From assembly GCF_014203795.1 (NCBI RefSeq), contig NZ_JACHJU010000002.1, forward strand, positions 682,001 to 746,000: a stretch of 64,000 bases of DNA, written 5' to 3'. The stretch is from Streptosporangium album (GTDB taxonomy: Bacteria > Actinomycetota > Actinomycetes > Streptosporangiales > Streptosporangiaceae). Below are positions 1 through 64,000 of this stretch, in pieces (within the stretch, counting starts at the first letter, position 1; every line of letters starts with the position of its first letter). A model generated the notes under the pieces. That model was not told the DNA's origin and made no database searches. It saw nothing but the letters and a program-made list of their open reading frames with translations. Position numbers and translations under genes: made by a program.

Positions 1-150
1 AAGCCGACAGAAGGTCATCACTGTAGCGATCATGTGATGGGTGCGGCGGGACAACCGCCGCATACGTCAGGTACCTGGGACTGCGTCAGGCATGACGGGA
101 CGCAAGACCTGGCCCTCGGCTGGTTACAAGCGGAATTTCTGGAATGCCGC

Positions 151-804
151 TTAGCCGGTGACCCCTGGTTGGGCCGATTCGGCCAGGATTGCCACCAGTT
201 TGAGGCCTTCGTCGACGAAGAATCGTCCTGCCTGTTCTCCTTTGGCTCGCGCTTCCAGGAGGACCAGCCGGGAGGAGCCGTCGCGTTGGGGTACGACGCG
301 GATCTGCCGTACCTCGCTGGAGCCGATCTCCTGCAACTCGGGGTGGATCACGGTCGGTGACCAGTGAACTTTCCAGGCGCGGTCAAAATCGATGATCTCC
401 AGGTGTCCGTCATAGGTATAGGGGACAGGGCCGTCGAGGGTGACGGAGAACGTGGCGTAGTAGGTGGCGGATTCCCCGAAATTCCGGTGGGCCTTGGGGT
501 GGACGCCGATCCTCTGGATGATGATCTTCTTGGCCTGGGAGCCCTTGGTGAAGGCGTCATAGATGCCGTCGAAGTCTCGGGGCGGTTCCAGCACCTGGGC
601 TTTCATGGCGGGCAGGTCGCCGCGTTGCCAGGCCATCAGGAACGCAGTCGCCGTCTGCTGGGGCGAGCCTTTGGTGCGCACCGACAGGTAGACGGCAGTG
701 CTTAGACCGAGGGTGGCAGCCAGGGCTACGGCGATGGTGATCCCTGTCCGTCGCCAGCGGGGAGGAAATGCGGACATATCGGGCAACCCTATCGGCTGGA
801 CCAC
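151..804 (-). CDS. MecA_N-like (NTF2-fold) membrane-anchored protein, probably a PBP remnant
   Basis: A 217-residue protein with one N-terminal membrane segment (about residues 20-40), followed by a domain that reads like the NTF2-like N-terminal domain of actinobacterial penicillin-binding proteins: a TAFLMAWQRGD helix start, then VHWSPTVIHPEL, the block that in full PBPs leads into the dimerisation and transpeptidase domains. Here those domains are absent and about 70 other residues follow. It is either a free-standing MecA_N protein or a PBP gene cut short. The longest frame starts at a GTG; the ATG at 777 (MSAFPPRW) is a good alternative and neither has a strong Shine-Dalgarno site. It would sit outside the membrane. 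The family assignment is from recalled sequence pattern. Confidence 0.55.
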   Translation of the reverse strand: MVQPIGLPDMSAFPPRWRRTGITIAVALAATLGLSTAVYLSVRTKGSPQQTATAFLMAWQRGDLPAMKAQVLEPPRDFDGIYDAFTKGSQAKKIIIQRIGVHPKAHRNFGESATYYATFSVTLDGPVPYTYDGHLEIIDFDRAWKVHWSPTVIHPELQEIGSSEVRQIRVVPQRDGSSRLVLLEARAKGEQAGRFFVDEGLKLVAILAESAQPGVTG

Positions 805-1449
805 AACACGTGATCCACAGGGGATTGCGACCGCAAGGCTGCCAGGCCCGAGGGCCGGAAGCCGCGCGGCCGGCTATTAAGCACCCCTTTAGGAGAGCGG
901 TGGCCGTACAACAGTCCTATACGGCATGAGCTGCGCGAACATCCCACGCAGCCCACACTCCTTGTAAGATCATCCCGCACATGTCCCGCACTCTGGCTCG
1001 GAAGCGACGTGGGGCATGACGGCCTGCTTGCAAACGGGAGCCAGTCACAACGTCGAGTCGTTTTCCTCCTGGTCAAGCGGCTGATGCTGCCTGGCAGTGG
1101 GTGCTCGTGTCCGTCAGTGTTGCTGTACTTCTCTGCTGTACAACACTGAGCGCACGAAAGGACACCGGCATCGGATCCATAGCAAGATCAGCATTGTTTA
1201 GGGCTGTCCACCGACGTCCCTTGGCTGACCGTGCCCCCCGCATATCCATCGCGGTTCGTGGTGATCTGGCGCCGTGGTTAGCGCTGGCGTTGGCGCCATC
1301 GCTGCCGCGGAGGGTGTGCGCCCAGTCGAACGGCGAAAGGGAACGGGTTGGGCCCGACACCATTGAGTCGATGGCCGAACCAACTGCCCGGACTCCTCGT
1401 CTTACCAAGTAGTTCCGGATCCCGGGCCGCGTCCAGGGAGGTGGTGTTT
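805..1449. other. Gene-poor stretch left of the IS256 element
   Basis: Several short frames cross this stretch on both strands, but none has a family signature or a convincing ribosome site, and they overlap each other. I see no RNA gene, long repeat or terminator. It may hold decayed transposon sequence. Confidence 0.4.
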
Positions 1450-2788
1450 GAGAAGGCCACCCGTAATCGGTGACTATTAGGAAGCAATCGCCTCAATAGT
1501 CACTTTAGCATCGTTTGTCTTATTTTTAGAATCGGGTGAATCGGTGTTCTTGCGACACTCGGCGAGGACCTCCAGCCCCATATAGCGGCGCTGTTCGGTC
1601 CACTCGTCGTTCTGCTCGGCCAGTACCGCGCCGACGAGCCGGACGATCGAGTCGCGGTTGGGGAAGATACCGACGACGTCGGTCCGCCTCCTGATCTCCT
1701 TGTTCAGGCGCTCCTGAGGGTTGTTGCTCCACGTCTGACGCCAGACGGCTTTGGGGAAGGCGGCGAAGGCCAAGATGTCCTCGCGGGCCTCGTCCAGATG
1801 CTCGGCCGCCTTCGGGTACTTGGCCTCCAGTACCTGCACGACATGACGATGCTGGGCATAGACCGACTCGGCGTCAGGCTGCTCGAAGATGGTGCGCAGC
1901 ATGGTGGCCACCCATGGCTGGGCCGACTTCGGAACGCGCGTGATCAAGTTTCGCGCGTAGTGGGTTCGACACCTCTGCCAGGATGCGCCCGGCAAAGTGG
2001 AGGCGATCGCGTCGCGCAGCCCGGCGTGGCAGTCGGAGGTCACCATCAGCACGCCGGACAGGCCGCGGGCGACCAGGCCGCGCAGGAACGCCGGCCAACC
2101 CGCGCCGTCCTCGCTGGAGACGACGTCCAGGCCGAGGATCTCGCGCAGGCCGTCGGCGTTGACACCGGTGGCGACCAGGGCGTGCACGGTCACCGTCCGG
2201 CCGCCTTCGCGGACCTTCTGCGTGAGGGCATCGATCCAGACGAAGGTGTACGGGCCGGCGTCCAGCGGCCGGGACCGGAACTGCTCCACCATGCCGTCGA
2301 GTTCGGCGGCCATCGCCGAGACCTGCGACTTCGACAACGAGGTGATGCCCATCGCCTCGGCCAGCTTCTCCACCCGCCGCGTCGACACCCCGAGCAGGTA
2401 GGAAGTCGCCACCACCGAGGTGAGCGCCCGCTCGGCCCGGCGTCGCTTGTCCAGCAGGAAGTCCGGGAAGTAGGAGCCCTGTCGTAGCCGGGGCACGGCC
2501 AGTTCGATGCTCCCGGCCCGGGTGTCCCACGGCCGCGTACGGTAGCCGTTGCGGGTGTTGACCCGCTCGCTGCTGATCTCGCCGTAGCCGGCGCCGCACA
2601 GCTGCTCGACCTCGGCATCCATCATCCGCTGCGCGAACTCCCGGATCATCGTGCGCAGCAGGTCCGGACTCGCCGCGGCCAGGGTGTCTTCCAAGTACTC
2701 CCCGGCAGCGGGCACAATGTCATTGACGGCCACTTCGTCCCCTTCGTGTTGGTATGAGCGAATCGAAGGATTACGGAGTGGCCGTCTC
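1450..2788 (-). mobile_element. IS256-family insertion sequence, about 1.34 kb
   Basis: The ends carry imperfect inverted repeats: GAGAAGGCCACCCGTAATC at 1450 and, read from the other strand at 2788, GAGACGGCCACTCCGTAATC. They bracket a single Mutator-type transposase gene. Length and single-ORF layout fit IS256. No clear 8-9 bp target duplication is visible, so one end may have been rearranged after insertion. Confidence 0.8.
1477..2733 (-). CDS. IS256/Mutator-family transposase
   Basis: A 418-residue, full-length Mutator-type DDE transposase. Recognisable blocks are the N-terminal region with RNGYRTRPWDTRAGSIEL, the catalytic-core start TFVWIDAL, the TSDCHAGLRDAI block, the family signature CRTHYARNL and the late QTWSNNPQERLNKEIRRRTDVVG-type helix that supplies the last acidic residue. 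It would cut and rejoin its own inverted repeats. It appears intact and is alone inside its element. The start at 2733 is an ATG a short way inside the right inverted repeat. Confidence 0.93.
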   Translation of the reverse strand: MAVNDIVPAAGEYLEDTLAAASPDLLRTMIREFAQRMMDAEVEQLCGAGYGEISSERVNTRNGYRTRPWDTRAGSIELAVPRLRQGSYFPDFLLDKRRRAERALTSVVATSYLLGVSTRRVEKLAEAMGITSLSKSQVSAMAAELDGMVEQFRSRPLDAGPYTFVWIDALTQKVREGGRTVTVHALVATGVNADGLREILGLDVVSSEDGAGWPAFLRGLVARGLSGVLMVTSDCHAGLRDAIASTLPGASWQRCRTHYARNLITRVPKSAQPWVATMLRTIFEQPDAESVYAQHRHVVQVLEAKYPKAAEHLDEAREDILAFAAFPKAVWRQTWSNNPQERLNKEIRRRTDVVGIFPNRDSIVRLVGAVLAEQNDEWTEQRRYMGLEVLAECRKNTDSPDSKNKTNDAKVTIEAIAS

Positions 2789-3095
2789 TTGTCACATGGA
2801 TCTCACCCGTGCCAACGCCAGGCCTAGATCACCCGCACACCATCTCCCTGGACGTGAACGGATCCCGGGGGATTATCATCGAAGATGACGGAGCGGCGGA
2901 AGGCGGCACAGCATTGATGGAATCCCGACCAGAGCCCACTTCAGTCGCACTCCGTCTATTGCACCGGGCTTGGCGGCCTTCGGCAAATTCCGACCGGCCG
3001 CCGCCCATCTGGAACTGGCCCCCGCTGCAGCGAAGATTTTTCCCGGAAAGGCCTTCTCTCTTCCCCAACAGGCTCATCCTGACGAGCCCCGCATT
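2789..3095. other. Spacer between IS256 and IS3 elements
   Basis: About 300 bases between the ends of two insertion sequences. Frames on both strands are short and without family features. I see no gene, repeat or RNA here. Confidence 0.4.
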
Positions 3096-3123
3096 TTCCG
3101 GACACCGGAGTAAATGAATCATA

Positions 3124-4035
3124 TCATGCCGCCGTGCTATTCGTCAGCCATTCATCGAGCACTTCGATGGGAGGTCTGTATCCCAACGCGGAGTGCAGCC
3201 TCCTGGAGTTGTAGAAGCCCTCGATGTACCGAATGACGGCACGACGCGCTTCCGCGCGGGTGGCGAACGACCGATGGTGCACCAGCTCGGTCTTCAGCTT
3301 TCCAAAGAATGATTCAGCCATCGCGTTGTCGAAACATATCCCGGTTCTCCCCACCGACCTCCGAATCCCGCGCCTTTCGAGTACCTGCCCGAACTCAGCC
3401 GAGGTGTACTGGCTTCCCCTATCAGAATGGAATATCGCATCCACCGGAAGAGGAATGCGCTGCGCGGCCATCTCGATCGCCGCGCACACCAAACTCGCCG
3501 GATAGCGCACATCGATCGACCACCCGATAACCGACTTGGAGAAACAATCGACGACCGTGGCCAAGAACAGCGGCCCCTCGCCGGTGTCGATCTGCGTGAT
3601 ATCGCCGACCATTTTGGCGCCGGGCGCCGACGCGGTGAAGTCCCGCCCGACCAGGTCAGCGATCGGACCGGCCTGCGCGTCGGCCACGGTGAGCCCCCGA
3701 CGCCGCTTGACCTGCACCGGAAGCAGCCCCATCTGCCGCATGAGCCGGCGTACCAGCTCGTCGTCGACCACCTGGCCCGAGCGCAGCAGCTCGGCGTGCA
3801 CCCGCCGATAGCCGTAGGTACGGCCCGATTCGTCGAAGATTTCCTGAATTCTTTCCGCGAGCTCGTGTCGGCGTTGTTCGGTGACCGACGGCGGGCGATC
3901 CTTCCAATCGTAGTATCCCGAGGTCGACACATGGAGAAGACGGCACATCATGGCCACGGGAAAGTCGGCCTCCTCCGCACGGACGAGCGTGTACCGCTCG
4001 CTTACCGCTGCTCTTTCGCGAAGAAGGCGGCACAT
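3124..4035 (-). CDS. IS3-family transposase OrfB, integrase catalytic domain
   Basis: A 303-residue rve-type DDE integrase domain. Residues 1-110 hold the HTH_21-like region (YGYRRVHAELLRSG); then come the first Asp in VGDITQIDTGEGPLFLATV, the second Asp in IFHSDRGSQYTS and the Glu in DNAMAESFFGKLKTEL, followed by YNSRRLHSALGYRPP, a hallmark IS3 tail. The frame overlaps orfA in the -1 frame across an A7 run, so the working transposase is most likely an OrfAB fusion made by programmed -1 frameshifting. It appears intact. Confidence 0.93.
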   Translation of the reverse strand: MCRLLRERAAVSERYTLVRAEEADFPVAMMCRLLHVSTSGYYDWKDRPPSVTEQRRHELAERIQEIFDESGRTYGYRRVHAELLRSGQVVDDELVRRLMRQMGLLPVQVKRRRGLTVADAQAGPIADLVGRDFTASAPGAKMVGDITQIDTGEGPLFLATVVDCFSKSVIGWSIDVRYPASLVCAAIEMAAQRIPLPVDAIFHSDRGSQYTSAEFGQVLERRGIRRSVGRTGICFDNAMAESFFGKLKTELVHHRSFATRAEARRAVIRYIEGFYNSRRLHSALGYRPPIEVLDEWLTNSTAA

Positions 4036-4289
4036 TTTTTTAGGAAGGCGTTTTCTTGTTCGAGCTCGGCGATCCGGCGTTCCATCTCACGGATCCGCGC
4101 TCGCTCCGCGGCGTCCCGCGCCTGCTCGGTGTTCCCCGACCGGCGACGCTTTTCCTTGCTCACCCAGTTCCGTACGGTCTCCCGTGAAACCCCGAAATCC
4201 TTCGCGGCCTGTCCGATCGTCACCTGATCGTCCAAGACAGCTTTGACGACTTCGTCCTTAAACTCCTGGGCGTAGTTCTTTCCTGCCAC
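4002..4289 (-). CDS. IS3-family OrfA, HTH DNA-binding protein
   Basis: A 95-residue transposase N-terminal protein: helix-turn-helix (IGQAAKDFGVSRETVRNWV) in the first half and a leucine-zipper-like coiled coil (RIREMERRIAELEQENAFLKK) in the second half. It binds the element ends and, when fused by frameshifting to OrfB, forms the transposase. It overlaps OrfB by 34 bp. Confidence 0.92.
   Translation of the reverse strand: MAGKNYAQEFKDEVVKAVLDDQVTIGQAAKDFGVSRETVRNWVSKEKRRRSGNTEQARDAAERARIREMERRIAELEQENAFLKKCAAFFAKEQR
4035..4041 (-). promoter_or_regulatory. A7 slippery site for -1 frameshift, orfA to orfB
   Basis: Seven T residues on the plus strand read as AAAAAAA followed by TG in the coding direction, inside the orfA/orfB overlap. 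This is the classic position and sequence of the IS3 programmed -1 frameshift. The A7 run also forms the start of the possible internal ATG of orfB. Confidence 0.75.
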
Positions 4290-4365
4290 GTACCCGTTCC
4301 TTCCAGATCAGTCAGCACCCTACTGGGCACCGTGTCCGGAAGACTGGGGGCTCCTCATCCCTCTG

Positions 4366-5283
4366 TTGCTCCTGCTGCTGGCTTTCGTGGCCGCGCGGTG
4401 GCTCTTCTATCTGCTGGCGCTGTACTACTTCTTCCGCAGCGCCCGCCTCCTCGTCTGGCGCCTTTTCGGCGGCGATGCCCCTCCGGATGTGCACGACCCG
4501 ATGGTGACGCGCATCAAGAGACTGCGGACGTGGACGGCGCCCACGGTGTCGCTCGTGCTTCTCGCATCGTTCGCCACCCCAGAAGACGTCATCCTCGAGA
4601 AGATCTCTGAACCATTTCTGACACTTATCGTCGCGCCCTGGCTGCTCGTCGCCACCGCGACGGTCGTCATCGGGATACTCATCCGCTGCGCGCCGCCCGA
4701 AGAGCGCCCGGTTATGCGGACCGCCCTGCGAAGCCCGCTGCGCAAACTCGGCTATTACGCCGGCACATTGCTCCTCGCCTACGCTCTCCTTCTCAGCCTC
4801 ATGTTGGGGCTGCCTGACGACGAGGTGAATTTGAACAACGCCAGCTGGCCAGTCAAGGCGGCCGTGGCGGCGGTCGTTTGGTTTGCGCTCATATTCCTGT
4901 TCGCCTCCGGCAGGGTCGTACGGACCGGCTTCGGCCTGGGCACCGTCCACCCCGCGCTCCCGGCCTTGCTGACCGGCGTCCTGGTCTGGGAGTGCTTCGC
5001 CCTCAATGGAATGCCTGGAGGACCGCCGATGATCGCGTGCCTGCTGTTCCTCGGCGGCCCGATCATGGTGAGCGCCATCGTGTGGTGGGAGCTTCACCGA
5101 CTGCGCGTCTGTCACGGGCTTACCTTGCGGGGAGGTTGGCCGGCCCGCAGCGTCACGAATCAGTTCGAATGCGGCCAAGTGAGGGGTGGAGATGCCGACC
5201 TCGTCCGGCAGAGTGCGCGGCAGTCGGAGCCAGACGCCCCCATGTACCACTCTGCGGAGCAGCGTGATGTTCGGGACGGCTGA
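4366..5283 (+). CDS. Multi-pass membrane protein of unknown function, 5' end lost
   Basis: A frame of about 305 residues with roughly seven hydrophobic segments (first at FVAARWLFYLLALYYFF, then near TVSLVLLASFA, FLTLIVAPWLLVATATVV, YAGTLLLAYALLLSLML, AAVAAVVWFALIFLFA, LPALLTGVLVWECFAL, IACLLFLGGPIMVSAIVW). No family is recognised. The frame is open up to the IS3 right end and has no good start or ribosome site, so the native N-terminus was probably removed by that insertion. The last 50 residues are hydrophilic and of different character; the stop lies six bases from the IS30 inverted repeat. Probably a truncated gene. Confidence 0.5.
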   Translation: MLLLLAFVAARWLFYLLALYYFFRSARLLVWRLFGGDAPPDVHDPMVTRIKRLRTWTAPTVSLVLLASFATPEDVILEKISEPFLTLIVAPWLLVATATVVIGILIRCAPPEERPVMRTALRSPLRKLGYYAGTLLLAYALLLSLMLGLPDDEVNLNNASWPVKAAVAAVVWFALIFLFASGRVVRTGFGLGTVHPALPALLTGVLVWECFALNGMPGGPPMIACLLFLGGPIMVSAIVWWELHRLRVCHGLTLRGGWPARSVTNQFECGQVRGGDADLVRQSARQSEPDAPMYHSAEQRDVRDG

Positions 5284-5288
5284 GCACG

Positions 5289-6499
5289 ATAGCTTAGATT
5301 CAAACGATCAACGCAACGCTGCTAGTGGATGGGTGGATCGTGGCTCGGATGGGTCGGCCGGGAATGTCGGACGCGATGAAAGTAGACTTGTGGCGGCAGT
5401 GGCGCGCCGGTGACTCCATCAGCATGATCTCCCGGACACTGGGCAAGCCCCCGGGGTCGGTTTTCACGGTGCTGAAGCACCATGGCGGCATCGCGCCGGC
5501 CGAGCGGGTGCGCCGGGCCGACCGTTTGAGCGCCGAGGACCGGGAATCGATCTCTCGCGGCCTCGAGGCTGGAGCCTCACTACGTTCGATCGCCGTGTCG
5601 ATCGGCCGCCCGGCGTCCACGGTGGGCCGGGAGGTCGCCCGCAACGGCGGCCGAGTCAAGTACCGTGCGGTCGCCGCCGAGCAACGCGCTCAAGAGCAGG
5701 CACGTCGCCCAAAACCGTCCGCCCTGGAGGACAACCCGGTGCTGTGCCAGCTGGTGATCGAACTGCTCGACAACGAGTGGTCCCCGGAGCAGATCGTGGG
5801 ACATCTGCGGCTGATGCACGCTGGCAACCCGCATATGCGGATCAGCCACGAAAGCATCTACCGCGCGATCTACACGACCCAGTGGAAAGTGATCCCGCGT
5901 GAGCTGTGCGCCAAGCTGCGCACGCGCCGTCCCATCCGCAAAAACAAGAAGAACACGGTCAAGGGCCAGTGGCGTTCCCAGATCACCGGGGCCCGGCCGA
6001 TCGAGGAACGGCCTGACGCAGCCAACGCCCGAACCGAGCTCGGCCACCTCGAAGGCGATCTCATCGTCGGAGCCAAGAACAGCCAGGTCGCGACGCTGGT
6101 CGACCGCAAGTCCCGCTACCTGACCATGGTCGCGCTACCCAGCCGTCACACTACGACGGTCATCCCCGCCCTGCAGCAGGCGTTCTCACTGATGGAAACT
6201 CGCCTGCTCAGCACTCTGACCTGGGACCGCGGTATGGAACTCGCCGGCCACCGGCTGCTGACCGAAGCGACCGGCGTCGACGTCTTCTTCGCAGCACCGC
6301 GCAGCCCATGGCAGCGGGGCACAAACGAGAACACGAACAAACTGATCCGGCAATACCTACCGAAAGGCATCGATCTGAGCCTGTACAGCCAAGCCGACCT
6401 CGACGCCCTGGCCGCCCGACTGAACAACCGCCCCCGCAAGTGCCTCGGCTACCGAACCCCGGCCCAATGCGTTGCCTTGACTCTTTGAATCTAAGCTAT
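5289..6499 (+). mobile_element. IS30-family insertion sequence, 1211 bp
   Basis: Near-perfect 30-bp inverted repeats: the left end begins ATAGCTTAGATTCAAA and the right end gives the same 16 bases on the opposite strand, with 26 of 30 positions identical overall. They bracket one transposase gene. Size and layout fit IS30. A 2-3 bp target duplication cannot be decided by eye. Confidence 0.9.
5325..6488 (+). CDS. IS30-family transposase
   Basis: A 387-residue protein with an N-terminal helix-turn-helix region (GDSISMISRTLGKPPGSV), a second HTH (GASLRSIAVSIGRPASTV followed by REVARNGG), and an rve-type DDE core: LEGDLIVGAKN, LTWDRGMELAGH and GTNENTNKLIRQYLPKG, the last being the IS30 signature around the catalytic Glu. 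The C-terminus NNRPRKCLGYRTP is also characteristic. It appears intact. The 5' GTG is used here; an ATG at 5349 (MGRPGMSD) is an alternative start. Confidence 0.93.
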   Translation: MDGWIVARMGRPGMSDAMKVDLWRQWRAGDSISMISRTLGKPPGSVFTVLKHHGGIAPAERVRRADRLSAEDRESISRGLEAGASLRSIAVSIGRPASTVGREVARNGGRVKYRAVAAEQRAQEQARRPKPSALEDNPVLCQLVIELLDNEWSPEQIVGHLRLMHAGNPHMRISHESIYRAIYTTQWKVIPRELCAKLRTRRPIRKNKKNTVKGQWRSQITGARPIEERPDAANARTELGHLEGDLIVGAKNSQVATLVDRKSRYLTMVALPSRHTTTVIPALQQAFSLMETRLLSTLTWDRGMELAGHRLLTEATGVDVFFAAPRSPWQRGTNENTNKLIRQYLPKGIDLSLYSQADLDALAARLNNRPRKCLGYRTPAQCVALTL

Positions 6500-6807
6500 G
6501 CGTTCGACCTGATCAGTTCCTCACACGCGCCGAGGAGTCGCGCCGTGTGTGGGGAGTACCGACCGAATGCCGCCTCATGCGATGGCATCCTGATCATGTG
6601 AGTACGCGACGACGCGCTTTGAAGGCACACGGGGCTCGGCTGGCTCTGGACAACCAAGCTCTGGAGATTGCCGCGTTGGCGGAACGTGAGTGGCCGCGAA
6701 CCGGAACTACCTGGAGGCAGCGCAGCCTCAAAACCGCACTCGCAGCGCACCCACCTGTGGAGCAGGAGCTGGACCCGCAGACAGCTGGAGAATATTTCGC
6801 TGAGTCA
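6500..6807. other. Spacer between IS30 and an IS5-like element
   Basis: About 300 bases of native DNA trapped between two insertion sequences. Frames on both strands are open for 80-100 codons but carry no recognised feature. One of them may be a fragment of a gene broken by the insertions; I cannot name it. Confidence 0.35.
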
Positions 6808-7797
6808 TTGTCAGCAACCGGCGTTCACGCTGGGTGACAGCTGCTTGTGAGCTTGCTCCCGGTGGAAGAGGACGAGCGCCGCGGCGACGATACCGCCGAT
6901 CTTCCAAGGGCACTTGCTGACGTTCCGCAGTGCCTTGAACCGCATCTTGAGCTGGGCGTTCGCTCGTTCGGCGAGGGCTCGGAGCGCACCGTGGACCTTG
7001 TTGTACTGGATCTGATCGTTGGTGAGTGTGCCACCCCGAGACCTCTTGTACGGCAGGCGAAACCCCATACCCGCATCGACGTAGCCGAGGTCGGCCAACG
7101 TGATCAGCCCGTCCTCGGCGGCCTTGGCCAGCGGGTCGAGGAGGCCGTGCAGGCGGGCACAGGTGAGATCGTGTTCACGGCCGGGCCGTACCTCAGAAGT
7201 CCACAGCGGGTCGCCGCCGGGGCTGGACAGGACCTGAATGTTGCCGCCGTGCTGCTTGTGTTTTCCACTCCACCACAGGTCGGCGCCGTTCGGGCCCAGG
7301 GCGCGGCAGCGGTCGGTTTCGATCAGCGTGCCATCCAGATGCAGGTGGGTGTAGCCGGCGGCCTTCGCCGCCGTGAGCGCCTCCTGTAGCGTCGGCGCCT
7401 GGGCCTTCAATACGGTGACCCCTTCTTCGACGTACCGATCACAGGTCGCGTGCGAGATGGCGTTATCGGCGGCCGGCCGGGCGATCCGAGCGCCGTCCAC
7501 CAGCCAGCGGATGATCAGAACGGCCTGCTTGAACTCGCCCAGCGCCCGAGTGCCCGCGCGGGTGCGGCGCCGTACCCGCTCGGCGCGCAACAGCCCGGCC
7601 AGAAACAGCACAACCTCGCGCGGCATGTCCAACTCGGCTGTGTAGGTGATACTGGAGGTCACGTGAAGCCCTTGTGTGCGGTGCGGTGGATCCTTCGACA
7701 AGACCCACCCCTACCAGGGGCTTCACGCTTTTCTCTACTTGATCACTCCCACGCCCGCCGTGATCGGCTACACACGGTCATCGACCGTTGCTGACAA
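6808..7797 (-). mobile_element. IS5-like insertion sequence, about 990 bp
   Basis: TTGTCAGCAAC at 6808 and its inverted copy at 7787-7797 bracket a single DDE_Tnp_4-type transposase. The stop codon of the transposase lies inside the left repeat. Between the transposase start and the right end is a separate dyad, GTGAAGCCC (7663-7671) and GGGCTTCAC (7718-7726), in the leader. Confidence 0.8.
6811..7701 (-). CDS. IS5-family (DDE_Tnp_4) transposase
   Basis: A 296-residue DDE transposase. Blocks seen: HLHLDGTLIETDRC with the first catalytic Asp, WWSGKHKQHGGNIQVL, the second acidic block LITLADLGYVDAGMGFRLPYKR, and the Glu-containing helix ALAERANAQLKMRFKALRN. These match single-ORF IS5-type elements common in Streptomyces and relatives. 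It appears intact. Confidence 0.88.
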   Translation of the reverse strand: MSKDPPHRTQGLHVTSSITYTAELDMPREVVLFLAGLLRAERVRRRTRAGTRALGEFKQAVLIIRWLVDGARIARPAADNAISHATCDRYVEEGVTVLKAQAPTLQEALTAAKAAGYTHLHLDGTLIETDRCRALGPNGADLWWSGKHKQHGGNIQVLSSPGGDPLWTSEVRPGREHDLTCARLHGLLDPLAKAAEDGLITLADLGYVDAGMGFRLPYKRSRGGTLTNDQIQYNKVHGALRALAERANAQLKMRFKALRNVSKCPWKIGGIVAAALVLFHREQAHKQLSPSVNAGC

Positions 7798-7992
7798 CGT
7801 CTCACTGTCCGTGTGCGGTCTATGCCCAAGAGAAGTATGCGGTGAAGTAGGGACATGAGGGGTGAGAATCTCGGAAGTGACTTACGAGGCTGACGGTTCC
7901 GTGAGAACGTCCACTTGGATGTCCACGTACTGCTGAGCTGTTCTCGGACAGGGGTGTATGTCCCGTCCGCAGCGCACTTACTGCTTCGTTCC

Positions 7993-8745
7993 TCATAGCA
8001 AATAGACGAACTTGCGGCGCAGGGCTCGGGGCTGCGGGGGCGGTCGTCCCCAGATCCAGGGATGGGCGTGGGCGTTGAGCTGGGCGGTAGCGAGGGTGAC
8101 CGCGTGGGCGATCTCGGTGGCGTCGGCGAAGGTCTGCCCGGCGAACGCGGCCCGGCGCAGCAGCCGCCACCAACCCTCGGCCAGGTTCAGCCAGCAGGCC
8201 TTGACCGGGATGAACACCTGGCGAATACGTGGATGCCGCAGCAACCACTGGCGGACCTTCCAGCTGGAATGGCTGGACAGGTTGTCGGTGATGACCACGA
8301 TCGGGCCGCGTCGGTTGGCCCTGGCGATCTGCTGAAGCAGCCCGATCCAGCCGTCGCTGTCGCGTGAGGGCGCGCAGAAGGTGAGCTCGATGCCATCGCG
8401 GATGCGCAGGCCGCCGTATACCCAGCTCTTGTCGGTGCCGCGGGAGTAGGTCAGCGGCGCTTTAATCCGGTGTCCGTCGACCGACCAGCCGGGCGCGGGC
8501 GGGAAGGTGCGCGGGGTCACCGGTCCCAGCTCGTCGGCGCAGATGACCGTGGTACCGGGCGGCGGGTCGGTGTAGCAGCCGATGACCTCGGCCCTTTTGG
8601 GGCGAAGTCCGGATCGGTCGAGGTGGTCCAAGAGCGGGGATGGCGCCAGCGGACCTTCTCTTTGAGCAGGATCCGGCGGACCTGGCTGCGCGCGATGACG
8701 ATGCCCTGCGCGCGGGCGGCGGCGGTCAGGCTGTCCAGCGTCCAC
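7993..8745 (-). CDS. IS630-family transposase, catalytic part (second frame)
   Basis: The recognisable protein begins around VIGCYTDPPPGTTVICADELGPVTPR, with the first catalytic Asp in CADELGP; then IVVITDNLSSHSS (second Asp with the family's DN-x-x-x-H) and the last acidic block VKACWLNLAEGWWRLLRR, the IS630 W-LN-x-x-E signature. The first 50 codons of the open frame are not part of the protein: translation should enter by a -1 shift near 8595-8601 from the upstream frame. Confidence 0.9.
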   Translation of the reverse strand: MDAGQPDRRRPRAGHRHRAQPGPPDPAQREGPLAPSPLLDHLDRSGLRPKRAEVIGCYTDPPPGTTVICADELGPVTPRTFPPAPGWSVDGHRIKAPLTYSRGTDKSWVYGGLRIRDGIELTFCAPSRDSDGWIGLLQQIARANRRGPIVVITDNLSSHSSWKVRQWLLRHPRIRQVFIPVKACWLNLAEGWWRLLRRAAFAGQTFADATEIAHAVTLATAQLNAHAHPWIWGRPPPQPRALRRKFVYLL

Positions 8746-9152
8746 TGCGGCGGGCCGCCCTCATCGGCCGCGGCCAGGTCCCCGGCCTCGTCGCGGACCA
8801 GCCGTCCGGGCGGAGTCGAGCGCGCTAGCGCGATGAGCTGTCCGCGTTCGAGCTCGGTGATGCGTGGTTTGCGGCCTGCCCCGGGTCGGTCGCCCAGGCC
8901 GGCCAGGCCTTCGGCGTTGAAGCGCTCGATCCGCTCGCGTACGGTCTGCATGTGACAGCCCAGCTTGGCGGCAATGGCGCTGGTGCGCAGCCCCTGCCAG
9001 CTGAACACGATGATCTGCGCTCTCATGATCCAGTCGGCCGGGGCATGACGGGCCCCGGCCAGCTTGCAGATCTGTCGTTTCTCTTCGGCGTCCATCGGTG
9101 GACGCGCATGCAGCAGTTTCGGCATGACAATCCCCCCTGAGACCATCATCAC
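8517..9152 (-). CDS. IS630-family transposase, DNA-binding part (first frame)
   Basis: The N-terminal half of the transposase with two helix-turn-helix units: LRTSAIAAKLGCHMQTVRER and, later, WTLDSLTAAARAQGIVIARSQVRRIL. After VRWRHPRSWTTSTDPDFAPK the frame loses the family pattern and continues for about 30 junk codons, while the expected sequence continues in the -1 frame. Likely start is the ATG of MPKLLHAR or slightly upstream. Confidence 0.9.
   Translation of the reverse strand: MMMVSGGIVMPKLLHARPPMDAEEKRQICKLAGARHAPADWIMRAQIIVFSWQGLRTSAIAAKLGCHMQTVRERIERFNAEGLAGLGDRPGAGRKPRITELERGQLIALARSTPPGRLVRDEAGDLAAADEGGPPQWTLDSLTAAARAQGIVIARSQVRRILLKEKVRWRHPRSWTTSTDPDFAPKGPRSSAATPTRRPVPRSSAPTSWDR
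8595..8601 (-). promoter_or_regulatory. CCCAAAA slippery heptamer in the IS630 transposase
   Basis: Read on the minus strand the sequence is C CCA AAA G in frame with DFAPK. A one-base backward slip restores the IS630 reading (PK then RAEVIGCYT). The heptamer has the X-XXY-YYZ form of bacterial -1 programmed frameshift sites, so this is more likely regulation than damage. Confidence 0.7.
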
Positions 9153-9317
9153 CCCAGGTCAGCAGGGATCTTTGACTCCATTCAGGAACGCAGCATTACC
9201 GGTGGTCTGTTAAATCCGGACGTAGAGGTTGAGGGCATGTCCGGCTCCGACGGTGTAGGCATTCAGAGGTTCGCGATCATGGTGTGAGCACCGCCCGCGC
9301 GGTGGGATGATCTTTGG

Positions 9318-9825
9318 GTGCCGAAGACCCCGGATCGCCGCCCGTCGTATGACGAGCTGGCCGCGTTGGTGGTCCGGCAGATGGCCACGATCGAGGCTCA
9401 GCGGGAGACGATCGCGCAGCTGGAAGCGACGGTTGAGCGGCTGACCGCGCGGGTCGCCGAGCTGGAACGCAGGCAGGGCCGCAACTCGGGGAACTCCTCG
9501 CTGCCGCCGTCCAGTGACACCTTCGTCCGGCCGGACAAAAAGCCGACGGCCAAGAGCGGGCGCAAACGGGGCCGCCAGCCCGGAGCACCGGGAAGCGGCC
9601 TGGCCATGGTCGATACCCCCGACGAGGTCGAAGACCACGTCCCGGCCGCCTGTGGCGGATGCGGGAAGGAGCTGTCGGCCACCGACAGCGTGGGCTATTC
9701 GCGCCGCCAGGTCCGCGACATTCCCCTGGCCACCGTCACGGTGACCGAGCACCGCGCGCATCGGTGCCGATGCGGCGGGTGCGGCCGCCTCACCAGCGCG
9801 GACATGCCCGAGACGGTGGCAGTGG
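9318..9825 (+). pseudogene. IS66-family transposase, 5' half (split by IS21)
   Basis: About 170 codons of a single-ORF IS66 transposase: coiled coil (residues 20-55), the GRNSGNSSLPPSSD block, a basic linker KKPTAKSGRKRGRQPG, and a zinc-ribbon region with CGGCG and CRCGGCGR. The gene stops at an IS21 insertion; joining base 9825 to base 18234 restores the continuous reading ETVAVAGAPSSYGPN, with CAGTGG duplicated at both sides. The open frame runs on to 9839 into the IS21 end. Confidence 0.93.
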
Positions 9826-9986
9826 TTATGACGACTTGAAACGGCCCCACCTGGGCGGCTTGAGCTGGACCCACCTCGGGCCGGTGGTGTGATCCCAGAC
9901 CGACATGTCGGCTTGAAATGGCCCCACCTTTAGGGTTGCGGTGACAGGCTCGACCTGCTAGATCACGCGCGCCGCGGCAAGGGGGC

Positions 9987-11666
9987 TTGGTGGCGCTCAC
10001 CAAAGTCGAGCTGTTCGACCAGATCCGCCGGGATTCGTGGCGTGAAGGCCTAGGCGTTCGGGCACTGGCCCGCAAGTACGGCGTGCACAGGCGACTGGTC
10101 CGCGAAGCACTGACGCAGCCCGAACCAACACCGCGTAAGACACCGAAACGGCGATCTCCGCAGTTGGAGCCGTTCAAGAAGGTAATCGACGAGTGGTTGC
10201 GCGCCGACCTGGACGCGCCCCGCAAACAGCGTCACACCGTCAAGCGGATCCACCGCCGACTGCTCGATGAGCAGGATGCGGCCGGGCTGTCGTACTCCAC
10301 GGTGCGTGACTACCTCGCCAAGCGCAAACCCGAGATCCGCATCGAGGAGGGCCGGGCACCGGCCAAGGTGTTCATCCGCCAGAACCATCCGCCCGGCGAG
10401 GAGGCCGAGGTCGACTTCGGCGAGTTGTGGGTGAACCTGGCCGGGGTGCTGACCAAGTGCTACCTGTTCGTCTACCGCATGTCGTATTCCGGCAAGGCCA
10501 TCCACAAGATCTACGCCACCAGCGGCCAGGAGGCGTTCCTGGAAGGGCACGTGGAGGCATTCACCCGGCTGGGCGGCACCCCGACCCGGCACATCCGCTA
10601 CGACAACCTGACCGCGGCAGTGACGAAGGTTCTCTTCCGCGGCCGGCTCCGGGTGGAAAACCCCCGCTGGCGGCTGTTTCGCTCGCACTACCGCTGCGAG
10701 GCCTTCTACTGCGAGCGCGGCATCGAGGGCGCTCATGAGAAGGGCGGGGTGGAAGGCCAGATCGGCTACTTTCGTCGCAACTACCTGTCGCCGGTGCCGC
10801 AAGTGGACAGCCTGGCCGAGCTCAACGCCCGCATCGAGCACTTCGAGCAGCTCGAAGACGGCCGCCGGATCGGAGCACGGCTGCGCACCATCGCCCAGGA
10901 CTTCGCGATCGAAGCGCCGCTGCTACGCGCGCTGCCTGACGATCATTTCTCTACCGGGCTGCTGCTGACGCCCCGCGTCGACCGCTATGGCCAGATCACC
11001 GTGCGCTGCTGCCGCTACTCGGTGCCGATTCATCTGATCGGCCGCACGGTGCGGGTGATGCTGCACGCCTGTGAGGTCATCGTCTACGACCGGCACCGCG
11101 AGGTCGCCAGGCATGAACGGCTGACCGGCAAGGGCACCGAAACCATCGTGTTGGATCACTATCTGGAGGCGTTGATGCGCAAACCCGGGGCGTTTGCCGG
11201 GTCGGTCGCGCTGGAGGCGGCCCGCATCGGCGGCGCGTTCACCGACGCCCACGACGCCCTGTGGTCAGCGGCCCGGCGCTCGCTGGGCGAACCCGGCGCG
11301 ACCCGCGCGTTGATCGAGGTGTTGCTGCTGCACCGCACCATGGACGACGCCGACGTCATCGCCGGGATCCGCGCGGCGCTGTCGGTCGGCTCGTTCGCCG
11401 CCGACGTGATCGCGGTGGAGGCCCGCAAGGCGGCCGATGCCCGCGGCACCGGCCGTCCCACCCCGGGCATCGCCCGCCTGAGCGGGCCGGCGACGGTCCC
11501 GGCCGAAAGCCCCCAGGTGACCAGCCTGACCCGCAAACGCCTGGCCGAGCTTCCCCCCGACACCCGTCCGCTGCCCAGCGTGGATGCCTACGACCAGCTG
11601 CTGCGCCGCCCGGCGCCCAACACCTGCCACCAAAGCGACACCCACCACCAGGAGAGCGCGTCATGA
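9987..11666 (+). CDS. istA: IS21-family transposase IstA
   Basis: A 559-residue transposase: N-terminal HTH (GVRALARKYGVHRRLVREAL), an rve-type DDE core with AEVDFGELWVNL (first Asp), the second Asp in HIRYDNLTAAV and the Glu in GAHEKGGVEGQIGYFRRNYL, then the IS21-specific C-terminal region. It works with the IstB ATPase. The stop overlaps the istB start as ATGA. Start is TTG at 9987 or, better, GTG at 9990, behind a GGGGG ribosome site. It appears intact. Confidence 0.95.
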   Translation: MVALTKVELFDQIRRDSWREGLGVRALARKYGVHRRLVREALTQPEPTPRKTPKRRSPQLEPFKKVIDEWLRADLDAPRKQRHTVKRIHRRLLDEQDAAGLSYSTVRDYLAKRKPEIRIEEGRAPAKVFIRQNHPPGEEAEVDFGELWVNLAGVLTKCYLFVYRMSYSGKAIHKIYATSGQEAFLEGHVEAFTRLGGTPTRHIRYDNLTAAVTKVLFRGRLRVENPRWRLFRSHYRCEAFYCERGIEGAHEKGGVEGQIGYFRRNYLSPVPQVDSLAELNARIEHFEQLEDGRRIGARLRTIAQDFAIEAPLLRALPDDHFSTGLLLTPRVDRYGQITVRCCRYSVPIHLIGRTVRVMLHACEVIVYDRHREVARHERLTGKGTETIVLDHYLEALMRKPGAFAGSVALEAARIGGAFTDAHDALWSAARRSLGEPGATRALIEVLLLHRTMDDADVIAGIRAALSVGSFAADVIAVEARKAADARGTGRPTPGIARLSGPATVPAESPQVTSLTRKRLAELPPDTRPLPSVDAYDQLLRRPAPNTCHQSDTHHQESAS

Positions 11667-12340
11667 CCCGCAACCGGGGCATCACCGAACCCGCCGCCGA
11701 GGCCGCAATCGACACCGCCTGCCGCGTGCTGCGCCTGCCGGCCATCCGTGACCAGTTCGCCGACTGCGCCGACCGGGCCGAGCGCGAACAGCTCACCTAC
11801 CGCGGATTTTTGGCCGAGCTTTTCATGGTCGAGTGCGACGAGCGAGATCGCCGCCGCGCCGAACGCCAGCTACGCGCCGCCGCCTTCCCCCGCCCGAAAT
11901 GGCTCAAGGATTTCGACTACGACGCCAACCCCCACATCGAACCCGCCATCATCAACACCCTGGCGACCTGCGAATGGGTCGGCAAAGGCGCCCCGCTGTG
12001 TCTGATCGGCGATTCGGGCACCGGCAAGTCGCACCTGCTGATCGGCCTGGGCTCGGCCGCGGCGATGGCCGGCTTCAAGGTCCGCTACGTGCTGGCCTCC
12101 AAACTCGCCAACGAACTCGTCGAGGCCGCCGACGACCGCCAGCTCACCAAGACCATCAACCGCTACGGCCGGGTCGACCTGCTCTGCATCGACGAGCTCG
12201 GCTACATGGAACTCGACCGGCGCGGCGCTGAGCTGCTGTTTCAGGTGCTGACCGAACGCGAGGAGAAAAGCAGCGTCGCGATCGCTTCCAACGAGACCTT
12301 CTCCAAAGCGCACATGTTCGCGGCAACGTGTGCGAGGTGA
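11663..12340 (+). pseudogene. istB: IstB ATPase helper, 5' part (split by a transposon)
   Basis: The first 214 codons are normal IstB: AAA+ ATPase with Walker A GDSGTGKSHL (about residues 114-123), Walker B LLCIDELGYM and sensor-type SVAIASNETFS. After base 12304 the family pattern ends and 12 unrelated codons lead to a stop. The missing tail, starting GWTKTFTDPRLCAAIVDRLT, lies at 17828-17968. The helper is therefore broken and this IS21 copy should be unable to move on its own. Confidence 0.92.
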
Positions 12341-12610
12341 TGCCTAAGTTGTATAGGTTCAGCCCTCTGCCTTAACGGCGTCAGTGCTAATGAGCTAGTT
12401 CCATCCTGTCCTCGCAGGTCGGAGGGGGTGGCCTGGCGGTGTTGAGTGTGCTCTCTCCTGGTAGACGGCTGGGATCATGGGTCTCGATCGTCCGCCGGGG
12501 GCAAATGTGGATCTTCCGGCTTTCGTCTGCGCTGCCCGGCCTGGGGTCGTTATCGTCCGTGTCCTGGTGATCTCGCCAGGTAATCGTTGTCTTGTCGGCC
12601 GGGGGAAGCC

Positions 12611-13159
12611 ATGTCGTCGCCGCTGCTGGAGCGCATCACCATGCGCCTGGTCGCGCTGGGCACGCACGCCGATCGGTTGCGCGAGCAACTGGCCGAGACC
12701 GAAGACGAGATGGACCGGCTGCGTGTGGCCGAGCAGGTGGTCAAGGAACTCCTCGCCGACGATCCCGCCGAGCAGCTCAACGCACCCGGCGAGCCCGGCG
12801 GTGAGCCGACGCCGTTCTACCAGGTGATGCTCACCCCAGCCCAGGCAGCAGAGCAGGCCTCCCAGGGGATAGAGCTGCGCCCCATACCCGTACCCGTACC
12901 CGCGTCCGTGCCCGTGCCCGGCGGTTTGCTGATCCCGCACCGTCACCACGCTGCCGGCACTGATGAGCTGCCCGCCGACTACCAGGCGCTACTGGCCGCG
13001 GTACGCGCCGCCGACGGCCCCCTCATCTGCAAGGCGATCTGCGCCCAGCTCAGCCTTTCCACCGAATCGGGGCAGGTCGAAGGCGTGCGGGCCAAGCTGA
13101 ACCGGCTGGCCGAGCGGGGCTGGCTGCGCAAGACCCCCAGCGGCGCGTTCGCCCCCTGA
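12611..13159 (+). CDS. Accessory protein of the two-gene IS, unknown function
   Basis: About 182 residues. The N-terminal third is a predicted coiled coil (ERITMRLVALGTHADRLREQ onward), the middle is low-complexity with an alternating Pro-Val stretch (IPVPVPASVPVP), and the C-terminal 65 residues look like a winged-helix DNA-binding unit (CAQLSLSTESGQVEGVRAKL then LAERGWLRKTPSG). It lies 77 bp before the transposase in the same direction in both IS copies, so it belongs to the element. It may bind the ends or regulate transposition. The start ATG at 12611 follows GGGGGAAG. Confidence 0.75.
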   Translation: MSSPLLERITMRLVALGTHADRLREQLAETEDEMDRLRVAEQVVKELLADDPAEQLNAPGEPGGEPTPFYQVMLTPAQAAEQASQGIELRPIPVPVPASVPVPGGLLIPHRHHAAGTDELPADYQALLAAVRAADGPLICKAICAQLSLSTESGQVEGVRAKLNRLAERGWLRKTPSGAFAP

Positions 13160-13236
13160 CCTCGGGCGGCCCACTGCGCCCACTGCCGCTTCCCGCAGCC
13201 CCTGGCCAGGCCCTGCCCGGGTGAAACATCCCGAGC

Positions 13237-14127
13237 GTGTCCCCGGCGGGGGCCTGGCGGCGTGTGACCACAACCAAAACCACGACATCGACAACGTCGA
13301 AGGCTTCGACGTCCGCCGAAGACACGCCCTCGCCTGTCTACTCCTGCATGCTGCCGCTGTCCACCCAAACCCTCACCTTCCTGGCCGACCTGCTGCGCGC
13401 TCATCTCAAGACCATCGGCTCGCGCTGGCGGAAACTGCCCGCCGGGAAGATCGCCACCATCGTGCTGGCCGTCTTACGCCATGACCAGCGCCTGGCCGAC
13501 ATGGCCGGCGCCAACAACGTCTCGGCCTCCACCGTGCGACGCTGGATGCTGGAGACCGTCGAACTGCTCGCCGCCCGCGCACCCCGCCTGGACCGCGCCC
13601 TGAAGAAGATCGCCAAAGCCGGTGGTGAGGTCGTCCTGCTGGATGGCACCCTGATCCGCACCCGCCGCCGCACCGGAGCCGACAACCGCAGGAACTACTC
13701 GGGCAAGCACAAGGCCCACGGGCTGCTCGTGGTGGCGCTCACCGACACCCGCGGCAACCTGCTGTGGGTCTCCGCCGTCCGGCCTGGTCGCGCATCGGAG
13801 ATCACCACCGCCCGGCACAACCGCCTCACCGCCCGCCTGCGCGAGGCCGGGCTGGGCGCTATCGCCGACCTCGGCTTCGTCGGCCTGGACGACGATGACG
13901 ACAATCCGGTCATCATCACCGGCCGCAAAGCCACCCGCGGCAGGCCCCTCACCCCCGCGCAAAAGCAGGTCAACCGGCTCATCAGCGCCGAACGCGCCCC
14001 CGTCGAGCACGGCTTCGCCACGTTGAAGGCCTGGCGCATCCTCACCAAGCTCCGCCTGGACGCCATCCACGTCACCAAGCTGCTCCGCGCGCTGATGGTC
14101 CTGGCCATCACCGAACACACCCGCTGA
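13237..14127 (+). CDS. IS5-family (DDE_Tnp_4) transposase, copy 1
   Basis: A 296-residue DDE transposase: HTH region ADMAGANNVSASTVRRWM, first Asp in VVLLDGTLIRTRRR, YSGKHKAHGLLV, second Asp in AIADLGFVGLDDDDD, and a Glu-containing helix SAERAPVEHGFATLKAWRI. It is intact. It differs from the copy at 39577-40467 by at least one residue (LREAGLG here, LRKAGLG there). The first 35 codons are Thr/Ser-rich and translation may begin later, at MLPLSTQT. Confidence 0.9.
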   Translation: MSPAGAWRRVTTTKTTTSTTSKASTSAEDTPSPVYSCMLPLSTQTLTFLADLLRAHLKTIGSRWRKLPAGKIATIVLAVLRHDQRLADMAGANNVSASTVRRWMLETVELLAARAPRLDRALKKIAKAGGEVVLLDGTLIRTRRRTGADNRRNYSGKHKAHGLLVVALTDTRGNLLWVSAVRPGRASEITTARHNRLTARLREAGLGAIADLGFVGLDDDDDNPVIITGRKATRGRPLTPAQKQVNRLISAERAPVEHGFATLKAWRILTKLRLDAIHVTKLLRALMVLAITEHTR

Positions 14128-14227
14128 CCGATGATCACCCACCATGATCAGTACCCACCACCAGCCAGAGCATGCCCTCAACGGATCACACCAGGCCCCT
14201 GACCAGCAACTTCAAGTTGGAACGATC

Positions 14228-14602
14228 TCAATGAGCTGACTCGTCAGACTGGTGGTCGGCGATCAAGTTGGCCGCGTCTGGAAGTGTTACGACAAAATGT
14301 GGCTTCCAGCAGTCCGATTCCTCGGTACCGATCTCGGCTCCGCATCCGGAACAGACGAGGTTGGGACCATCCAGCCCATCGAGGCCGCAGCATCCGTTCA
14401 GACGTCGGGGGTTGGGGTGGCGTTCTGCGCCCGTGACATCGTCAGGATGCAGGACGAAGCCGTTGTTCCAGCTGGACGTATAAGTCCCCGCCGCCATCCG
14501 GGCCTTGCCCGGAAGGTCATGGCCGGCTGATGGCGGAGCGTCCTCCAGGTTGATCTCAGCGGTGAGACGCCGCTCGCAACGGGCGCAGACGAAGAACGAC
14601 AT
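14228..14602 (-). CDS. Conserved cysteine-containing hypothetical protein, 3' end altered by IS
   Basis: A protein of about 124 residues starting MSFFVCARCERRLTAEINLE. It has two zinc-ribbon-like pairs (CARC near the N-terminus; CCGL and CSGCG near the middle) and a C-terminal DCWKPHFVV block. The layout resembles a family of small uncharacterised actinomycete proteins. Its stop codon is formed across the IS junction (CAT then TGA), so the last few residues are not native. It is probably the passenger gene of the surrounding transposon. Confidence 0.55.
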   Translation of the reverse strand: MSFFVCARCERRLTAEINLEDAPPSAGHDLPGKARMAAGTYTSSWNNGFVLHPDDVTGAERHPNPRRLNGCCGLDGLDGPNLVCSGCGAEIGTEESDCWKPHFVVTLPDAANLIADHQSDESAH

Positions 14603-14649
14603 GAACGCCATTCTGGAGGTTGACCTATGTGCTGACCAATCGGCGCTCC

Positions 14650-16284
14650 TCATGCGATGGCGTCAGGCAGCCGTCCGGGATCGATCCGGTCGGCGAGATA
14701 GATCATGGCGCTCTCGGCGTCCATGCCGAACGCGGCGGCCACGAGTTTGGGGTCCATCATGTTGACCAGGTCGACCAGACGGGTGCTGCGGAGCATCCGA
14801 GGTGAGATGTCGCACGGATCCAGGACGTGGCTGACATAGGCGGTGGACGCTGGGGCGTGTCCGGCCTTGGTGCCTTTGGTGACCATCACGTGGGGGTTGT
14901 CGGTGCGCTGAGTCTCGCGGTGTGTCAGGCAGCGTTGCAGAATTGTCCAGCTGACGGGGTCCATCGGCACTGGATGGGGCCGCTGTCCCAGCCGGATCGT
15001 TCGGGCGGCGGAATCGATGGCGGTGATCTGCAGGTGGCGGACCTCGTTGCTGGAGGCTCCGTGGAGCAGGGCGAGGATTCCCAGCAGGGCCTCGTGTGGG
15101 TGAACCGCCGGATCGGTGGTCCATCGGCGAAACAACACACGCTGCTGGCTCAAAGTGAGGGTCTGGCCGGTGAAGCCCTTCGGCGCCTTGGCCGACAGGC
15201 CTCCGGTGGGGGCGACGAGCACGATCTTATGAGCTTTGGCGAAGCGGAAGAACTGCCGAACGATCGTCAGCCGTCGCGCCCGGCCTTTGGGCAGCACGGC
15301 CAGGAACGCGTCGATGTCGTGCACGTCGGCCAGGGCCCAGTCCTGCTTGCCCCGCTCGTTGTTCAGGAATCTGGCCAGGTCACGCACGGTCGAGAGCACC
15401 GCGTCGATGGTGGTGTCGCTGCGGGGCAGAGTCCCGGCCCTGCGGGCTCGTTCGCGTGAGCGCAGCAGGAAGGCGGCGAAGGACTCCACCGCCGGGCGCA
15501 GCGGCGCGGGAGTTGCGTCGATACGGCGCCTGCGTCGTCCCTCGGCCAGCCTTGCTGCCTGATCGACTGGCAGCGCCAGCCCGTGCTCGGTGAAGTAGTT
15601 CTCCAGGAGGCGGGCGAGAGATCCCATGGAGCGTCCCGGGCGGCGGGCGCGCTCCAGAAGGGCCTGCGGGTGGTTGAGGTGCTCGTCTTCCAGCAGTCGC
15701 CCAAGGCTGCTGATCATGGTGCAAGCGCGTCCGACGCTATAGCGGGCGGCCAGCTGCGCGATGAGGTCGCCGAGCCAAGGCGGCGGCTCGGTCAGGCGGG
15801 CGGTGAGGTTGTCGCCGGCGATGAAGGGCCGGTCGGGATGACGTTGCCAGCAGGCGGAGCACAGTCCCAGCCCGGCATGAGGGCGGACCTGGCCGCATCC
15901 GGCGCAGGCGCGCGGCGGCTGTTTGGACTGCCGGACGCGCGAGCAGTGGCCGCACCAGCCGGTGTCCTGGCGCAGATAGCCGGGGCGGCCGCAGCGCGGA
16001 CACGGGAGCTGGTCGGCCTGCCGATCGGCTCGGCGCCGGCAGTCGCGACACAGGGTCGTCTCTTGGGTTCGCACCAGATGCCCGCACCTGGTGCACGCCC
16101 GTGAGCAGCGGATGCACACTCCGGTGTCGGCCTGCAAGATGCGCTGTTTGCCGCAGCCCGGGCAGGTGTCCTTCGCCGCCTCCTCGGTCAGTCGGCGCCG
16201 GCACCGGCTGCAGTGCTGCCGATCGGGATCGTGAAGGCCGACCGAGCCACCGCAGCCGACGCAGTCTCGTTGCCGTTTGCCCAT
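14650..16284 (-). CDS. Zinc-ribbon protein with degenerate tyrosine-recombinase domain (TnpB-like)
   Basis: A 544-residue protein. Residues 1-155 contain about nine CxxC pairs (CVGCGG, CSRC, CPGCGK, CIRC, CTRCG, CRDC, CPRCGR, CGHC, CAGCGQ, CSAC), a row of zinc ribbons. Residues 170-540 look like a core-binding plus catalytic tyrosine-recombinase fold, ending RMLRSTRLVDLVNMM and YLADRID. The position of the first catalytic Arg reads HGASSNEVRHL, without the usual GLR, so catalysis is doubtful. It is the last gene of a three-gene operon and probably a target-recognition partner of the recombinase at 16619. Confidence 0.7.
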   Translation of the reverse strand: MGKRQRDCVGCGGSVGLHDPDRQHCSRCRRRLTEEAAKDTCPGCGKQRILQADTGVCIRCSRACTRCGHLVRTQETTLCRDCRRRADRQADQLPCPRCGRPGYLRQDTGWCGHCSRVRQSKQPPRACAGCGQVRPHAGLGLCSACWQRHPDRPFIAGDNLTARLTEPPPWLGDLIAQLAARYSVGRACTMISSLGRLLEDEHLNHPQALLERARRPGRSMGSLARLLENYFTEHGLALPVDQAARLAEGRRRRRIDATPAPLRPAVESFAAFLLRSRERARRAGTLPRSDTTIDAVLSTVRDLARFLNNERGKQDWALADVHDIDAFLAVLPKGRARRLTIVRQFFRFAKAHKIVLVAPTGGLSAKAPKGFTGQTLTLSQQRVLFRRWTTDPAVHPHEALLGILALLHGASSNEVRHLQITAIDSAARTIRLGQRPHPVPMDPVSWTILQRCLTHRETQRTDNPHVMVTKGTKAGHAPASTAYVSHVLDPCDISPRMLRSTRLVDLVNMMDPKLVAAAFGMDAESAMIYLADRIDPGRLPDAIA

Positions 16285-16307
16285 CGCTCACGTTCGCCTT
16301 TCCCCGG

Positions 16308-16622
16308 TCACACCGGCGGCATCGACCGACCACCAGAGGAGGCGCTCTTCGGCTGGTCGACCGTCGCCCGCGGCGCCGGCGCGGGCCGCTCGACGGGCGT
16401 GGTGTCCACCTCGAACAGGTCGTTGGGAGTGCACTCCAGCGCGGTGCACAACGCCGCGAGGGTGGACAGCTTCATCTGGGCGGGTTCCTTGGTGAGCAAC
16501 ACCGATACCGATGCCGCCGACAGCTCCAACCCGGCCTTTTCCGCCAGCAGCCGCCGCAACTGGGCACCGGTCCACACCTCGCGCTGCGCCGCAGCCATCC
16601 GCAGCTTCCACCGAATCTTCAT
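16308..16622 (-). CDS. Small HTH protein (Cro/CI-like) of the tyrosine-recombinase transposon
   Basis: A 104-residue protein of the Xre/Cro type: helices around TGAQLRRLLAEKAGLELS and SAASVSVLLTKEPAQMKLST, then ALCTALECTPNDLFEVD, the usual end of an HTH_26/Cro domain, followed by a disordered Pro/Ala tail. It overlaps the recombinase by ATGA and is followed after 23 bp by the zinc-ribbon gene. It is the positional counterpart of TnpC in Tn554-type elements and may be a regulator or directionality factor. Confidence 0.8.
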   Translation of the reverse strand: MKIRWKLRMAAAQREVWTGAQLRRLLAEKAGLELSAASVSVLLTKEPAQMKLSTLAALCTALECTPNDLFEVDTTPVERPAPAPRATVDQPKSASSGGRSMPPV

Positions 16623-17689
16623 GGCGAGGGGTCCTCTCGGGTCAGTTCGCTCAGCGTGCCGGCCACCGCGCGTCGATAGGCGTCCTCGATGAAGGTGGCC
16701 GAGGGCCGGACATAGCGCATGGTCGAGCTGACCGTCCAATGCCCGAGCAGCTGCTGGATCGCGACCAGGTCGACGCCGCGTTCGTAGTTGTGCGTCGCGC
16801 ACGCCCGCCGCAGCGCATGCGGGCTGAACCGCTCGGCGGCCGGGCGGCCCTCCAGTTCCATCAGATAGCGCAGCCGGTTGCGTATCGTTCCCGGATGCAG
16901 GCTGCCGCCGGACTCGTCGGCGAACAGCACCGTTGAGTCGGGGAACTTGCCGCGCACATCGTCCAGGAACCAGCGCAGCACCAGGTCCAGGTGGTCGAGC
17001 ATCGGCACCCAGCGAGGCCGGGGCCCGGAGGTGCGAGCGCCCTTGCCGAAGCGGACATGCAGCTTGCCGAACGGACCCCGGCCGAAGTGCACATCGGCTT
17101 GATCCAGCAGAGCGCATTCCTCCGAGCGCAGGCCAGCGTGATACAGCGTTCGAAACAGCGCGTAGTCGCGCGCCGCGGGCGCGTACTTGCGGGCGGAGGC
17201 GATCCGAACCTTGAGGAAGTCGAAGAACTCCGTCACCCGCTCCGGGGTCGGCGGCGGCAGTTGGGCCGGGGAATCGTCGCCGACATGGCGGGAGGCGTTG
17301 AATTCATCGACCGGGCAGACCAGGCGGACCCCGAAGGCCGCCTCGATCTGGGCTGCCTTACGGGTCTGCAGGAATCGGTGGAACCCTTTGAAGATCTGCA
17401 CGTAATCGCGGCGGGTGGAGGTTGCTCGGCCCGCCACTGCCAGGTCCCCGACGATTCGGTCGATGTCTTCGGGAGTCACCTCCCAGGCCAGACGCCCCAG
17501 GGCGGTCAGGGTCCGCTCCAGCAGGCCGGTGTCGTTGTCGATCGTCACCGGGCTGAACCCGCGGGCTGTCCACGAGGCCACGAAGGCCTCGACGCACTCG
17601 GCCTGGAACTGCCACGGGTCCGTGGTGATCGGCTCCTGCGGGACGCCACCGCCCTGGACGATCTGTAATCGCGACCGCACCACCGGCAC
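16619..17689 (-). CDS. Tyrosine recombinase/transposase (TnpA-like)
   Basis: A 356-residue XerD/integrase-type recombinase. An N-terminal SAM-like core-binding domain (ECVEAFVASWTARGFSPVTI) is followed by a complete catalytic set: Arg in LYHAGLRSEECALL, Lys region KLHVRFGKGAR, His-x-x-Arg in SPHALRRACATH, and the His and nucleophile Tyr in LLGHWTVSSTMRYVRP. It is the first gene of the three-gene operon and presumably catalyses movement of this transposon. The start is the GTG or ATG near MPVVRSR. Confidence 0.92.
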   Translation of the reverse strand: MPVVRSRLQIVQGGGVPQEPITTDPWQFQAECVEAFVASWTARGFSPVTIDNDTGLLERTLTALGRLAWEVTPEDIDRIVGDLAVAGRATSTRRDYVQIFKGFHRFLQTRKAAQIEAAFGVRLVCPVDEFNASRHVGDDSPAQLPPPTPERVTEFFDFLKVRIASARKYAPAARDYALFRTLYHAGLRSEECALLDQADVHFGRGPFGKLHVRFGKGARTSGPRPRWVPMLDHLDLVLRWFLDDVRGKFPDSTVLFADESGGSLHPGTIRNRLRYLMELEGRPAAERFSPHALRRACATHNYERGVDLVAIQQLLGHWTVSSTMRYVRPSATFIEDAYRRAVAGTLSELTREDPSP

Positions 17690-17827
17690 ACCTTCCTCGC
17701 ACCTAAAGGATTAAGGCAGCACCTAACATAACGTGTCTACGCTTTGACAATCGGTGAAACGAGGAAGAACGAAAGATCCCAGGCACAAGCCGAGATCCCG
17801 CAAGACGAACAAGTACGAGCCCCAGAT

Positions 17828-17968
17828 GGCTGGACCAAGACCTTCACCGACCCGCGCCTTTGCGCTGCGATCGTCGACCGGCTCACCTTCGGCGGCACCA
17901 TCATCGAGACCGGCACCGATTCCTACCGGCTGGCCCATACCAAGGCTCAGCACAACGGCACATCCTGA
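17828..17968 (+). pseudogene. istB: IstB ATPase, 3' fragment
   Basis: The open frame from 17744 contains, from base 17828 on, the normal end of an IstB protein (GWTKTFTDPRLCAAIVDRLT, then TGTDSYRLAHTKAQ). It completes the fragment at 11663-12304 exactly, so istB is one gene in two pieces. The upstream codons belong to the inserted transposon. Confidence 0.92.
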
Positions 17969-17975
17969 TCTCATC

Positions 17976-18067
17976 CTGCCCCGCGCATCGAGGCGAGGGC
18001 ATCGCCCGCCCCGCCCCACCACGCCCGCCGTCGCGCCCGGCGGGCGGGCGATGCCCTCGCGGGGCAG
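17976..18067 (+). terminator. Large GC-rich hairpin downstream of istB
   Basis: The arms GCGAGGGCATCGCCCGCC (17993-18010) and GGCGGGCGATGCCCTCGC (18043-18060) are perfect inverted repeats of 18 bp, with an outer CTGCCCC/GGGGCAG pairing. It lies between istB and the right IS21 terminal repeats and probably stops or insulates transcription. Confidence 0.65.
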
Positions 18068-18229
18068 GGGTTCGGGGGCGGCAGCCCCCGAGACCACAGA
18101 CCGCACGATCATCTCGCCGCCTGCCTGCCTGGGGTGGGGCCATTTCAAGCCGCCATGTTTTCACTCAGTGATCAACAAATGGGTCCAGGTCAAGCCGTCA
18201 AATGGGGCCAGCTGAAGCCGTCCTAGCCA

Positions 18230-19189
18230 GTGGCAGGCGCGCCATCGTCGTACGGGCCGAATCTGCGAGCACTGGCCGCCTATCTGCTGGTGTTCCAGCA
18301 CGTGCCGGTGGAACGCTGCGCCCAGTTGATCGCTGACGTCACCGGAGCCCGGGTCTCGCCGGGCTGGGTGTCGTCGATCCTGGCCGAGGCCGCCACCCTG
18401 GTCGCCGACGGCATCAAGGTGATCCGCGCGCTCCTGACGCTGGCGCACGTGCTGCATGTCGATGAGACCACCACCCGGATCGGGGCCGGGCGGCGCTGGC
18501 TGCACGTGGCCTGCACGAACACCTTGACCCTGCTCGGTCTGGGCGAACGCTCCCGCCAGGGTGCCAACTCCCTCGGCATTCTGCCCGAGTTCCGCGGGGT
18601 GCTGGTGCACGACTCGCTGTCGCTCTACAACGGCTACCCGCACGCCAGGCATCAACTGTGCGGTGCCCACCTGGTCAGAGAGCTGACCGCCGCGGCAGAG
18701 GACCATCCCGGCCAGCGGTGGCCGGTACAGATCCGCTGGGCGCTGGCCGAGTTGAACAAGCAGGCCGTCAAGGCCCGTGAGAGTGGGTTGACCGAGATCC
18801 CGCCCGAGCGGTCGCGGATCTACCTCGAATCCTTCCACCACGGGATCGCGGTCGGGCTGTCGCTGCATCCCCGCGCGCCGGGACGGAAACAGGCCCCGGC
18901 CCGCAACCTGCTGGAACGCCTGCGAGACCGGGCGGCTGACGTGCTGCGCTTCGCCGACTTCCCCGGCTGGGTGCCGTTCACGAACAACACGGGCGAGCGC
19001 GCGCTCCGCCCGGTCAAGACCCAGGTGAAGATCTCCGGCTGCCATCAATCCGAAGACGGCGCCGCGCACTGGCTGACCGTCCGCTCCTACCTCGACAGTG
19101 CCCGCAAGCACGGGCTGAGTGCCTTCGAAGCGATCCACCGCGCCTTCACCGGCAACCTCTGGATGCCCCCCGTCGCACTCAACGCCTGA
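18230..19189 (+). pseudogene. IS66-family transposase, 3' half (split by IS21)
   Basis: About 318 codons of the DDE_Tnp_IS66 domain: ALAAYLLVFQHVPVERCAQL, catalytic Asp in HVLHVDETTTRIG, second Asp region GVLVHDSLSLYNGY with HQLCGAHLVREL, and the last acidic block FTNNTGERALRPVKTQVKIS. The C-terminal DDE_C segment is present. It continues the fragment at 9318-9825 in frame once the IS21 element and one CAGTGG copy are removed. No TnpA or TnpB partner genes are seen, as in single-gene IS66 relatives. Confidence 0.93.
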
Positions 19190-19229
19190 TCAGCGCGTAT
19201 CACGCAGCGTCACAGAACCTTCTGATTGC

Positions 19230-20664
19230 TTACCCGACGGTAGCGAGTAGACGCTGGAGCTCAGGGGGCGGGGGCGCGTTGGACCAGGCACGCCAGTAGC
19301 GCTGGAGCCGTGTCCAAGGGGTGAGCCAGCCGCGCACGTGGCGCAGCGCTGACGGCCAAGACGGCCTGAGCTGGGTGTCGGAGCTGATTTTCCCCCCGAT
19401 CCTCGACGGTCTGGCCACCGTTGGAATGATTCTCACCCGGTGAGGGGAGCGGTTCATCGCCCGGACCCACGGCGCCATCGGGCAGGCCGCTTCCGGCCAG
19501 CCAGGTGTGCCAGCAAAAGCAGAACGCGGCCATCACCAGCGTCTGGTGACGGCGGATCGCCAGGGAGGAACGGACCTGGAAATCGGCCCAGCCGAGCTCG
19601 TCTTTGACCTGCTTGTAGCCCTGCTCGATCCATGATCTCAGCGCGTACAGACGCACGATGTGCGCGAGGTCGGCCGGCGGGTGCGGGGAGTCGGCGGCGT
19701 AGCCGCCGGGACGGCGCAGGTTGGTGGTCAGATACCAGGTGCTCGCATCCGGCAGCATCGCCGGATCGGTGGTGGCGATCACCAGCCGGTAGGGCTCATC
19801 GGGACCCCACGGACCCAAGGAGGCATCAGCCGCCCACCAGATCTCGGTGTGGCCGTCACGGAAACGGCGCTGCACACGCGTCCAGTCGCCGGGATGCTCC
19901 GGCCCGCCCCAGACCAGGGCACAGGCGGCCTCGACCGGGGTGTGATCGGCGGAGGCGGGCGCCCACAGGCCCTTGCGCCGCTTGAGCGCCAGCACATACG
20001 CCAGCCCCAGCTGCCGTAGCTCGCGGCGGTAGTCGTCATTGTCGCCGTAGGCACAGTCGGCCACCACCGCGGTGAAGGGGATCTGGGCCTCCAGCGCCTT
20101 GGCCACCAACCGTGCGGCGATCTTCGGTTTGGTGGCGAAGTTCGGATCCGCCGTGCCGCCCGGCAGGCGACACGCCGCCGTGTACGGCTGGGCGTGCAGC
20201 GGCACATACAGCCGCTCATCAGCCCATAAAGTGGTGACGGTGACGATCCCGTTGTCGGTCTTACCGAGCCGGCCCAGCCACTGACGGGACACGTGATCGG
20301 TGGCGTGCCCGTCTTTGCGGTCGCCGCTGTCGTCGATCACCAACACCCCGCCCCGGTGCGGCGCAACCGCCGGATCGGCCCGCAGTAACGCCACCCGCCG
20401 GTCGTTGACCGCCTCGGGGTTCCACACCGATTCCGACAGGAAGTACTGCAGCCGCTGCACCGCCGGATCATTGATTCCCACCACGGGTTCGGCCCCGGCC
20501 AGGCAGGTCAGCGTCTTGTTGCGCTCGCGAGGCAGCAACAGCCCGGCCAGATACTCGCGAAACCCGCGCCGCTGCCCGAGCGCGGAGAACAGATCATCGA
20601 AACACGCCGCGTACTCTTCCAGCGGACCAGGCGCCACCGGGCACGGCAGACGAGCGGTCATCAC
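19230..20664 (-). pseudogene. IS701-family transposase, frameshifted near its 3' end
   Basis: A DDE_5-type transposase starting MMTARLPCPVAPGPLEEY, with VLVIDDSGDRKDGHATDHVS (first catalytic Asp), VVADCAYGDNDDYRREL and RSWIEQGYKQVKDELGW (Glu). From about 19390 the main frame becomes nonsense and ends at 19261. The expected family tail SWPSALRHVRGWLTPWTRLQ is found in another frame ending with TAA at 19230-19232. A small insertion or deletion around 19370-19390 best explains this; no clear slippery heptamer is visible there. Confidence 0.85.
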
Positions 20665-20960
20665 CCACCCCCTGAAACGCTCGAACGAGCATTAATAAGG
20701 CGATACCCGGCATCATTCTTGATCCAACGAACCACCGTTACTGATCAAGAAATGCAGGCGTGACGTAACGTGATGCCCTTTCCGGGCACTGTTCACCCTG
20801 GTGACAGTTGAAGGGTGAGGTACCCCGATAGAAGCGGGGTACCTCACCCTTCAAAGCTGTCACCTGGACAAACGGTCGCTATCAGGTACCCGTCCTCATG
20901 GCAAGCCCACATCTTTTGATCAGTACGGACACAGAGACCCTCCCGGACTGACCGGGAGAT
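20665..20960. other. Intergenic stretch with one very strong hairpin
   Basis: It holds the right end of the IS701 region and a 65-base inverted repeat (listed separately). I see no gene here. Confidence 0.5.
20800..20864. repeat. Long near-perfect hairpin, about 28-bp stem
   Basis: The left arm GGTGACAG-TT-GAAGGGTGAGG continues to TACCCCG, and the right arm is its reverse complement with AAAG in place of the TT bulge; the loop is ATAGAAG. There is no T-run, so a simple intrinsic terminator is less likely. It could be a small palindromic repeat element or an RNA structure next to the att-like sequence. Confidence 0.7.
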
Positions 20961-21152
20961 CCTCTGATCTGGAACTGCCTTGGGAATCGAATCCCAGACC
21001 CCTTCATTACGAGTTAGAACACGATCGTCCAGGACCGTCCACAGCCGTCTTCTGGGCCTGCTCGGGTGGGGTTCATAAGGTCCCTCAGTCCATGGTCGTC
21101 CAGGTCTGTCCAAGCCTGTTGTTAGCATCCGCATTAGCAAGATTGGCATTTG
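20961..21152. repeat. Att-like sequence 1: 3' half of tRNA-Thr-like gene plus GTTAGCA arm
   Basis: This stretch is about 80 percent identical by eye to 43266-43453. Read on the minus strand it contains the anticodon loop and 3' half of a tRNA-like sequence (CTCGTAA, then TGAAGGGGTCTGGGATTCGA), without a D-arm or 5' half. On the plus strand, GTTAGCA at 21121 and ATTAGCA at 21133 form an arm-type repeat with a 12-bp period. Such half-tRNA sequences mark attachment sites of integrative elements. Confidence 0.55.
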
Positions 21153-21175
21153 TGTCTTTCCCGCTTTCGAATCGG

Positions 21176-21850
21176 TCATCGAACCGCGTGCAGGATCTCC
21201 ATCGCCTGCAGCACGTCCGTGACGACGTGGTCCGCCTCATGCTCCTGGTTCGGCCAGGTCTGTCGGTCGACCCAGATGGTGCGCAGACCGGCTGCGCGTC
21301 CTCCGCCAATGTCGGCAACGAGGTGGTCGCCGATCATCCATCCCCCGTCGGCCAGCACCGCGCCACAGCGCTTGGCCGCGACCTCGAACAAACCGATATC
21401 GGGCTTGCGGATGCCGTCGACCCCTGAGAGCGCGTAGGCGTCGACGGCCTCGGCCAGTCCCGTCCGCTGGATCTTGCCGAGCTGGTTGTCCGCGGTGCCG
21501 TTGGTGACGATCGCCACCTTCCAGCCCGACGCCCGGAGTCGAGACAGCCCGTCCATCACCTCGGGTCGACAGCGAACGAGGTACGGCATGCGCTGGCGGT
21601 AACGGCTCCACAAATCGTCGACCGACTCAGGCAGGGTGAAGCGATCACGGACCTTGGTGAAGAATGCCTCACGGTGCGGGTAGCCGGCCCGGTCGAGAGC
21701 GATCAACCAATCAACCGCCTCACCGCCTAAGTCGTGTTTCTTGGCGAATTCCCCCGCCCATACCTGGAATGCCTCATCCAGGTTGATGAGCGTGTTGTCC
21801 AGGTCGAAGAGCGCGAGCCTCTGCACGACTGCCAGCTTACTTGGGGACAT
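21176..21850 (-). CDS. HAD-superfamily hydrolase (phosphoglycolate phosphatase-like)
   Basis: A 224-residue HAD phosphatase: motif I LALFDLDNTLINLD with nucleophile and acid Asp, a helical cap domain (residues 30-100), motif II KVAIVTNGTAD, the Lys in GIRKPDIGLFEVAAKR, and motif IV MIGDHLVADIGGGRAAGLRT. All catalytic residues are present, so it should hydrolyse small phosphate esters in the cytosol; the substrate is unknown. The last 20 residues (ADHVVTDVLQAMEIL) recur at the end of the chimeric gene at 43925, which marks a recombination scar. Possible start also at the next in-frame Met/Val. Confidence 0.88.
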   Translation of the reverse strand: MSPSKLAVVQRLALFDLDNTLINLDEAFQVWAGEFAKKHDLGGEAVDWLIALDRAGYPHREAFFTKVRDRFTLPESVDDLWSRYRQRMPYLVRCRPEVMDGLSRLRASGWKVAIVTNGTADNQLGKIQRTGLAEAVDAYALSGVDGIRKPDIGLFEVAAKRCGAVLADGGWMIGDHLVADIGGGRAAGLRTIWVDRQTWPNQEHEADHVVTDVLQAMEILHAVR

Positions 21851-22030
21851 TTCCCTGCTCGTTTGTGTTTGGACGGCGAGACTATGAGGTCATCCGGTGG
21901 CAAGCCGATCCGGAGCGCAGGGCCGCCAGGCCCGAGCACCGGAAGCGGCGCGGCAGCTTCTTGTGATCTCGCGGCGGCCGATATGTGAATTGCTATGTGT
22001 TGTAACGCTCTGTTGGAGGACAATACGGGG

Positions 22031-22393
22031 ATGACGGCTCGGCGGTGGGTTCTGGTGGGAACGGCTGTACTGGTGGCCGGTGTAGCCGTAATGCTGATCT
22101 GGCTGCAGTGGGAGAGCGCGAACAAGGTCGCGACGGCAGTGTCGGCGCTGGCAGGGCTGGCGGCGGTCGGGGTGGCGGTGTGGGCGAGCTGGCCTGCGGT
22201 CTCGGCTGGTGGCGGCCGGGTGCGTGTCAGGAAGACGGGGACGGCGACGGCTTCGGGGGCAGGGGCGGGGGATGCGAACACCGGCGTGGTGGGCAAGTCC
22301 GGAGCTGTTCCCGGAGATGTGGTGGTGCACAGAAGCGGGGACGCCAAAGCGTCGGGTGAGGGCGATGCCAACTCCGGTATCCGGTTGAACTGA
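22031..22393 (+). CDS. Small two-helix membrane protein paired with the STAND NTPase
   Basis: About 120 residues from MTARRWVLVG: two membrane helices (LVGTAVLVAGVAVMLIWLQ and VSALAGLAAVGVAVWASW), then a Gly/Ala-rich soluble tail with two copies of a motif, GTATASGAGAGDANTGV and GDAKASGEGDANSGI. A third copy of this motif opens the NTPase encoded 25 bp downstream (GTASAESGGYANTGI). I infer that the tail links the NTPase to the membrane. No catalytic features. The start was chosen for the GGAGGACAATACGGGG sequence upstream. Confidence 0.7.
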   Translation: MTARRWVLVGTAVLVAGVAVMLIWLQWESANKVATAVSALAGLAAVGVAVWASWPAVSAGGGRVRVRKTGTATASGAGAGDANTGVVGKSGAVPGDVVVHRSGDAKASGEGDANSGIRLN

Positions 22394-22418
22394 CGCCGTT
22401 CGAAGGGCAGGCGCGGGT

Positions 22419-25400
22419 ATGGACGGCGGGCGCTGGAAGGGCGGTGTCCGGGAGAGCGGGACGGCGTCGGCCGAGTCGGGCGGGTATGCCAACACGGGTA
22501 TCCATATCGGGGATGTCTATCGGGAGCCGGTGGCGCGGTCGGCGTATCTGGAGCAGGTTGAGCAGATCTTCCCGTGGAGGTTGGAGGGTCGCGCTGAGGA
22601 GTTGGCCGAGCTGGCGGCGTTCTGCTTGGGTGAGGGCGGTTCGGGTTATGTGTGGTGGCAGGGGCCGGCGTGGGCGGGTAAGTCGGCGTTGATGGCGACG
22701 CTGGTGTTGCATCCCCCGGTCGGGGTGCGGGTAGTGTCGTTCTTTATCACGGCCCGGTATGCGGGGCAGAGTGATCGTCAGGCGTTCTTGGATGTGGTGT
22801 TGCCGCAGTTGGCGGGGCTGTTGGGGCAGTCGCTGCCGCCGTTGCTGGGGGCGGCGACGCAGCAGGGGTGGTTCAACCGGTTGTTGAAGGAGGCCGCTCA
22901 GGCGTGTGTGCGGGCGGGTGAGCGGTTGGTGTTGGTGGTGGATGGGCTGGATGAGGATCGGGGGGTGACGGTCGGGCCGGGGGCGTACAGTATCGCGGCG
23001 TTGTTGCCGTCGGTGGTGGTGGAGGGGTTGCGGGTGGTGGTGGCTGGGCGGCCTAACCCTCCGGTGCCGTCGGATGTGCCGGTGGGGCATCCGTTGCGGG
23101 ATGCGCGGATCGTACGGGCGTTGGCGCCGTCGGCTGCGGCGCAGGTCATCCGTGATGACGCTGAGCGTGAGCTGGAGCATGTGCTGCATGGGGCTGCTGC
23201 CGGGCGTGACCTGTTGGGGTTGTTGGTGGCCGCGGGTGGTGGTCTGAGCGTTGGGGATCTGGCGGAGCTGACCGGGTCGCCGGCGGGTGTGGTGCGTAGG
23301 TGGTTGCACGCGGTGTCTGGGCGGACGTTTACCGGTCGGGAGAGCCGGTGGCGGCCGGGTACGGGGGCGCGGGTGTTCGTGCTGGCGCATGAGGAGCTTC
23401 ACGCCGCCGCGGTGGAGTCGCTGGGGGAGCGGATGCTGTCGGGGTGTCGTGACCGGATTCATGCGTGGGCGCAGGGTTATCGGGATCGGGGGTGGCCGGC
23501 CGAGACGCCGGAGTATCTGTTGCGGGGTTATCACCGGTTGCTGGGGTCGGTGGGCGATCTGGAGCGGATGGTGGCGTGCGCGATCGATGGGGCGCGGCTT
23601 GATCGGATGATGGACATCAGTGGGGGTGATGCTGCGGCGTTGGCTGAGATCACGGCCTGTCAGGCGGTGATCTGTGGGCAGGAGGAGCCGGATCTTTCGG
23701 TGATGCTGCTGCTTGCCCATACCCGCGATCGGTTGGCCGAGCGCAACGCGATGCTCCCGACCGGGTTACCCGCAGTATGGGCGCGGCTGGGTAACACCGT
23801 TCGTGCTGAAGCCTTGGCCCGCTCCATCACTGACCCCTACTATCAAGCGCAGGCGTTGGCGGCACTGGTGGAGGCGCTGGCCAGTGCGGGTGAACACGAT
23901 CGGGCACGAACACTCGCCCACGAAACCGAGACCATAGCCCGCACCATCCCCGACCCCCGCGCTCAAGCCCTGGCGTCGACGGCACTGGTGGAGGCGCTGG
24001 CCAGTGCGGGTGAACACGATCGGGCACGAACACTCGCCCACGAAACCGAGACCATAGCCCGCACCATCACCAACCCCTCCCTTCAAGCGCAGGCGTTGGC
24101 GGCACTGGTGGAGGCGCTGGCCAGTGCGGGTGAACACGATCGGGCACGAACACTCGCCCACGAAACCGAGACCATAGCCCGCACCATCACCAACCCCTCC
24201 CTTCAAGCGCAGGCGTTGGCGGCACTGGTGGAGGCGCTGGCCAGTGCGGGTGAACACGATCGGGCACGAACACTCGCCCACGAAACCGAGACCATAGCCC
24301 GCACCATCACCAACCCCTCCCTTCAAGCGCAGGCGTTGGCGGCACTGGTGGAGGCGCTGGCCAGTGCGGGTGAACACGATCGGGCACGAACACTCGCCCA
24401 CGAAACCGAGACCATAGCCCGCACCATCACCAACCCCTCCCTTCAAGCCCTGGCGTCGACGGCACTGGTGAAGGCACTGGCCCATGCGGGTGAACACGAA
24501 CAAGCCGAGACCATAGCCCGCACCATCACCGACCCCAACTCTCAAGCCCTGGCGTCGACGGCACTGGTGGAGGCACTGGCCCATGCGGGTGAACACGAAC
24601 AAGCCGAGACCATAGCCCGCACCATCACCAACCCCCGCGCTCAAGCGCAGGCGTTGGCGGCACTGGTGGAGGCGCTGGCCAGTGCGGGTGAACACGATCG
24701 GGCACGAACACTCGCCCACGAAACCGAGACCATAGCCCGCACCATCCCCGACCCCCGCGCTCAAGCCCTGGCGTCGACGGCACTGGTGAAGGCGCTGGCC
24801 AGTGCGGGTGAACACGATCGGGCACGAACACTCGCCCACGAAACCGAGACCATAGCCCGCACCATCCCCGACCCCTACGATCAAGTGGAGGCGTTGGCGA
24901 TGGTGGTGAGGGCGCTGGCCGATGCAGGTCAACACGATCGGGTACGGACGCTCGCCCACGAAACCGAGACCGTAGCCCGCACCATCCCCGACCCCGACCA
25001 TCAATTGGGGGGGTTGGTGATGGTGGTGAGGGCGCTGGCCGATGCAGGTCAACACGAACAAGCCGAGACCATAGCCCGCACCATCACCAACCCCCGCGCT
25101 CAAGCCCTGGCGTCGACGGCACTGGTGAAGGCACTGGCCCATGCGGGTCAACACGATCGGGCACGAACACTCGCCCACGAAACCGAGACCATAGCCCGCA
25201 CCATCCCCGACCCCTACGATCAAGTGGAGGCGTTAGCGATGGTGGTGAGGGCGCTGGCCGGTGCAGGTCAACACGAACAAGCCGAGACCATAGCCCGCAC
25301 CATCACCAACCCCTACTATCAAGCGCAGGCGTTGGCGGCACTGGTGGAGGCGCTGGCCGGTGCAGGTCAACACGAACAAGCCGAGACCATAGCCCGCACC

Positions 25401-25799
25401 ATCACCGACCCCTACTATCAAGCGCAGGCGTTGGCGGCACTGGTGGAGGCGCTGGCCGGTGCAGGTCAACACGAACAAGCCGAGACCATAGCCCGCACCA
25501 TCACCGACCCCTACTATCAAGCGCAGGCGTTGGCGGCACTGGTGGAGGCGCTGGCCGGTGCAGGTCAACACGAACAAGCCGAGACCATAGCCCGCACCAT
25601 CACCGACCCCCACTATCAAGCGCAGGCCATTGCCTCAATCGTGAGGCACAACGACGTATCCCAAAATCGTCAACTACTCGCGTGGGGACTGAGTAGGTTG
25701 AGCCATGTTTATCTACTCAACAGCGTCGTAAAGGTTGAACCGGCCGCAGTTTGCCGACTTGCACAAGCCATAGAGCAGGCTGATCACAAGCCACGATAA
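22419..25799 (+). CDS. STAND/NACHT-like NTPase with 16 near-identical TPR-like repeats
   Basis: An 1126-residue protein. Residues 10-35 carry the Gly-rich ANTG motif shared with the upstream membrane protein. Residues 50-330 form a P-loop STAND-type NTPase: Walker A GPAWAGKS (82-89), Walker B LVLVVDGLDED (170-180), GRP sensor-like motif at 210. Residues 330-470 are a helical linker. Residues 472-1062 are 16 tandem units of 40 or 33 residues (ALVEALASAGEHDRARTLA type), likely paired helices like TPRs. Such proteins sense a ligand through the repeats and signal by NTP-driven oligomerisation, often in antiphage or self/non-self conflict. No separate effector domain is visible, so the membrane partner may be the output. 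The array is codon-identical in places, implying recent expansion. Confidence 0.85.
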   Translation: MDGGRWKGGVRESGTASAESGGYANTGIHIGDVYREPVARSAYLEQVEQIFPWRLEGRAEELAELAAFCLGEGGSGYVWWQGPAWAGKSALMATLVLHPPVGVRVVSFFITARYAGQSDRQAFLDVVLPQLAGLLGQSLPPLLGAATQQGWFNRLLKEAAQACVRAGERLVLVVDGLDEDRGVTVGPGAYSIAALLPSVVVEGLRVVVAGRPNPPVPSDVPVGHPLRDARIVRALAPSAAAQVIRDDAERELEHVLHGAAAGRDLLGLLVAAGGGLSVGDLAELTGSPAGVVRRWLHAVSGRTFTGRESRWRPGTGARVFVLAHEELHAAAVESLGERMLSGCRDRIHAWAQGYRDRGWPAETPEYLLRGYHRLLGSVGDLERMVACAIDGARLDRMMDISGGDAAALAEITACQAVICGQEEPDLSVMLLLAHTRDRLAERNAMLPTGLPAVWARLGNTVRAEALARSITDPYYQAQALAALVEALASAGEHDRARTLAHETETIARTIPDPRAQALASTALVEALASAGEHDRARTLAHETETIARTITNPSLQAQALAALVEALASAGEHDRARTLAHETETIARTITNPSLQAQALAALVEALASAGEHDRARTLAHETETIARTITNPSLQAQALAALVEALASAGEHDRARTLAHETETIARTITNPSLQALASTALVKALAHAGEHEQAETIARTITDPNSQALASTALVEALAHAGEHEQAETIARTITNPRAQAQALAALVEALASAGEHDRARTLAHETETIARTIPDPRAQALASTALVKALASAGEHDRARTLAHETETIARTIPDPYDQVEALAMVVRALADAGQHDRVRTLAHETETVARTIPDPDHQLGGLVMVVRALADAGQHEQAETIARTITNPRAQALASTALVKALAHAGQHDRARTLAHETETIARTIPDPYDQVEALAMVVRALAGAGQHEQAETIARTITNPYYQAQALAALVEALAGAGQHEQAETIARTITDPYYQAQALAALVEALAGAGQHEQAETIARTITDPYYQAQALAALVEALAGAGQHEQAETIARTITDPHYQAQAIASIVRHNDVSQNRQLLAWGLSRLSHVYLLNSVVKVEPAAVCRLAQAIEQADHKPR
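23832..25604 (+). repeat. In-frame tandem repeat array: nine 120-bp and seven 99-bp units
   Basis: The units start at DP/NP and end ARTIT/ARTIP. Order by length (L 120 bp, S 99 bp): L L L L L S S L L L S L S S S S, total 1773 bp, exactly filling the interval. Units 3-5 (24072-24431) are identical base for base, and units 15-16 (25407-25604) are identical to each other; unit 14 differs from them only in its first base. Short units lack seven residues (LAHETET) and have EQAE instead of DRAR. Confidence 0.97.
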
Positions 25800-25991
25800 A
25801 GAATCTTCGAAGCTCAGCAGGCTCGTTAAGGGCGAATGGCGCGTGGGCGGTGCTGGCCGCGACCGGCCGAAGAGCCGCAGCGCGGCCAGCGACCGCCCGA
25901 CGCGCGGCGAGACGCCGCAGGCGGATCGGTTGAGTCGGCCTGGGGCGCGGTGTCGAAGTTGCCTTCGGTCCGTTTCCCCAGGCCGCTCGCC

Positions 25992-26025
25992 GAACCCGGC
26001 GTGCGACTTTCATCGCACCGGGCTC
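25992..26025 (-). ncRNA. Group II intron domain V, copy 1
   Basis: The 34-nt hairpin GAGCCCGGTGCGATGAAAGT...GCCGGGTTC has the conserved AGC-like base, the GAAA tetraloop and bulge of bacterial group II domain V. It is the catalytic heart of the ribozyme. A domain VI-like stem follows. The same hairpin is at 28169-28202 in copy 2. Confidence 0.88.
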
Positions 26026-26041
26026 TCCACGGTCTTTGCCG

Positions 26042-27523
26042 TTAGGTGTGGGCAGGAGTCCAGGGGTTGGGGATCTTGTTGCCTCGGTAGCGGTACCGGG
26101 TGATCGGTATTGCCGCGACTCGTTTCAATTCGGTCCCGCCCGCCGTGATGGGTAGCCACTGCCCAATGGGTGTGGTGTATCGACGGCGGATGTCGCTCCA
26201 CGTCCAGCGGTGTCGTTTCCAGAGCATCCTGATCACTCTGCACCAGGTGAAGTGGTCCAGACTGTCGAAGGTGCGTTGGGCGACGGCGTGCTTGAAGTAG
26301 GAGGCCCACCCGTGGGTGATCGCGTTGAGTCTCCTCAACACTGATTGCAGGTCCTGCTGCGACGTTCTGGGCGTGAGGGCACGGATCTTCGCTCTGACCG
26401 TCCGGATGGCCTGGTGGGAGACGAAGGTGTAGACGTACCACTTGTTGGTGCCTTGCTTGCGACGCCACTGGAGGCGGAATCCCAAGAAGTCGAACGCCTC
26501 GCTCATGTGCACGATCCTGGTTTTGGCTGGTGAGAGCCGTAGTCCCAGGAAGGCGAGCACGTGGGTGATTTCCTCGTGTAGGGCCTGGACGTCCTCGCGG
26601 GCGCCGAAAACGAGTACGACGAAGTCGTCCGCGTAGCGGACGAGACGCCAGTTCGGCATGGCATGGCGACGACGGTAGGCCCGTCGGCCAAGGGTGCTCA
26701 TCGTCCCGCCGTCTTTCCAAGGACCGTGCAGGTGCTCATCGAGCGCCGACATGGCGATGTTGAAGATCAGCGGTGAGAGGATGCCCCCTTGCGGGGTGCC
26801 GGTCGGGGTGTCCCTGTGTTCGCCGAGTTCGGTCAAAATCCCGGCTTTGAGGAACGCCTTGACCAGCGCCAGTACGCGTTTGTCCTTCACGCGGGCGCGT
26901 ATCCGGTCCATCACCGGTGGATGCGCGACGTTGTCGAAGGCCGCCTCGATGTCCGCGTCCAGCACCCAGCGGTAGCCGCGGGTGCCGAAGTAGTGGATCT
27001 CAGCGATCGCGTCCTGCGCGCGTCGCCGGGGCCGAAACCCGTAGGAGACCGGCAAGAAGCCGGCCTCGAAGATGGGTTCCAGCACCAACTTCAGCGCGGC
27101 CTGGACGACCCGGTCGGCCACCGTGGGAATCCCCAGACGGCGGAGTTTTCCAGCTCCACCGGGCTTGGGGATCAGACGTTCCCGTACCGGTAGCGGACGG
27201 AACGTGCCCGTCTTGAGTTGAGCACGCAGGTCATCCAGGAACCCGGAAACTCCGATGTACTCCTCGACCTGGGCGACCGTCAGGCCATCCACGCCGGGAG
27301 TGCGGGCTCCCATGTTGCCCGCGACCCGCTCGAACGCCATCAGCAGCGTCGCCGGGTCGTGCACGAGGTTGAACAGATCGTCGAAACGGCGGCCAGAATC
27401 GGCCGTTGCCCAACGGTGAAGCTTGGCCTGCATCTCCGATACCTGCCGTCGGGGCCCCTTGGGGACCTCATCCGGCCAGGCACCACCATTCGGCGGTGCG
27501 TCTTTCGGCATTACAGCCTCCAT
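26042..27523 (-). CDS. ltrA: Group II intron reverse transcriptase/maturase, copy 1
   Basis: A 493-residue LtrA-type protein. RT domain with RRLGIPTVADRVVQAALKL, YGFRPRRRAQDAI, DADIEAAFDNVAH, GTPQGGILSPLIFNIAMSAL and the active site YADDFVVLV; maturase (GIIM) domain around RLNAITHGWASYFKHAV. No HNH endonuclease domain follows, which is common in bacterial lineages that prime without second-strand cleavage. It splices and mobilises its own intron RNA. It is identical in sequence to the copy at 28219 and appears intact. Confidence 0.96.
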   Translation of the reverse strand: MEAVMPKDAPPNGGAWPDEVPKGPRRQVSEMQAKLHRWATADSGRRFDDLFNLVHDPATLLMAFERVAGNMGARTPGVDGLTVAQVEEYIGVSGFLDDLRAQLKTGTFRPLPVRERLIPKPGGAGKLRRLGIPTVADRVVQAALKLVLEPIFEAGFLPVSYGFRPRRRAQDAIAEIHYFGTRGYRWVLDADIEAAFDNVAHPPVMDRIRARVKDKRVLALVKAFLKAGILTELGEHRDTPTGTPQGGILSPLIFNIAMSALDEHLHGPWKDGGTMSTLGRRAYRRRHAMPNWRLVRYADDFVVLVFGAREDVQALHEEITHVLAFLGLRLSPAKTRIVHMSEAFDFLGFRLQWRRKQGTNKWYVYTFVSHQAIRTVRAKIRALTPRTSQQDLQSVLRRLNAITHGWASYFKHAVAQRTFDSLDHFTWCRVIRMLWKRHRWTWSDIRRRYTTPIGQWLPITAGGTELKRVAAIPITRYRYRGNKIPNPWTPAHT

Positions 27524-28105
27524 CCCTTCACAAAACCGCTGCCGTCCTTCGCCATGTGACCGGCTCTCCCGGCCTCGGACTACTACGACGGCTCCGCCCC
27601 GCCCGGCCCGTTCGACGGTCGGTGCATCTATCCCGATAGGCGGACTGGCTGTCTGCCCTTCGGGAGTCGCGACCAGGCGGTTCCCGTGTTCACACCGATT
27701 CGTTGGGTGGAGGAGGAGCCCGACTCTGTCCCAGCGGCCTCGTCATGGGTACGCCGCAGTCCTTCCCCATGACCTCCCGGGACTGGTTAAGGATCCCTTC
27801 CCGGAAGTTCCCGCCGCTCAAGCAGACGACGGGACGCACCGCGCCCGGCCCATATCCACCAGATTTGAGCCGGTACTACGTGTTGAAGGACGTAAAGACG
27901 CCGGTTCCTCGCGTACTCCTTTCCACCTCGCTCGCCGGACCCGCACCATCTGGCAGTACTGGCACGTCCCGGCTTTGTCAGGGCTGCTCCCGCCCTCCCC
28001 GGCACCACCCGGGTCAGACTGCCCTCAGCTACCCCACCCTGCTACGACAGGACGAAGGAGAGGGTCTTTCACCTCCTCGCGAACCGGTGCGCCGCACGGC
28101 GCACC

Positions 28106-30281
28106 GTTGAGTCGGCCTGGGGCGCGGTGTCGAAGTTGCCTTCGGTCCGTTTCCCCAGGCCGCTCGCCGAACCCGGCGTGCGACTTTCATCGCACCGGGC
28201 TCTCCACGGTCTTTGCCGTTAGGTGTGGGCAGGAGTCCAGGGGTTGGGGATCTTGTTGCCTCGGTAGCGGTACCGGGTGATCGGTATTGCCGCGACTCGT
28301 TTCAATTCGGTCCCGCCCGCCGTGATGGGTAGCCACTGCCCAATGGGTGTGGTGTATCGACGGCGGATGTCGCTCCACGTCCAGCGGTGTCGTTTCCAGA
28401 GCATCCTGATCACTCTGCACCAGGTGAAGTGGTCCAGACTGTCGAAGGTGCGTTGGGCGACGGCGTGCTTGAAGTAGGAGGCCCACCCGTGGGTGATCGC
28501 GTTGAGTCTCCTCAACACTGATTGCAGGTCCTGCTGCGACGTTCTGGGCGTGAGGGCACGGATCTTCGCTCTGACCGTCCGGATGGCCTGGTGGGAGACG
28601 AAGGTGTAGACGTACCACTTGTTGGTGCCTTGCTTGCGACGCCACTGGAGGCGGAATCCCAAGAAGTCGAACGCCTCGCTCATGTGCACGATCCTGGTTT
28701 TGGCTGGTGAGAGCCGTAGTCCCAGGAAGGCGAGCACGTGGGTGATTTCCTCGTGTAGGGCCTGGACGTCCTCGCGGGCGCCGAAAACGAGTACGACGAA
28801 GTCGTCCGCGTAGCGGACGAGACGCCAGTTCGGCATGGCATGGCGACGACGGTAGGCCCGTCGGCCAAGGGTGCTCATCGTCCCGCCGTCTTTCCAAGGA
28901 CCGTGCAGGTGCTCATCGAGCGCCGACATGGCGATGTTGAAGATCAGCGGTGAGAGGATGCCCCCTTGCGGGGTGCCGGTCGGGGTGTCCCTGTGTTCGC
29001 CGAGTTCGGTCAAAATCCCGGCTTTGAGGAACGCCTTGACCAGCGCCAGTACGCGTTTGTCCTTCACGCGGGCGCGTATCCGGTCCATCACCGGTGGATG
29101 CGCGACGTTGTCGAAGGCCGCCTCGATGTCCGCGTCCAGCACCCAGCGGTAGCCGCGGGTGCCGAAGTAGTGGATCTCAGCGATCGCGTCCTGCGCGCGT
29201 CGCCGGGGCCGAAACCCGTAGGAGACCGGCAAGAAGCCGGCCTCGAAGATGGGTTCCAGCACCAACTTCAGCGCGGCCTGGACGACCCGGTCGGCCACCG
29301 TGGGAATCCCCAGACGGCGGAGTTTTCCAGCTCCACCGGGCTTGGGGATCAGACGTTCCCGTACCGGTAGCGGACGGAACGTGCCCGTCTTGAGTTGAGC
29401 ACGCAGGTCATCCAGGAACCCGGAAACTCCGATGTACTCCTCGACCTGGGCGACCGTCAGGCCATCCACGCCGGGAGTGCGGGCTCCCATGTTGCCCGCG
29501 ACCCGCTCGAACGCCATCAGCAGCGTCGCCGGGTCGTGCACGAGGTTGAACAGATCGTCGAAACGGCGGCCAGAATCGGCCGTTGCCCAACGGTGAAGCT
29601 TGGCCTGCATCTCCGATACCTGCCGTCGGGGCCCCTTGGGGACCTCATCCGGCCAGGCACCACCATTCGGCGGTGCGTCTTTCGGCATTACAGCCTCCAT
29701 CCCTTCACAAAACCGCTGCCGTCCTTCGCCATGTGACCGGCTCTCCCGGCCTCGGACTACTACGACGGCTCCGCCCCGCCCGGCCCGTTCGACGGTCGGT
29801 GCATCTATCCCGATAGGCGGACTGGCTGTCTGCCCTTCGGGAGTCGCGACCAGGCGGTTCCCGTGTTCACACCGATTCGTTGGGTGGAGGAGGAGCCCGA
29901 CTCTGTCCCAGCGGCCTCGTCATGGGTACGCCGCAGTCCTTCCCCATGACCTCCCGGGACTGGTTAAGGATCCCTTCCCGGAAGTTCCCGCCGCTCAAGC
30001 AGACGACGGGACGCACCGCGCCCGGCCCATATCCACCAGATTTGAGCCGGTACTACGTGTTGAAGGACGTAAAGACGCCGGTTCCTCGCGTACTCCTTTC
30101 CACCTCGCTCGCCGGACCCGCACCATCTGGCAGTACTGGCACGTCCCGGCTTTGTCAGGGCTGCTCCCGCCCTCCCCGGCACCACCCGGGTCAGACTGCC
30201 CTCAGCTACCCCACCCTGCTACGACAGGACGAAGGAGAGGGTCTTTCACCTCCTCGCGAACCGGTGCGCCGCACGGCGCAC
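28106..30281 (-). mobile_element. Group II intron, copy 2 (2176 bp)
   Basis: The same intron as copy 1, at a period of 2177 bp (one extra G as spacer at 28105). The 5' end is at 30281 after ...TTTAAAG on the minus strand; the 3' end at 28106 abuts copy 1. Inside, every compared row is identical to copy 1. Since it is transcribed first, its 5' exon is the only native upstream sequence of the pair. Confidence 0.9.
28219..29700 (-). CDS. ltrA: Group II intron reverse transcriptase/maturase, copy 2
   Basis: The protein sequence is identical to that of copy 1 (493 residues, RT active site YADD, GIIM maturase domain, no HNH domain). It lies inside its own intron with domain V at 28169-28202 downstream. 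Two complete and identical maturases in tandem introns indicate a very recent event: tandem retrohoming or unequal crossing-over. No difference between the two genes was seen. Confidence 0.96.
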   Translation of the reverse strand: MEAVMPKDAPPNGGAWPDEVPKGPRRQVSEMQAKLHRWATADSGRRFDDLFNLVHDPATLLMAFERVAGNMGARTPGVDGLTVAQVEEYIGVSGFLDDLRAQLKTGTFRPLPVRERLIPKPGGAGKLRRLGIPTVADRVVQAALKLVLEPIFEAGFLPVSYGFRPRRRAQDAIAEIHYFGTRGYRWVLDADIEAAFDNVAHPPVMDRIRARVKDKRVLALVKAFLKAGILTELGEHRDTPTGTPQGGILSPLIFNIAMSALDEHLHGPWKDGGTMSTLGRRAYRRRHAMPNWRLVRYADDFVVLVFGAREDVQALHEEITHVLAFLGLRLSPAKTRIVHMSEAFDFLGFRLQWRRKQGTNKWYVYTFVSHQAIRTVRAKIRALTPRTSQQDLQSVLRRLNAITHGWASYFKHAVAQRTFDSLDHFTWCRVIRMLWKRHRWTWSDIRRRYTTPIGQWLPITAGGTELKRVAAIPITRYRYRGNKIPNPWTPAHT

Positions 30282-30348
30282 CTTTAAAGACGTAGAGAAA
30301 GTTCTCATCCGGAGCGAGCGAGCTATGATGATCTTGAAGCCATAGTGG

Positions 30349-30615
30349 CTACTTGGAAGTGTCGCCGGCCTCGGCTGTGCGCTCCTCGACGGTGGTGACG
30401 AAACTGCCCATGCCACGCTCGGTCCGAATCCATCGATCCTTGCGAAGAGCGTTCATAACCTTCTGCGCGGTCTGGGTGGCAATCCCGAACTCTTGGGTCA
30501 AATCGACGACCGAGGGGATTCGCTGGCCGGACTTGTACTGGCCCGTCTCGATGCGCTGGACGATGATGTCTCGCACCTGTCGCCACCTGGGCAGATCGTC
30601 GCGCAGCTCCGTCAT
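30349..30615 (-). CDS. GntR-family winged-helix regulator
   Basis: An 88-residue protein made of a single GntR-type winged HTH: WRQVRDIIVQRIETGQYKSG, then RIPSVVDLTQEFGIATQTA and LRKDRWIRTERGMGSFV. There is no C-terminal effector domain, so it is likely a small dedicated repressor of the integrative element, like those found near AICE transfer genes. Upstream (30664-30702) are three GGTGT repeats that could be its operator. Confidence 0.85.
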   Translation of the reverse strand: MTELRDDLPRWRQVRDIIVQRIETGQYKSGQRIPSVVDLTQEFGIATQTAQKVMNALRKDRWIRTERGMGSFVTTVEERTAEAGDTSK

Positions 30616-30711
30616 GAGAACACGCTAGAAGCCCACAGTGCAGACCCTTCCACCAACACATACTGCGGTGTTCTATGGTGTACTACAGCATGGTGTGATT
30701 ATGATGCGGAC

Positions 30712-30801
30712 ATGGCTGACGACGAGGGACCACGTCCGAGGGATAGGCGGAGGCTTCCGAACTTGCCGCTCTCCTCGGACAGTTCCGACCTTAGAGGCTG
30801 A
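30712..30801 (+). CDS. Possible 29-residue small protein
   Basis: A short ATG frame of mostly acidic then basic residues (MADDEGPRPRDRRR) located 42 bp before the next element gene and in the same direction. It has no recognised family; coding status is uncertain. Confidence 0.25.
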   Translation: MADDEGPRPRDRRRLPNLPLSSDSSDLRG

Positions 30802-30842
30802 AATGGCATAAAACGGATGACAGACACGGCAGGGGGTGAGGC

Positions 30843-31157
30843 ATGACCGCGACCTTCCTTGGTGACGTGGAGCCGGTGGATGCGGCCGAGGAGCTCCGTA
30901 AGGCCCTGGACAGGCATGAGATCGCGGCCGATGTCTACGCCGGGCATGGCTTGGCGCTGGTGTCGGTCTGGATCGGCCTTGTCGTCTGGTGCGACGGAGA
31001 GCGTTTCTGGTGGCGAACCGGCTGGGACGATCAACGGCAGCGGTTCACCTACGCCTGGCATCCGGCGATAGACCCCGCTCGGGCCGCTCGCCGGCTCGCC
31101 TTCCGCTACAGCGATCTCCGCAGGAAGCACAAGCGCTCCAGGGAGAACCCGCCGTGA
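30843..31157 (+). CDS. Conserved AICE hypothetical protein
   Basis: A 104-residue soluble protein with a tryptophan-rich centre (VSVWIGLVVWCDGERFWWRTG) and a basic C-terminus (FRYSDLRRKHKRSRE). It lacks known motifs. Proteins of this appearance are common in actinomycete integrative elements beside regulators. Its stop overlaps the next gene start as GTGA, so the two are translationally coupled. Confidence 0.6.
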   Translation: MTATFLGDVEPVDAAEELRKALDRHEIAADVYAGHGLALVSVWIGLVVWCDGERFWWRTGWDDQRQRFTYAWHPAIDPARAARRLAFRYSDLRRKHKRSRENPP

Positions 31158-31441
31158 TCGTCCTGGATGAGTGCGTGAGTCCGCATGTGGCGATGCTCCA
31201 ACGCGTGCATGTGCGGCTGGTGTGGCAGCGTCCGTATCCGTCGCTGGAGCGGGCGCGGCCGGTGGCCTGGACCTGCTGGTGCCGGGCCACGGTGTACGAG
31301 CTGTGCGTGGGCGGAGGCCGTGCGTTCCTGCGGCGGACGGTCCAACTCGACAGCGGGCCCGACATCCACGAGACCTCTCCCATGCCCATCACTGAAGCCC
31401 GGGCGACCTGGACGGCGCTGCTGTCCGGAAGCGCCCGTTAA
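31154..31441 (+). CDS. Small AICE hypothetical protein
   Basis: A 95-residue protein from a GTG start that overlaps the previous stop. Sequence features: VIVLDECVSPHVAML, a Trp/Cys-rich VAWTCWCRATVYELCVGGG and EARATWTALLSG at the end. No family is recognised. It is the last gene of a two-gene unit that stops just before a double hairpin at 31445-31515. Confidence 0.55.
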   Translation: MIVLDECVSPHVAMLQRVHVRLVWQRPYPSLERARPVAWTCWCRATVYELCVGGGRAFLRRTVQLDSGPDIHETSPMPITEARATWTALLSGSAR

Positions 31442-31444
31442 ACG

Positions 31445-31515
31445 GGCGGGGCGGTGCGGGATCTGGAGGGACGCGCACCGCCCCGCCTGCCAGGAGTCAA
31501 CCGGGTGACTCCTGG
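31445..31515. terminator. Two consecutive strong hairpins
   Basis: First hairpin: GGCGGGGCGGTGCG (31445-31458) pairs perfectly with CGCACCGCCCCGCC (31474-31487). Second: CCAGGAGTCA (31490) pairs with TGACTCCTGG (ending 31515). They directly follow the stop at 31441 and probably terminate this transcript. Confidence 0.75.
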
Positions 31516-31747
31516 CCCACTCTTCCCCCGCCCCAGACAGCGGCCCCGTGTCGTGACCCGATCAAGAGGCCGGCTCCGTTGGCGGTGTCTGTCCACCCCC
31601 TGACGGACACCGTTCATCCCACCCAACCCCCACAGACGGAGTTGGCCTCGGGAAGACACGGCCTCCACTGCTGTCAGGGGCGGGGATGCACGGACAACGC
31701 GATGGTCAGCATCAGCGCGGAGAACCGAGAGGAGGCGGAAACAGTTG

Positions 31748-31972
31748 ATGGTCCTGTCGGCGGTCGACCGGCTCCCCCATGGCCGGTGTCTCCACGGCTC
31801 GGTGCGCTGGACGTCGAATCCCCAAGGGATGGGGACGGGAGCTGAGTGCGTCGGCTGCGGGACCTGGTGGCGGCTGGATCTGATTCCGCCGGACATCGCG
31901 GCTCGGCTCACGGGGGGCATACCCCCTCCCGAGGAAGTATGGCCGCCCGTAGCCGGTCGTAGGCACCCATGA
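31748..31972 (+). CDS. Small protein with CxxC pair
   Basis: A frame of about 74 codons (MVLSAVDRLPHGRCLHGSV) with GAECVGCGTWWRLDLIPPDI, a plausible half zinc site. Its 3' end overlaps the end of the convergent kinase-like gene by about 60 bp. It resembles small zinc-binding proteins of integrative elements, but coding evidence is weak. Confidence 0.35.
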   Translation: MVLSAVDRLPHGRCLHGSVRWTSNPQGMGTGAECVGCGTWWRLDLIPPDIAARLTGGIPPPEEVWPPVAGRRHP

Positions 31973-32501
31973 TCTCCTCGGCTGCGGCGTCGGCACTGAG
32001 TCGGTCGGTGTGGATGCGCAGATGAAAGAACCCGGCGTCGGTGTTGGCCTCCATGTCGGCGAGGGTCTCATCCCATGCGGTCAGGCGCTTGCCGGTGTCG
32101 ACGTCCCCGCGGGCGTGGGAGCGCTGTTCGGTGACCTCGCGCGGCACCCAGAGCAGCACGCGAAGCCAGGAGTCGGGAACCGTGCCGATGAGCTGGCGCA
32201 GGTCACGGATGTTGCCCATATGAGCGACGGGCACGTAACCGGCGGCGTGCCGGTCTTCGATCGCCTGGCGGTCGACGGCGTAGACGTTGCCGTAGCGGCG
32301 GGTCTCTACCAGCAGCCGCCCCGCGTCACGAAGCTTGTCCAGGTGCTCGGCGCTAACGAACTCATACCCGTGTGCCCGGCCGGTGCCGACCTTGAGCTTG
32401 GGCAGCAGCACGAACTGCGGATCGGCCTGGGTGAGGGCGGCGGTGATGGTGTCCTTGCCGCTGGCCGGCGGGCCATACAGAACGATCCCCTGTGTTCTCA
32501 C
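31908..32501 (-). CDS. Guanylate kinase-like P-loop kinase in the AICE
   Basis: A 197-residue P-loop protein: VRTQGIVLYGPPASGKDTIT (Walker A GPPASGKD, residues 10-17), LLPKLKVGTGRAHGYEFVS, a YGNVYAVDRQAI segment and LRVLLWVPREVTEQRSHARG lid-like region. The fold order resembles guanylate kinase or a small-molecule kinase, but substrate residues are not conserved enough to name it. The GTG start overlaps the stop of the upstream HTH-kinase (GTGA), so the two proteins are made together and probably act together. Confidence 0.7.
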   Translation of the reverse strand: MRTQGIVLYGPPASGKDTITAALTQADPQFVLLPKLKVGTGRAHGYEFVSAEHLDKLRDAGRLLVETRRYGNVYAVDRQAIEDRHAAGYVPVAHMGNIRDLRQLIGTVPDSWLRVLLWVPREVTEQRSHARGDVDTGKRLTAWDETLADMEANTDAGFFHLRIHTDRLSADAAAEEIMGAYDRLRAAILPREGVCPP

Positions 32502-33535
32502 GTGAGGATCCGCTTGAGGGCTTCGCGGGTCTGGTCGGCGAGGCTGATCGCCGCACCAAGTCGGTTGTCGACCGTGACGTGAGCCGTGGGCGGGCTGACC
32601 TCGACTTGGAGACTCTCCGCGTATTGCTCCCAGTTGTCCAGCTTCCACGCGTCGCGGGCGGCTCCGCGGAACTCGATGTATTCGCGCATGGACTCGGTGT
32701 CGCAGCGGACCCAGATCGCCGCCACGTCGACGCCCTTGGCCGCGCACCGGTTCTCCAGGCGGGTGAACCACGCCTCATCCTTCAACTCGGCGATGAACGG
32801 CGCGGACAAGATGGCCGAGGTCCCGACCTTGAGGTTGTCCCACGCGGTCTCCATCAGGCACCGGTACTCAAAGGGCCGGACCTCTTTGAGATACAGGTCG
32901 GTGTGGCGGTCGTGCGGGTCGCCGCCGAGGGAGACGAGCAACCGCTCGACGATGCACCGGGTCAGGGAGTCCTTGTCCAGGAACGCCCAGCCGGTGATGT
33001 CGGACAGGAAGCGGGAGAACTCGGTCTTGCCGGATCCGGCGTATCCGCCGACCAGGACGAGGATGGGTTTGGGGCTGCCTCCGCCGTGGCGTCGGCGCCA
33101 GGCGTCGACCACCCGGCCGCGCAACAGAGCCGGTGGGGAATCGCCCGAGGTGATGCCGCCGATGGAGACCTTGGTGAAGGCTGCTTCGATGACCTGGGCG
33201 GCGGCGTTGTCGGCGTCGGGATCAGCGGGTGCAGGCAAATCGGAAATCACGATTTCCGCTTTCTGTGATTCACCGGGCAGAGCGGGACGAAAGCCGAGTT
33301 CGGGCTCGGTGGTCTCATAGAGCAGGCAGTAAGCGCGCCGGTAATGCGGGCCGGGGAACGTCGTTCCGTGCTCGTGTCCCCACAGGGTTTGGAGACTGCC
33401 CGCGGGGACGCTCAGGCCGTGGCGGGCGGCGGCCTGGCGGAGCCGTTCGCCTGCGGCCTCCAGGGTCAGGCCGTGGGCTTCGCGGTGTTCCCGCAGGCGG
33501 GAGGGGGTCCAGCCGGGGCGCTGGGTCGTCTTCAT
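32498..33535 (-). CDS. HTH plus zeta/AAA-type P-loop kinase fusion
   Basis: A 345-residue protein. Residues 1-75 resemble an Xre-type HTH (LREHREAHGLTLEAAGERLR, SLQTLWGHEHGTT). Residues 155-345 are a P-loop kinase: ILVLVGGYAGSGKTEFSRFL (Walker A), FLDKDSLTRCIVERLL, and VAAIWVRCDTESMREYIEFR (lid-like). The layout suggests a regulator-kinase or a zeta-toxin-like enzyme with its own DNA-binding domain. It is coupled to the small kinase downstream. Function is unknown; a role in element maintenance or host interaction is a guess. Confidence 0.65.
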   Translation of the reverse strand: MKTTQRPGWTPSRLREHREAHGLTLEAAGERLRQAAARHGLSVPAGSLQTLWGHEHGTTFPGPHYRRAYCLLYETTEPELGFRPALPGESQKAEIVISDLPAPADPDADNAAAQVIEAAFTKVSIGGITSGDSPPALLRGRVVDAWRRRHGGGSPKPILVLVGGYAGSGKTEFSRFLSDITGWAFLDKDSLTRCIVERLLVSLGGDPHDRHTDLYLKEVRPFEYRCLMETAWDNLKVGTSAILSAPFIAELKDEAWFTRLENRCAAKGVDVAAIWVRCDTESMREYIEFRGAARDAWKLDNWEQYAESLQVEVSPPTAHVTVDNRLGAAISLADQTREALKRILT

Positions 33536-33729
33536 TGCATACCTTCGCCTTCACGCTGTGGGGGTGGTGCGCGGTGTGCGGTCGTGCATGTGAAAACGCT
33601 TATGTAATTGGTCGTTGAAAGCAACTGCAGAAGCTTAACCAGCTCAGCGTGATACCGGAAACCCGCAGCTCACGGTGGAATTAGGTAACGCCGAAAGGCG
33701 AAAGACACCGCAGGGCAAGGGAGTAGGCG

Positions 33730-33876
33730 ATGAACGTGGACCCCCAGCGGATCATCTGGGAATTGACCGCGATCCGGGCAGAGCTGGATGAGTTGGCGTG
33801 CCGGCTCGGTGAGATCACCGTTGTTCTTCGAAGACTGCCGCCTCCAGAGCGACGAGCCGATCCCCCAACTCCTTGA
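33730..33876 (+). CDS. 48-residue helical small protein
   Basis: ATG at 33730 behind AAGGGAGTAGGCG. The sequence MNVDPQRIIWELTAIRAELD, then ELACRLGEITVVLRRLPPP, is an amphipathic helix pattern, like tiny partner proteins seen in AICEs. Its end overlaps the convergent GntR gene by about 60 bp. Plausible but unproven. Confidence 0.4.
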   Translation: MNVDPQRIIWELTAIRAELDELACRLGEITVVLRRLPPPERRADPPTP

Positions 33877-34180
33877 TGCCCTGGCGCATCAGGGCGAGTT
33901 GGTCCAGGATCTCCGCGGTCGCGCCGGAGGTCTCCGGTTCGGTGGTCTCGGCGGGGGTGTCGCGGACGAAGACGCCTTTGCCTTGCTGGCCGATCACGAG
34001 GCCTTCGGTGCGCAGCACGCTGATTGCGGCTTTGACGACGCTGGCGGAGACGTCGAAGCGCTCGCCCAGTTGGGCGATGGATGGCAGGGCCGTGCCGGGG
34101 GTGAGGGTGCCGGTGCGGATCTGGCCGCGTAGTTCGTCGACGATCTGCAGGTAGGCCGGTCGGCCGGTCTTCTCCACCAT
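33815..34180 (-). CDS. GntR-family regulator (KorSA-like) of the AICE
   Basis: A 121-residue protein: GntR winged HTH (YLQIVDELRGQIRTGTLTPG, then SIAQLGERFDVSASVVKAAI and LRTEGLVIGQQGKGVFV) and a short C-terminal coiled coil (ILDQLALMRQGIKELGDRLV). The start at MVEKTG (34180) is chosen because this is where GntR homology begins; a longer frame to 34279 runs through operator-like repeats. It faces the transfer/replication genes across the regulatory region at 34181-34350, as KorSA does in pSAM2-type elements. Confidence 0.85.
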   Translation of the reverse strand: MVEKTGRPAYLQIVDELRGQIRTGTLTPGTALPSIAQLGERFDVSASVVKAAISVLRTEGLVIGQQGKGVFVRDTPAETTEPETSGATAEILDQLALMRQGIKELGDRLVALEAAVFEEQR

Positions 34181-34350
34181 TATCTGCTTCGTCTCGCTTC
34201 GTCTCGCTTCGCGGTGCTTCGTCTTGCTCCACTTTGTTTCGCTTCCAGTTGAGCACACCCAGGTAAAGAAACCAACCAAGCCGTCGAAGAACCCATTGAC
34301 AGCTTAGAATGCCAAGTATTCTATGTATTCCAAGACTTCTATCTAGCAGA
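34181..34350. promoter_or_regulatory. Divergent control region of AICE: iterated repeats, palindrome, promoter
   Basis: Near the GntR start is a run of CTTCGTCTCG-type repeats (34185-34245). Further along is TTGACA (34296-34301), a -35 candidate, followed by the palindrome AGAAT-GCCAAGT-ATTCT (34306-34322) and a second CCAAG at 34330. The palindrome would overlap the promoter of the 34364 gene and is a good candidate operator for the divergent GntR protein. Confidence 0.6.
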
Positions 34351-34363
34351 GGACACGATCACC

Positions 34364-34720
34364 ATGCGCACCATCCCTATCCCCGTCGACGTCACCAAGT
34401 TGCAGATCACCTGCGTCAAGCCCGCCAAGCCCCGCCTCGTCAACAAGGACACCGGCGAGATCAAGCGCGACAAGGACGGCAACGTCATGTACGAACTCAC
34501 CCTGCTGTTCGAGGACGACTTCGGCCGGATGGAACTGGTCAAGGTCAGCACCACCCCCGAACCGCAGGTCATCGCCGGAGAGGAGATCGTCCCGGTCGGC
34601 CTGGTCGGCTACGTCTGGGAACAGGGCGGACGCTGGGGCATCTCCTACCGGGCCACCTCCTTCCTCCCCGCCGGCTCCACCCCCTCCGCCCCCTCGGTCA
34701 GAACGGGGGCGGACCTGTGA
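34364..34720 (+). CDS. SCO3933-family regulatory protein (AICE)
   Basis: A 118-residue protein beginning MRTIPIPVDVTKLQITCVK, with a DxDTGEIKRDKDGN turn and a beta-rich second half (VMYELTLLFEDDFGRMELVK, YVWEQGGRWGISYRATSF). This is the pattern of the SCO3933 family, which nearly always precedes the FtsK/TraSA gene in pSAM2-like elements. The stop overlaps the translocase start as GTGA, indicating translational coupling. Its biochemical role is unknown. Confidence 0.7.
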   Translation: MRTIPIPVDVTKLQITCVKPAKPRLVNKDTGEIKRDKDGNVMYELTLLFEDDFGRMELVKVSTTPEPQVIAGEEIVPVGLVGYVWEQGGRWGISYRATSFLPAGSTPSAPSVRTGADL

Positions 34721-36093
34721 TCGACCTCGGCCACCCGTTACTCAAGGTCCTCGCCGCCCTGCTCGTGCTGATCGCCTGGCGGCGCTGGGCTCCGCTCTCC
34801 TACTGGTACGTCCTCGTCTTTCCCCGTAAAGCCGTCTGGCTGCGCTGGACCTGGCGGCACGTGGCCTCCGGCTGCGGGCTGACCAAGAAGCGGCACCGCT
34901 GGTGGTTCACCACCGTCCCCGGCCTCGTCGCCTCCACCGGCGTCGTGCAGGTCAAGCGGCGCTTCCAACGGGTCGCCGTCGACACCAAGCCCTGGATGGG
35001 CCTGCCCCGGCCGGTGCGGCACGGCTTCCGCATCACCTTCCACCTCCTCGACGGCCGGGTACCCGACGACTACGCCAAGGTCTGCGAACGCCTCGCGCAC
35101 GCCTGGCGAATCGAAGCGGTCCGCGTCGTCGGCTCCCGGCCCGGCCGCGTCACCCTCCAAGGCATCACCCGCGACCCCTTAACCCACGTCGCGCCCGCCA
35201 CGCCTCCGGCTGAGCCGCGCGACGGCTGGCGGGCCGATGATCTGCTGCGGCCCATCGTCGGGGTGCTGGAAACCGGCGCGGCCTGGCGGATGGACCTACG
35301 GCTCATCCCGCACTGGATGAACGCCGGCGCCACCCAATCGGGCAAGTCCAACCTGATCAACGCGCTCATCGTCGGCCTGGCCCCGCAACCGGTCGCCCTG
35401 GTCGGCTTCGACCTCAAAGGCGGGGTGGAGCTGTCGGCCTATGCCGCCCGGCTGACCGCGCTGGCCACCAGCCGCGATGAGTGCCTCGACCTGCTCAGTG
35501 ACCTGATCGCGGTGATGGGTGCTCGAATGCTCGCCTGCCGCCGCTCCGGGGTGCGCGACATCTGGCAACTCCCGGACGCCGCCCGTCCCATCCCGGTCGT
35601 GGTCCTGGTGGATGAGCTGGCAGAGCTGTACCTGACTGCGGACAAGGCTGAGAAGGATCAGGTCACCCGGACTGCTACCGCGCTGCTGCGCATCGCTCAG
35701 CTCGGCCGCGCCTTCGGCATCCACCTGGTGCTGTCCGGTCAGCGGATCGGCTCCGATCTCGGCCCCGGCGTCACCGCGCTCCGTGCTCAGATCGGCGGGC
35801 GGGTCTGCCACCGGGTCAACGACCCCGAAACCGCGGTGATGACGCTCGGCGACCTCGATCCCGACGCCCTGGTAGCCGCCCGCTCCATTGCCCCGGAACT
35901 GCCTGGCGTGGCCGTGATCACCGGCTCCGACGGTCGCTGGTATCGCGCCCGGTCCGGCTACGTCTCCACCACCGCCGCCGAACACGCCGCTGGCACCTAC
36001 GCCGACATGACCCCCTCGTGGAACCAGGTCGCCGCCTCCGGCCTCGGCCACGAGCTCCCGCTCCACGACGACGCTCCCGAACTCGCCGCCTGA
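34717..36093 (+). CDS. FtsK/SpoIIIE-type DNA translocase TraSA (AICE conjugation)
   Basis: A 458-residue protein. The N-terminal 40 residues hold one or two membrane segments (LLKVLAALLVLIAWRRWAPL). The motor domain has Walker A NAGATQSGKSNLI (about residues 208-220), Walker B PVVVLVDELAELY and a hexamer-sensor region LGRAFGIHLVLSGQRIGSDL. Proteins of this type pump double-stranded plasmid DNA between mycelial cells in actinomycete conjugation. The GTG start at 34717 overlaps the previous stop. It appears intact. Confidence 0.92.
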   Translation: MIDLGHPLLKVLAALLVLIAWRRWAPLSYWYVLVFPRKAVWLRWTWRHVASGCGLTKKRHRWWFTTVPGLVASTGVVQVKRRFQRVAVDTKPWMGLPRPVRHGFRITFHLLDGRVPDDYAKVCERLAHAWRIEAVRVVGSRPGRVTLQGITRDPLTHVAPATPPAEPRDGWRADDLLRPIVGVLETGAAWRMDLRLIPHWMNAGATQSGKSNLINALIVGLAPQPVALVGFDLKGGVELSAYAARLTALATSRDECLDLLSDLIAVMGARMLACRRSGVRDIWQLPDAARPIPVVVLVDELAELYLTADKAEKDQVTRTATALLRIAQLGRAFGIHLVLSGQRIGSDLGPGVTALRAQIGGRVCHRVNDPETAVMTLGDLDPDALVAARSIAPELPGVAVITGSDGRWYRARSGYVSTTAAEHAAGTYADMTPSWNQVAASGLGHELPLHDDAPELAA

Positions 36094-36128
36094 CCGCCCC
36101 TCGCGACCCCTTGGAAGGAGGCCCCACC

Positions 36129-36842
36129 GTGACCACGACCGCGCCCCGACTGGCCGTACGGCTGGCCGACTCCACACCGATGCTGATCCTCGCCGTGATT
36201 GCCGGGGCGGGCAGCTTCACCCACATCCGCGACACCGCCACCGAACACGGGCAATCCGGACCGATGGCCTGGGCCGTGGCCATCTGCGTCGACCTCACCT
36301 GCGTCATGGCCGCCCGAGAACGCCAACGCGACAAGAAGACCGGACGCCAGCGGGACGGCTGGATCTCCTGGCCCACCCTCGTCCTCGTCGGCGGGATCGT
36401 CCTGTCGCTGGCCGCGAACCTCGCTCAAGCCGAACCCTCCGCCTGGGGCTGGATCACCGCCGCGACCCCGGCCGGCGCGTTCCTGATCGCCGTCTCCATG
36501 CTGGAGCGCCGCGCCACCGAACCTCGTCCTGAGCCGTCCCGAGCGCTCGTCCCCGTCCCGGACGCCGTACCGGAGACCGCCGCAGAACCCGTCACCGTCG
36601 TTCCGCTGACCGGCCTCGCCGCACCCGGCCAGAACGGACCGCAGCACGGCACCGAGAACGGCCAGAACGACGCCGGACCGGCGGGCGCGCTCGTCGACTA
36701 CGCGCGCCGCATCGCCGACGAACACCACGCCCGGCACGGCAAGCCCATCACCCGCGACACCCTGCGCGCCCGACTCGGGGTGTCCAGCCAACTCGCCTCC
36801 GACCTCCTGCACGCCCTACGCGACAGCCCCGAACCCGCCTGA
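36129..36842 (+). CDS. SpdB-like membrane spread protein (DUF2637 type)
   Basis: A 237-residue protein with about four membrane helices (TPMLILAVIAGAGSFTHI, GPMAWAVAICVDLTCVMAA, WPTLVLVGGIVLSLAANL, ITAATPAGAFLIAVSML), then a Pro-rich linker and a C-terminal winged-helix-like segment (TRDTLRARLGVSSQLASDLL). This is the layout of DUF2637/SpdB proteins that help spread conjugative elements through the mycelium. The GTG start is chosen for the ribosome site GGAAGGAGG ten bases upstream. Confidence 0.82.
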   Translation: MTTTAPRLAVRLADSTPMLILAVIAGAGSFTHIRDTATEHGQSGPMAWAVAICVDLTCVMAARERQRDKKTGRQRDGWISWPTLVLVGGIVLSLAANLAQAEPSAWGWITAATPAGAFLIAVSMLERRATEPRPEPSRALVPVPDAVPETAAEPVTVVPLTGLAAPGQNGPQHGTENGQNDAGPAGALVDYARRIADEHHARHGKPITRDTLRARLGVSSQLASDLLHALRDSPEPA

Positions 36843-36859
36843 ACACAAGGAGAACCCCC

Positions 36860-37225
36860 ATGACCGCCACCGCCCCCCGCGCCGCCCTCATCAAGGGCCT
36901 GCACGACCTGGCCGCCTTCCTGGAAGCCAACCCCGAGATTCCCGTCCCCGACTTCTCCGGACTCCACTACTTCGCCCGTGGCACCGACACCGAGATCCGC
37001 GCCGAGATCGACACCATCGCCGCGCTCCTCGGCACCGAGACCGACGCAGACGACCCCGACCACGGCCACTACCGGGCCGTCGTCACCTTCGGACCGGTCG
37101 AGTACACCGCCGTAGGCATCCCCGCCGCTTCCCGCGCCCGGCATGTCGCCGACACCTCGTATGCGGGCTGCATCGACCCCGACCCCGTCACCTCCGCCCC
37201 CAGCACCTCGACTCGCGCCGCCTGA
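36860..37225 (+). CDS. AICE hypothetical protein
   Basis: A 121-residue acidic protein (MTATAPRAALIKGLHDLAAF), with an alternating helix/strand pattern and LHYFARGTDTEIRAEIDTIA, a block seen in proteins encoded between the transfer and replication genes of actinomycete elements. It has no membrane segment or catalytic motif. It starts 17 bp after the SpdB-like gene behind AAGGAG, so it is in the same operon. Confidence 0.65.
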   Translation: MTATAPRAALIKGLHDLAAFLEANPEIPVPDFSGLHYFARGTDTEIRAEIDTIAALLGTETDADDPDHGHYRAVVTFGPVEYTAVGIPAASRARHVADTSYAGCIDPDPVTSAPSTSTRAA

Positions 37226-37241
37226 TCTGAAGGAGACCCCC

Positions 37242-37418
37242 ATGCGCATCCGTATCGACGGCACCTATGCCGAAATCGCCTACACCGTCAACAAGATCCG
37301 CACGATCCTCCCGATCGGCTCCATCTCGCCGATCCGGCCACGCCACAGACGCCCCTACACCTGGCGCGTGTTCATCGACACCGCCCCCAAACCCCACGCA
37401 AGGAGATGGATCACATGA
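37242..37418 (+). CDS. 58-residue AICE small protein
   Basis: MRIRIDGTYAEIAYTVNKIR, then IGSISPIRPRHRRPYTWRVF. It is compact and basic, probably a small beta-alpha protein. AAGGAG lies eight bases upstream and the stop overlaps the next start (ATGA), so it is part of the operon. No family is recognised with certainty. Confidence 0.65.
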   Translation: MRIRIDGTYAEIAYTVNKIRTILPIGSISPIRPRHRRPYTWRVFIDTAPKPHARRWIT

Positions 37419-37552
37419 CCGACGCCCCTGACGACCACGCCTCGTCCGTCGACATCGCCCCGAAGCGGTGGCTGTGCTGCCACTGCGGAGGAACCGGCGT
37501 CGACAGCTACGGCCCAACCTGCCCGCACTGCGAAGGCCTCGGCTTCTGCTGA
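37415..37552 (+). CDS. 45-residue zinc-finger small protein
   Basis: MTDAPDDHASSVDIAPKRWL is followed by two CxxCxG-type pairs (CCHCGGTG and CPHCEGLG), as in DnaJ-type zinc fingers, and ends GFC. It is coupled to the previous gene by ATGA. Small CxxCxGxG proteins are frequent just before rep in AICEs; the role is unknown. Confidence 0.7.
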   Translation: MTDAPDDHASSVDIAPKRWLCCHCGGTGVDSYGPTCPHCEGLGFC

Positions 37553-37657
37553 GAGCCTTCGGCGCCCCCGGCGTGACCACACATCCGCCAAGACGTCCGC
37601 CACGTCGGGGGCCATCCCGCACCGAACCCCGAAAAGCCCGGAAGGGACCCACCCATC

Positions 37658-39028
37658 ATGCCAAGCACCTACGCCGTAGCCGGACTCATCACCCGGCTCC
37701 ACGACCCCCAATACGCCCGCTGGGCCTTCCAAGTCCGCGCCACCGGTGGCTGCCGCCAACCGATCCACCTGCGGGGCCGCGTCGACCACCTCGACCCCGC
37801 CACCGGGAACCGTCTGCACAGCTACAGCACCACGGGCGAACCGGACGGTGTCCTTCGCGTCCCGTGCAAGACCCGGCGCGCCTCGCGCTGCCCGGCCTGC
37901 GCCGAGACCTACCGGGCTGACACCTACCAACTCATCCGCGCCGGTCTGGTAGGCGGCAAGGGCGTCCCGGAGTCGGTCACCGCGCACCCCTGCCTGTTCG
38001 TCACCCTCACCGCTCCGTCCTTCGGTACCGTCCACACCCGGCGGGAGAAGAACGGCACCGTCCTGCCGTGTCACGCGCGACGCGATGCGGCCACCTGCCC
38101 ACACGGGCGTGTCATGTCATGCACCGCTCGGCACGGGGCCGACGAAAGTCGCCTTGGTGAACCACTCTGCCCGGACTGTTATGACTACGCGGGCTCGGTG
38201 CTGTTCAACGCGATGTCCCCGGAGTTGTGGCGGCGCTTCACCGAAGCTCTTCGCCGACGCGTCGCCAAGAACGCCGGGCTGACGCAGCGGGAGCTACGGG
38301 AACAGGCCGTGATCTCCTTCGCCAAAGTCGCCGAGTACCAACGGCGCGGCGTCGTCCACTTCCACGCAGCCATCCGCGTCGACGGCCCCGAGGGGCCGGC
38401 TACACCTCCACCGGCCTGGGCGACAGCCGACCTGCTGACCGATGCCGTGCAGCACGCCGCCTCGGCCGTCGCGATCACCGTCCCTGCGGTACCTGGCGAA
38501 CCCGCGCGGGCCTTCCAATGGGGCGCTCAACTCGACGTTCGCGAGATCACCATGACCGGCGACCTCACCGAACAGGCCGTAGCCGCCTACATCGCCAAAT
38601 ATGCCACCAAAGCCGCCGAGTGCGTCGGCACCCTGGATCGGCGGATCAATCCCCTCGACGATCTGACCGCCCTGCCGATTCGCGACCACGCCCGGCGGCT
38701 CATCGCCGAGTGCCTGCGCTTGGGTGCCTTCGACGAACTGACCGAGTTCCGGCTCATCAAATGGGCGAACATGCTTGGGTTCCGCGGCCACTTCTCCACC
38801 AAGAGCCGCCGCTACTCCACCACCCTCGGCGAGATCCGCGCCGCCCGCACCGAGTACATGCGCGGGGAAGCGATCACCACCGGTCGACTACCGCTCTTCG
38901 ACGAGGACACCGTCCTCATCGTCTCGCACTGGGAGTACGCCGGACAGGGCCACTCGGCAGGCGACGCCCTTTTGGTAAGCGCCCTTACCGGAAACCGTCT
39001 GTCCACCTTGCCCGGGGGTGGCTCATGA
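37658..39028 (+). CDS. repSA: RepSA-type rolling-circle replication initiator (AICE)
   Basis: A 456-residue protein. Cys pairs near the N-terminus (RCPACAETY) and CPHGR/CPDCYD form zinc sites; HPCLFVTLTAPSFGTVH holds a rolling-circle motif, and YQRRGVVHFHAAIRVDG supplies the metal-binding HxH. AYIAKYATKAAE is the region of the catalytic Tyr. The C-terminus (FRGHFSTKSRRYSTTLGEIR, LPLFDEDTVL) closely resembles the remnant at 51986-52231. It replicates the excised circular element. It appears intact; its stop overlaps xis. Confidence 0.9.
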   Translation: MPSTYAVAGLITRLHDPQYARWAFQVRATGGCRQPIHLRGRVDHLDPATGNRLHSYSTTGEPDGVLRVPCKTRRASRCPACAETYRADTYQLIRAGLVGGKGVPESVTAHPCLFVTLTAPSFGTVHTRREKNGTVLPCHARRDAATCPHGRVMSCTARHGADESRLGEPLCPDCYDYAGSVLFNAMSPELWRRFTEALRRRVAKNAGLTQRELREQAVISFAKVAEYQRRGVVHFHAAIRVDGPEGPATPPPAWATADLLTDAVQHAASAVAITVPAVPGEPARAFQWGAQLDVREITMTGDLTEQAVAAYIAKYATKAAECVGTLDRRINPLDDLTALPIRDHARRLIAECLRLGAFDELTEFRLIKWANMLGFRGHFSTKSRRYSTTLGEIRAARTEYMRGEAITTGRLPLFDEDTVLIVSHWEYAGQGHSAGDALLVSALTGNRLSTLPGGGS

Positions 39029-39210
39029 CACGGCTCCTTCTCACCGTTCCCGAAGCTGCGGCTGCCCTGGCGGTCTCCCGGAGCAAGCTCTACCAGCTCA
39101 TCGCCTCCGGCGCGGTCGCCTCGGTCCGGATCGACGGCTCCCGGCGGATCCCGGTCTCGGCTCTGCAGGACTACATCACTGGCCTGACCTCGGCGGAGCG
39201 TGCGGCATGA
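39025..39210 (+). CDS. xis: Excisionase (AlpA/MerR-like HTH), Xis of AICE 1
   Basis: A 61-residue protein MTRLLLTVPEAAAALAVSRS, then KLYQLIASGAVASVRIDGSR and RRIPVSALQDYITG: a helix-turn-helix of the excisionase family. It lies between rep and int with ATGA overlaps on both sides. It directs the integrase toward excision. Confidence 0.88.
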   Translation: MTRLLLTVPEAAAALAVSRSKLYQLIASGAVASVRIDGSRRIPVSALQDYITGLTSAERAA

Positions 39211-39476
39211 CCAAGCCCCTCGCCGACACCTCTGACAAGCCGAACAAGAAAAGCGCGCCCAAGCTCCGCGACGGCGTCATGAAGCGCGGAACCACCTGGT
39301 CCTACGTGATCCGCGTCAAGGATCCAGAGACGGGCGAGAGCAAGCCGAAGTGGGTGGGTGGCTTCGCCACTGAGGAAGCTGCCAAGGCTGCTCGTGACGA
39401 GGCACGCGTGAACGCTCGGCGCGGCGAGTACGTCGACCGGAACGAGATCACCGTGAGCGAGTACCTCGATGATTGA
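39207..39476 (+). pseudogene. int: AICE 1 integrase, N-terminal fragment
   Basis: 89 residues with the AP2-like arm-DNA-binding domain of actinomycete integrases (MKRGTTWSYVIRVKDPETGE, KPKWVGGFATEEAAKAARDE, GEYVDRNEITVSEYLDD). The frame ends in a TGA created by the inserted IS. Removing the IS and one 3-bp duplicate restores SEYLDDWIEDHAMEIKPGTL, continuous with 41313 onward. Arm binding and catalysis are thus on separate pieces. Confidence 0.93.
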
Positions 39477-39576
39477 GATCGTTCCAACTTGAAGTTGCTG
39501 GTCAGGGGCCTGGTGTGATCCGTTGAGGGCATGCTCTGGCTGGTGGTGGGTACTGATCATGGTGGGTGATCATCGG

Positions 39577-40467
39577 TCAGCGGGTGTGTTCGGTGATGGC
39601 CAGGACCATCAGCGCGCGGAGCAGCTTGGTGACGTGGATGGCGTCCAGGCGGAGCTTGGTGAGGATGCGCCAGGCCTTCAACGTGGCGAAGCCGTGCTCG
39701 ACGGGGGCGCGTTCGGCGCTGATGAGCCGGTTGACCTGCTTTTGCGCGGGGGTGAGGGGCCTGCCGCGGGTGGCTTTGCGGCCGGTGATGATGACCGGAT
39801 TGTCGTCATCGTCGTCCAGGCCGACGAAGCCGAGGTCGGCGATAGCGCCCAGCCCGGCCTTGCGCAGGCGGGCGGTGAGGCGGTTGTGCCGGGCGGTGGT
39901 GATCTCCGATGCGCGACCAGGCCGGACGGCGGAGACCCACAGCAGGTTGCCGCGGGTGTCGGTGAGCGCCACCACGAGCAGCCCGTGGGCCTTGTGCTTG
40001 CCCGAGTAGTTCCTGCGGTTGTCGGCTCCGGTGCGGCGGCGGGTGCGGATCAGGGTGCCATCCAGCAGGACGACCTCACCACCGGCTTTGGCGATCTTCT
40101 TCAGGGCGCGGTCCAGGCGGGGTGCGCGGGCGGCGAGCAGTTCGACGGTCTCCAGCATCCAGCGTCGCACGGTGGAGGCCGAGACGTTGTTGGCGCCGGC
40201 CATGTCGGCCAGGCGCTGGTCATGGCGTAAGACGGCCAGCACGATGGTGGCGATCTTCCCGGCGGGCAGTTTCCGCCAGCGCGAGCCGATGGTCTTGAGA
40301 TGAGCGCGCAGCAGGTCGGCCAGGAAGGTGAGGGTTTGGGTGGACAGCGGCAGCATGCAGGAGTAGACAGGCGAGGGCGTGTCTTCGGCGGACGTCGAAG
40401 CCTTCGACGTTGTCGATGTCGTGGTTTTGGTTGTGGTCACACGCCGCCAGGCCCCCGCCGGGGACAC
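39577..40467 (-). CDS. IS5-family (DDE_Tnp_4) transposase, copy 2
   Basis: 296 residues, the same as the protein at 13237-14127 except LRKAGLG for LREAGLG. DDE blocks VVLLDGTLIRT, AIADLGFVGLDDDDD and SAERAPVEHGFATLKAW are intact. It is transcribed toward the integrase N-terminal fragment. Both copies therefore look active. Confidence 0.9.
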   Translation of the reverse strand: MSPAGAWRRVTTTKTTTSTTSKASTSAEDTPSPVYSCMLPLSTQTLTFLADLLRAHLKTIGSRWRKLPAGKIATIVLAVLRHDQRLADMAGANNVSASTVRRWMLETVELLAARAPRLDRALKKIAKAGGEVVLLDGTLIRTRRRTGADNRRNYSGKHKAHGLLVVALTDTRGNLLWVSAVRPGRASEITTARHNRLTARLRKAGLGAIADLGFVGLDDDDDNPVIITGRKATRGRPLTPAQKQVNRLISAERAPVEHGFATLKAWRILTKLRLDAIHVTKLLRALMVLAITEHTR

Positions 40468-40544
40468 GCTCGGGATGTTTCACCCGGGCAGGGCCTGGCC
40501 AGGGGCTGCGGGAAGCGGCAGTGGGCGCAGTGGGCCGCCCGAGG

Positions 40545-41093
40545 TCAGGGGGCGAACGCGCCGCTGGGGGTCTTGCGCAGCCAGCCCCGCTCGGCCAGCC
40601 GGTTCAGCTTGGCCCGCACGCCTTCGACCTGCCCCGATTCGGTGGAAAGGCTGAGCTGGGCGCAGATCGCCTTGCAGATGAGGGGGCCGTCGGCGGCGCG
40701 TACCGCGGCCAGTAGCGCCTGGTAGTCGGCGGGCAGCTCATCAGTGCCGGCAGCGTGGTGACGGTGCGGGATCAGCAAACCGCCGGGCACGGGCACGGAC
40801 GCGGGTACGGGTACGGGTATGGGGCGCAGCTCTATCCCCTGGGAGGCCTGCTCTGCTGCCTGGGCTGGGGTGAGCATCACCTGGTAGAACGGCGTCGGCT
40901 CACCGCCGGGCTCGCCGGGTGCGTTGAGCTGCTCGGCGGGATCGTCGGCGAGGAGTTCCTTGACCACCTGCTCGGCCACACGCAGCCGGTCCATCTCGTC
41001 TTCGGTCTCGGCCAGTTGCTCGCGCAACCGATCGGCGTGCGTGCCCAGCGCGACCAGGCGCATGGTGATGCGCTCCAGCAGCGGTGACGACAT
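40545..41093 (-). CDS. Accessory protein of the two-gene IS, copy 2
   Basis: About 182 residues, apparently identical to the protein at 12611-13159: coiled-coil start, Pro-Val repeat middle, winged-helix-like end. Its conservation in both copies without damage indicates that it is used by the element. Confidence 0.75.
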   Translation of the reverse strand: MSSPLLERITMRLVALGTHADRLREQLAETEDEMDRLRVAEQVVKELLADDPAEQLNAPGEPGGEPTPFYQVMLTPAQAAEQASQGIELRPIPVPVPASVPVPGGLLIPHRHHAAGTDELPADYQALLAAVRAADGPLICKAICAQLSLSTESGQVEGVRAKLNRLAERGWLRKTPSGAFAP

Positions 41094-41299
41094 GGCTTCC
41101 CCCGGCCGACAAGACAACGATTACCTGGCGAGATCACCAGGACACGGACGATAACGACCCCAGGCCGGGCAGCGCAGACGAAAGCCGGAAGATCCACATT
41201 TGCCCCCGGCGGACGATCGAGACCCATGATCCCAGCCGTCTACCAGGAGAGAGCACACTCAACACCGCCAGGCCACCCCCTCCGACCTGCGAGGACAGG

Positions 41300-42277
41300 A
41301 TGGAACTAGCTCACTGGATCGAGGATCACGCCATGGAGATCAAGCCGGGGACGCTTGAGGACTACCGGATCACCATCCGCCTCTATATCAAGCCCCACAT
41401 CGGGAAAACGAAGCTTCAGGCGGTCCGGCCCTCCACGATCACCAAGCTCTACCGGGATCTGCTCGCCAGAGGCGGGCGCGGCGGAAAGCCCCTGTCGGTG
41501 TCCACCGTCGTCCACACGCATGCGATCCTGCGGCGGGCCTTCCGTGATGCCGTCGAGGTTCACGAGTACCTCAGTAGCTCGCCTGTCGACAAGGCCAAGC
41601 GTCCGCGTGGCGACTGGCGGGAGCCCGGCATGATCTGGACCCCGGCTCAACTCCGGACGTTCCTCGCGCTGGCCCGTTCACACCGACTGTTCGCCTTCTT
41701 CCACCTGGCCGCCTACACAGGCGCGCGACGGGGTGAACTGCTAAACCTCCGATGGCCTGACGTCGACCTGGGTGGAAAGCAAATCACCATCAAGGGCTCA
41801 ACGGGCGTAGTCGACGGTGAGCACATCGAGGGCACCACGAAGAGCGGCCGGACGCGCGTGGTGACCATCGACGATGGCACGGTTGCTGTCCTCCGGAAGC
41901 ACAGAGAAGCGCAGGACGCCGAGAAGCTCCGCGGCGGCGAATCCTGGAAGGGGGAAGAGGACGGACATGTCTTCACGACGGCCTGGGGCGGAGCCATCTA
42001 TCCGACCACCGTGACGGCGCTGCCAGGCAAGCTCATCAAGGCGTACAACGAACCGGAGGACAAGGATCAAGCCCCCGTCCATCCGCTTCCCTACGTTCGG
42101 CTGCATGACCTTCGGCACATCCACGCGACCACGCTCCTCCTGGCCGGCGTTCCGGTGCACATAGTCGCGACTCGACTCGGACATGCAGACCCGGCCATCA
42201 CCCTTCGGGTATACGCCCACGTGATCCGCTCCGCGGAAACCGCCGCCGCTGAGATCTTCGCCAGAGCCCTCGAATGA
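41300..42277 (+). pseudogene. int: AICE 1 integrase, C-terminal part with catalytic domain
   Basis: From base 41313 it holds the core-binding and complete catalytic domains: Arg in YTGARRGELLNLRW, His-x-x-Arg in LHDLRHIHATTLLL, LGHADPAITLRVYAHV with His and nucleophile Tyr. The IS end provides ATG at 41300 (MELAHWIEDHAMEI) with GAGGACAGG just upstream, so a 325-residue protein without the arm-binding domain could still be made. Whether it functions is unknown. Confidence 0.88.
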
Positions 42278-42300
42278 GCCCCGTAGAGCCTGTTCGCCCA

Positions 42301-42334
42301 AGGTCTCTGATCTGACCGGATCAGAGACCTTTTG
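42301..42334 (+). terminator. Intrinsic terminator after the AICE 1 integrase
   Basis: AGGTCTCTGATC pairs with GATCAGAGACCT around a TGACCG loop, followed by TTT. It lies 24 bp after the int stop. Confidence 0.8.
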
Positions 42335-42454
42335 GTTGGCCTCGAACCAACGTGGCCCGGGACCTGCGCAGGTCGCAATACGGTGACTACTGACTCACCT
42401 GCCCCTTGAGTTCGAGTCCCTTTTCAGGGAGGGGAGCGAGGGACAGGACCTCGC

Positions 42455-43012
42455 CTAGCTGATGTGATTCACCCAGAGGCCGATGGGAACCGATGCCGCG
42501 GCAGACGCGAGGAAGCCGAAGAGGAAGAACATCCACTCGCGACGCCGCTCCGCGCGAATGGTGGCTTTGGTCTCACCGACGAGAATTTGCCGGATCTTCT
42601 CGGCTTCCTCCGTGTTGATTTCGAGGAGTCGCTGCTGTTGCTCGGCCTCGACAAGCAAGGTCTCGCGGGCAGCCTGCTGAGCTTCGAGATCGCGCCGAAG
42701 CTCGTCCATGAGAGTGGTTGCTTCGGCGAAGGCAGAATTGACGCTCTGGATACGGTGCCGGAGTCGTTGGCCGGGGTCTTCTTCTGCGATGGCGAGACGT
42801 CTCGCCTGCCTCCGCCAGAGGAAACGGATGGCGACGCCGATTGCTCCCAAAGCGAGTGCGAGGAGGAGCCCGCCAACCCATTCGGGTATCCATTGGTGCT
42901 CCCCGAGTAGCCGTATGCCGGAGAAGACCCCAGTAGCGGCGAAGCACACGATCGCAAGACCGTCGCTGATGTCGAGCAGGCGTGAGAGTACCTTCCGTAG
43001 CATGTCACCCAT
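42455..43012 (-). CDS. Membrane protein with central coiled coil
   Basis: A 185-residue protein: two N-terminal membrane helices (ISDGLAIVCFAATGVFSGIR and WVGGLLLALALGAIGVAIRF), a charged coiled coil (SAFAEATTLMDELRRDLEAQ, ETLLVEAEQQQRLLEINTEE) and a last helix WMFFLFGFLASAAASVPIGL. No family is recognised. It is a plausible passenger of the integrative element or a native gene near its edge. Confidence 0.65.
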   Translation of the reverse strand: MGDMLRKVLSRLLDISDGLAIVCFAATGVFSGIRLLGEHQWIPEWVGGLLLALALGAIGVAIRFLWRRQARRLAIAEEDPGQRLRHRIQSVNSAFAEATTLMDELRRDLEAQQAARETLLVEAEQQQRLLEINTEEAEKIRQILVGETKATIRAERRREWMFFLFGFLASAAASVPIGLWVNHIS

Positions 43013-43220
43013 TGCATAGCCTCAGCGGAGGAAAGGGCTTGGCCGTGATCCAATCGCTATCGTCCGACGGGACAAGGCCTGTTGGAGTTCATTGAAGATC
43101 GCCATGAGAGAGCATGATCAAACATGCCCTTGCCCCTGTCGTTTAGCGAACGATGCCAGAGCCTCGTCATGACAATCAGTTCGCTCCCCAGCCAGCACTA
43201 AGCGCTCCTCACAACGAGCT

Positions 43221-43448
43221 GTTAGCAAGGGTGTTAGCAAAAGGCCCCCACCGGTGTCCGGTGAGGGCCTCTGAGCTGGAGCCGCCTTGGGGAATCGAAT
43301 CCCAGACCCCTTCATTACGAGTGAAGACACGATCGTCCAGGACCGTCCACCGCCGTCTTCCGGGCCTGGTCGGGCGGGCTCTGCGGGGTCTCTCAGTCCA
43401 TGGTCGTCCAAGGGTGTCCGGGTCTGTCGTTAGCATCCTCGTTAGCAA
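43221..43448. repeat. Att-like sequence 2: two pairs of GTTAGCA arms around a half tRNA-Thr
   Basis: Direct GTTAGCA repeats at 43221 and 43233 on one side and at 43429 and 43441 on the other, each pair with a 12-bp period. They flank a core (43290-43336) that on the minus strand reads CTTCACTCGTAATGAAG (perfect 5-bp anticodon stem, anticodon CGT) and then a T-arm-like GATTCGATTCCCC. The arrangement is that of an integrase attP with arm sites. A hairpin AGGCCCC...GGGCCT lies at 43241-43269. Confidence 0.55.
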
Positions 43449-43450
43449 GA

Positions 43451-43777
43451 TCATCTGATTGGATGCTCAGGCGGGAGGGGATCACGCACCTTGTCGATGC
43501 GCCGCTTACTGCTCGCACCGAACTCGGCGAAGTTACGTCGCCCTTGAGTAAGGCTCACCCCGCGGTTGGGACCGCCACGAACCTCGTCGGCGTCATGCTC
43601 GTCTTGGCCGTCGTCCTCCCAGAAGCACACCGGGCAGATCTCGTACATGCCCCGCTCCTCAAGTGTGAGGAACCCGCAGCACGGACATGGATACAGCTCG
43701 TCGCCTTTCGGCCGAAGGACGTTCACGAACACCATTAACTCAAGGTAACGCCCCTGCCCAACGGGCAATGTCGGCAA
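43451..43777 (-). CDS. CPCC-type cysteine-rich zinc protein
   Basis: About 94-108 residues. LYPCPCCGFLTLEERGMYEI followed by CPVCFWEDDGQDEHDADEVR is the signature of the small Cys_rich_CPCC family (two zinc-binding CxxC units, then an acidic stretch), with SLTQGRRNFAEFGASSKR behind it. The function of the family is unknown; such proteins often sit near immunity-type or mobile gene clusters. Start either at 43777 or at MVFVNVLR (43735). It lies between the att-like sequence and the chimeric pullulanase fragment. Confidence 0.82.
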   Translation of the reverse strand: MPTLPVGQGRYLELMVFVNVLRPKGDELYPCPCCGFLTLEERGMYEICPVCFWEDDGQDEHDADEVRGGPNRGVSLTQGRRNFAEFGASSKRRIDKVRDPLPPEHPIR

Positions 43778-43924
43778 CTGATCACTTAATTACGAGTCAA
43801 CGGCACGGCCCAGGTCGGCAGGTTCGCGCCTTGGCCGGGCGATAGATACGGGCCGGTGGGATGTGATCGCGTAAGGCGGCGTTGCTGTACAGCACTTCTC
43901 GTGAGCTGCGGCGCGGCTTCTCGG

Positions 43925-44353
43925 TCAGCGCTCGCTGCGCAGGATCTCCATCGCCTGGAGTACGTCCGTGACGACGTGGTCCGCCGACTTGCTCAGGTCG
44001 GCGTCCGCGCCCCGGGCCGGGGGCTGGGGCAGCAGGTGGCCCTCGGTGGCCGCCACCCGCCAGACCTCGTGGCCCGCGGCGGTGAGGTCCAGTGCCTGGT
44101 TGTCCGGCAGGTCCCTCTCGTCGCCCTTGTGGATGATGTAGCTCACGTTCTTCGCCCCCTCGGTCAGGGGGACGCGGAAGTGGACTCCGAATCCGTCCTC
44201 ACCCGCCGGCTGGAGCGGGGTGGCCCACTCGGTGGGAGTGGCCACGTCACCCCACAGGTGTAGTCCCCAGCCCTGGTAATTCCCGTCCGGCCGGTGGTAA
44301 TGCAGGATCGCGACGTTCTCGGCCGCGGCCCGGGTCGGATGGACCTTCGCCAC
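43925..44353 (-). pseudogene. Chimera: pullulanase-associated domain fused to HAD hydrolase tail
   Basis: Residues 1-120 are a bacterial pullulanase-associated (PUD, starch-binding) domain: ILHYHRPDGNYQGWGLHLWG, FRVPLTEGAKNVSYIIHKGD, then ATEGHLLPQPPARG. At ADLSKS the sequence jumps to ADHVVTDVLQAMEIL, the last 20 residues of the HAD hydrolase at 21176. The DNA 43940-43985 matches 21191-21236 with two differences. A deletion or recombination has thus joined the 5' part of a secreted amylolytic gene to the 3' end of a HAD gene. The N-terminal signal peptide is also missing. Confidence 0.8.
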
Positions 44354-44668
44354 TTGTCGCCCTACGTGACGCCATCCTGCGGTTGCCTGCTTCGGAGTTG
44401 CAACACGTGCTTGATCCCAAGGGGTTATTGCTCAGAAGCGCGGCGTGTGGTGCTTCGGCGCGACCTTGCCTCCCCGAGTCCGACAGGCGCTTCCTGTCGG
44501 CGCCTCGCACATCGGGCAGTTGACTGTCCTGTGGGTACAGACAGGTCACACCGCACACTCACTGGCGTCATCTGCGCTTGAGACGACTATCGATATCCAT
44601 ATCGATATGGCGGAACTACCCATATTGATATTGGACATCACTGGATAGTTTCTGATCTTCTCTTCGGC
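44354..44668. other. Intergenic region upstream of the beta-lactamase
   Basis: About 300 bases between the divergent chimeric fragment and bla. Apart from the palindromic operators near its end (separate entry) I see no gene or RNA. Confidence 0.5.
44589..44634. promoter_or_regulatory. Paired palindromic operators upstream of bla
   Basis: CCATATCGATATGG (44597-44610) is a perfect 14-bp palindrome, with an overlapping TATCGATA just before it. CCATATTGATATTGG (44620-44634) is a second, imperfect copy. The centres are about 23-24 bp apart (two helical turns) and lie 35-70 bp before the bla start. In 70 percent GC DNA these AT-rich palindromes stand out and suggest a dimeric repressor. Confidence 0.65.
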
Positions 44669-45637
44669 ATGACACAACATCTCCGACTGCGACTAGGGGT
44701 CGCGACATTGACCGCTTCTGCGCTGCTGGGCGGCCCCGCCCATGCGGCGAGTGCCGTCACCGGCGAGACGAGGACCTCCAGCGTCGCCGCCCGGACGGGG
44801 AGCAACGCCTCCTCCGGCTCCGACCTCAGCAAGACGCTGCAGGAACTCGAGAAGTCCTACAACGGGCGTATTGGTGCAGTGGGCATTGACCTGGGGACCG
44901 GTAAAACGGTCGGCTACCGGGCCGACGAGCGCTTCCCGTTCAACTCCATGTTCAAGGTGTTCGCGTGCGCGGCAGTGCTGCACAAAGCGCGCACCAGCGA
45001 CCCCGGGCTGATGGACAAGGTGGTTCGCTGGACGCCGGCCGAGCTGGCCGAGCTGACCGCGAACTCCCCAGAGACCACTGAATACACCGACACCGGCATG
45101 ACACCTGCACAGCTGTGCCGCGCCGGGATCACCAAATCCGACGGCTTCGCGGGCAACACGCTGCTGAAGCAGATCGGCGGGCCGCGCGGGCTGACCGGGT
45201 TCTTCCGCGCCACCGGTGATCAGACGAGTCGCCTGGACCGACCGGAGCCCAGGCTGACCGAGTGGAAGCCCGGTGAAGAGCGCGACACCACCACCCCCGC
45301 GGCGGCTGCACAGACCTTCACCAAGCTCACCACCGGTAAGACCCTCCACGCCCGCGACCGAGGCCGGCTGGTCGGCTGGTTGAAGGCCAGCCTCACCGGC
45401 GCCAACCGGATCCGGGCGGGACTCCCCAAGGACTGGACGGTCGGCGACAAGACCGGCACCGGCGGCGCGAAAAACTACGGCACCGCCAACGACCTGGCGA
45501 TCGTCTGGACACCCGGATCGAGCGCGCCGATCATCCTGTCGGTGTTCACCAACCGCAACCTCAACAACACCCCGAACGATGACAAGATGATCGCCTCCAC
45601 CGCGACCGCGCTGGCCAAGGCCCTCGGCAGGTTGTGA
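44669..45637 (+). CDS. bla: Class A beta-lactamase with SDG motif
   Basis: A 322-residue exported serine beta-lactamase; signal peptide about residues 1-27 (LGVATLTASALLGGPAHAAS). Catalytic Ser and Lys in FPFNSMFKVF (S93, K96). The second motif is SDG (157-159) rather than SDN, as in mycobacterial BlaC. The omega-loop Glu is in RPEPRLT (E193), with Thr where Asn is usual. KTG at 261-263. It hydrolyses beta-lactams outside the membrane. Paired palindromes upstream suggest control by a dedicated repressor, which is not encoded next to it. Confidence 0.9.
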   Translation: MTQHLRLRLGVATLTASALLGGPAHAASAVTGETRTSSVAARTGSNASSGSDLSKTLQELEKSYNGRIGAVGIDLGTGKTVGYRADERFPFNSMFKVFACAAVLHKARTSDPGLMDKVVRWTPAELAELTANSPETTEYTDTGMTPAQLCRAGITKSDGFAGNTLLKQIGGPRGLTGFFRATGDQTSRLDRPEPRLTEWKPGEERDTTTPAAAAQTFTKLTTGKTLHARDRGRLVGWLKASLTGANRIRAGLPKDWTVGDKTGTGGAKNYGTANDLAIVWTPGSSAPIILSVFTNRNLNNTPNDDKMIASTATALAKALGRL

Positions 45638-45851
45638 CCGGCCATCGGGTCGTGGCGCGGCGCTCAGCAAGACCCCGAGCGCGGGCCCTGCGCCTCCGGG
45701 GATGGTGACCAGCTCCCCGCCCGCTCCACCCGTCGGCGGTGCCGTTGGGGGCAGGTGAGTATTCCTGTGACGCCAGAGACGTCCACCCTTACCGCATGAT
45801 TACTTAAAGTGCACAGAAGAAGCTCTAGGTAATCAACGGAGGTGGATACAC

Positions 45852-46097
45852 ATGCATCTCCCCCCACGGCACGCGGCACTCCTCGTCGGCACGCTCCCCG
45901 CCACTGCGGCAGCAGCACCCCCCGGAGGCGGCGTCAGCGCAACGCACCGAGCGCCAGCCGCACCGCCGCTGCTGCGCCAAACCGTCGCGGACCTGCCCGT
46001 CGCGACCGAAAACCGCGACGGTTACAAGCGCACCGGCTTCAAGGGGTCGGGGGGTATCTCTCTAAGTACGCGAGGCACTGCGCCGGCTGGAGGGTGA
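45852..46097 (+). pseudogene. Secreted HNH-nuclease-type protein, 5' fragment
   Basis: The first 64 residues have a signal-peptide-like start (MHLPPRHAALLVGTLPATAA) and then PLLRQTVADLPVATENRDGY, KRTGFK, which match the beginning of secreted actinomycete HNH/DUF1524 nucleases (normally followed by HWIDADGDGC). At base 46043 this homology stops and the frame runs 18 codons into unrelated sequence. The nuclease domain has been deleted. Confidence 0.65.
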
Positions 46098-46572
46098 CGG
46101 CCTGGTGCGCGGCACCGGCCGCGGGGTCGTGGTGAGCGCACTCACCACGGAGTACCTGGCCCACGCCTACGCGGTGCGAGCGGCGCTGGAGGCGCTCACT
46201 GCCGAGTTGGCCGCCGACCGGCAGCATGCGGGCCTCATCGCGCCCGCTGAGCTGGCCGCCCTCGACCGGGACGCCCGCGACCTCGAGATAGTAACCGCCT
46301 CGGGGAACCTGGATCGCGCCGTTGAGCTCAACCGGCGGTTTCACCGCGGAGTGGCGGAGTTGGCGGGCAATCCCATCGCGCTGGAGTGCCTGGACCGGCT
46401 GTGGAACCAGATCATCATCTCTACACGTGCGTCACTCGTCCCGCCCGCGCGACCACAGACCGTCGCCGCCGAGCATCAGCGCCTGCTCCGGGCCATTGCC
46501 CGGGGCGACCGGGCGGCGGCCGGACGGATTGCCGGCGACCACGCCCGCGCCACCAGTTCTGCACTGGCATGA
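46069..46572 (+). pseudogene. GntR/FadR-type regulator lacking its HTH domain
   Basis: From base 46069 the frame reads REALRRLEGDGLVRGTGRG, the end of a GntR winged helix, followed by a complete FCD ligand domain (YLAHAYAVRAALEALTAELA, NRRFHRGVAELAGNPIALEC, AEHQRLLRAIARGDRAAAGR). The DNA-reading helices are missing; a TAA at 46063 precedes it in frame. The first usable start is GTG at 46105. It was cut by the same event that truncated the HNH gene and probably cannot bind DNA. It precedes osmC by 14 bp. Confidence 0.8.
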
Positions 46573-46586
46573 TAAAGGAGAGGCCA

Positions 46587-47054
46587 ATGTCGAAGACCCA
46601 CCACTACGAAGCGTCGGTGACCTGGACCGGGAACACCGGAACCGGTACCAGTTCATACCGTTCATACGAGCGCGCCCACCTGATCGAGGCGGGCGGCAAG
46701 CAGCCGATTGAGGGCAGCTCCGACCCCGCGTTTCGCGGAGACCCAGCCCGGTGGAACCCCGAGGAACTGCTTGTCGCGTCCGCCGCGCAGTGCCACATGC
46801 TGTCGTTCCTTTCCCTGTGTGCCGTGGAGAAGGTGGTGGTGACCGCTTACTCCGACAGTCCGACCGGCACCATGGTAGAGACGCCGGACGGAGGGGGCCG
46901 GTTCGAGGAGGTCGTCCTGCATCCGCGGGTCACCCTGGCCGACCCGGGGCAGGCCGGCCTGCTGCCCGGGTTGCACGAGCGTGCGCATCAGTTGTGCTTC
47001 ATCGCCAACTCGTTGAACTTTCCGGTCCGCCACGCGCCCGTGACGGTGGACTGA
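46587..47054 (+). CDS. OsmC-family peroxiredoxin-like protein
   Basis: A 155-residue OsmC/Ohr-type protein: N-terminal strand YEASVTWTGNTGTGTSSYRS, NPEELLVASAAQCHMLSFLS with the first catalytic Cys, and LHERAHQLCFIANSLNFPV with the second. Such enzymes reduce organic hydroperoxides in the cytosol. A strong AAAGGAG site lies eight bases upstream. The truncated GntR gene directly upstream was probably its regulator. It appears intact. Confidence 0.92.
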   Translation: MSKTHHYEASVTWTGNTGTGTSSYRSYERAHLIEAGGKQPIEGSSDPAFRGDPARWNPEELLVASAAQCHMLSFLSLCAVEKVVVTAYSDSPTGTMVETPDGGGRFEEVVLHPRVTLADPGQAGLLPGLHERAHQLCFIANSLNFPVRHAPVTVD

Positions 47055-47565
47055 CCAGTCAGGTCTTCCAATACGCCGACCGGCCTCAAGTGGCGTTGCG
47101 CAGTTGTGCACAGTGTCACCGCCGGTTCATGCCTGGTGATTGACGGCGGGCCGCCAGTTCTCGGCCTTCAGCCCGTCGCTGGCCTGCGTCGGCTGCTGGA
47201 ACGGGCTCCCGACCTTGGCGCGTTCCTCGAAGCGCTCGATCGAGGAACGCGCTCAGGTCCGCGAATCGAGGTCGCGATGTGGTGGGTGCGCGTCGCGATC
47301 GTTTCTGCGTTGTCACACCCAATGACTTCGCCAGTCTTGACCAGGTCGAAGACCGGCTGATCGCCTTCGAGCGCCGCTACAACGAGACCGCCCGGCCCTT
47401 CAGATGGAAGTTCACCCCGGCTGATCTCGAGGACCTGATGGCCCGGATCGAGCGACACGAACAGAACGAGTGCCACTCCCAGCAGCCCGCCGGCTGCGGT
47501 CACCAGCCTGCCGTACTACCAGCAGCCGCGTGAACCCCCGAAGGACTTACGAACCGGACCACTTA
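47055..47565. other. Decayed stretch with IS630 remnant
   Basis: No intact gene. The only recognisable part is an IS630 transposase tail (separate entry). The rest is short broken frames. Confidence 0.5.
47312..47463 (+). pseudogene. IS630-family transposase, C-terminal remnant
   Basis: TPNDFASLDQVEDRLIAFER, then RYNETARPFRWKFTPADLED and LMARIERHE is the typical last 50 residues of an IS630-type transposase of a subgroup other than the element at 7981. Nothing else of that element is left; the 5' side and ends are lost. Confidence 0.75.
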
Positions 47566-47623
47566 TAGGGCTTGGTTACCTCGGGTAGGGGACGGTATGT
47601 CACCTGTTTGGGGGTGAGGGAAG

Positions 47624-48859
47624 ATGACCCCTCAAGAACTCGAGGCCGTGCGGGCGCGGCTGGAGACGTTTGCCGCTGAGGTGTTCTCCGGTTTCGCCCG
47701 TGCTGATCAGCGGCGGTGGGGCGAGCGGTATGTGCGCGGCCTGCTGACCGACGGGGCGCGGAAATCGATGGAGCCGATGGCGGCCCGGCTGGGCGTGGAT
47801 CGCCAAGGGCTGCAGCAGTTCTGCACCGATGCCCCCTGGTCGCATCAGCTGGTTTTGGCCGAGCTGGCCTGGCGGATGGATGCGGCGATCGGCCCGGTGG
47901 CATGGGTGGTCGATGATGTGTCCTTTGTCAAGGACGGCGATGAGTCGCCGGGGGTGGCCGCGCAGTATTGCGGGGCGCTGGGCAAGACCGCGAACTGCCA
48001 GGTCGCGCCGAGTTTGCATCTGGTCACCGACGCCGCGTCGTGTCCGGTGAACTGGCGGTTGTTCGTGCCCGAGCAGTGGGATGCGGCCTCGCCGCGCACG
48101 GAGGATCCGGCCGCGGTGGCGGCACGCCGGCAGCGCTGCCGGATCCCCGCCGACGTCGGTCATGTGCCCAAGTGGCAGCTGGCTCTGGACATGATCGACG
48201 AGCTGGAGAGTTGGGGGCTGGATCCGCCGTTGGTGGTCGCCGATGAGGGCTACGGTCAAGACGGGGCCTTTCGCCTGGGCCTGACCGAGCGCGATATTCC
48301 CTACGTGGTGGGGGTGCGTTCCGATACCGCGCTGCTGGAGGCCGAGGCCTGCCGCAGCGTCGCGCCGTATGCGGGGACCGGGCGGCGGCCGGTGCCCCGC
48401 TACCGGCAGCGGCGGATCAGCGCCCGGCAGTTGGTGCTGGAGGGCGGGCGGCGCGCGCTGCACACAGTGCGGTGGCGGATGGGGTCCAAGGGGCCGTTGC
48501 GCTCGCGCTTTGCCGCGCTGCGGGTACGGCCGGCGGGCGTGCGGATCCGCCGCGCTTACGCGGGCGGGGAGTTGCCGGTGTGCTGGCTGCTAGCCGAATG
48601 GCCGCCCGGTGAGCCGGAGCCGGTCAAGTACTGGTTGTCCACGCTGGAGGCCGATGTTCCATTGCGGCGTCTGGTGGGTCTGGCGAAGATCCGCTGGCGC
48701 ATCGAGCACGACTACCGTGAGCTGAAGACCGGCCTGGGCCTGGACCACTTCGAGGGTCGCACGTGGAGCGGTTGGCATCATCACGTCACCCTGGTCTCGG
48801 TCGCTCACGCGTTCTGCACCCTTGAAAGGCTCAACCCAAAAGCGCCGGCTGCGGCTTGA
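47624..48859 (+). CDS. IS701-family transposase
   Basis: 411 residues (DDE_5): VAWVVDDVSFVKDGDESPGV with first Asp, VVADEGYGQDGAFRLGL with second, and RWRIEHDYRELKTGLGLDHF with the Glu. The zero frame ends soon after LNPKAPAAA, but the family tail (LSTYRVIAELQLLLACWAGI, CPTCRRALPR) continues in the -1 frame to TAA at 48967-48969. The junction lies on CCCAAAA (48835-48841), so either a programmed -1 shift or a mutation separates the two parts. Confidence 0.9.
   Translation: MTPQELEAVRARLETFAAEVFSGFARADQRRWGERYVRGLLTDGARKSMEPMAARLGVDRQGLQQFCTDAPWSHQLVLAELAWRMDAAIGPVAWVVDDVSFVKDGDESPGVAAQYCGALGKTANCQVAPSLHLVTDAASCPVNWRLFVPEQWDAASPRTEDPAAVAARRQRCRIPADVGHVPKWQLALDMIDELESWGLDPPLVVADEGYGQDGAFRLGLTERDIPYVVGVRSDTALLEAEACRSVAPYAGTGRRPVPRYRQRRISARQLVLEGGRRALHTVRWRMGSKGPLRSRFAALRVRPAGVRIRRAYAGGELPVCWLLAEWPPGEPEPVKYWLSTLEADVPLRRLVGLAKIRWRIEHDYRELKTGLGLDHFEGRTWSGWHHHVTLVSVAHAFCTLERLNPKAPAAA
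48835..48841 (+). promoter_or_regulatory. CCCAAAA slippery heptamer in the IS701 transposase
   Basis: AAC CCA AAA GCG in frame; slipping back one base gives AGC GCC GGC and the expected family C-terminus. It is the same heptamer as in the IS630 element at 8595-8601. Confidence 0.55.
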
Positions 48860-48984
48860 GCACCTACCGGGTCATCGCCGAGTTGCAGCTGCTTCTGGCC
48901 TGCTGGGCCGGTATCTGCCCCACCTGCCGCCGCGCGTTACCCAGACATGCCCAGCCCGTCCCCACCTAACCAAGCCCTACTTAG

Positions 48985-50643
48985 CTTGCGATTTAACGTC
49001 ACTCTCGGTGTTCGTTGCCGGTCGTTACGGTCTTTCGGTAGGGCGGACGCTTGTCCTTCGGCCGGTTCCTTGATCCTTTTGGGCGTCCGGGTCCGGGTCG
49101 GGTGAGTTTCGGCGAGCCGGCGGGCGTCCCCAATTTCGCACGGAGACGGCGAAAGCCGAGGCGGACCCGGTACGGGCTGAGCGGCCTTCCCGGTTCGGGG
49201 CGTGGATGCCAGGGGCGGCGCAGGTCATCGACGTGCGGGCTGGCCAGCCGGAGTTGGGCGTAGGCGGCCATGATCAGATGCATCCAGCGGTCGGTGGCCT
49301 GCGCGGAGGAAAGGTGGGCGCGGGCCATGCCCAGGTAGACCTTGGCGAACCGGTGGAAATGCTCTTGGTCGAAGCGACGCAGGTAGGCCTTCCACAGCAG
49401 ATCCACCAGATCCAGGTCGACCTCGACGGGCCCGGCATGCCACAGCCAGAGATCTTTGGTGGGCTTGCGGCCGTCGGGCAGCCGGTCCACGACGATCTGC
49501 AGGACGGTACCGCGCACGATGGGCAGCCGCTCATCGGCGGGGTGACCGGCCCAGCGACCGGTGCGGGTGAGCTTTTGATGCAGGCCCTTCCACGCGCGTA
49601 CCCTCACGGTGCCGTACCGGGCCGATCCTGCGGTCAGGTCGATGTCCGGGGCATACCGCTTGGCCGCATCCGAGCAGGAGAACTCCTGGCCGTGACGCTT
49701 ACCCGCGCCCATTTCGCCAGGTCGCCGGGGTTCGGGGTCGGCGTAGAAGACGCGGGTGGCGCGCAGCCGAACCAGGACCTGAACGTGCCGACCGGTCAGC
49801 GCGTGGGAGATGTCGGTGGCGTAGTTCCCGGCGTCCAGCATGATCAGCGGCGGCGGATCGCCCCCGGTGAGCCGGCCGGTCGACTCCAGGTCCGCCAGCA
49901 GGCCGGTGATCTGCTCGATGGTGACATCGGTGTGCTCCTGGCTCGGCCGCAGCCGGCGCGCCTCGATCGGGTCCACCCATGAGGAGTCTCCCCACTGCAC
50001 ACCCACCAGCAGGCTGTAGGGCCAGCCGGGCAGGAACTTGTCGCCGCCCTTGCCGCGTACCTGCACCATCACCCGCTCGTCGGCATATTCGGCGTCGGGC
50101 CGCGCGTCCGGCGTGATGTCCAGCGCGAACATCAACGGCTCGCCCGGCCGGGCCGCGGCAGACACCCCGAGCAGCAGGCGCCGCAGCCCGCCCGCGTCGA
50201 TCCGGCCCTGATCCAAAGCGGCGTAGACCGAGCCGTGCCCGCGGCGGAACTCCGGCTCCATCGACAACTCCACCGGCGAGCGCACCGGCCCCTGCGCGCA
50301 CAGCAACGCATCGGTGAGCTCGAACAACGCGTCCGCCCGGCGCCACAAGAGCCGGTGGAGGCCGGCCCGGAAATCGATCAGGGGACGAAGATGTGACCGA
50401 CCGGATGCCCCAATGTGCTCCGTCACCTCGCGCGCTGCTGCGATAGTCGGCATCTGCGGCCACCTCTCGGGTCTCCGGCGTCTTGACAACACCGAAGATG
50501 GAGATGGTGGCCGCTCTCTTGGGCGCGACACGCCGTACCACGACGGTTACATTCCGGTGCATCCCGCCATGTCGCAATAGTCCTACTATCGGCCGCTATC
50601 TGCCCCAGACTGCACCAACACCCGGACCTGCTTAAATCGCAAG
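48985..50643 (-). mobile_element. Insertion sequence of the NF041680 transposase type, 1659 bp
   Basis: The ends CTTGCGATTTAA (48985 and, inward, 50643) are perfect 12-bp inverted repeats, flanked by CTTAG on both sides (48980-48984 and 50644-50648). The left flank CTTA is shared with the right duplication of the neighbouring IS701, so both elements used the same target tetramer. Confidence 0.9.
48999..50453 (-). CDS. NF041680-type (IS701/IS4-related) transposase
   Basis: About 484 residues starting MPTIAAAREVTEH (a longer frame to 50531 has a Ser/Arg-rich lead). Blocks: LLWRRADALFELTDALLCAQ, PEFRRGHGSVYAALDQGRID, LMFALDITPDARPDAEYADE (first Asp), PLIMLDAGNYATDISHALTG (second) and RRFDQEHFHRFAKVYLGMAR (Glu-containing helix), then a basic tail PGPGRPKGSRNRPKDKRPP. 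This is the pattern of a putative transposase family widespread in Streptomyces. It appears intact. Confidence 0.85.
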   Translation of the reverse strand: MPTIAAAREVTEHIGASGRSHLRPLIDFRAGLHRLLWRRADALFELTDALLCAQGPVRSPVELSMEPEFRRGHGSVYAALDQGRIDAGGLRRLLLGVSAAARPGEPLMFALDITPDARPDAEYADERVMVQVRGKGGDKFLPGWPYSLLVGVQWGDSSWVDPIEARRLRPSQEHTDVTIEQITGLLADLESTGRLTGGDPPPLIMLDAGNYATDISHALTGRHVQVLVRLRATRVFYADPEPRRPGEMGAGKRHGQEFSCSDAAKRYAPDIDLTAGSARYGTVRVRAWKGLHQKLTRTGRWAGHPADERLPIVRGTVLQIVVDRLPDGRKPTKDLWLWHAGPVEVDLDLVDLLWKAYLRRFDQEHFHRFAKVYLGMARAHLSSAQATDRWMHLIMAAYAQLRLASPHVDDLRRPWHPRPEPGRPLSPYRVRLGFRRLRAKLGTPAGSPKLTRPGPGRPKGSRNRPKDKRPPYRKTVTTGNEHRE

Positions 50644-50676
50644 CTTAGAGTGCGTCGCTGAACTCGCTCGTGGAGG

Positions 50677-51519
50677 TCATTCGTGGGCGAGTCGGCGAGA
50701 CATGACCATGATCATGGCAAGGTAGACCATGGCCTCGTGGTGTTCGGGGCGGGTCTCGTAGTCACGGACGCAGCGGCGGTGCTTGCTGATCCACGCGACG
50801 GTGCGCTCGACTACCCAACGTCGCGGGAGCACCACGAAGCCCTTCGTGTCGTCGGTGCGCTTGACTACCTCCACAGTCAGGTTCAGGACCGTCTTCGCCC
50901 AGATCACCAGGCGTCCTGCGTATCCTCCGTCGGCCCAGACCAGTGCGATCGTGCTGCACGCGGAGCGTAGCGAGGTCAGCAATCGGAAGGCCGCGTCCCG
51001 GTCCTGGATGCCCGCCATCGTGACGACCACGGCGAGCAGCAGGCCGCCCGTGTCGACTGCTATGTGCCGCTTGCGTCCGTTGACCCGCTTGCCGCCGTCG
51101 TACCCGCGACTGCTGGTCGGGACCGTGTCGGCTCCGCGCACCGACTGTGAGTCGATCACCGCTGCAGTGGGCAGGGGCTTGCGGCCCTGACGTACGCGTA
51201 CTTGATCGCGCAGGGCGTCGTGGAGGCGCTGCCATGATCCGTCGCGTACCCAGCGCCGGTAGATCCCGTACACCGTCATCGGTGGTGGGAACTCGCGCGG
51301 CAACTGCCGCCACGGAATGCCGCCGCGCACGACGTAGAAGATCGCGTCGAGCACCAATCGGCGCGGATGCTTCTCCGGCCGACCGCCTCTGCCCCGCGTA
51401 TTGCCTGGTGAAGGCAGGTGTGGCTCGACAATCGCCCATTGCTGGTCCGTCATCGACGAGGACGGGTAGGCCCGGCAGCCGGACCCCGCCGCAGCCTGGT
51501 CGCGGGCAGGGCAGGGCAT
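50677..51519 (-). CDS. IS5-family (IS427-group, DUF4096) transposase
   Basis: A 280-residue single-frame protein: DUF4096 N-terminus (MTDQQWAIVEPHLPSPGN, RRLVLDAIFYVVRGGIPWRQ), then AAVIDSQSVRGADTVPTSSR (first Asp), ALVWADGGYAGRLV (second) and RRWVVERTVAWISKHRRCVR (Glu). The start is probably the GTG or ATG just before MTDQQW (51453). Many IS427 members need a frameshift; here the frame is continuous and looks functional. Confidence 0.92.
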   Translation of the reverse strand: MPCPARDQAAAGSGCRAYPSSSMTDQQWAIVEPHLPSPGNTRGRGGRPEKHPRRLVLDAIFYVVRGGIPWRQLPREFPPPMTVYGIYRRWVRDGSWQRLHDALRDQVRVRQGRKPLPTAAVIDSQSVRGADTVPTSSRGYDGGKRVNGRKRHIAVDTGGLLLAVVVTMAGIQDRDAAFRLLTSLRSACSTIALVWADGGYAGRLVIWAKTVLNLTVEVVKRTDDTKGFVVLPRRWVVERTVAWISKHRRCVRDYETRPEHHEAMVYLAMIMVMSRRLAHE

Positions 51520-51553
51520 GACAGGCAGAGGCAGACAGGCGACAATGACACGA

Positions 51554-51604
51554 GAGCTCCTGGTAGGGCTGAAGCGTAGACAACTCCTGCCCTACCAGGG
51601 GCTC
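51554..51604. repeat. 16-bp inverted repeat upstream of the IS5 transposase
   Basis: GAGCTCCTGGTAGGGC (51554-51569) and GCCCTACCAGGGGCTC (51589-51604) pair with one mismatch. The second arm resembles the leader of the IS5-like element at 6808 (CCCTACCAGGGGCTT near 7709-7722). It may be the element end or a leader hairpin. Confidence 0.6.
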
Positions 51605-51746
51605 TTCGTTGTGTCAGGCATTCACGTAGAACATCCGTCCCCCGGCCCAGGCGCTCGCCGACCGTAGCGAGGCTCGACGACCACACGTCGGCCAGCTGGC
51701 TATGCGGCAGAGGCTCGGCCGCGGACGGACACCGCTGCTGCACCTA

Positions 51747-51968
51747 TTACGCCGGTGCGCTACCAGCCTGCTCGCGCAGCGCCAGCCATTCCTGAAGCTC
51801 GATCAGATTCCCTTCCGGGTCCTCCAGGTACGCGACCCGTATCCGCTCGCCCATCGGGCCCGGGTCCCTGGTGAACTCCGCCCCCCGTGAGGTGAGCTTG
51901 GCGTGGGCGGCGTCCAGGTCGTCCACCCGCAGCACCACCAGCGCGCGGTATCCCTCCGGCTCCGTCAC
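51747..51968 (-). pseudogene. VOC/glyoxalase-family protein, 5' truncated
   Basis: 73 codons of the second half of a vicinal-oxygen-chelate domain: ALVVLRVDDLDAAHAKLTSR, then RIRVAYLEDPEGNLIELQEW with the metal-ligand Glu. The usual length is 120-130 residues, and the first beta-alpha-beta unit is missing. The break is at the left edge of the AICE 2 remnant (about 51970), so the truncation probably dates from that rearrangement. Confidence 0.8.
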
Positions 51969-51985
51969 CTCGTCACGAAAATCTT

Positions 51986-52231
51986 GCCAGATCCCACTTC
52001 TCGACCCGCTCCCGCCACTACTCCACCACCCTCGGCGACATCCGAGCCGACCGCACCGCCTACGCCCGCGACGAGGAGATCAGCACCGGCCGACTGCCCC
52101 TCTTCGACGAGGACACCGTCCTCGTCATCGCCGAATGGGAGTACGCCGGAAAGGGCTACTCACTCGGCGATGCACTCCTCGCTGCCGCGCTGACCGGAGT
52201 ACCTCCGGCTGATTCCAGGGGGCACCGATGA
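51986..52231 (+). pseudogene. RepSA-type initiator, C-terminal remnant (AICE 2)
   Basis: 82 codons reading ARSHFSTRSRHYSTTLGDIR, then STGRLPLFDEDTVLVIAEWE and YAGKGYSLGDALLAAALTG. They match the C-terminus of the initiator at 37658-39028 (HFSTKSRRYSTTLGEIR, TGRLPLFDEDTVLI). The 5' three quarters of the gene are lost. Its stop overlaps the downstream xis as ATGA, the same arrangement as in AICE 1. Confidence 0.9.
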
Positions 52232-52404
52232 AGACGCTTGATCGTCTCTGGACGGTGGACGAGGTCGCCGGCTACCTGGGAGTACCGGTGGCGACCCTCT
52301 ATCAGTGGCGCCATCTCGGCACTGGTCCGGAGAGTCACAAGGTCGGCCGTCACGTCCGTTACCTGCCCGAAGACGTCATGGCCTGGGTGCGGAGGCAGCC
52401 ATGA
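52228..52404 (+). CDS. xis: Excisionase (AlpA-like HTH), Xis of AICE 2
   Basis: A 58-residue protein MKTLDRLWTVDEVAGYLGVP, VATLYQWRHLGTGPESHKVG, then RHVRYLPEDVMAWVRRQP: an HTH_17 excisionase. ATGA overlaps with the rep remnant and with int indicate an unchanged rep-xis-int operon end. Confidence 0.9.
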   Translation: MKTLDRLWTVDEVAGYLGVPVATLYQWRHLGTGPESHKVGRHVRYLPEDVMAWVRRQP

Positions 52405-53648
52405 CCGTCTACGACCGCTGGCACAAGATGGTGAAGCAACCCGACGGCACCACCAAGAAGGCCCGAAGCTCCGAGTACGGCATCGGCGATCGCTGGCGCG
52501 ACGAGTCCGGGAGCCAGCGCAAGAGGAACTTCGCCAAGAAGGCCGGTAAGGACCCGAACACCTGTGCCGAGGCGTTCGATGCCCAGATCACGAACGAGTT
52601 GAACCGTGGGACCTACATCGATCCGAACGCCGGGAAGATCACGCTCAAGGAGTACGGCGAGAAGTGGCTTGAGGCCCAGACGTTCGAGGAGTCCACCCGT
52701 GAGGCTGTGGAGCTCAGGTTGCGGCTGCATGTCTATCCGCATCTGGGGGCCAGGGAACTGCGGTCGCTCCGTCCCTCGGCCGTACAGGGCTGGACGCGCA
52801 TCCTCCAGAAGACCCTTGCGCCCAACTACGTGCGGACCATCTTCGCCAACCTCTCCGCTGTGCTCACGGCCGCCGTGGATGACGAGGTGATCGCCAAGAA
52901 TCCGTGCCGGGCGGATTCGGTCAAACCTCCAGCTCCGTCCCGGAAGAAGATTCGCGCCTGGAGCCGGGAGCGGGTTGTGCTCATGCGCTCGCTCCTGCCG
53001 TCCCGCTACCAGGCCAGCGTCGATCTGGGCGCCGGTCTCGGCATGCGCCAAGGAGAGGTCTTCGGCCTGGCGGTGGACGACGTCGACTTCGTATCAGGGG
53101 TCGTCCATGTGGTCCGGCAGGTGAAGATCGTGGGGGCAAGGCTCTGCTTCGCTCCGCCGAAAGGCGGAAAGCCGCTGGACATCCCGTTGCCGGAGACGGT
53201 GGTGCTCCGCCTCACCGAGCACCTGGCTGCCTATCCCGCCGTCCTGGTGACGCTGCCCTGGAAGCATCCCGAGGGTAAACCGGTGAGCGCCCGGCTGGTC
53301 TTCAGCTCGCGGGAGCACAAGGCGATGAACCGGAACTACTTCAACTCGTTCATCTGGAAGCCGGCCCTCGAAGGCGCGGGAGTCATCCCGGTCCGTGAGA
53401 CGGGCACGCGCAGATGGACCGAGAGCAGGGAGGAGGGGTTTCACGCCCTGCGGCACCATTTCGCGAGCGTTCTCCTGGCGGACGGCGTCGATATCCGCAG
53501 CCTCGCCGAGTTCCTCGGCCACGAGGACCCCGGGTTCACGCTGCGGACCTACACACACTTCATGCCGTCGGGGGAGGAGCGCATGCGAAAGGCCGTCGAG
53601 CGTGCCCTCAACGGCGGGACGGTCGACGGCCTTTCGCAGGAGGCCTGA
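52401..53648 (+). CDS. int: Tyrosine integrase of AICE 2
   Basis: A 415-residue integrase starting MTVYDRWHKMVKQPDGTTKK. It has an AP2-like arm-binding domain (residues 1-65), core-binding SAM-like domain (LKEYGEKWLEAQTFEESTRE) and catalytic domain with Arg in LGAGLGMRQGEVFGLAVDDV, His-x-x-Arg in GFHALRHHFASVLLADG, and LGHEDPGFTLRTYTHF with His and nucleophile Tyr. It appears intact, so it could still act on matching att sites. It ends 64 bp from the glnA stop, in convergent orientation. Confidence 0.93.
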   Translation: MTVYDRWHKMVKQPDGTTKKARSSEYGIGDRWRDESGSQRKRNFAKKAGKDPNTCAEAFDAQITNELNRGTYIDPNAGKITLKEYGEKWLEAQTFEESTREAVELRLRLHVYPHLGARELRSLRPSAVQGWTRILQKTLAPNYVRTIFANLSAVLTAAVDDEVIAKNPCRADSVKPPAPSRKKIRAWSRERVVLMRSLLPSRYQASVDLGAGLGMRQGEVFGLAVDDVDFVSGVVHVVRQVKIVGARLCFAPPKGGKPLDIPLPETVVLRLTEHLAAYPAVLVTLPWKHPEGKPVSARLVFSSREHKAMNRNYFNSFIWKPALEGAGVIPVRETGTRRWTESREEGFHALRHHFASVLLADGVDIRSLAEFLGHEDPGFTLRTYTHFMPSGEERMRKAVERALNGGTVDGLSQEA

Positions 53649-53683
53649 GTGCCCTGTGTGTGCCCTGGCGGCTCAACCGCCAG
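53649..53683. promoter_or_regulatory. Arm-type repeats and hairpin between int and glnA
   Basis: GTGCCCTG occurs at 53649-53656 and 53660-53667 (11-bp period), a likely integrase arm site. It overlaps a hairpin CTGGCGG-CTCAA-CCGCCAG (53665-53683) that could terminate both convergent genes. The element junction should lie close to the glnA 3' end. Confidence 0.5.
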
Positions 53684-53711
53684 TGTTTGCGCAGGTCAGA
53701 AGCTCAGTGGC

Positions 53712-55136
53712 TCAGACGTCGTAGTACAGCTCGAACTCGTGCGGGTGCGGGCGCAGACGGATCGGGTCGACCTCGTTCTCGCGCTTGTAGGCGATCCAGG
53801 TCTCGATCAGGTCCGGCGTGAACACGCCGCCCTCCAGCAGGTATTCGTGGTCGGCCTCAAGGGCGGCGAGCACCTCGGGCAGCGAGCCCGGGACCTGCGG
53901 GATGTTACGGGCCTCCTCGGGAGGAAGCTCGTAGAGGTCCTTGTCGACCGGCTCGACCGGCTCGATCTTGTTGCGGATGCCGTCGATGCCGGCCATGAGC
54001 TGGGCGGCGAAGGCGAAGTAGGGGTTGCAGGACGGGTCCGGGACGCGGAACTCGATGCGCTTGGCCTTCGGGTTGGAACCCGTGATCGGGATGCGGATGC
54101 ACGCCGAGCGGTTGCGCTGGGAGTAGACCAGGTTGACCGGGGCCTCGTAGCCGGGGACCAGGCGGTGGTAGGAGTTGACCGTCGGGTTGGTGAAGGCCAG
54201 CAGCGACGGGGCGTGCTTGAGCAGGCCGCCGATGTAGTAGCGGGCGGTGTCGGACAGGCCCGCGTAGCCGACCTCGTCGTAGAAGAGCGGCCCGCCGTCC
54301 TTCCAGAGCGACTGGTGGCAGTGCATGCCGGAGCCGTTGTCACCGAAGAGCGGCTTGGGCATGAAGGTGACCGTGTGGCCGTGCTCCAGAGCCGTGCTCT
54401 TGACGATGTACTTGTAGAGCATCAGGGTGTCGGCGGCCTTGAGCAGCGTGTTGAACCTGAAGTCGATCTCGGCCTGACCGGCCGTGCCCACCTCGTGGTG
54501 CTGCATCTCCACGTCGATGCCGGCGTCGATCAGCCGGCGGACCATCTCCGAGCGCAGGTCGGTGAAGTGGTCCATCGGCGGGACCGGGAAGTAGCCGCCC
54601 TTGTAGCGCGGCTTGTAACCGAGGTTGCCGCCGTCCTGGGCCTTGCCGGTGTTCCAGGCGCCCTCGATCGAGTCGATGTGGTAGTAGCTCGAGTGCGCAC
54701 TGGTCTCGAACCGCACGTCGTCGAAGATGTAGAACTCGGCCTCGGGGCCGAAGTAGACGGTGTCGGCGATGCCGGTGCCCTTGAGATACTCCTCGGCCTT
54801 GCGGGCGACGTTGCGCGGGTCGCGGCTGTAGGCCTCGCCCGTCAGCGGGTCGTGCACGAAGAAGTTGATGTTGAGCGTCTTGTGCTGCCGGAACGGGTCC
54901 AGCACGGCCGTGGACGGGTCGGGCAGCAGGAGCATGTCCGACTCGTGGATGGCCTGGAAACCACGGATCGACGAACCGTCGAACATGAGACCGTCGGTGA
55001 AGACACTCGCACCGAAGTTCTCCGTGGGAAAAGTGAAGTGGTGCGTCGTCCCCGGCAGGTCGGTGAACCTGACATCGACGAACTGCACCCCTTCATCCTT
55101 GATGAACTTCAGGACGTCGTCGGCGGAGTTGAACAC
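53712..55136 (-). CDS. glnA: Glutamine synthetase, type I (GSI-beta)
   Basis: A 474-residue full-length GSI that makes glutamine from glutamate, ammonia and ATP in the cytosol. Landmarks: [20 protein letters not shown] (N-terminal beta-grasp), [12 protein letters not shown] (metal Glu), [38 protein letters not shown] (metal His and ATP site), the flap region [14 protein letters not shown] and DLYELPPEE, where Tyr is the adenylylation site. The GTG start follows GGGAGG. A perfect-spacing GlnR box lies 52-89 bp upstream. Confidence 0.97.
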
Positions 55137-55187
55137 GCGAACCTCCCAAGGGGCACGGGCTATCAGAGCCGAAGGTAGGCCTGTGCC

Positions 55188-55225
55188 GTTACCGCCCCGT
55201 GTCTCGTTTGTTTCACTCGTGTTAA
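55188..55225 (-). promoter_or_regulatory. GlnR box upstream of glnA
   Basis: On the glnA strand: TTAAC-n6-GAAAC-n6-GACAC-n6-GTAAC (half-sites at 55225-55221, 55214-55210, 55203-55199 and 55192-55188). This is the actinomycete GlnR consensus gTnAC-n6-GaAAC, with all four half-sites exactly 11 bp apart, indicating nitrogen-dependent control of glnA. Confidence 0.85.
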
Positions 55226-55355
55226 GGGAAAGCAGTCTCCACGCTAGCCCCGGCGCGCGGCCGGACAGGTCGTGAAAGGCGTTCTTTGCCCGAGTCTTAC
55301 GCCTGGGCCTGCCCGCGACCTATGTTCGGGACTGTCCGGGTTCTGTGGTCGGGTC

Positions 55356-55444
55356 GCCCGGATCTCACCTACGGATCGACTCAAATCTCACATTCTGGCG
55401 GCCCGGATCTCACGTCCGGATCTGCTCGAATCTCAGGTCCGGGA
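55356..55444. repeat. Two imperfect 45-bp tandem repeats upstream of the RDD gene
   Basis: GCCCGGATCTCAC followed by a matching middle (CGGATC, CTC.AATCTCA) starts at 55356 and again at 55401. They lie in the glnA/RDD intergenic region, about 60-150 bp before the RDD gene, and may be a transcription-factor site array for it. Confidence 0.6.
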
Positions 55445-55504
55445 CGCCGGCCGGCAGGCTCGGGCGGATGCGAGAGCGCCCCCCGGGGCGGATACCGTTT
55501 AACC

Positions 55505-55969
55505 ATGAGCAGCAGGCAGCAGCCCCGTTGGACCCAGACATGGCTCGGCGGCGTCCGGTCGGCCGGAGTCGACCTGGGATATCCGGGGGAGCGGCTCGGG
55601 CTGCCCCGGCAGGGCAGCGGCGCGGTGGCCGGGTTCGGCCGCCGGATCGGGGCCCTCGTGATCGACTGGCTGATCTGCACCTGGGCCATCGCCCAGGGGC
55701 TCCTGCGGGTGAACGCGGCCGAGCAGGGGTGGGTGCCGCTTGTGATCTTCGCGGTGGTCAACATCCTGCTGGTGGGCACCATGGGCATGACCTTCGGCAT
55801 GCGGCTGCTCAACATCCGGGTCGCCGCGCTCGGCGGCGGCCGTCCGGGCTTCGTCGCGGTGCTGGCGCGGACCCTGCTGCTCTGCCTGGCCGTACCGGCT
55901 CTCATCTGGGACCGCGACCAGCGCGGCCTGCACGACCGTGCGGCGAACACCGTGGTCGTGCGGATCTGA
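55505..55969 (+). CDS. RDD-family membrane protein
   Basis: A 154-residue protein. After a 45-residue soluble lead comes the RDD signature FGRRIGALVIDWLICTWAIA (R and D in the first helix), then WVPLVIFAVVNILLVGTMGM, TFGMRLLNIRVAALGG and VLARTLLLCLAVPALIWDRD, with a final QRGLHDRAANTVVVR that carries the D-R pair. RDD proteins are small multi-helix membrane proteins, some linked to ion transport; the exact role here is unknown. It is divergently transcribed from glnA, a common actinomycete arrangement. Confidence 0.9.
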   Translation: MSSRQQPRWTQTWLGGVRSAGVDLGYPGERLGLPRQGSGAVAGFGRRIGALVIDWLICTWAIAQGLLRVNAAEQGWVPLVIFAVVNILLVGTMGMTFGMRLLNIRVAALGGGRPGFVAVLARTLLLCLAVPALIWDRDQRGLHDRAANTVVVRI

Positions 55970-56101
55970 GACGCTCCCCCAGGGAGCGAGGCGGCTCTCC
56001 CGCCCGCTCGGGGCGGACTGCTCGCGGGCCGGGTCAAGCATCCGGGCCGCTCGCGGGCCGGGCCGGGCCGGGTGGACGCGCGGCGGGCTCTACGCCGGGC
56101 T

Positions 56102-56902
56102 CTACGCCGGTCTCTCGCAGGTGAAGATCGCGGTGCCGGGCAGGTGACGTCCGCGCAGCGGGCTCCAGCCGCCCCACTCGCGGTCGTGGCCCTCGGGCCA
56201 CTCCGGCTCGGTCAGTGCCGTGACGGCCAGTCCCGAGGCGACGATGTGCCCGATCCAGTCGGCCATCGTGCGGTGGTGCTCGACGTAGGAGGGCCGCCCG
56301 TCGTCGCCGATCTCCACGTACGGCGAGCGGTCGAAGTAGGACCGGTCGGCGGTCAGCCCGCGAGGGCCCGGATCGTCGGGGAAGGCCCAGCGGACCGGGT
56401 GGCTGACCGAGAAGACCAGGCGCCCACCGGGACGCAGCACCCGGCGGGCCTCGGTGAGGACGGCCGCGGCGTCGGCCACGAACGGCAGCGCGCCGAAGGC
56501 CGAGCAGGCCAGGTCGAACGACCCGTCGGAGAAGGGCAGGACCTCGGCGTCGGCCTGGACCACCGGGAGCGACGCGTCGCCGCCGAAGTCGATCCGGCGG
56601 GAGTGCTGGAGCTGGCGGAAGGACAGGTCGAAGGCCGCCACCCTGGCCCCCTGTGCGGCCAGCCACCGTCCGCACTGCCCCGCCCCGCAGCCGATCTCCA
56701 GGACGTCCTTGCCCGCGACGTCGCCCAGCAGGTGGGCGTCGGCCTCGTCGAGGCCCTCCGGACACCAGACGAAGCCGGAGTCACGGAGGAAGTCTCCGTG
56801 CTCGGCCTGGTATTCGTCGGCGGCGCCGTCCCACCAGCCGCGGTTGGCCCGAGAGGTGCCGGTGGCGTCCACCCGGCGCCGGTCGACCCCTGCGAGGTCC
56901 AT
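56102..56902 (-). CDS. Class I SAM-dependent methyltransferase
   Basis: A 266-residue protein. Motif I VLEIGCGAGQCGRWLAAQGA (SAM binding), the acidic end of strand 2 in VAAFDLSFRQL, PVVQADAEVLPFSDGSFDLA (motifs II/III), then RRVLRPGGRLVFSVSHPVRW. Methyltransf_11-type fold; the substrate is unknown. The start ATG shares its A with the stop TGA of the DUF4191 gene, so it is translationally coupled to it. Confidence 0.93.
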   Translation of the reverse strand: MDLAGVDRRRVDATGTSRANRGWWDGAADEYQAEHGDFLRDSGFVWCPEGLDEADAHLLGDVAGKDVLEIGCGAGQCGRWLAAQGARVAAFDLSFRQLQHSRRIDFGGDASLPVVQADAEVLPFSDGSFDLACSAFGALPFVADAAAVLTEARRVLRPGGRLVFSVSHPVRWAFPDDPGPRGLTADRSYFDRSPYVEIGDDGRPSYVEHHRTMADWIGHIVASGLAVTALTEPEWPEGHDREWGGWSPLRGRHLPGTAIFTCERPA

Positions 56903-57582
56903 CAGCGCATCTTCGGCCGGGGCATCCTCGCCCCGCGCGGCAGCGGGCCCTTGGGCATCTGCACCGTCTGGGGGAGGGCCTTGAGACGGTTGTTGATCTC
57001 GTAGACCGCGGGCTTCTTGAGGTTGCGCGGCAGCTTCATCAGGTGGCGCTGCAGCTTGGCGAGGGGGATCTGACCCTCCCCGTCACCGGACTGGATGTCA
57101 TAGACCGGGACGTCGAGCGCGACCCGCTGGACGCGCTTCTTCTCGGCGACCAGCATCTTCTGCACACGGCTGCCCGGCCCCTCGGAGACCAGGACGATGC
57201 CGGGGTAGCCGACCACGCGGTGCACGAGGTCCTGGTCGCGGTTGAGCGCGACGGCAGGGGTGACCTCCCAGTTGCCGCGCATCCCCTGCAGGATCGAGGC
57301 GGCGGCGCCGAGCTGGCCGTGCAGCATCGAATACTGCGACCTCTGGGCGATCTGTCCGAAGACCACCAGCCCAACGGTGAGAGCCAGCATGACTCCGATG
57401 AACAGCAGATACCAGAACCAGCCCGTGACCAGGCCGATCACGATGCACAGCGCGAGCGTGCCAAGTGCCGACGCGTAGACGATCGGCATCCCCTTGGGGT
57501 TAACCTCCTTGACGATCTGCGCGACCATACGGAGTTGCTTGATGCGCCCCGGGCGCTCTGGGTCTTCGGGCTTCTTGGCCAT
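56902..57582 (-). CDS. DUF4191 membrane protein
   Basis: A 226-residue protein: a charged N-terminus (MAKKPEDPERPGRIKQLRMV), two membrane helices (GTLALCIVIGLVTGWFWYLL, IGVMLALTVGLVVFGQIAQR), then a soluble domain (GNWEVTPAVALNRDQDLVHR, VSEGPGSRVQKMLVAEKKRV). It matches the DUF4191 family that lies next to lipA in many Actinobacteria. Function is unknown; the constant lipA neighbourhood hints at a link with lipoylation or the envelope. A hairpin at 57708-57739 separates it from lipA. Confidence 0.9.
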   Translation of the reverse strand: MAKKPEDPERPGRIKQLRMVAQIVKEVNPKGMPIVYASALGTLALCIVIGLVTGWFWYLLFIGVMLALTVGLVVFGQIAQRSQYSMLHGQLGAAASILQGMRGNWEVTPAVALNRDQDLVHRVVGYPGIVLVSEGPGSRVQKMLVAEKKRVQRVALDVPVYDIQSGDGEGQIPLAKLQRHLMKLPRNLKKPAVYEINNRLKALPQTVQMPKGPLPRGARMPRPKMR

Positions 57583-57707
57583 GCTCTGAAGGATACAAAT
57601 TCAGGGGTCAAGAAATGAAAACGTGACCTTCCGCGCGCAGCGGTCCGGCGGGTGATGTGACGTTTCACACAACGCCGACGGGGACGTCCGGCCCACGGTG
57701 AAAACGC

Positions 57708-57739
57708 CACGGGCCCCGCGCTCCGGCGCGGGGCCCGTG
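57708..57739 (-). terminator. Terminator hairpin after lipA
   Basis: CACGGGCCCCGCG (57708-57720) and CGCGGGGCCCGTG (57727-57739) form a perfect 13-bp stem just downstream of the lipA stop. No T-run follows, usual for high-GC actinomycetes. Confidence 0.75.
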
Positions 57740-57752
57740 ACAGAGGCGGGCG

Positions 57753-58682
57753 TCAGGCGTGCTGACGGGCCTCGATGGCCTGCTTGTAGAGGCGGCCGGC
57801 CCGGTAGGAGGAACGGACCAGCGGGCCGGACAGGACCCCGGCGAAACCGATGGCCTCGGCCTCCTTCTGGAGCTCCACGAACTCCTCGGGCTTCACCCAA
57901 CGGTCCACCGGGTGGTGGCGCGGGGTGGGCCGCAGGTACTGCGTCACGGTCAGCAGGTCGCAGCCGGCCTCGTGGAGGTCGCGCATGGCCTGGACGACCT
58001 CCTCGCGCTCCTCGCCCATGCCGAGGATCAGGTTGGACTTGGTCACCAGTCCCGCCTCGCGGGCCTTGGTGATCACCCCCAGGGACCGCTCGTAACGGAA
58101 CCCGGGACGGATCCGCTTGAAGATCCGCGGCACGGTCTCGATGTTGTGCGCGAACACCTCGGGCCTGGCGGAGAAGACCTCCCGGAGCTGGTCCTCGTCG
58201 CCGTTGAAGTCGGGCACCAGCAGCTCGACGCCGCAGCCGGGCAGCAGCGCGTGGATCTGCCGGGCGGTCTCGGCGTACAGCCAGGCGCCGCCGTCGGGCA
58301 GGTCGTCACGGGCGACGCCGGTCACGGTCGCGTAGTTGAGGCCCATCTGCTGGACCGACTCCGCCACCCGCCGGGGCTCGTCGACGTCGTATTCCTTGGG
58401 CTTGCCGGTGTCGATCTGGCAGAAGTCACATCGCCGGGTGCACTGGTCGCCGCCGATGAGGAAGGTGGCCTCGCGGTCCTCCCAGCACTCCGAGATGTTG
58501 GGACATCCGGCCTCCTGACAGACGGTGTGCAGACCTTCCCGTTTGACCAGCGCGCGGAGCTCGGTGTGGTTGGGACCGGTCCTGAACTTGGTCTTGATCC
58601 ACTCGGGCTTCTTCTCGATGGGGGTCTCGGCGTTGCGGACCTCCAGGCGGAGGAGTTTCCGGCCTTCCGGAGCCACGGTCAT
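57753..58682 (-). CDS. lipA: Lipoyl synthase
   Basis: A 309-residue radical-SAM enzyme that inserts two sulfurs into protein-bound octanoyl groups. Auxiliary cluster cysteines C55, C60 and C66 in [16 protein letters not shown], radical-SAM cluster C81, C85, C88 in [15 protein letters not shown], then [14 protein letters not shown]-type substrate region and the C-terminal Ser in [12 protein letters not shown], ligand of the auxiliary cluster. The gene follows lipB by 131 bp in the same direction. It completes lipoylation of SucB, encoded 3 kb away. Confidence 0.97.
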
Positions 58683-58813
58683 GCGACCTCCTTCGTCGGT
58701 CGCGGGACCGAGATGCCTTGTCTATTCGCTCGCTCGCTACGCTCGCTCACCGGCTCAGCTTATGTCCCGCCGGAGCATGACCGTGCGTGGGGGCGCGGCC
58801 TCCCGGGCGCCGC

Positions 58814-59491
58814 TCAACGCCGGAAGAGGTCCTCCTCCGGAAGCTCGAAGGCCTGCGCGCCGAGCGCCTCGGCCAGATGCTTCTCGGCGTACGGCATGAC
58901 CTCGTCGACGACGATCCTGCGGCCGGTCTCGGCCGACAGCGAGGAGACCCCGGCGTCGCTGATTCCGCACGGGACGATCCGGTTGTACCAGCTCGGGTCG
59001 TTGGAGCAGTTGAGCGCGAACCCGTGCATGGTGACCCCCCGGGCGATCCGGATGCCGATCGCGCCGACCTGCCGGTCGGGCAGGCCGTGCGAGGGGTCGC
59101 CGGCCGCCCAGACGCCGCTGCGTCCCTCCACCCGGCCGGCATGCACCCCGAAGTCGGCGCAGACACGGATGAGCGTGTCCTCCAGGAGGCGGACGTAGGA
59201 GATCACATCCAGCCGTTCGCCCAGTCCGACGATCGGATAGCCCACGAGCTGGCCGGGACCGTGCCAGGTGATCCGGCCACCCCGGTCGACGTCGATGACC
59301 GGGGTGCCGTCGGTGGGCCGTTCGTTCGGGGCGGTGCGCTTGCCGGCCGTGTAGACCGGCGCGTGTTCGAGCATCAGGCAGGTGTCGGGAATCTCGCCGG
59401 CCACCCGGCGGGCGTGGATCCGCCGCTGGAGATCCCAGGCCTGCTCGTAGGGGAAGTCAACGCCAAGACGGACGATTGCCAGGTCACTCAC
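58814..59491 (-). CDS. lipB: Octanoyl-[ACP]:protein N-octanoyltransferase
   Basis: A 225-residue Lip[41 protein letters not shown] (the HGPGQ signature), [20 protein letters not shown] with the catalytic Cys in the LNC motif, and [15 protein letters not shown] (PCGI). It transfers octanoate from acyl carrier protein to lipoyl domains, the step before LipA. It is complete. Confidence 0.97.
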
Positions 59492-59519
59492 GCATCAAGA
59501 GTAGTTGACCCACTCGTGG

Positions 59520-60257
59520 TCATGCCGTGAGAAGTCGAGGCTCGATGCGGAACTCCTTCACGCCGTCCGTTCCGTCGTGTTCGATCCGGTAGGCGTAGCC
59601 CTCCGGATCCACGGTGACGGCCTGGATGAACTCGGTGCCCACATAGTGCAGTGCGACGCCCTCATCGGCGGCGTAGCCGCCGGGCAGCTCGCCCGAGGCC
59701 ACCGCCTCGTGCAGCAGCGCACGGCGCTGCGGGTCGGAGTTGTAGTGGACGCCGCAGGAGTGCGGGAGAAGCCCGAGGCCGTCGGCCCACGTCCGCAAGG
59801 TCGGCCCGAAGGAGTCGGTGTTGCCGCCCACGTGCCAGCAGAGCGCCCCGGCGCTCTGCCCGGACAGGACCACGCCCGCCCGCCACGCCTCCTCGAACGC
59901 CTCGTCCAGGCCGTGCAGCCGCCACAGCGCCGCCAGGTTGGCCACGCTGCCGCCGCTGACGTAGATGACGTCCTGGCTCAGGATCCACTCGCGGGGATCC
60001 TCGACGTTGGGCATGGAGAACACTGTCAGATGGCTGACCTCCACGTCCCAGTCGCGGAACGCGCCGTACATCTTCAGCAGCCAGTCGGAGTCGTCTCCCA
60101 GCGCGGTGGCGAGCAGGCCCAGCTTCGGCCGGTCCTGGCCGGTCAGGTCGAGGGCGTACCGCAGCAGCGCACTCGCCTCTATGAACCCGTGGCGCTCAGA
60201 CGGGCGGAACGAGCCGCCTCCGATGGCAAGGATGTGAGACTGCCCGGAACTACGCAT
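59520..60257 (-). CDS. Peptidase E-like (S51) protein
   Basis: A 245-residue protein with SHILAIGGGSFRP at the start, VIYVSGGSVANLAALWRLHG, the nucleophile Ser in GVVLSGQSAGALCWHVGGNT, and a His region CGVHYNSDPQRR. This is the class-I glutamine-amidotransferase-like fold with Ser in place of Cys, as in dipeptidase PepE/cyanophycinase. Likely cytosolic; the substrate is unknown. It is separated from lipB by 28 bp on the same strand. Confidence 0.9.
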   Translation of the reverse strand: MRSSGQSHILAIGGGSFRPSERHGFIEASALLRYALDLTGQDRPKLGLLATALGDDSDWLLKMYGAFRDWDVEVSHLTVFSMPNVEDPREWILSQDVIYVSGGSVANLAALWRLHGLDEAFEEAWRAGVVLSGQSAGALCWHVGGNTDSFGPTLRTWADGLGLLPHSCGVHYNSDPQRRALLHEAVASGELPGGYAADEGVALHYVGTEFIQAVTVDPEGYAYRIEHDGTDGVKEFRIEPRLLTA

Positions 60258-60295
60258 ACGTGACCTCTTCGACGGCTTTGGCGGAAACAGGGACC

Positions 60296-61192
60296 CTAGA
60301 GTACGGCGGCCAGCGCCTCACTGAGACACGTATGCCGGAACGTGTGACCAGACTCCAGGAGGCGCCGGGGCAGCACCCGCTGCCCGGTCAGCACCCCCTC
60401 CTCCGCGAACCCCCCGATGGCCGTGCGCAGCGCGAACCCGGGCACGGCGAGCGGCATCGTGGGCCGGTGCAGGGCCTTCCCGAGCGTCCTGGTGAACTCC
60501 GCGTTGGTGACCGGTCGCGGCGCGGTGAGGTTGACCGGGCCCGAGATCTCCGGACCGTTCAGGATGCGCAGTACGGCGTGCACCCAGTCGTCGATCGATA
60601 TCCACGACCAGTACTGCTCTCCCGAGCCCAGAGGCGCTCCCAGCCCCAGTTTGAAGATCGGCAGGATCTTGGCCAGCATGCCGCCCTCGCCGCTCAGCAC
60701 CAGACCGGTGCGGAGCCGGGCCACCCGGATGCCCGCCTCCTCGGCGGGTGCCGTCTCCGCCTCCCAGGGCACCACCACCTCCCGGGCGAGGAAACCCTCG
60801 CCCGGGGGGGCCGTCTCGTCCACCTCGCGGTCCCCGGTGTCCCCGTAGTAGCCGATCGCGGACGCCGACAGCAGCGTCGGCGGCCTGTCCGGCAGCTCCG
60901 TCAGCGCCCTCACCAGCGTCCTGGTCCCCTCGACCCGGCTGCGGACCAGCTCGCGCTTGACGTCGTCGGTCCAGCGCCGGTCGCCGATCCCCGCTCCGGC
61001 GAGATGGACCACCGCCTGCGCGCCCCGTAGGGCCGCCGGGTCGATGAGCCCCTTCCCCGGGTTCCAGAACGACTCGTCGGCGCCCTGCGGCGCCCGCCGT
61101 ACCAACCGGACCACCCGGATGCCGTCGGCCCGCAGGGCCTTGACCAGAGCCGATCCAAGCAGGCCCGAGGACCCGGTCACGATGATCGCCAT
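60296..61192 (-). CDS. TIGR01777-family NAD(P)-dependent epimerase
   Basis: A 298-residue SDR-type protein. The start is MAIIVTGSSGLLGSALVKAL, the nucleotide-binding GxxGxxG; then VVHLAGAGIGDRRWTDDVKR, LLSASAIGYYGDTGDREVDE (YYG catalytic region) and EAGIRVARLRTGLVLSGEGG; the C-terminal DUF1731 domain ends LLESGHTFRHTCL. The longer open frame to 61285 is not needed. The substrate is unknown; the family is widely placed near lipAB/sucB in Actinobacteria. Confidence 0.93.
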   Translation of the reverse strand: MAIIVTGSSGLLGSALVKALRADGIRVVRLVRRAPQGADESFWNPGKGLIDPAALRGAQAVVHLAGAGIGDRRWTDDVKRELVRSRVEGTRTLVRALTELPDRPPTLLSASAIGYYGDTGDREVDETAPPGEGFLAREVVVPWEAETAPAEEAGIRVARLRTGLVLSGEGGMLAKILPIFKLGLGAPLGSGEQYWSWISIDDWVHAVLRILNGPEISGPVNLTAPRPVTNAEFTRTLGKALHRPTMPLAVPGFALRTAIGGFAEEGVLTGQRVLPRRLLESGHTFRHTCLSEALAAVL

Positions 61193-61327
61193 GTCGTCCA
61201 ATCTAGTCGACCTCCCCTGTGATCTCCGGGAGCCCGGTGGTCGCCGGATGTGTCGCGCGCGAGAAGACGGCCCGTGAAAAGACACGCGTGAAAGGCCGCG
61301 AGTGAAAGGACGGGCGGCGAGAACGGA

Positions 61328-61360
61328 CCGGGCCGGCCCGCGGAACGCGGACCGGCCCGG
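61328..61360 (-). terminator. Terminator hairpin after sucB
   Basis: CCGGGCCGG (61328-61336) and CCGGCCCGG (61352-61360) form a 9-bp GC stem 17 bp after the sucB stop. Confidence 0.65.
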
Positions 61361-61376
61361 CGGGTCGGAACGGCGA

Positions 61377-62768
61377 TTAGCCGTTGAGGCCCAGCTGGTT
61401 CTCGAAACGGCCCTCCTCCAGGCGACGCTTGATCGTCGTCAGGAAGCGGGCGGCGTCGGCGCCGTCGACCAGGCGGTGGTCGTAGCTGAGCGCGAGGTAC
61501 ACCATCGAGCGGACGGCGATGACCTCGCCCTCGGGGGTGTCCAGGACGACCGGGCGCTTGACGACCGCGCCGGTGCCCAGCATGCCGACCTGCGGCTGGT
61601 TGAGGATCGGCGTGTCGAACAGCGCGCCCCTGCTGCCGGTGTTGGTCAGCGTGAACGTGCCGCCACCGAGCTCGTCCGGGCTCACCTTGTTGGTGCGGGT
61701 GCGCTCGGCCAGGTCGGCGATCTTACGGGCGAGGCCGGCGATGTTGAGGTCGCCCGCGTCCTTGATCACCGGGACGAGCAGGCCGCGCTCGGTGTCCGTC
61801 GCGAAGCCGAGGTGCTCGGCGTCGAAGTAGGTGACCTCGTTGGTCTCGCTGTTGATCGTGGCGTTCAGCTTCGGGTGCTGCTTGAGCGCCTCGATCGCGG
61901 CGAGGGCGAAGAACGGCATGAACGAGAGCTTGACGCCCTCACGCCGCTGGAACTCGGCCTTCGCCCGGTCGCGCAGCTGCGCGACCTTGGTGACGTCGAC
62001 CTCGACCACGCTGGTGAGCTGGGCCGAGACCTGCAGCGACTCGACCATGCGCTTGGCGATGGTCTGACGCAGACGCGACATCTTCTCGGTACGGCCACGC
62101 AGCGTGGTGTCCACCGCGACCGGCTCGGCGGCCGGGGCGGGGGCGGCCGCCTGGGCCGGAGCGGCCTGCGGGGCGGCGGCCTGGGGGGCCGGAGCCTGGG
62201 CGGCGGCCTGCTCGCGCTGGTTGCGGGCGGCCTCGAGCACGTCCTGCTTGCGGATGCGGCCACCGACGCCGGTGCCGTTCAGCGCGTCGAGGTCGACGTT
62301 GTGCTCACCGGCGAGCTTGCGCACCAGCGGCGTGACGTACGGGCTGTCGCCGGAGGACGGCGTCGCGGCGGGAGCCGGAGCCTGCGGGGCCGGAGCCTGC
62401 GGGGCCGGGGCGGGCGCCGGGGCAGGGGCGGCGGCCTGGGGGGCGGGCTGCGGGATCGAGGAGATCGGCTGGGCCGGCTCAGGCGCCGGCTCCGGCGCGG
62501 CCTCCTGAGCCGGGGCCGCGCCCGCGGTGCCGTTCTCGTCGATGATGGCCAGCTCGGCGCCGACCTCGACGGTCTCGTCCTCGGCAACGACGATCTTGGT
62601 GAGGATGCCCGCGGCAGGGGACGGGATCTCGGTGTCGACCTTGTCGGTCGAGACCTCGAGGAGCGGCTCGTCGGCCTCGACGCGCTCGCCTTCCTTCTTC
62701 AGCCAGCGGGTGACGGTGCCCTCGGTGACGCTCTCGCCGAGCTGGGGCATCTGTACGGACTTCGGCAT
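61377..62768 (-). CDS. sucB: Dihydrolipoamide acyltransferase (2-oxoglutarate dehydrogenase E2)
   Basis: A 463-residue E2. One N-terminal lipoyl domain (residues 2-77) with the lipoylated Lys43 in STDKVDTE; a long Ala/Pro linker; a peripheral-subunit-binding domain [20 protein letters not shown]; a second Ala/Pro/Gln linker; and the catalytic domain, ending [17 protein letters not shown] with the active-site His and Asp. Actinobacterial E2s named SucB usually serve both pyruvate and 2-oxoglutarate dehydrogenases. It lies directly downstream of lpdA (37 bp). Confidence 0.95.
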
Positions 62769-62805
62769 GGGGTGTCTTCTCTCGTGTTCCGAGTGAGGGC
62801 TTGTA

Positions 62806-64000
62806 TTAGTTGTGGACGTGCAGAGGCTTGCCGGCGAGAGCCAGCATCGCCTCGCCGACGGCCTCGGACTGGGTGGGGTGCGCGTGGATGAGCTGCGCGA
62901 CCTCGGAGGGCAGCGCCTCCCAGTTGTAGATCAGCTGACCCTCGGTCACGAGCTCGCCGACGCGGCGGCCGACCATGTGCACACCGAGCACCGGGCCGTC
63001 CTTCGCGGTGATGACCTTGACCGCGCCCTGGGTCTGCAGGATCTGGCTCTTGGGGTTGCCGGCGAGGTCGTAGGTGAACTCGACGATCTCGTGGCCGCGC
63101 TCGCGGGCCTGGGCGGAGGTGATGCCCACCGACGCGACCTCGGGGTCGGAGTAGGTGATCCGCGGCACGCCGTCGTAGTCGATCGGCACCGGGTTGAGCC
63201 CGGCGATGTGCTCGGCCACCAGGATGCCCTCGGCGAAGCCCGCGTGGGCGAGCTGCAGGGTCGGGATCAGGTCACCGACCGCGTACACGCCAGGCACGCT
63301 GGTCTGGCAGAACTCGTCGACGGTGACGGTGCCGCGCTCGATCGCGACGCCCGCCTCCTCGAAGCCCATGCCCGAGGAGACGGCGCCGCGGCCGACGGCG
63401 ACGAGCAGCAGCTCGGCGTCGAGGGTCTTGCCGTTGGCGAGCGTGACGACCACACCGGTGTCGGTGGTCTTGACGCCCTCGAAGAAGACGCCCAGCTCCT
63501 GCTTGATGCCGCGGCGGCGGAAGGCGCGCTCCAGCAGCTTGGAGCTGGACTCCTCCTCCAGGGGGAGCAGGTGCGGCAGTGCCTCGACGATCGTCACCTC
63601 GGCGCCGAAGGAACGCCACACGCTGGCGAACTCCACGCCGATGACGCCGCCGCCCAGCACGATGACCGAGGTCGGGACCCGGTCGAGCTTGAGCGCGTGC
63701 TCGCTGGTGATGACCCGCTCACCGTCGATGTCCAGGCCGGGCAGCGACCGGGGCGCCGAGCCCGTCGCCAGCACGATGTTGCGGCCCTCGTAGACGTCGG
63801 AGCCGACGGTGACCCGGTTCGGGCCGGTGAGACGGCCCTCACCCTCGATGATCGTGATGCCCTTGCTCTTGAGCAGGCCCTGGACGCCCTTCCAGGCGCG
63901 GGTGACGATCTTGTCCTTGAACGCGTGGACGCCGTCCATGTCGATGCCCTCGAACCGGGCCTTGACACCGAACGCCGCGCTCTCCCGCGTCTCGTCGGCC
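62806..64000 (-). CDS. lpdA: Dihydrolipoamide dehydrogenase (E3), 5' end beyond window
   Basis: The last 398 codons of Lpd. The frame is open to the window edge (reading [19 protein letters not shown] at its start), so the FAD-binding N-terminus with the redox CxxxxC pair is outside. Visible: NAD domain [23 protein letters not shown]-binding [20 protein letters not shown], dimerisation domain and the active-site His-Glu in [16 protein letters not shown]. It re-oxidises the lipoyl arm of SucB with NAD. It is probably co-transcribed with sucB. Confidence 0.95.

Follow-up and report, generated by a model that had tools for sequence, protein, structure and literature searches.

Several arrangements in which one self-splicing intron interrupts or adjoins another are already known, namely twintrons, nested arrays, a self-invading intron and the tandem group I introns of fungi. 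In the excerpts of the literature available to us, bacterial group II twintrons are described for Thermosynechococcus elongatus, where TeI4 and TeI3 form such a unit (PMC2882425), and for Trichodesmium, where removal is sequential in vivo (PMC4649490). The twintrons resemble the locus reported here in that group II introns have inserted into group II introns; however, they consist of a different intron inside an outer intron, whereas here an identical copy lies in the other's 5′ exon contact (IBS1). The nested intron arrays of Methanosarcina acetivorans, as described in excerpts of PMC4424553 and PMC2882425, are similar in that related introns repeatedly home site-specifically onto each other without coding exons. 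They are nested within intron sequences, whereas the copies here lie head to tail at an exon junction.

Self-invasion is also on record for a group II intron, cox1i1149g2 of Lycopodiaceae mitochondria, which lies within another copy of itself (Zumkeller 2020, as described in part of PMC8393795). That insertion is internal and in a plant organelle; the bacterial one described here is external, and full RT ORFs are present in both copies. The same source, in the part available, describes tandem group I introns in fungal mitochondria, which lie side by side and for which a ratchet order, upstream intron first, has been proposed, although they belong to another ribozyme class. Finally, C.te.I1 of Clostridium tetani has several D5/D6 units that provide alternative 3′ splice sites (as described in excerpts of PMC4424553). 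It is a precedent for skipping to a distal D5/D6 unit, but there D5/D6 alone is repeated, whereas here whole introns are. In the accessible portions of the open-licence PMC papers searched, we found neither a perfect tandem of identical bacterial group II introns nor identical copies of a group II intron arranged head to tail where a homing site was already occupied.

Two identical group II introns in tandem

The window analysed here is a 64,000-nucleotide stretch of the Streptosporangium album genome (contig NZ_JACHJU010000002.1, positions 682,001 to 746,000), an assembly of 9.02 Mb in 14 contigs. Within the window, positions 25929-28105 and 28106-30282 are identical without interruption over 2177 bases, and a repeat search returned the same spacing. 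A perfect repeat of 2.2 kb with this period (2177) cannot be attributed to chance. Read on the minus strand, to which all features of the tandem belong, each repeat unit consists of a group II intron of 2176 bp (GTGCG...CTCAAC) and one G. The upstream copy, I1, spans 28106..30281 and the downstream copy, I2, spans 25929..28104, with a single G at 28105 between them. An earlier note on this DNA had described a head-to-tail pair of identical group II introns that share a maturase and are separated by one G; the repeat identity, the ORFs and the Rfam matches bear this out, and its remark that the 5′ flank of the downstream copy is the 3′ end of the upstream one is literally true.

The consensus for the 5′ end of group II introns is GTGYG, and both copies begin with GTGCG. 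Both also match the Rfam model of group II domain V (RF00029), whose gathering score is 40, at 57.2 bits (E 1.3e-08). Domains V and VI lie at 28106..28204 in I1, as delimited by the Rfam match and the fold, and at 25929..26027 in I2, as delimited by the Rfam match. The I1 sequence folds as these domains should (z -7.0) and leaves an A unpaired 7 nt before the 3′ end. The assignment of I1 rests in addition on its identity with I2, its RT ORF and the insertion-point test, and that of I2 on the same identity and on a cognate 3′ exon, whose C at +1 pairs with EBS3 = G.

Each copy has an intact ORF for an RT/maturase of 493 aa, at 28219..29700 in I1 and at 26042..27523 in I2, and the two are identical. 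The RT domain (RVT_1) and maturase domain X (GIIM) occur together in one ORF, which matches the group II RT/maturase model TIGR04416 at 358.4 bits against a cut-off of 300 (one of the two identical ORFs was scanned). Its relatives in the PDB include group II intron RTs such as the GsI-IIC RT, and no Pfam match to an endonuclease domain was found in it at E 0.001. The pair is not a twintron, because I1 ends before I2 starts, one exonic G separates them and neither interior is interrupted; nor is it a circularly permuted group II intron, because I1 and I2 are both complete and have the normal domain order.

Just upstream of the introns and in the same orientation is a gene for a GntR-family regulator (30349..30615, minus strand), which is perhaps cotranscribed with them, and further upstream, beyond it, is a gene of the FtsK/SpoIIIE type. 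Adjoining the introns on the other side, window positions 22419-25799 encode a protein of 1126 aa with an NPHP3_N/NACHT-like NTPase region and TPR-like repeats. These repeats are long and closely similar, with DNA periods of 99 and 120 bp, and the protein is possibly part of a conflict system.

The target element and other copies of the intron

The same intron, here called intron A, is found at three other loci of the genome in near-identical form. Every one of these copies is interrupted, so that the tandem pair constitutes the only uninterrupted near-identical A copies listed in the genome. All three are located at AAAGG|GTGCG, all three hold another group II intron, intron B (1946 bp; its RT has 427 aa), within the RT gene, and two of the three carry further insertions besides B.

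Intron B lies directly after TACGCGGACGACT, the codons for the YADD active-site motif of the RT, in seven intron-A-like RT genes of the genome (L021:3694-5639, L022:3074-5019 and L023:5527-9078, and also within L025-L028). It looks specialised for the catalytic site of the RTs of other introns. The genome listing gives six complete copies, 100% identical over 1946 bp and located inside contigs, together with three interrupted ones, of which one was examined. In the A copy of L021 (L021:5640-5773), a run of T is one T shorter than in the window copies, which shifts the RT reading frame; the missing T could be a sequencing error.

These data bear on whether the tandem is an assembly artefact, a single copy counted twice. 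Perfect repeats are a classic source of misassembly. However, the locus is about 708 kb and 551 kb from the ends of a 1.26-Mb contig, and the six identical copies of intron B, placed inside contigs, suggest that long reads were used. The boundaries of the repeat are functional ones rather than the ends of the sequence shared between copies, which includes about 30 nt of 5′ exon as well. The unit ends exactly at the functional 3′ end of the intron, the displaced exonic G fits a precise insertion of 2176 bp, and the upstream junction differs by one base from those of all three other copies. An artefact is quite improbable.

The 5′ exon of the tandem, GATGAGAACTTTCTCTACGTCTTTAAAG (30282..30309, minus strand), contains IBS2 (CTACGT) and IBS1. 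The motif also precedes the three other A copies, and GATGAGAACTTTCTYTACGTCTTTAAAG is common to the 5′ exons of all four A loci. A scan of the genome for the motif with up to 3 mismatches gave five sites, four of them occupied by intron A and the fifth, L035, empty and with 2 mismatches. L035 shows the target uninterrupted, as TTTCAAGG|CGCG, and its downstream part resembles the 3′ exon of the window. This 3′ exon (25840..25928, minus strand; 89 bp) is 98% identical to the 3′ flank of the L023 copy and 94% identical over 87 bp to L035. The upstream flank, with the GntR-family gene, resembles the flank of the L021 A copy (90% similarity) and a region that lies about 3.5 kb away from the L023 A copy (93% similarity).

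A 22-nt core of the target, allowing at most one mismatch, is present in 93 of 341 genomes of the family. None of 30 places with this core that were fetched from family genomes carries intron A, and one place outside these 30, in genome G162, is occupied by a relative of intron A. The conserved intergenic element consists of CGGATGAGAACTTTCTCTACGTCTTYAARG followed by a GC-rich tract (window positions 30282-30309 with 25840-25928; L035; L087-L116). Small indels, judged by eye, shift the reading frames between its empty copies, and the idea that it is a pair of protein-coding exons was rejected; because the frames differ in this way, we treat the element as non-coding. From the sequences compared, intron A apparently homes into a widespread and apparently non-coding element.

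Exon pairing and the origin of the tandem

EBS1 and EBS2 were mapped by covariation in an alignment of 27 introns, in which every 6-mer was compared with 5′ exon segments at 12 offsets. There were two clear peaks, at intron positions of about 224-229, pairing with about -9 to -16 (EBS2), and at positions 313-318, pairing with -1 to -6 (EBS1). The mean match at the peaks is 0.65-0.71 against a background mean of 0.25 (SD 0.07). An initial candidate for EBS1, CCTTCAA at position 216, was dropped when covariation put EBS1 at 313-318. EBS3 is position 379, which complements the first base of the 3′ exon in every one of 26 introns; all four bases occur among them, and the column ranked second complements +1 in 16. 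Because the alignment includes several close relatives, its rows do not count as independent for any of the three sites. By arithmetic from these positions, EBS2 (ACGTAG) lies at 30053..30058 in I1 and 27876-27881 in I2, EBS1 (CCTTAA) at 29964..29969 and 27787-27792, and EBS3 (G) at 29903..29903 and 27726, all on the minus strand.

At the canonical site, EBS1 pairs at 5/6 positions, EBS2 pairs at 6/6 with CTACGT (at L023, 5/6 and a G-U) and EBS3 is matched. The upstream copy of the tandem has almost the same contacts, with EBS1 at 5/6 in a register slipped by one nucleotide and EBS2 at 6/6, or 11/12 in total, but its EBS3 is mismatched, G facing G. For the downstream copy, whose 5′ exon is the end of the upstream intron plus G, EBS1 pairs at 4/6 and EBS2 at 3/6, or 7/12, while EBS3 is matched. 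EBS2 was given four offsets in each of these counts. For comparison, 7/12 or better is reached at 2.8% of positions and 11/12 at 0.004%, counted over both strands of the whole window. When the upstream copy is removed in silico, the pairing of the downstream copy with its 5′ exon rises from 7/12 to 11/12.

We propose, with a probability of roughly two in three, that a homing site which already held one copy of intron A, a site-specific intron, received a second copy in its 5′ half. The resident, I2, would have been a normal single copy, AAAGG|GTGCG...CTCAAC|CGATCC. The newcomer, I1, would have recognised the IBS2-IBS1 sequence still present ahead of the resident and, in a register shifted upstream by one nucleotide, reverse-spliced at AAAG^G instead of at the normal site, to give AAAG-[intron]-G-[intron]-CGATCC. 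On this view, the G at 28105 once ended the normal 5′ exon (AAAGG) and is now stranded between the copies. The slip would be accounted for by EBS1 (CCTTAA), which pairs equally well in both registers, at 5/6 with TAAAGG and 5/6 with TTAAAG. That reverse splicing was the agent, and that the events took this order, we infer from the junctions and the pairing. For Ll.LtrB, slightly displaced reverse splicing has been inferred in mRNAs, according to the portion of PMC6248898 available.

The junctions fit this proposal exactly. In silico removal of I1 yields TTTAAAGG|GTGCG, the very junction at which the other A copies of the genome are found, and a single exact insertion of 2176 bp into a canonical single-copy ancestor accounts for every base of difference. 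Such an insertion fits two placements only, of which only AAAG^G gives the intron termini GTGCG and CTCAAC. The earlier note had invoked a target created by the 3′ end of the first intron, or else unequal crossing-over. The former fares poorly, because the intron end plus G pairs with EBS1 and EBS2 at 7/12 as against 11/12 for the retained 5′ exon, so that the second insertion is best explained as targeting the half-site; the latter is unneeded, because one precise insertion of 2176 bp between two exonic Gs of the canonical locus suffices.

Four observations speak against the proposed order. First, the base at +1 of the insertion site, G, does not match EBS3 = G, which breaks the family's own rule, held at 26 of 26 ordinary sites. 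Second, by count the occupied site is paired just as well in the canonical register (AAAGG^G), yet this register was not used. Third, the only empty site in the genome, L035, is a better target and is vacant; it pairs at 11/12 with EBS3 matched, and a shortage of sites alone therefore fails to explain re-insertion. The idea that no homing sites were left in the genome is weakened accordingly. Fourth, the genomes searched yielded no further tandem of this kind.

The mismatch at EBS3 is avoided if the downstream copy is the newcomer, a resident at AAAG^GCGATCC having been followed by an insertion at its own 3′ end (CTCAACG^CGATCC). The final sequence is the same, removal of the downstream copy leaves CTCAACG|CGATCC, and the C at +1 of the second insertion would pair with EBS3. 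Nevertheless, the resident would need a non-canonical site that none of the three other copies in the genome uses, and the second insertion would have to proceed with 4/6 pairing to EBS1 and 3/6 to EBS2, a level reached or exceeded at 2.8% of window positions. We regard this order as quite improbable.

Recombination would need no EBS3 pairing, which is mismatched here, and a duplication at the DNA level could have arisen by template switching, by illegitimate recombination, or by integration of cDNA from an intron circle with an extra nucleotide at its joint. The accessible part of PMC6248898 reports RNA circles of the Ll.LtrB intron, some of which carry additional nucleotides where the ends join. 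The endpoint of such a duplication would, however, need to coincide exactly with the functional 3′ end, and an exonic G would need to be lost upstream and another gained between the copies, whereas a single insertion accounts for both changes of G. It is an improbable origin for the tandem, and re-insertion by reverse splicing at the retained half-site is the origin we prefer.

Predicted splicing and implications

If I1 is the newcomer, it interrupts IBS1 of the resident. I1 retains its 5′ exon contacts, and I2 would be without them until I1 leaves, so the upstream intron must probably be removed first. Its removal would join AAAG to G and so rebuild the downstream 5′ splice site (AAAGG before I2), and subsequent removal of I2 would give AAAGG^CGATCC. 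Alternatively, joint removal from the 5′ splice site of I1 to the 3′ splice site of I2 would give AAAG^CGATCC, shorter by one nucleotide. At the distal 3′ splice site, the C at +1 pairs with EBS3, whereas the G at +1 of the proximal site is unpaired. EBS3 thus favours the distal site, and joint removal is predicted to be a serious competitor. Splicing into intron-exon mosaics or one large lariat, as suggested from the sequence in the earlier note, is possible.

Further tandems were sought with a junction pattern, GGCCKACYYNRC-N{0,20}-KTGCGCCRYG, with the reversed pattern as control. Matches turned up in 62 of the 341 family genomes and 45 of the 394 class genomes (the class sample includes family members), but the reversed pattern also matched in many genomes, so that most junction matches are due to chance. 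In the family listing, CTCAAC followed by GTGCGCCGTG occurs in the window's own match only. BLASTN of the intron against 90 fetched loci (30 family and 30 class junction matches and 30 motif matches) gave no match, and the listed junction matches outside the fetched loci were judged by eye. By these means, no second tandem was recognised besides the window among the 341 family and 394 class genomes. A narrower pattern matched in two of 16 genomes of the genus, in one at the window and in the other at a locus without the intron.

The intron has matches in at least 97 of the 341 family genomes at E 1e-30 (two candidates scored per genome); the named relatives at highest identity are from Nonomuraea, Microbispora and Acrocarpospora. 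Plasmids carry relatives with identity of up to 72%, and none was found in the viral contigs scanned. No same-strand tandem was present in 49 loci with relatives (L038-L086), several of which have copies cut by contig ends. In one of them, L076 of Streptomyces sp. V4I2, two relatives of intron A (4094-6281 and 8651-10838) lie in opposite orientation about 2.4 kb apart, within 150 kb of a contig end.

A more general possibility, which we offer tentatively and consider unlikely, is that the intron re-enters retained 5′ half-sites to build head-to-tail arrays, which are then removed by obligate upstream-first (ratchet) splicing. If this is true, an array that collapsed by recombination would leave behind a 5′ exon with a scar of one nucleotide. 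A tandem that lost its outer halves would become a circularly permuted intron, so that tandems could be a route to such introns.

The general view is that a site which already holds a homing intron is closed to further insertion, since the first insertion has split the target. The locus described here suggests that the upstream half-site can suffice, if pairing tolerates a one-base slip and a wrong base in the 3′ exon. Being natural and defined in sequence, it offers a means to test how far EBS3 prevents re-insertion and whether splicing can be ordered without nesting, and to probe a step that may lead to composite or circularly permuted introns.
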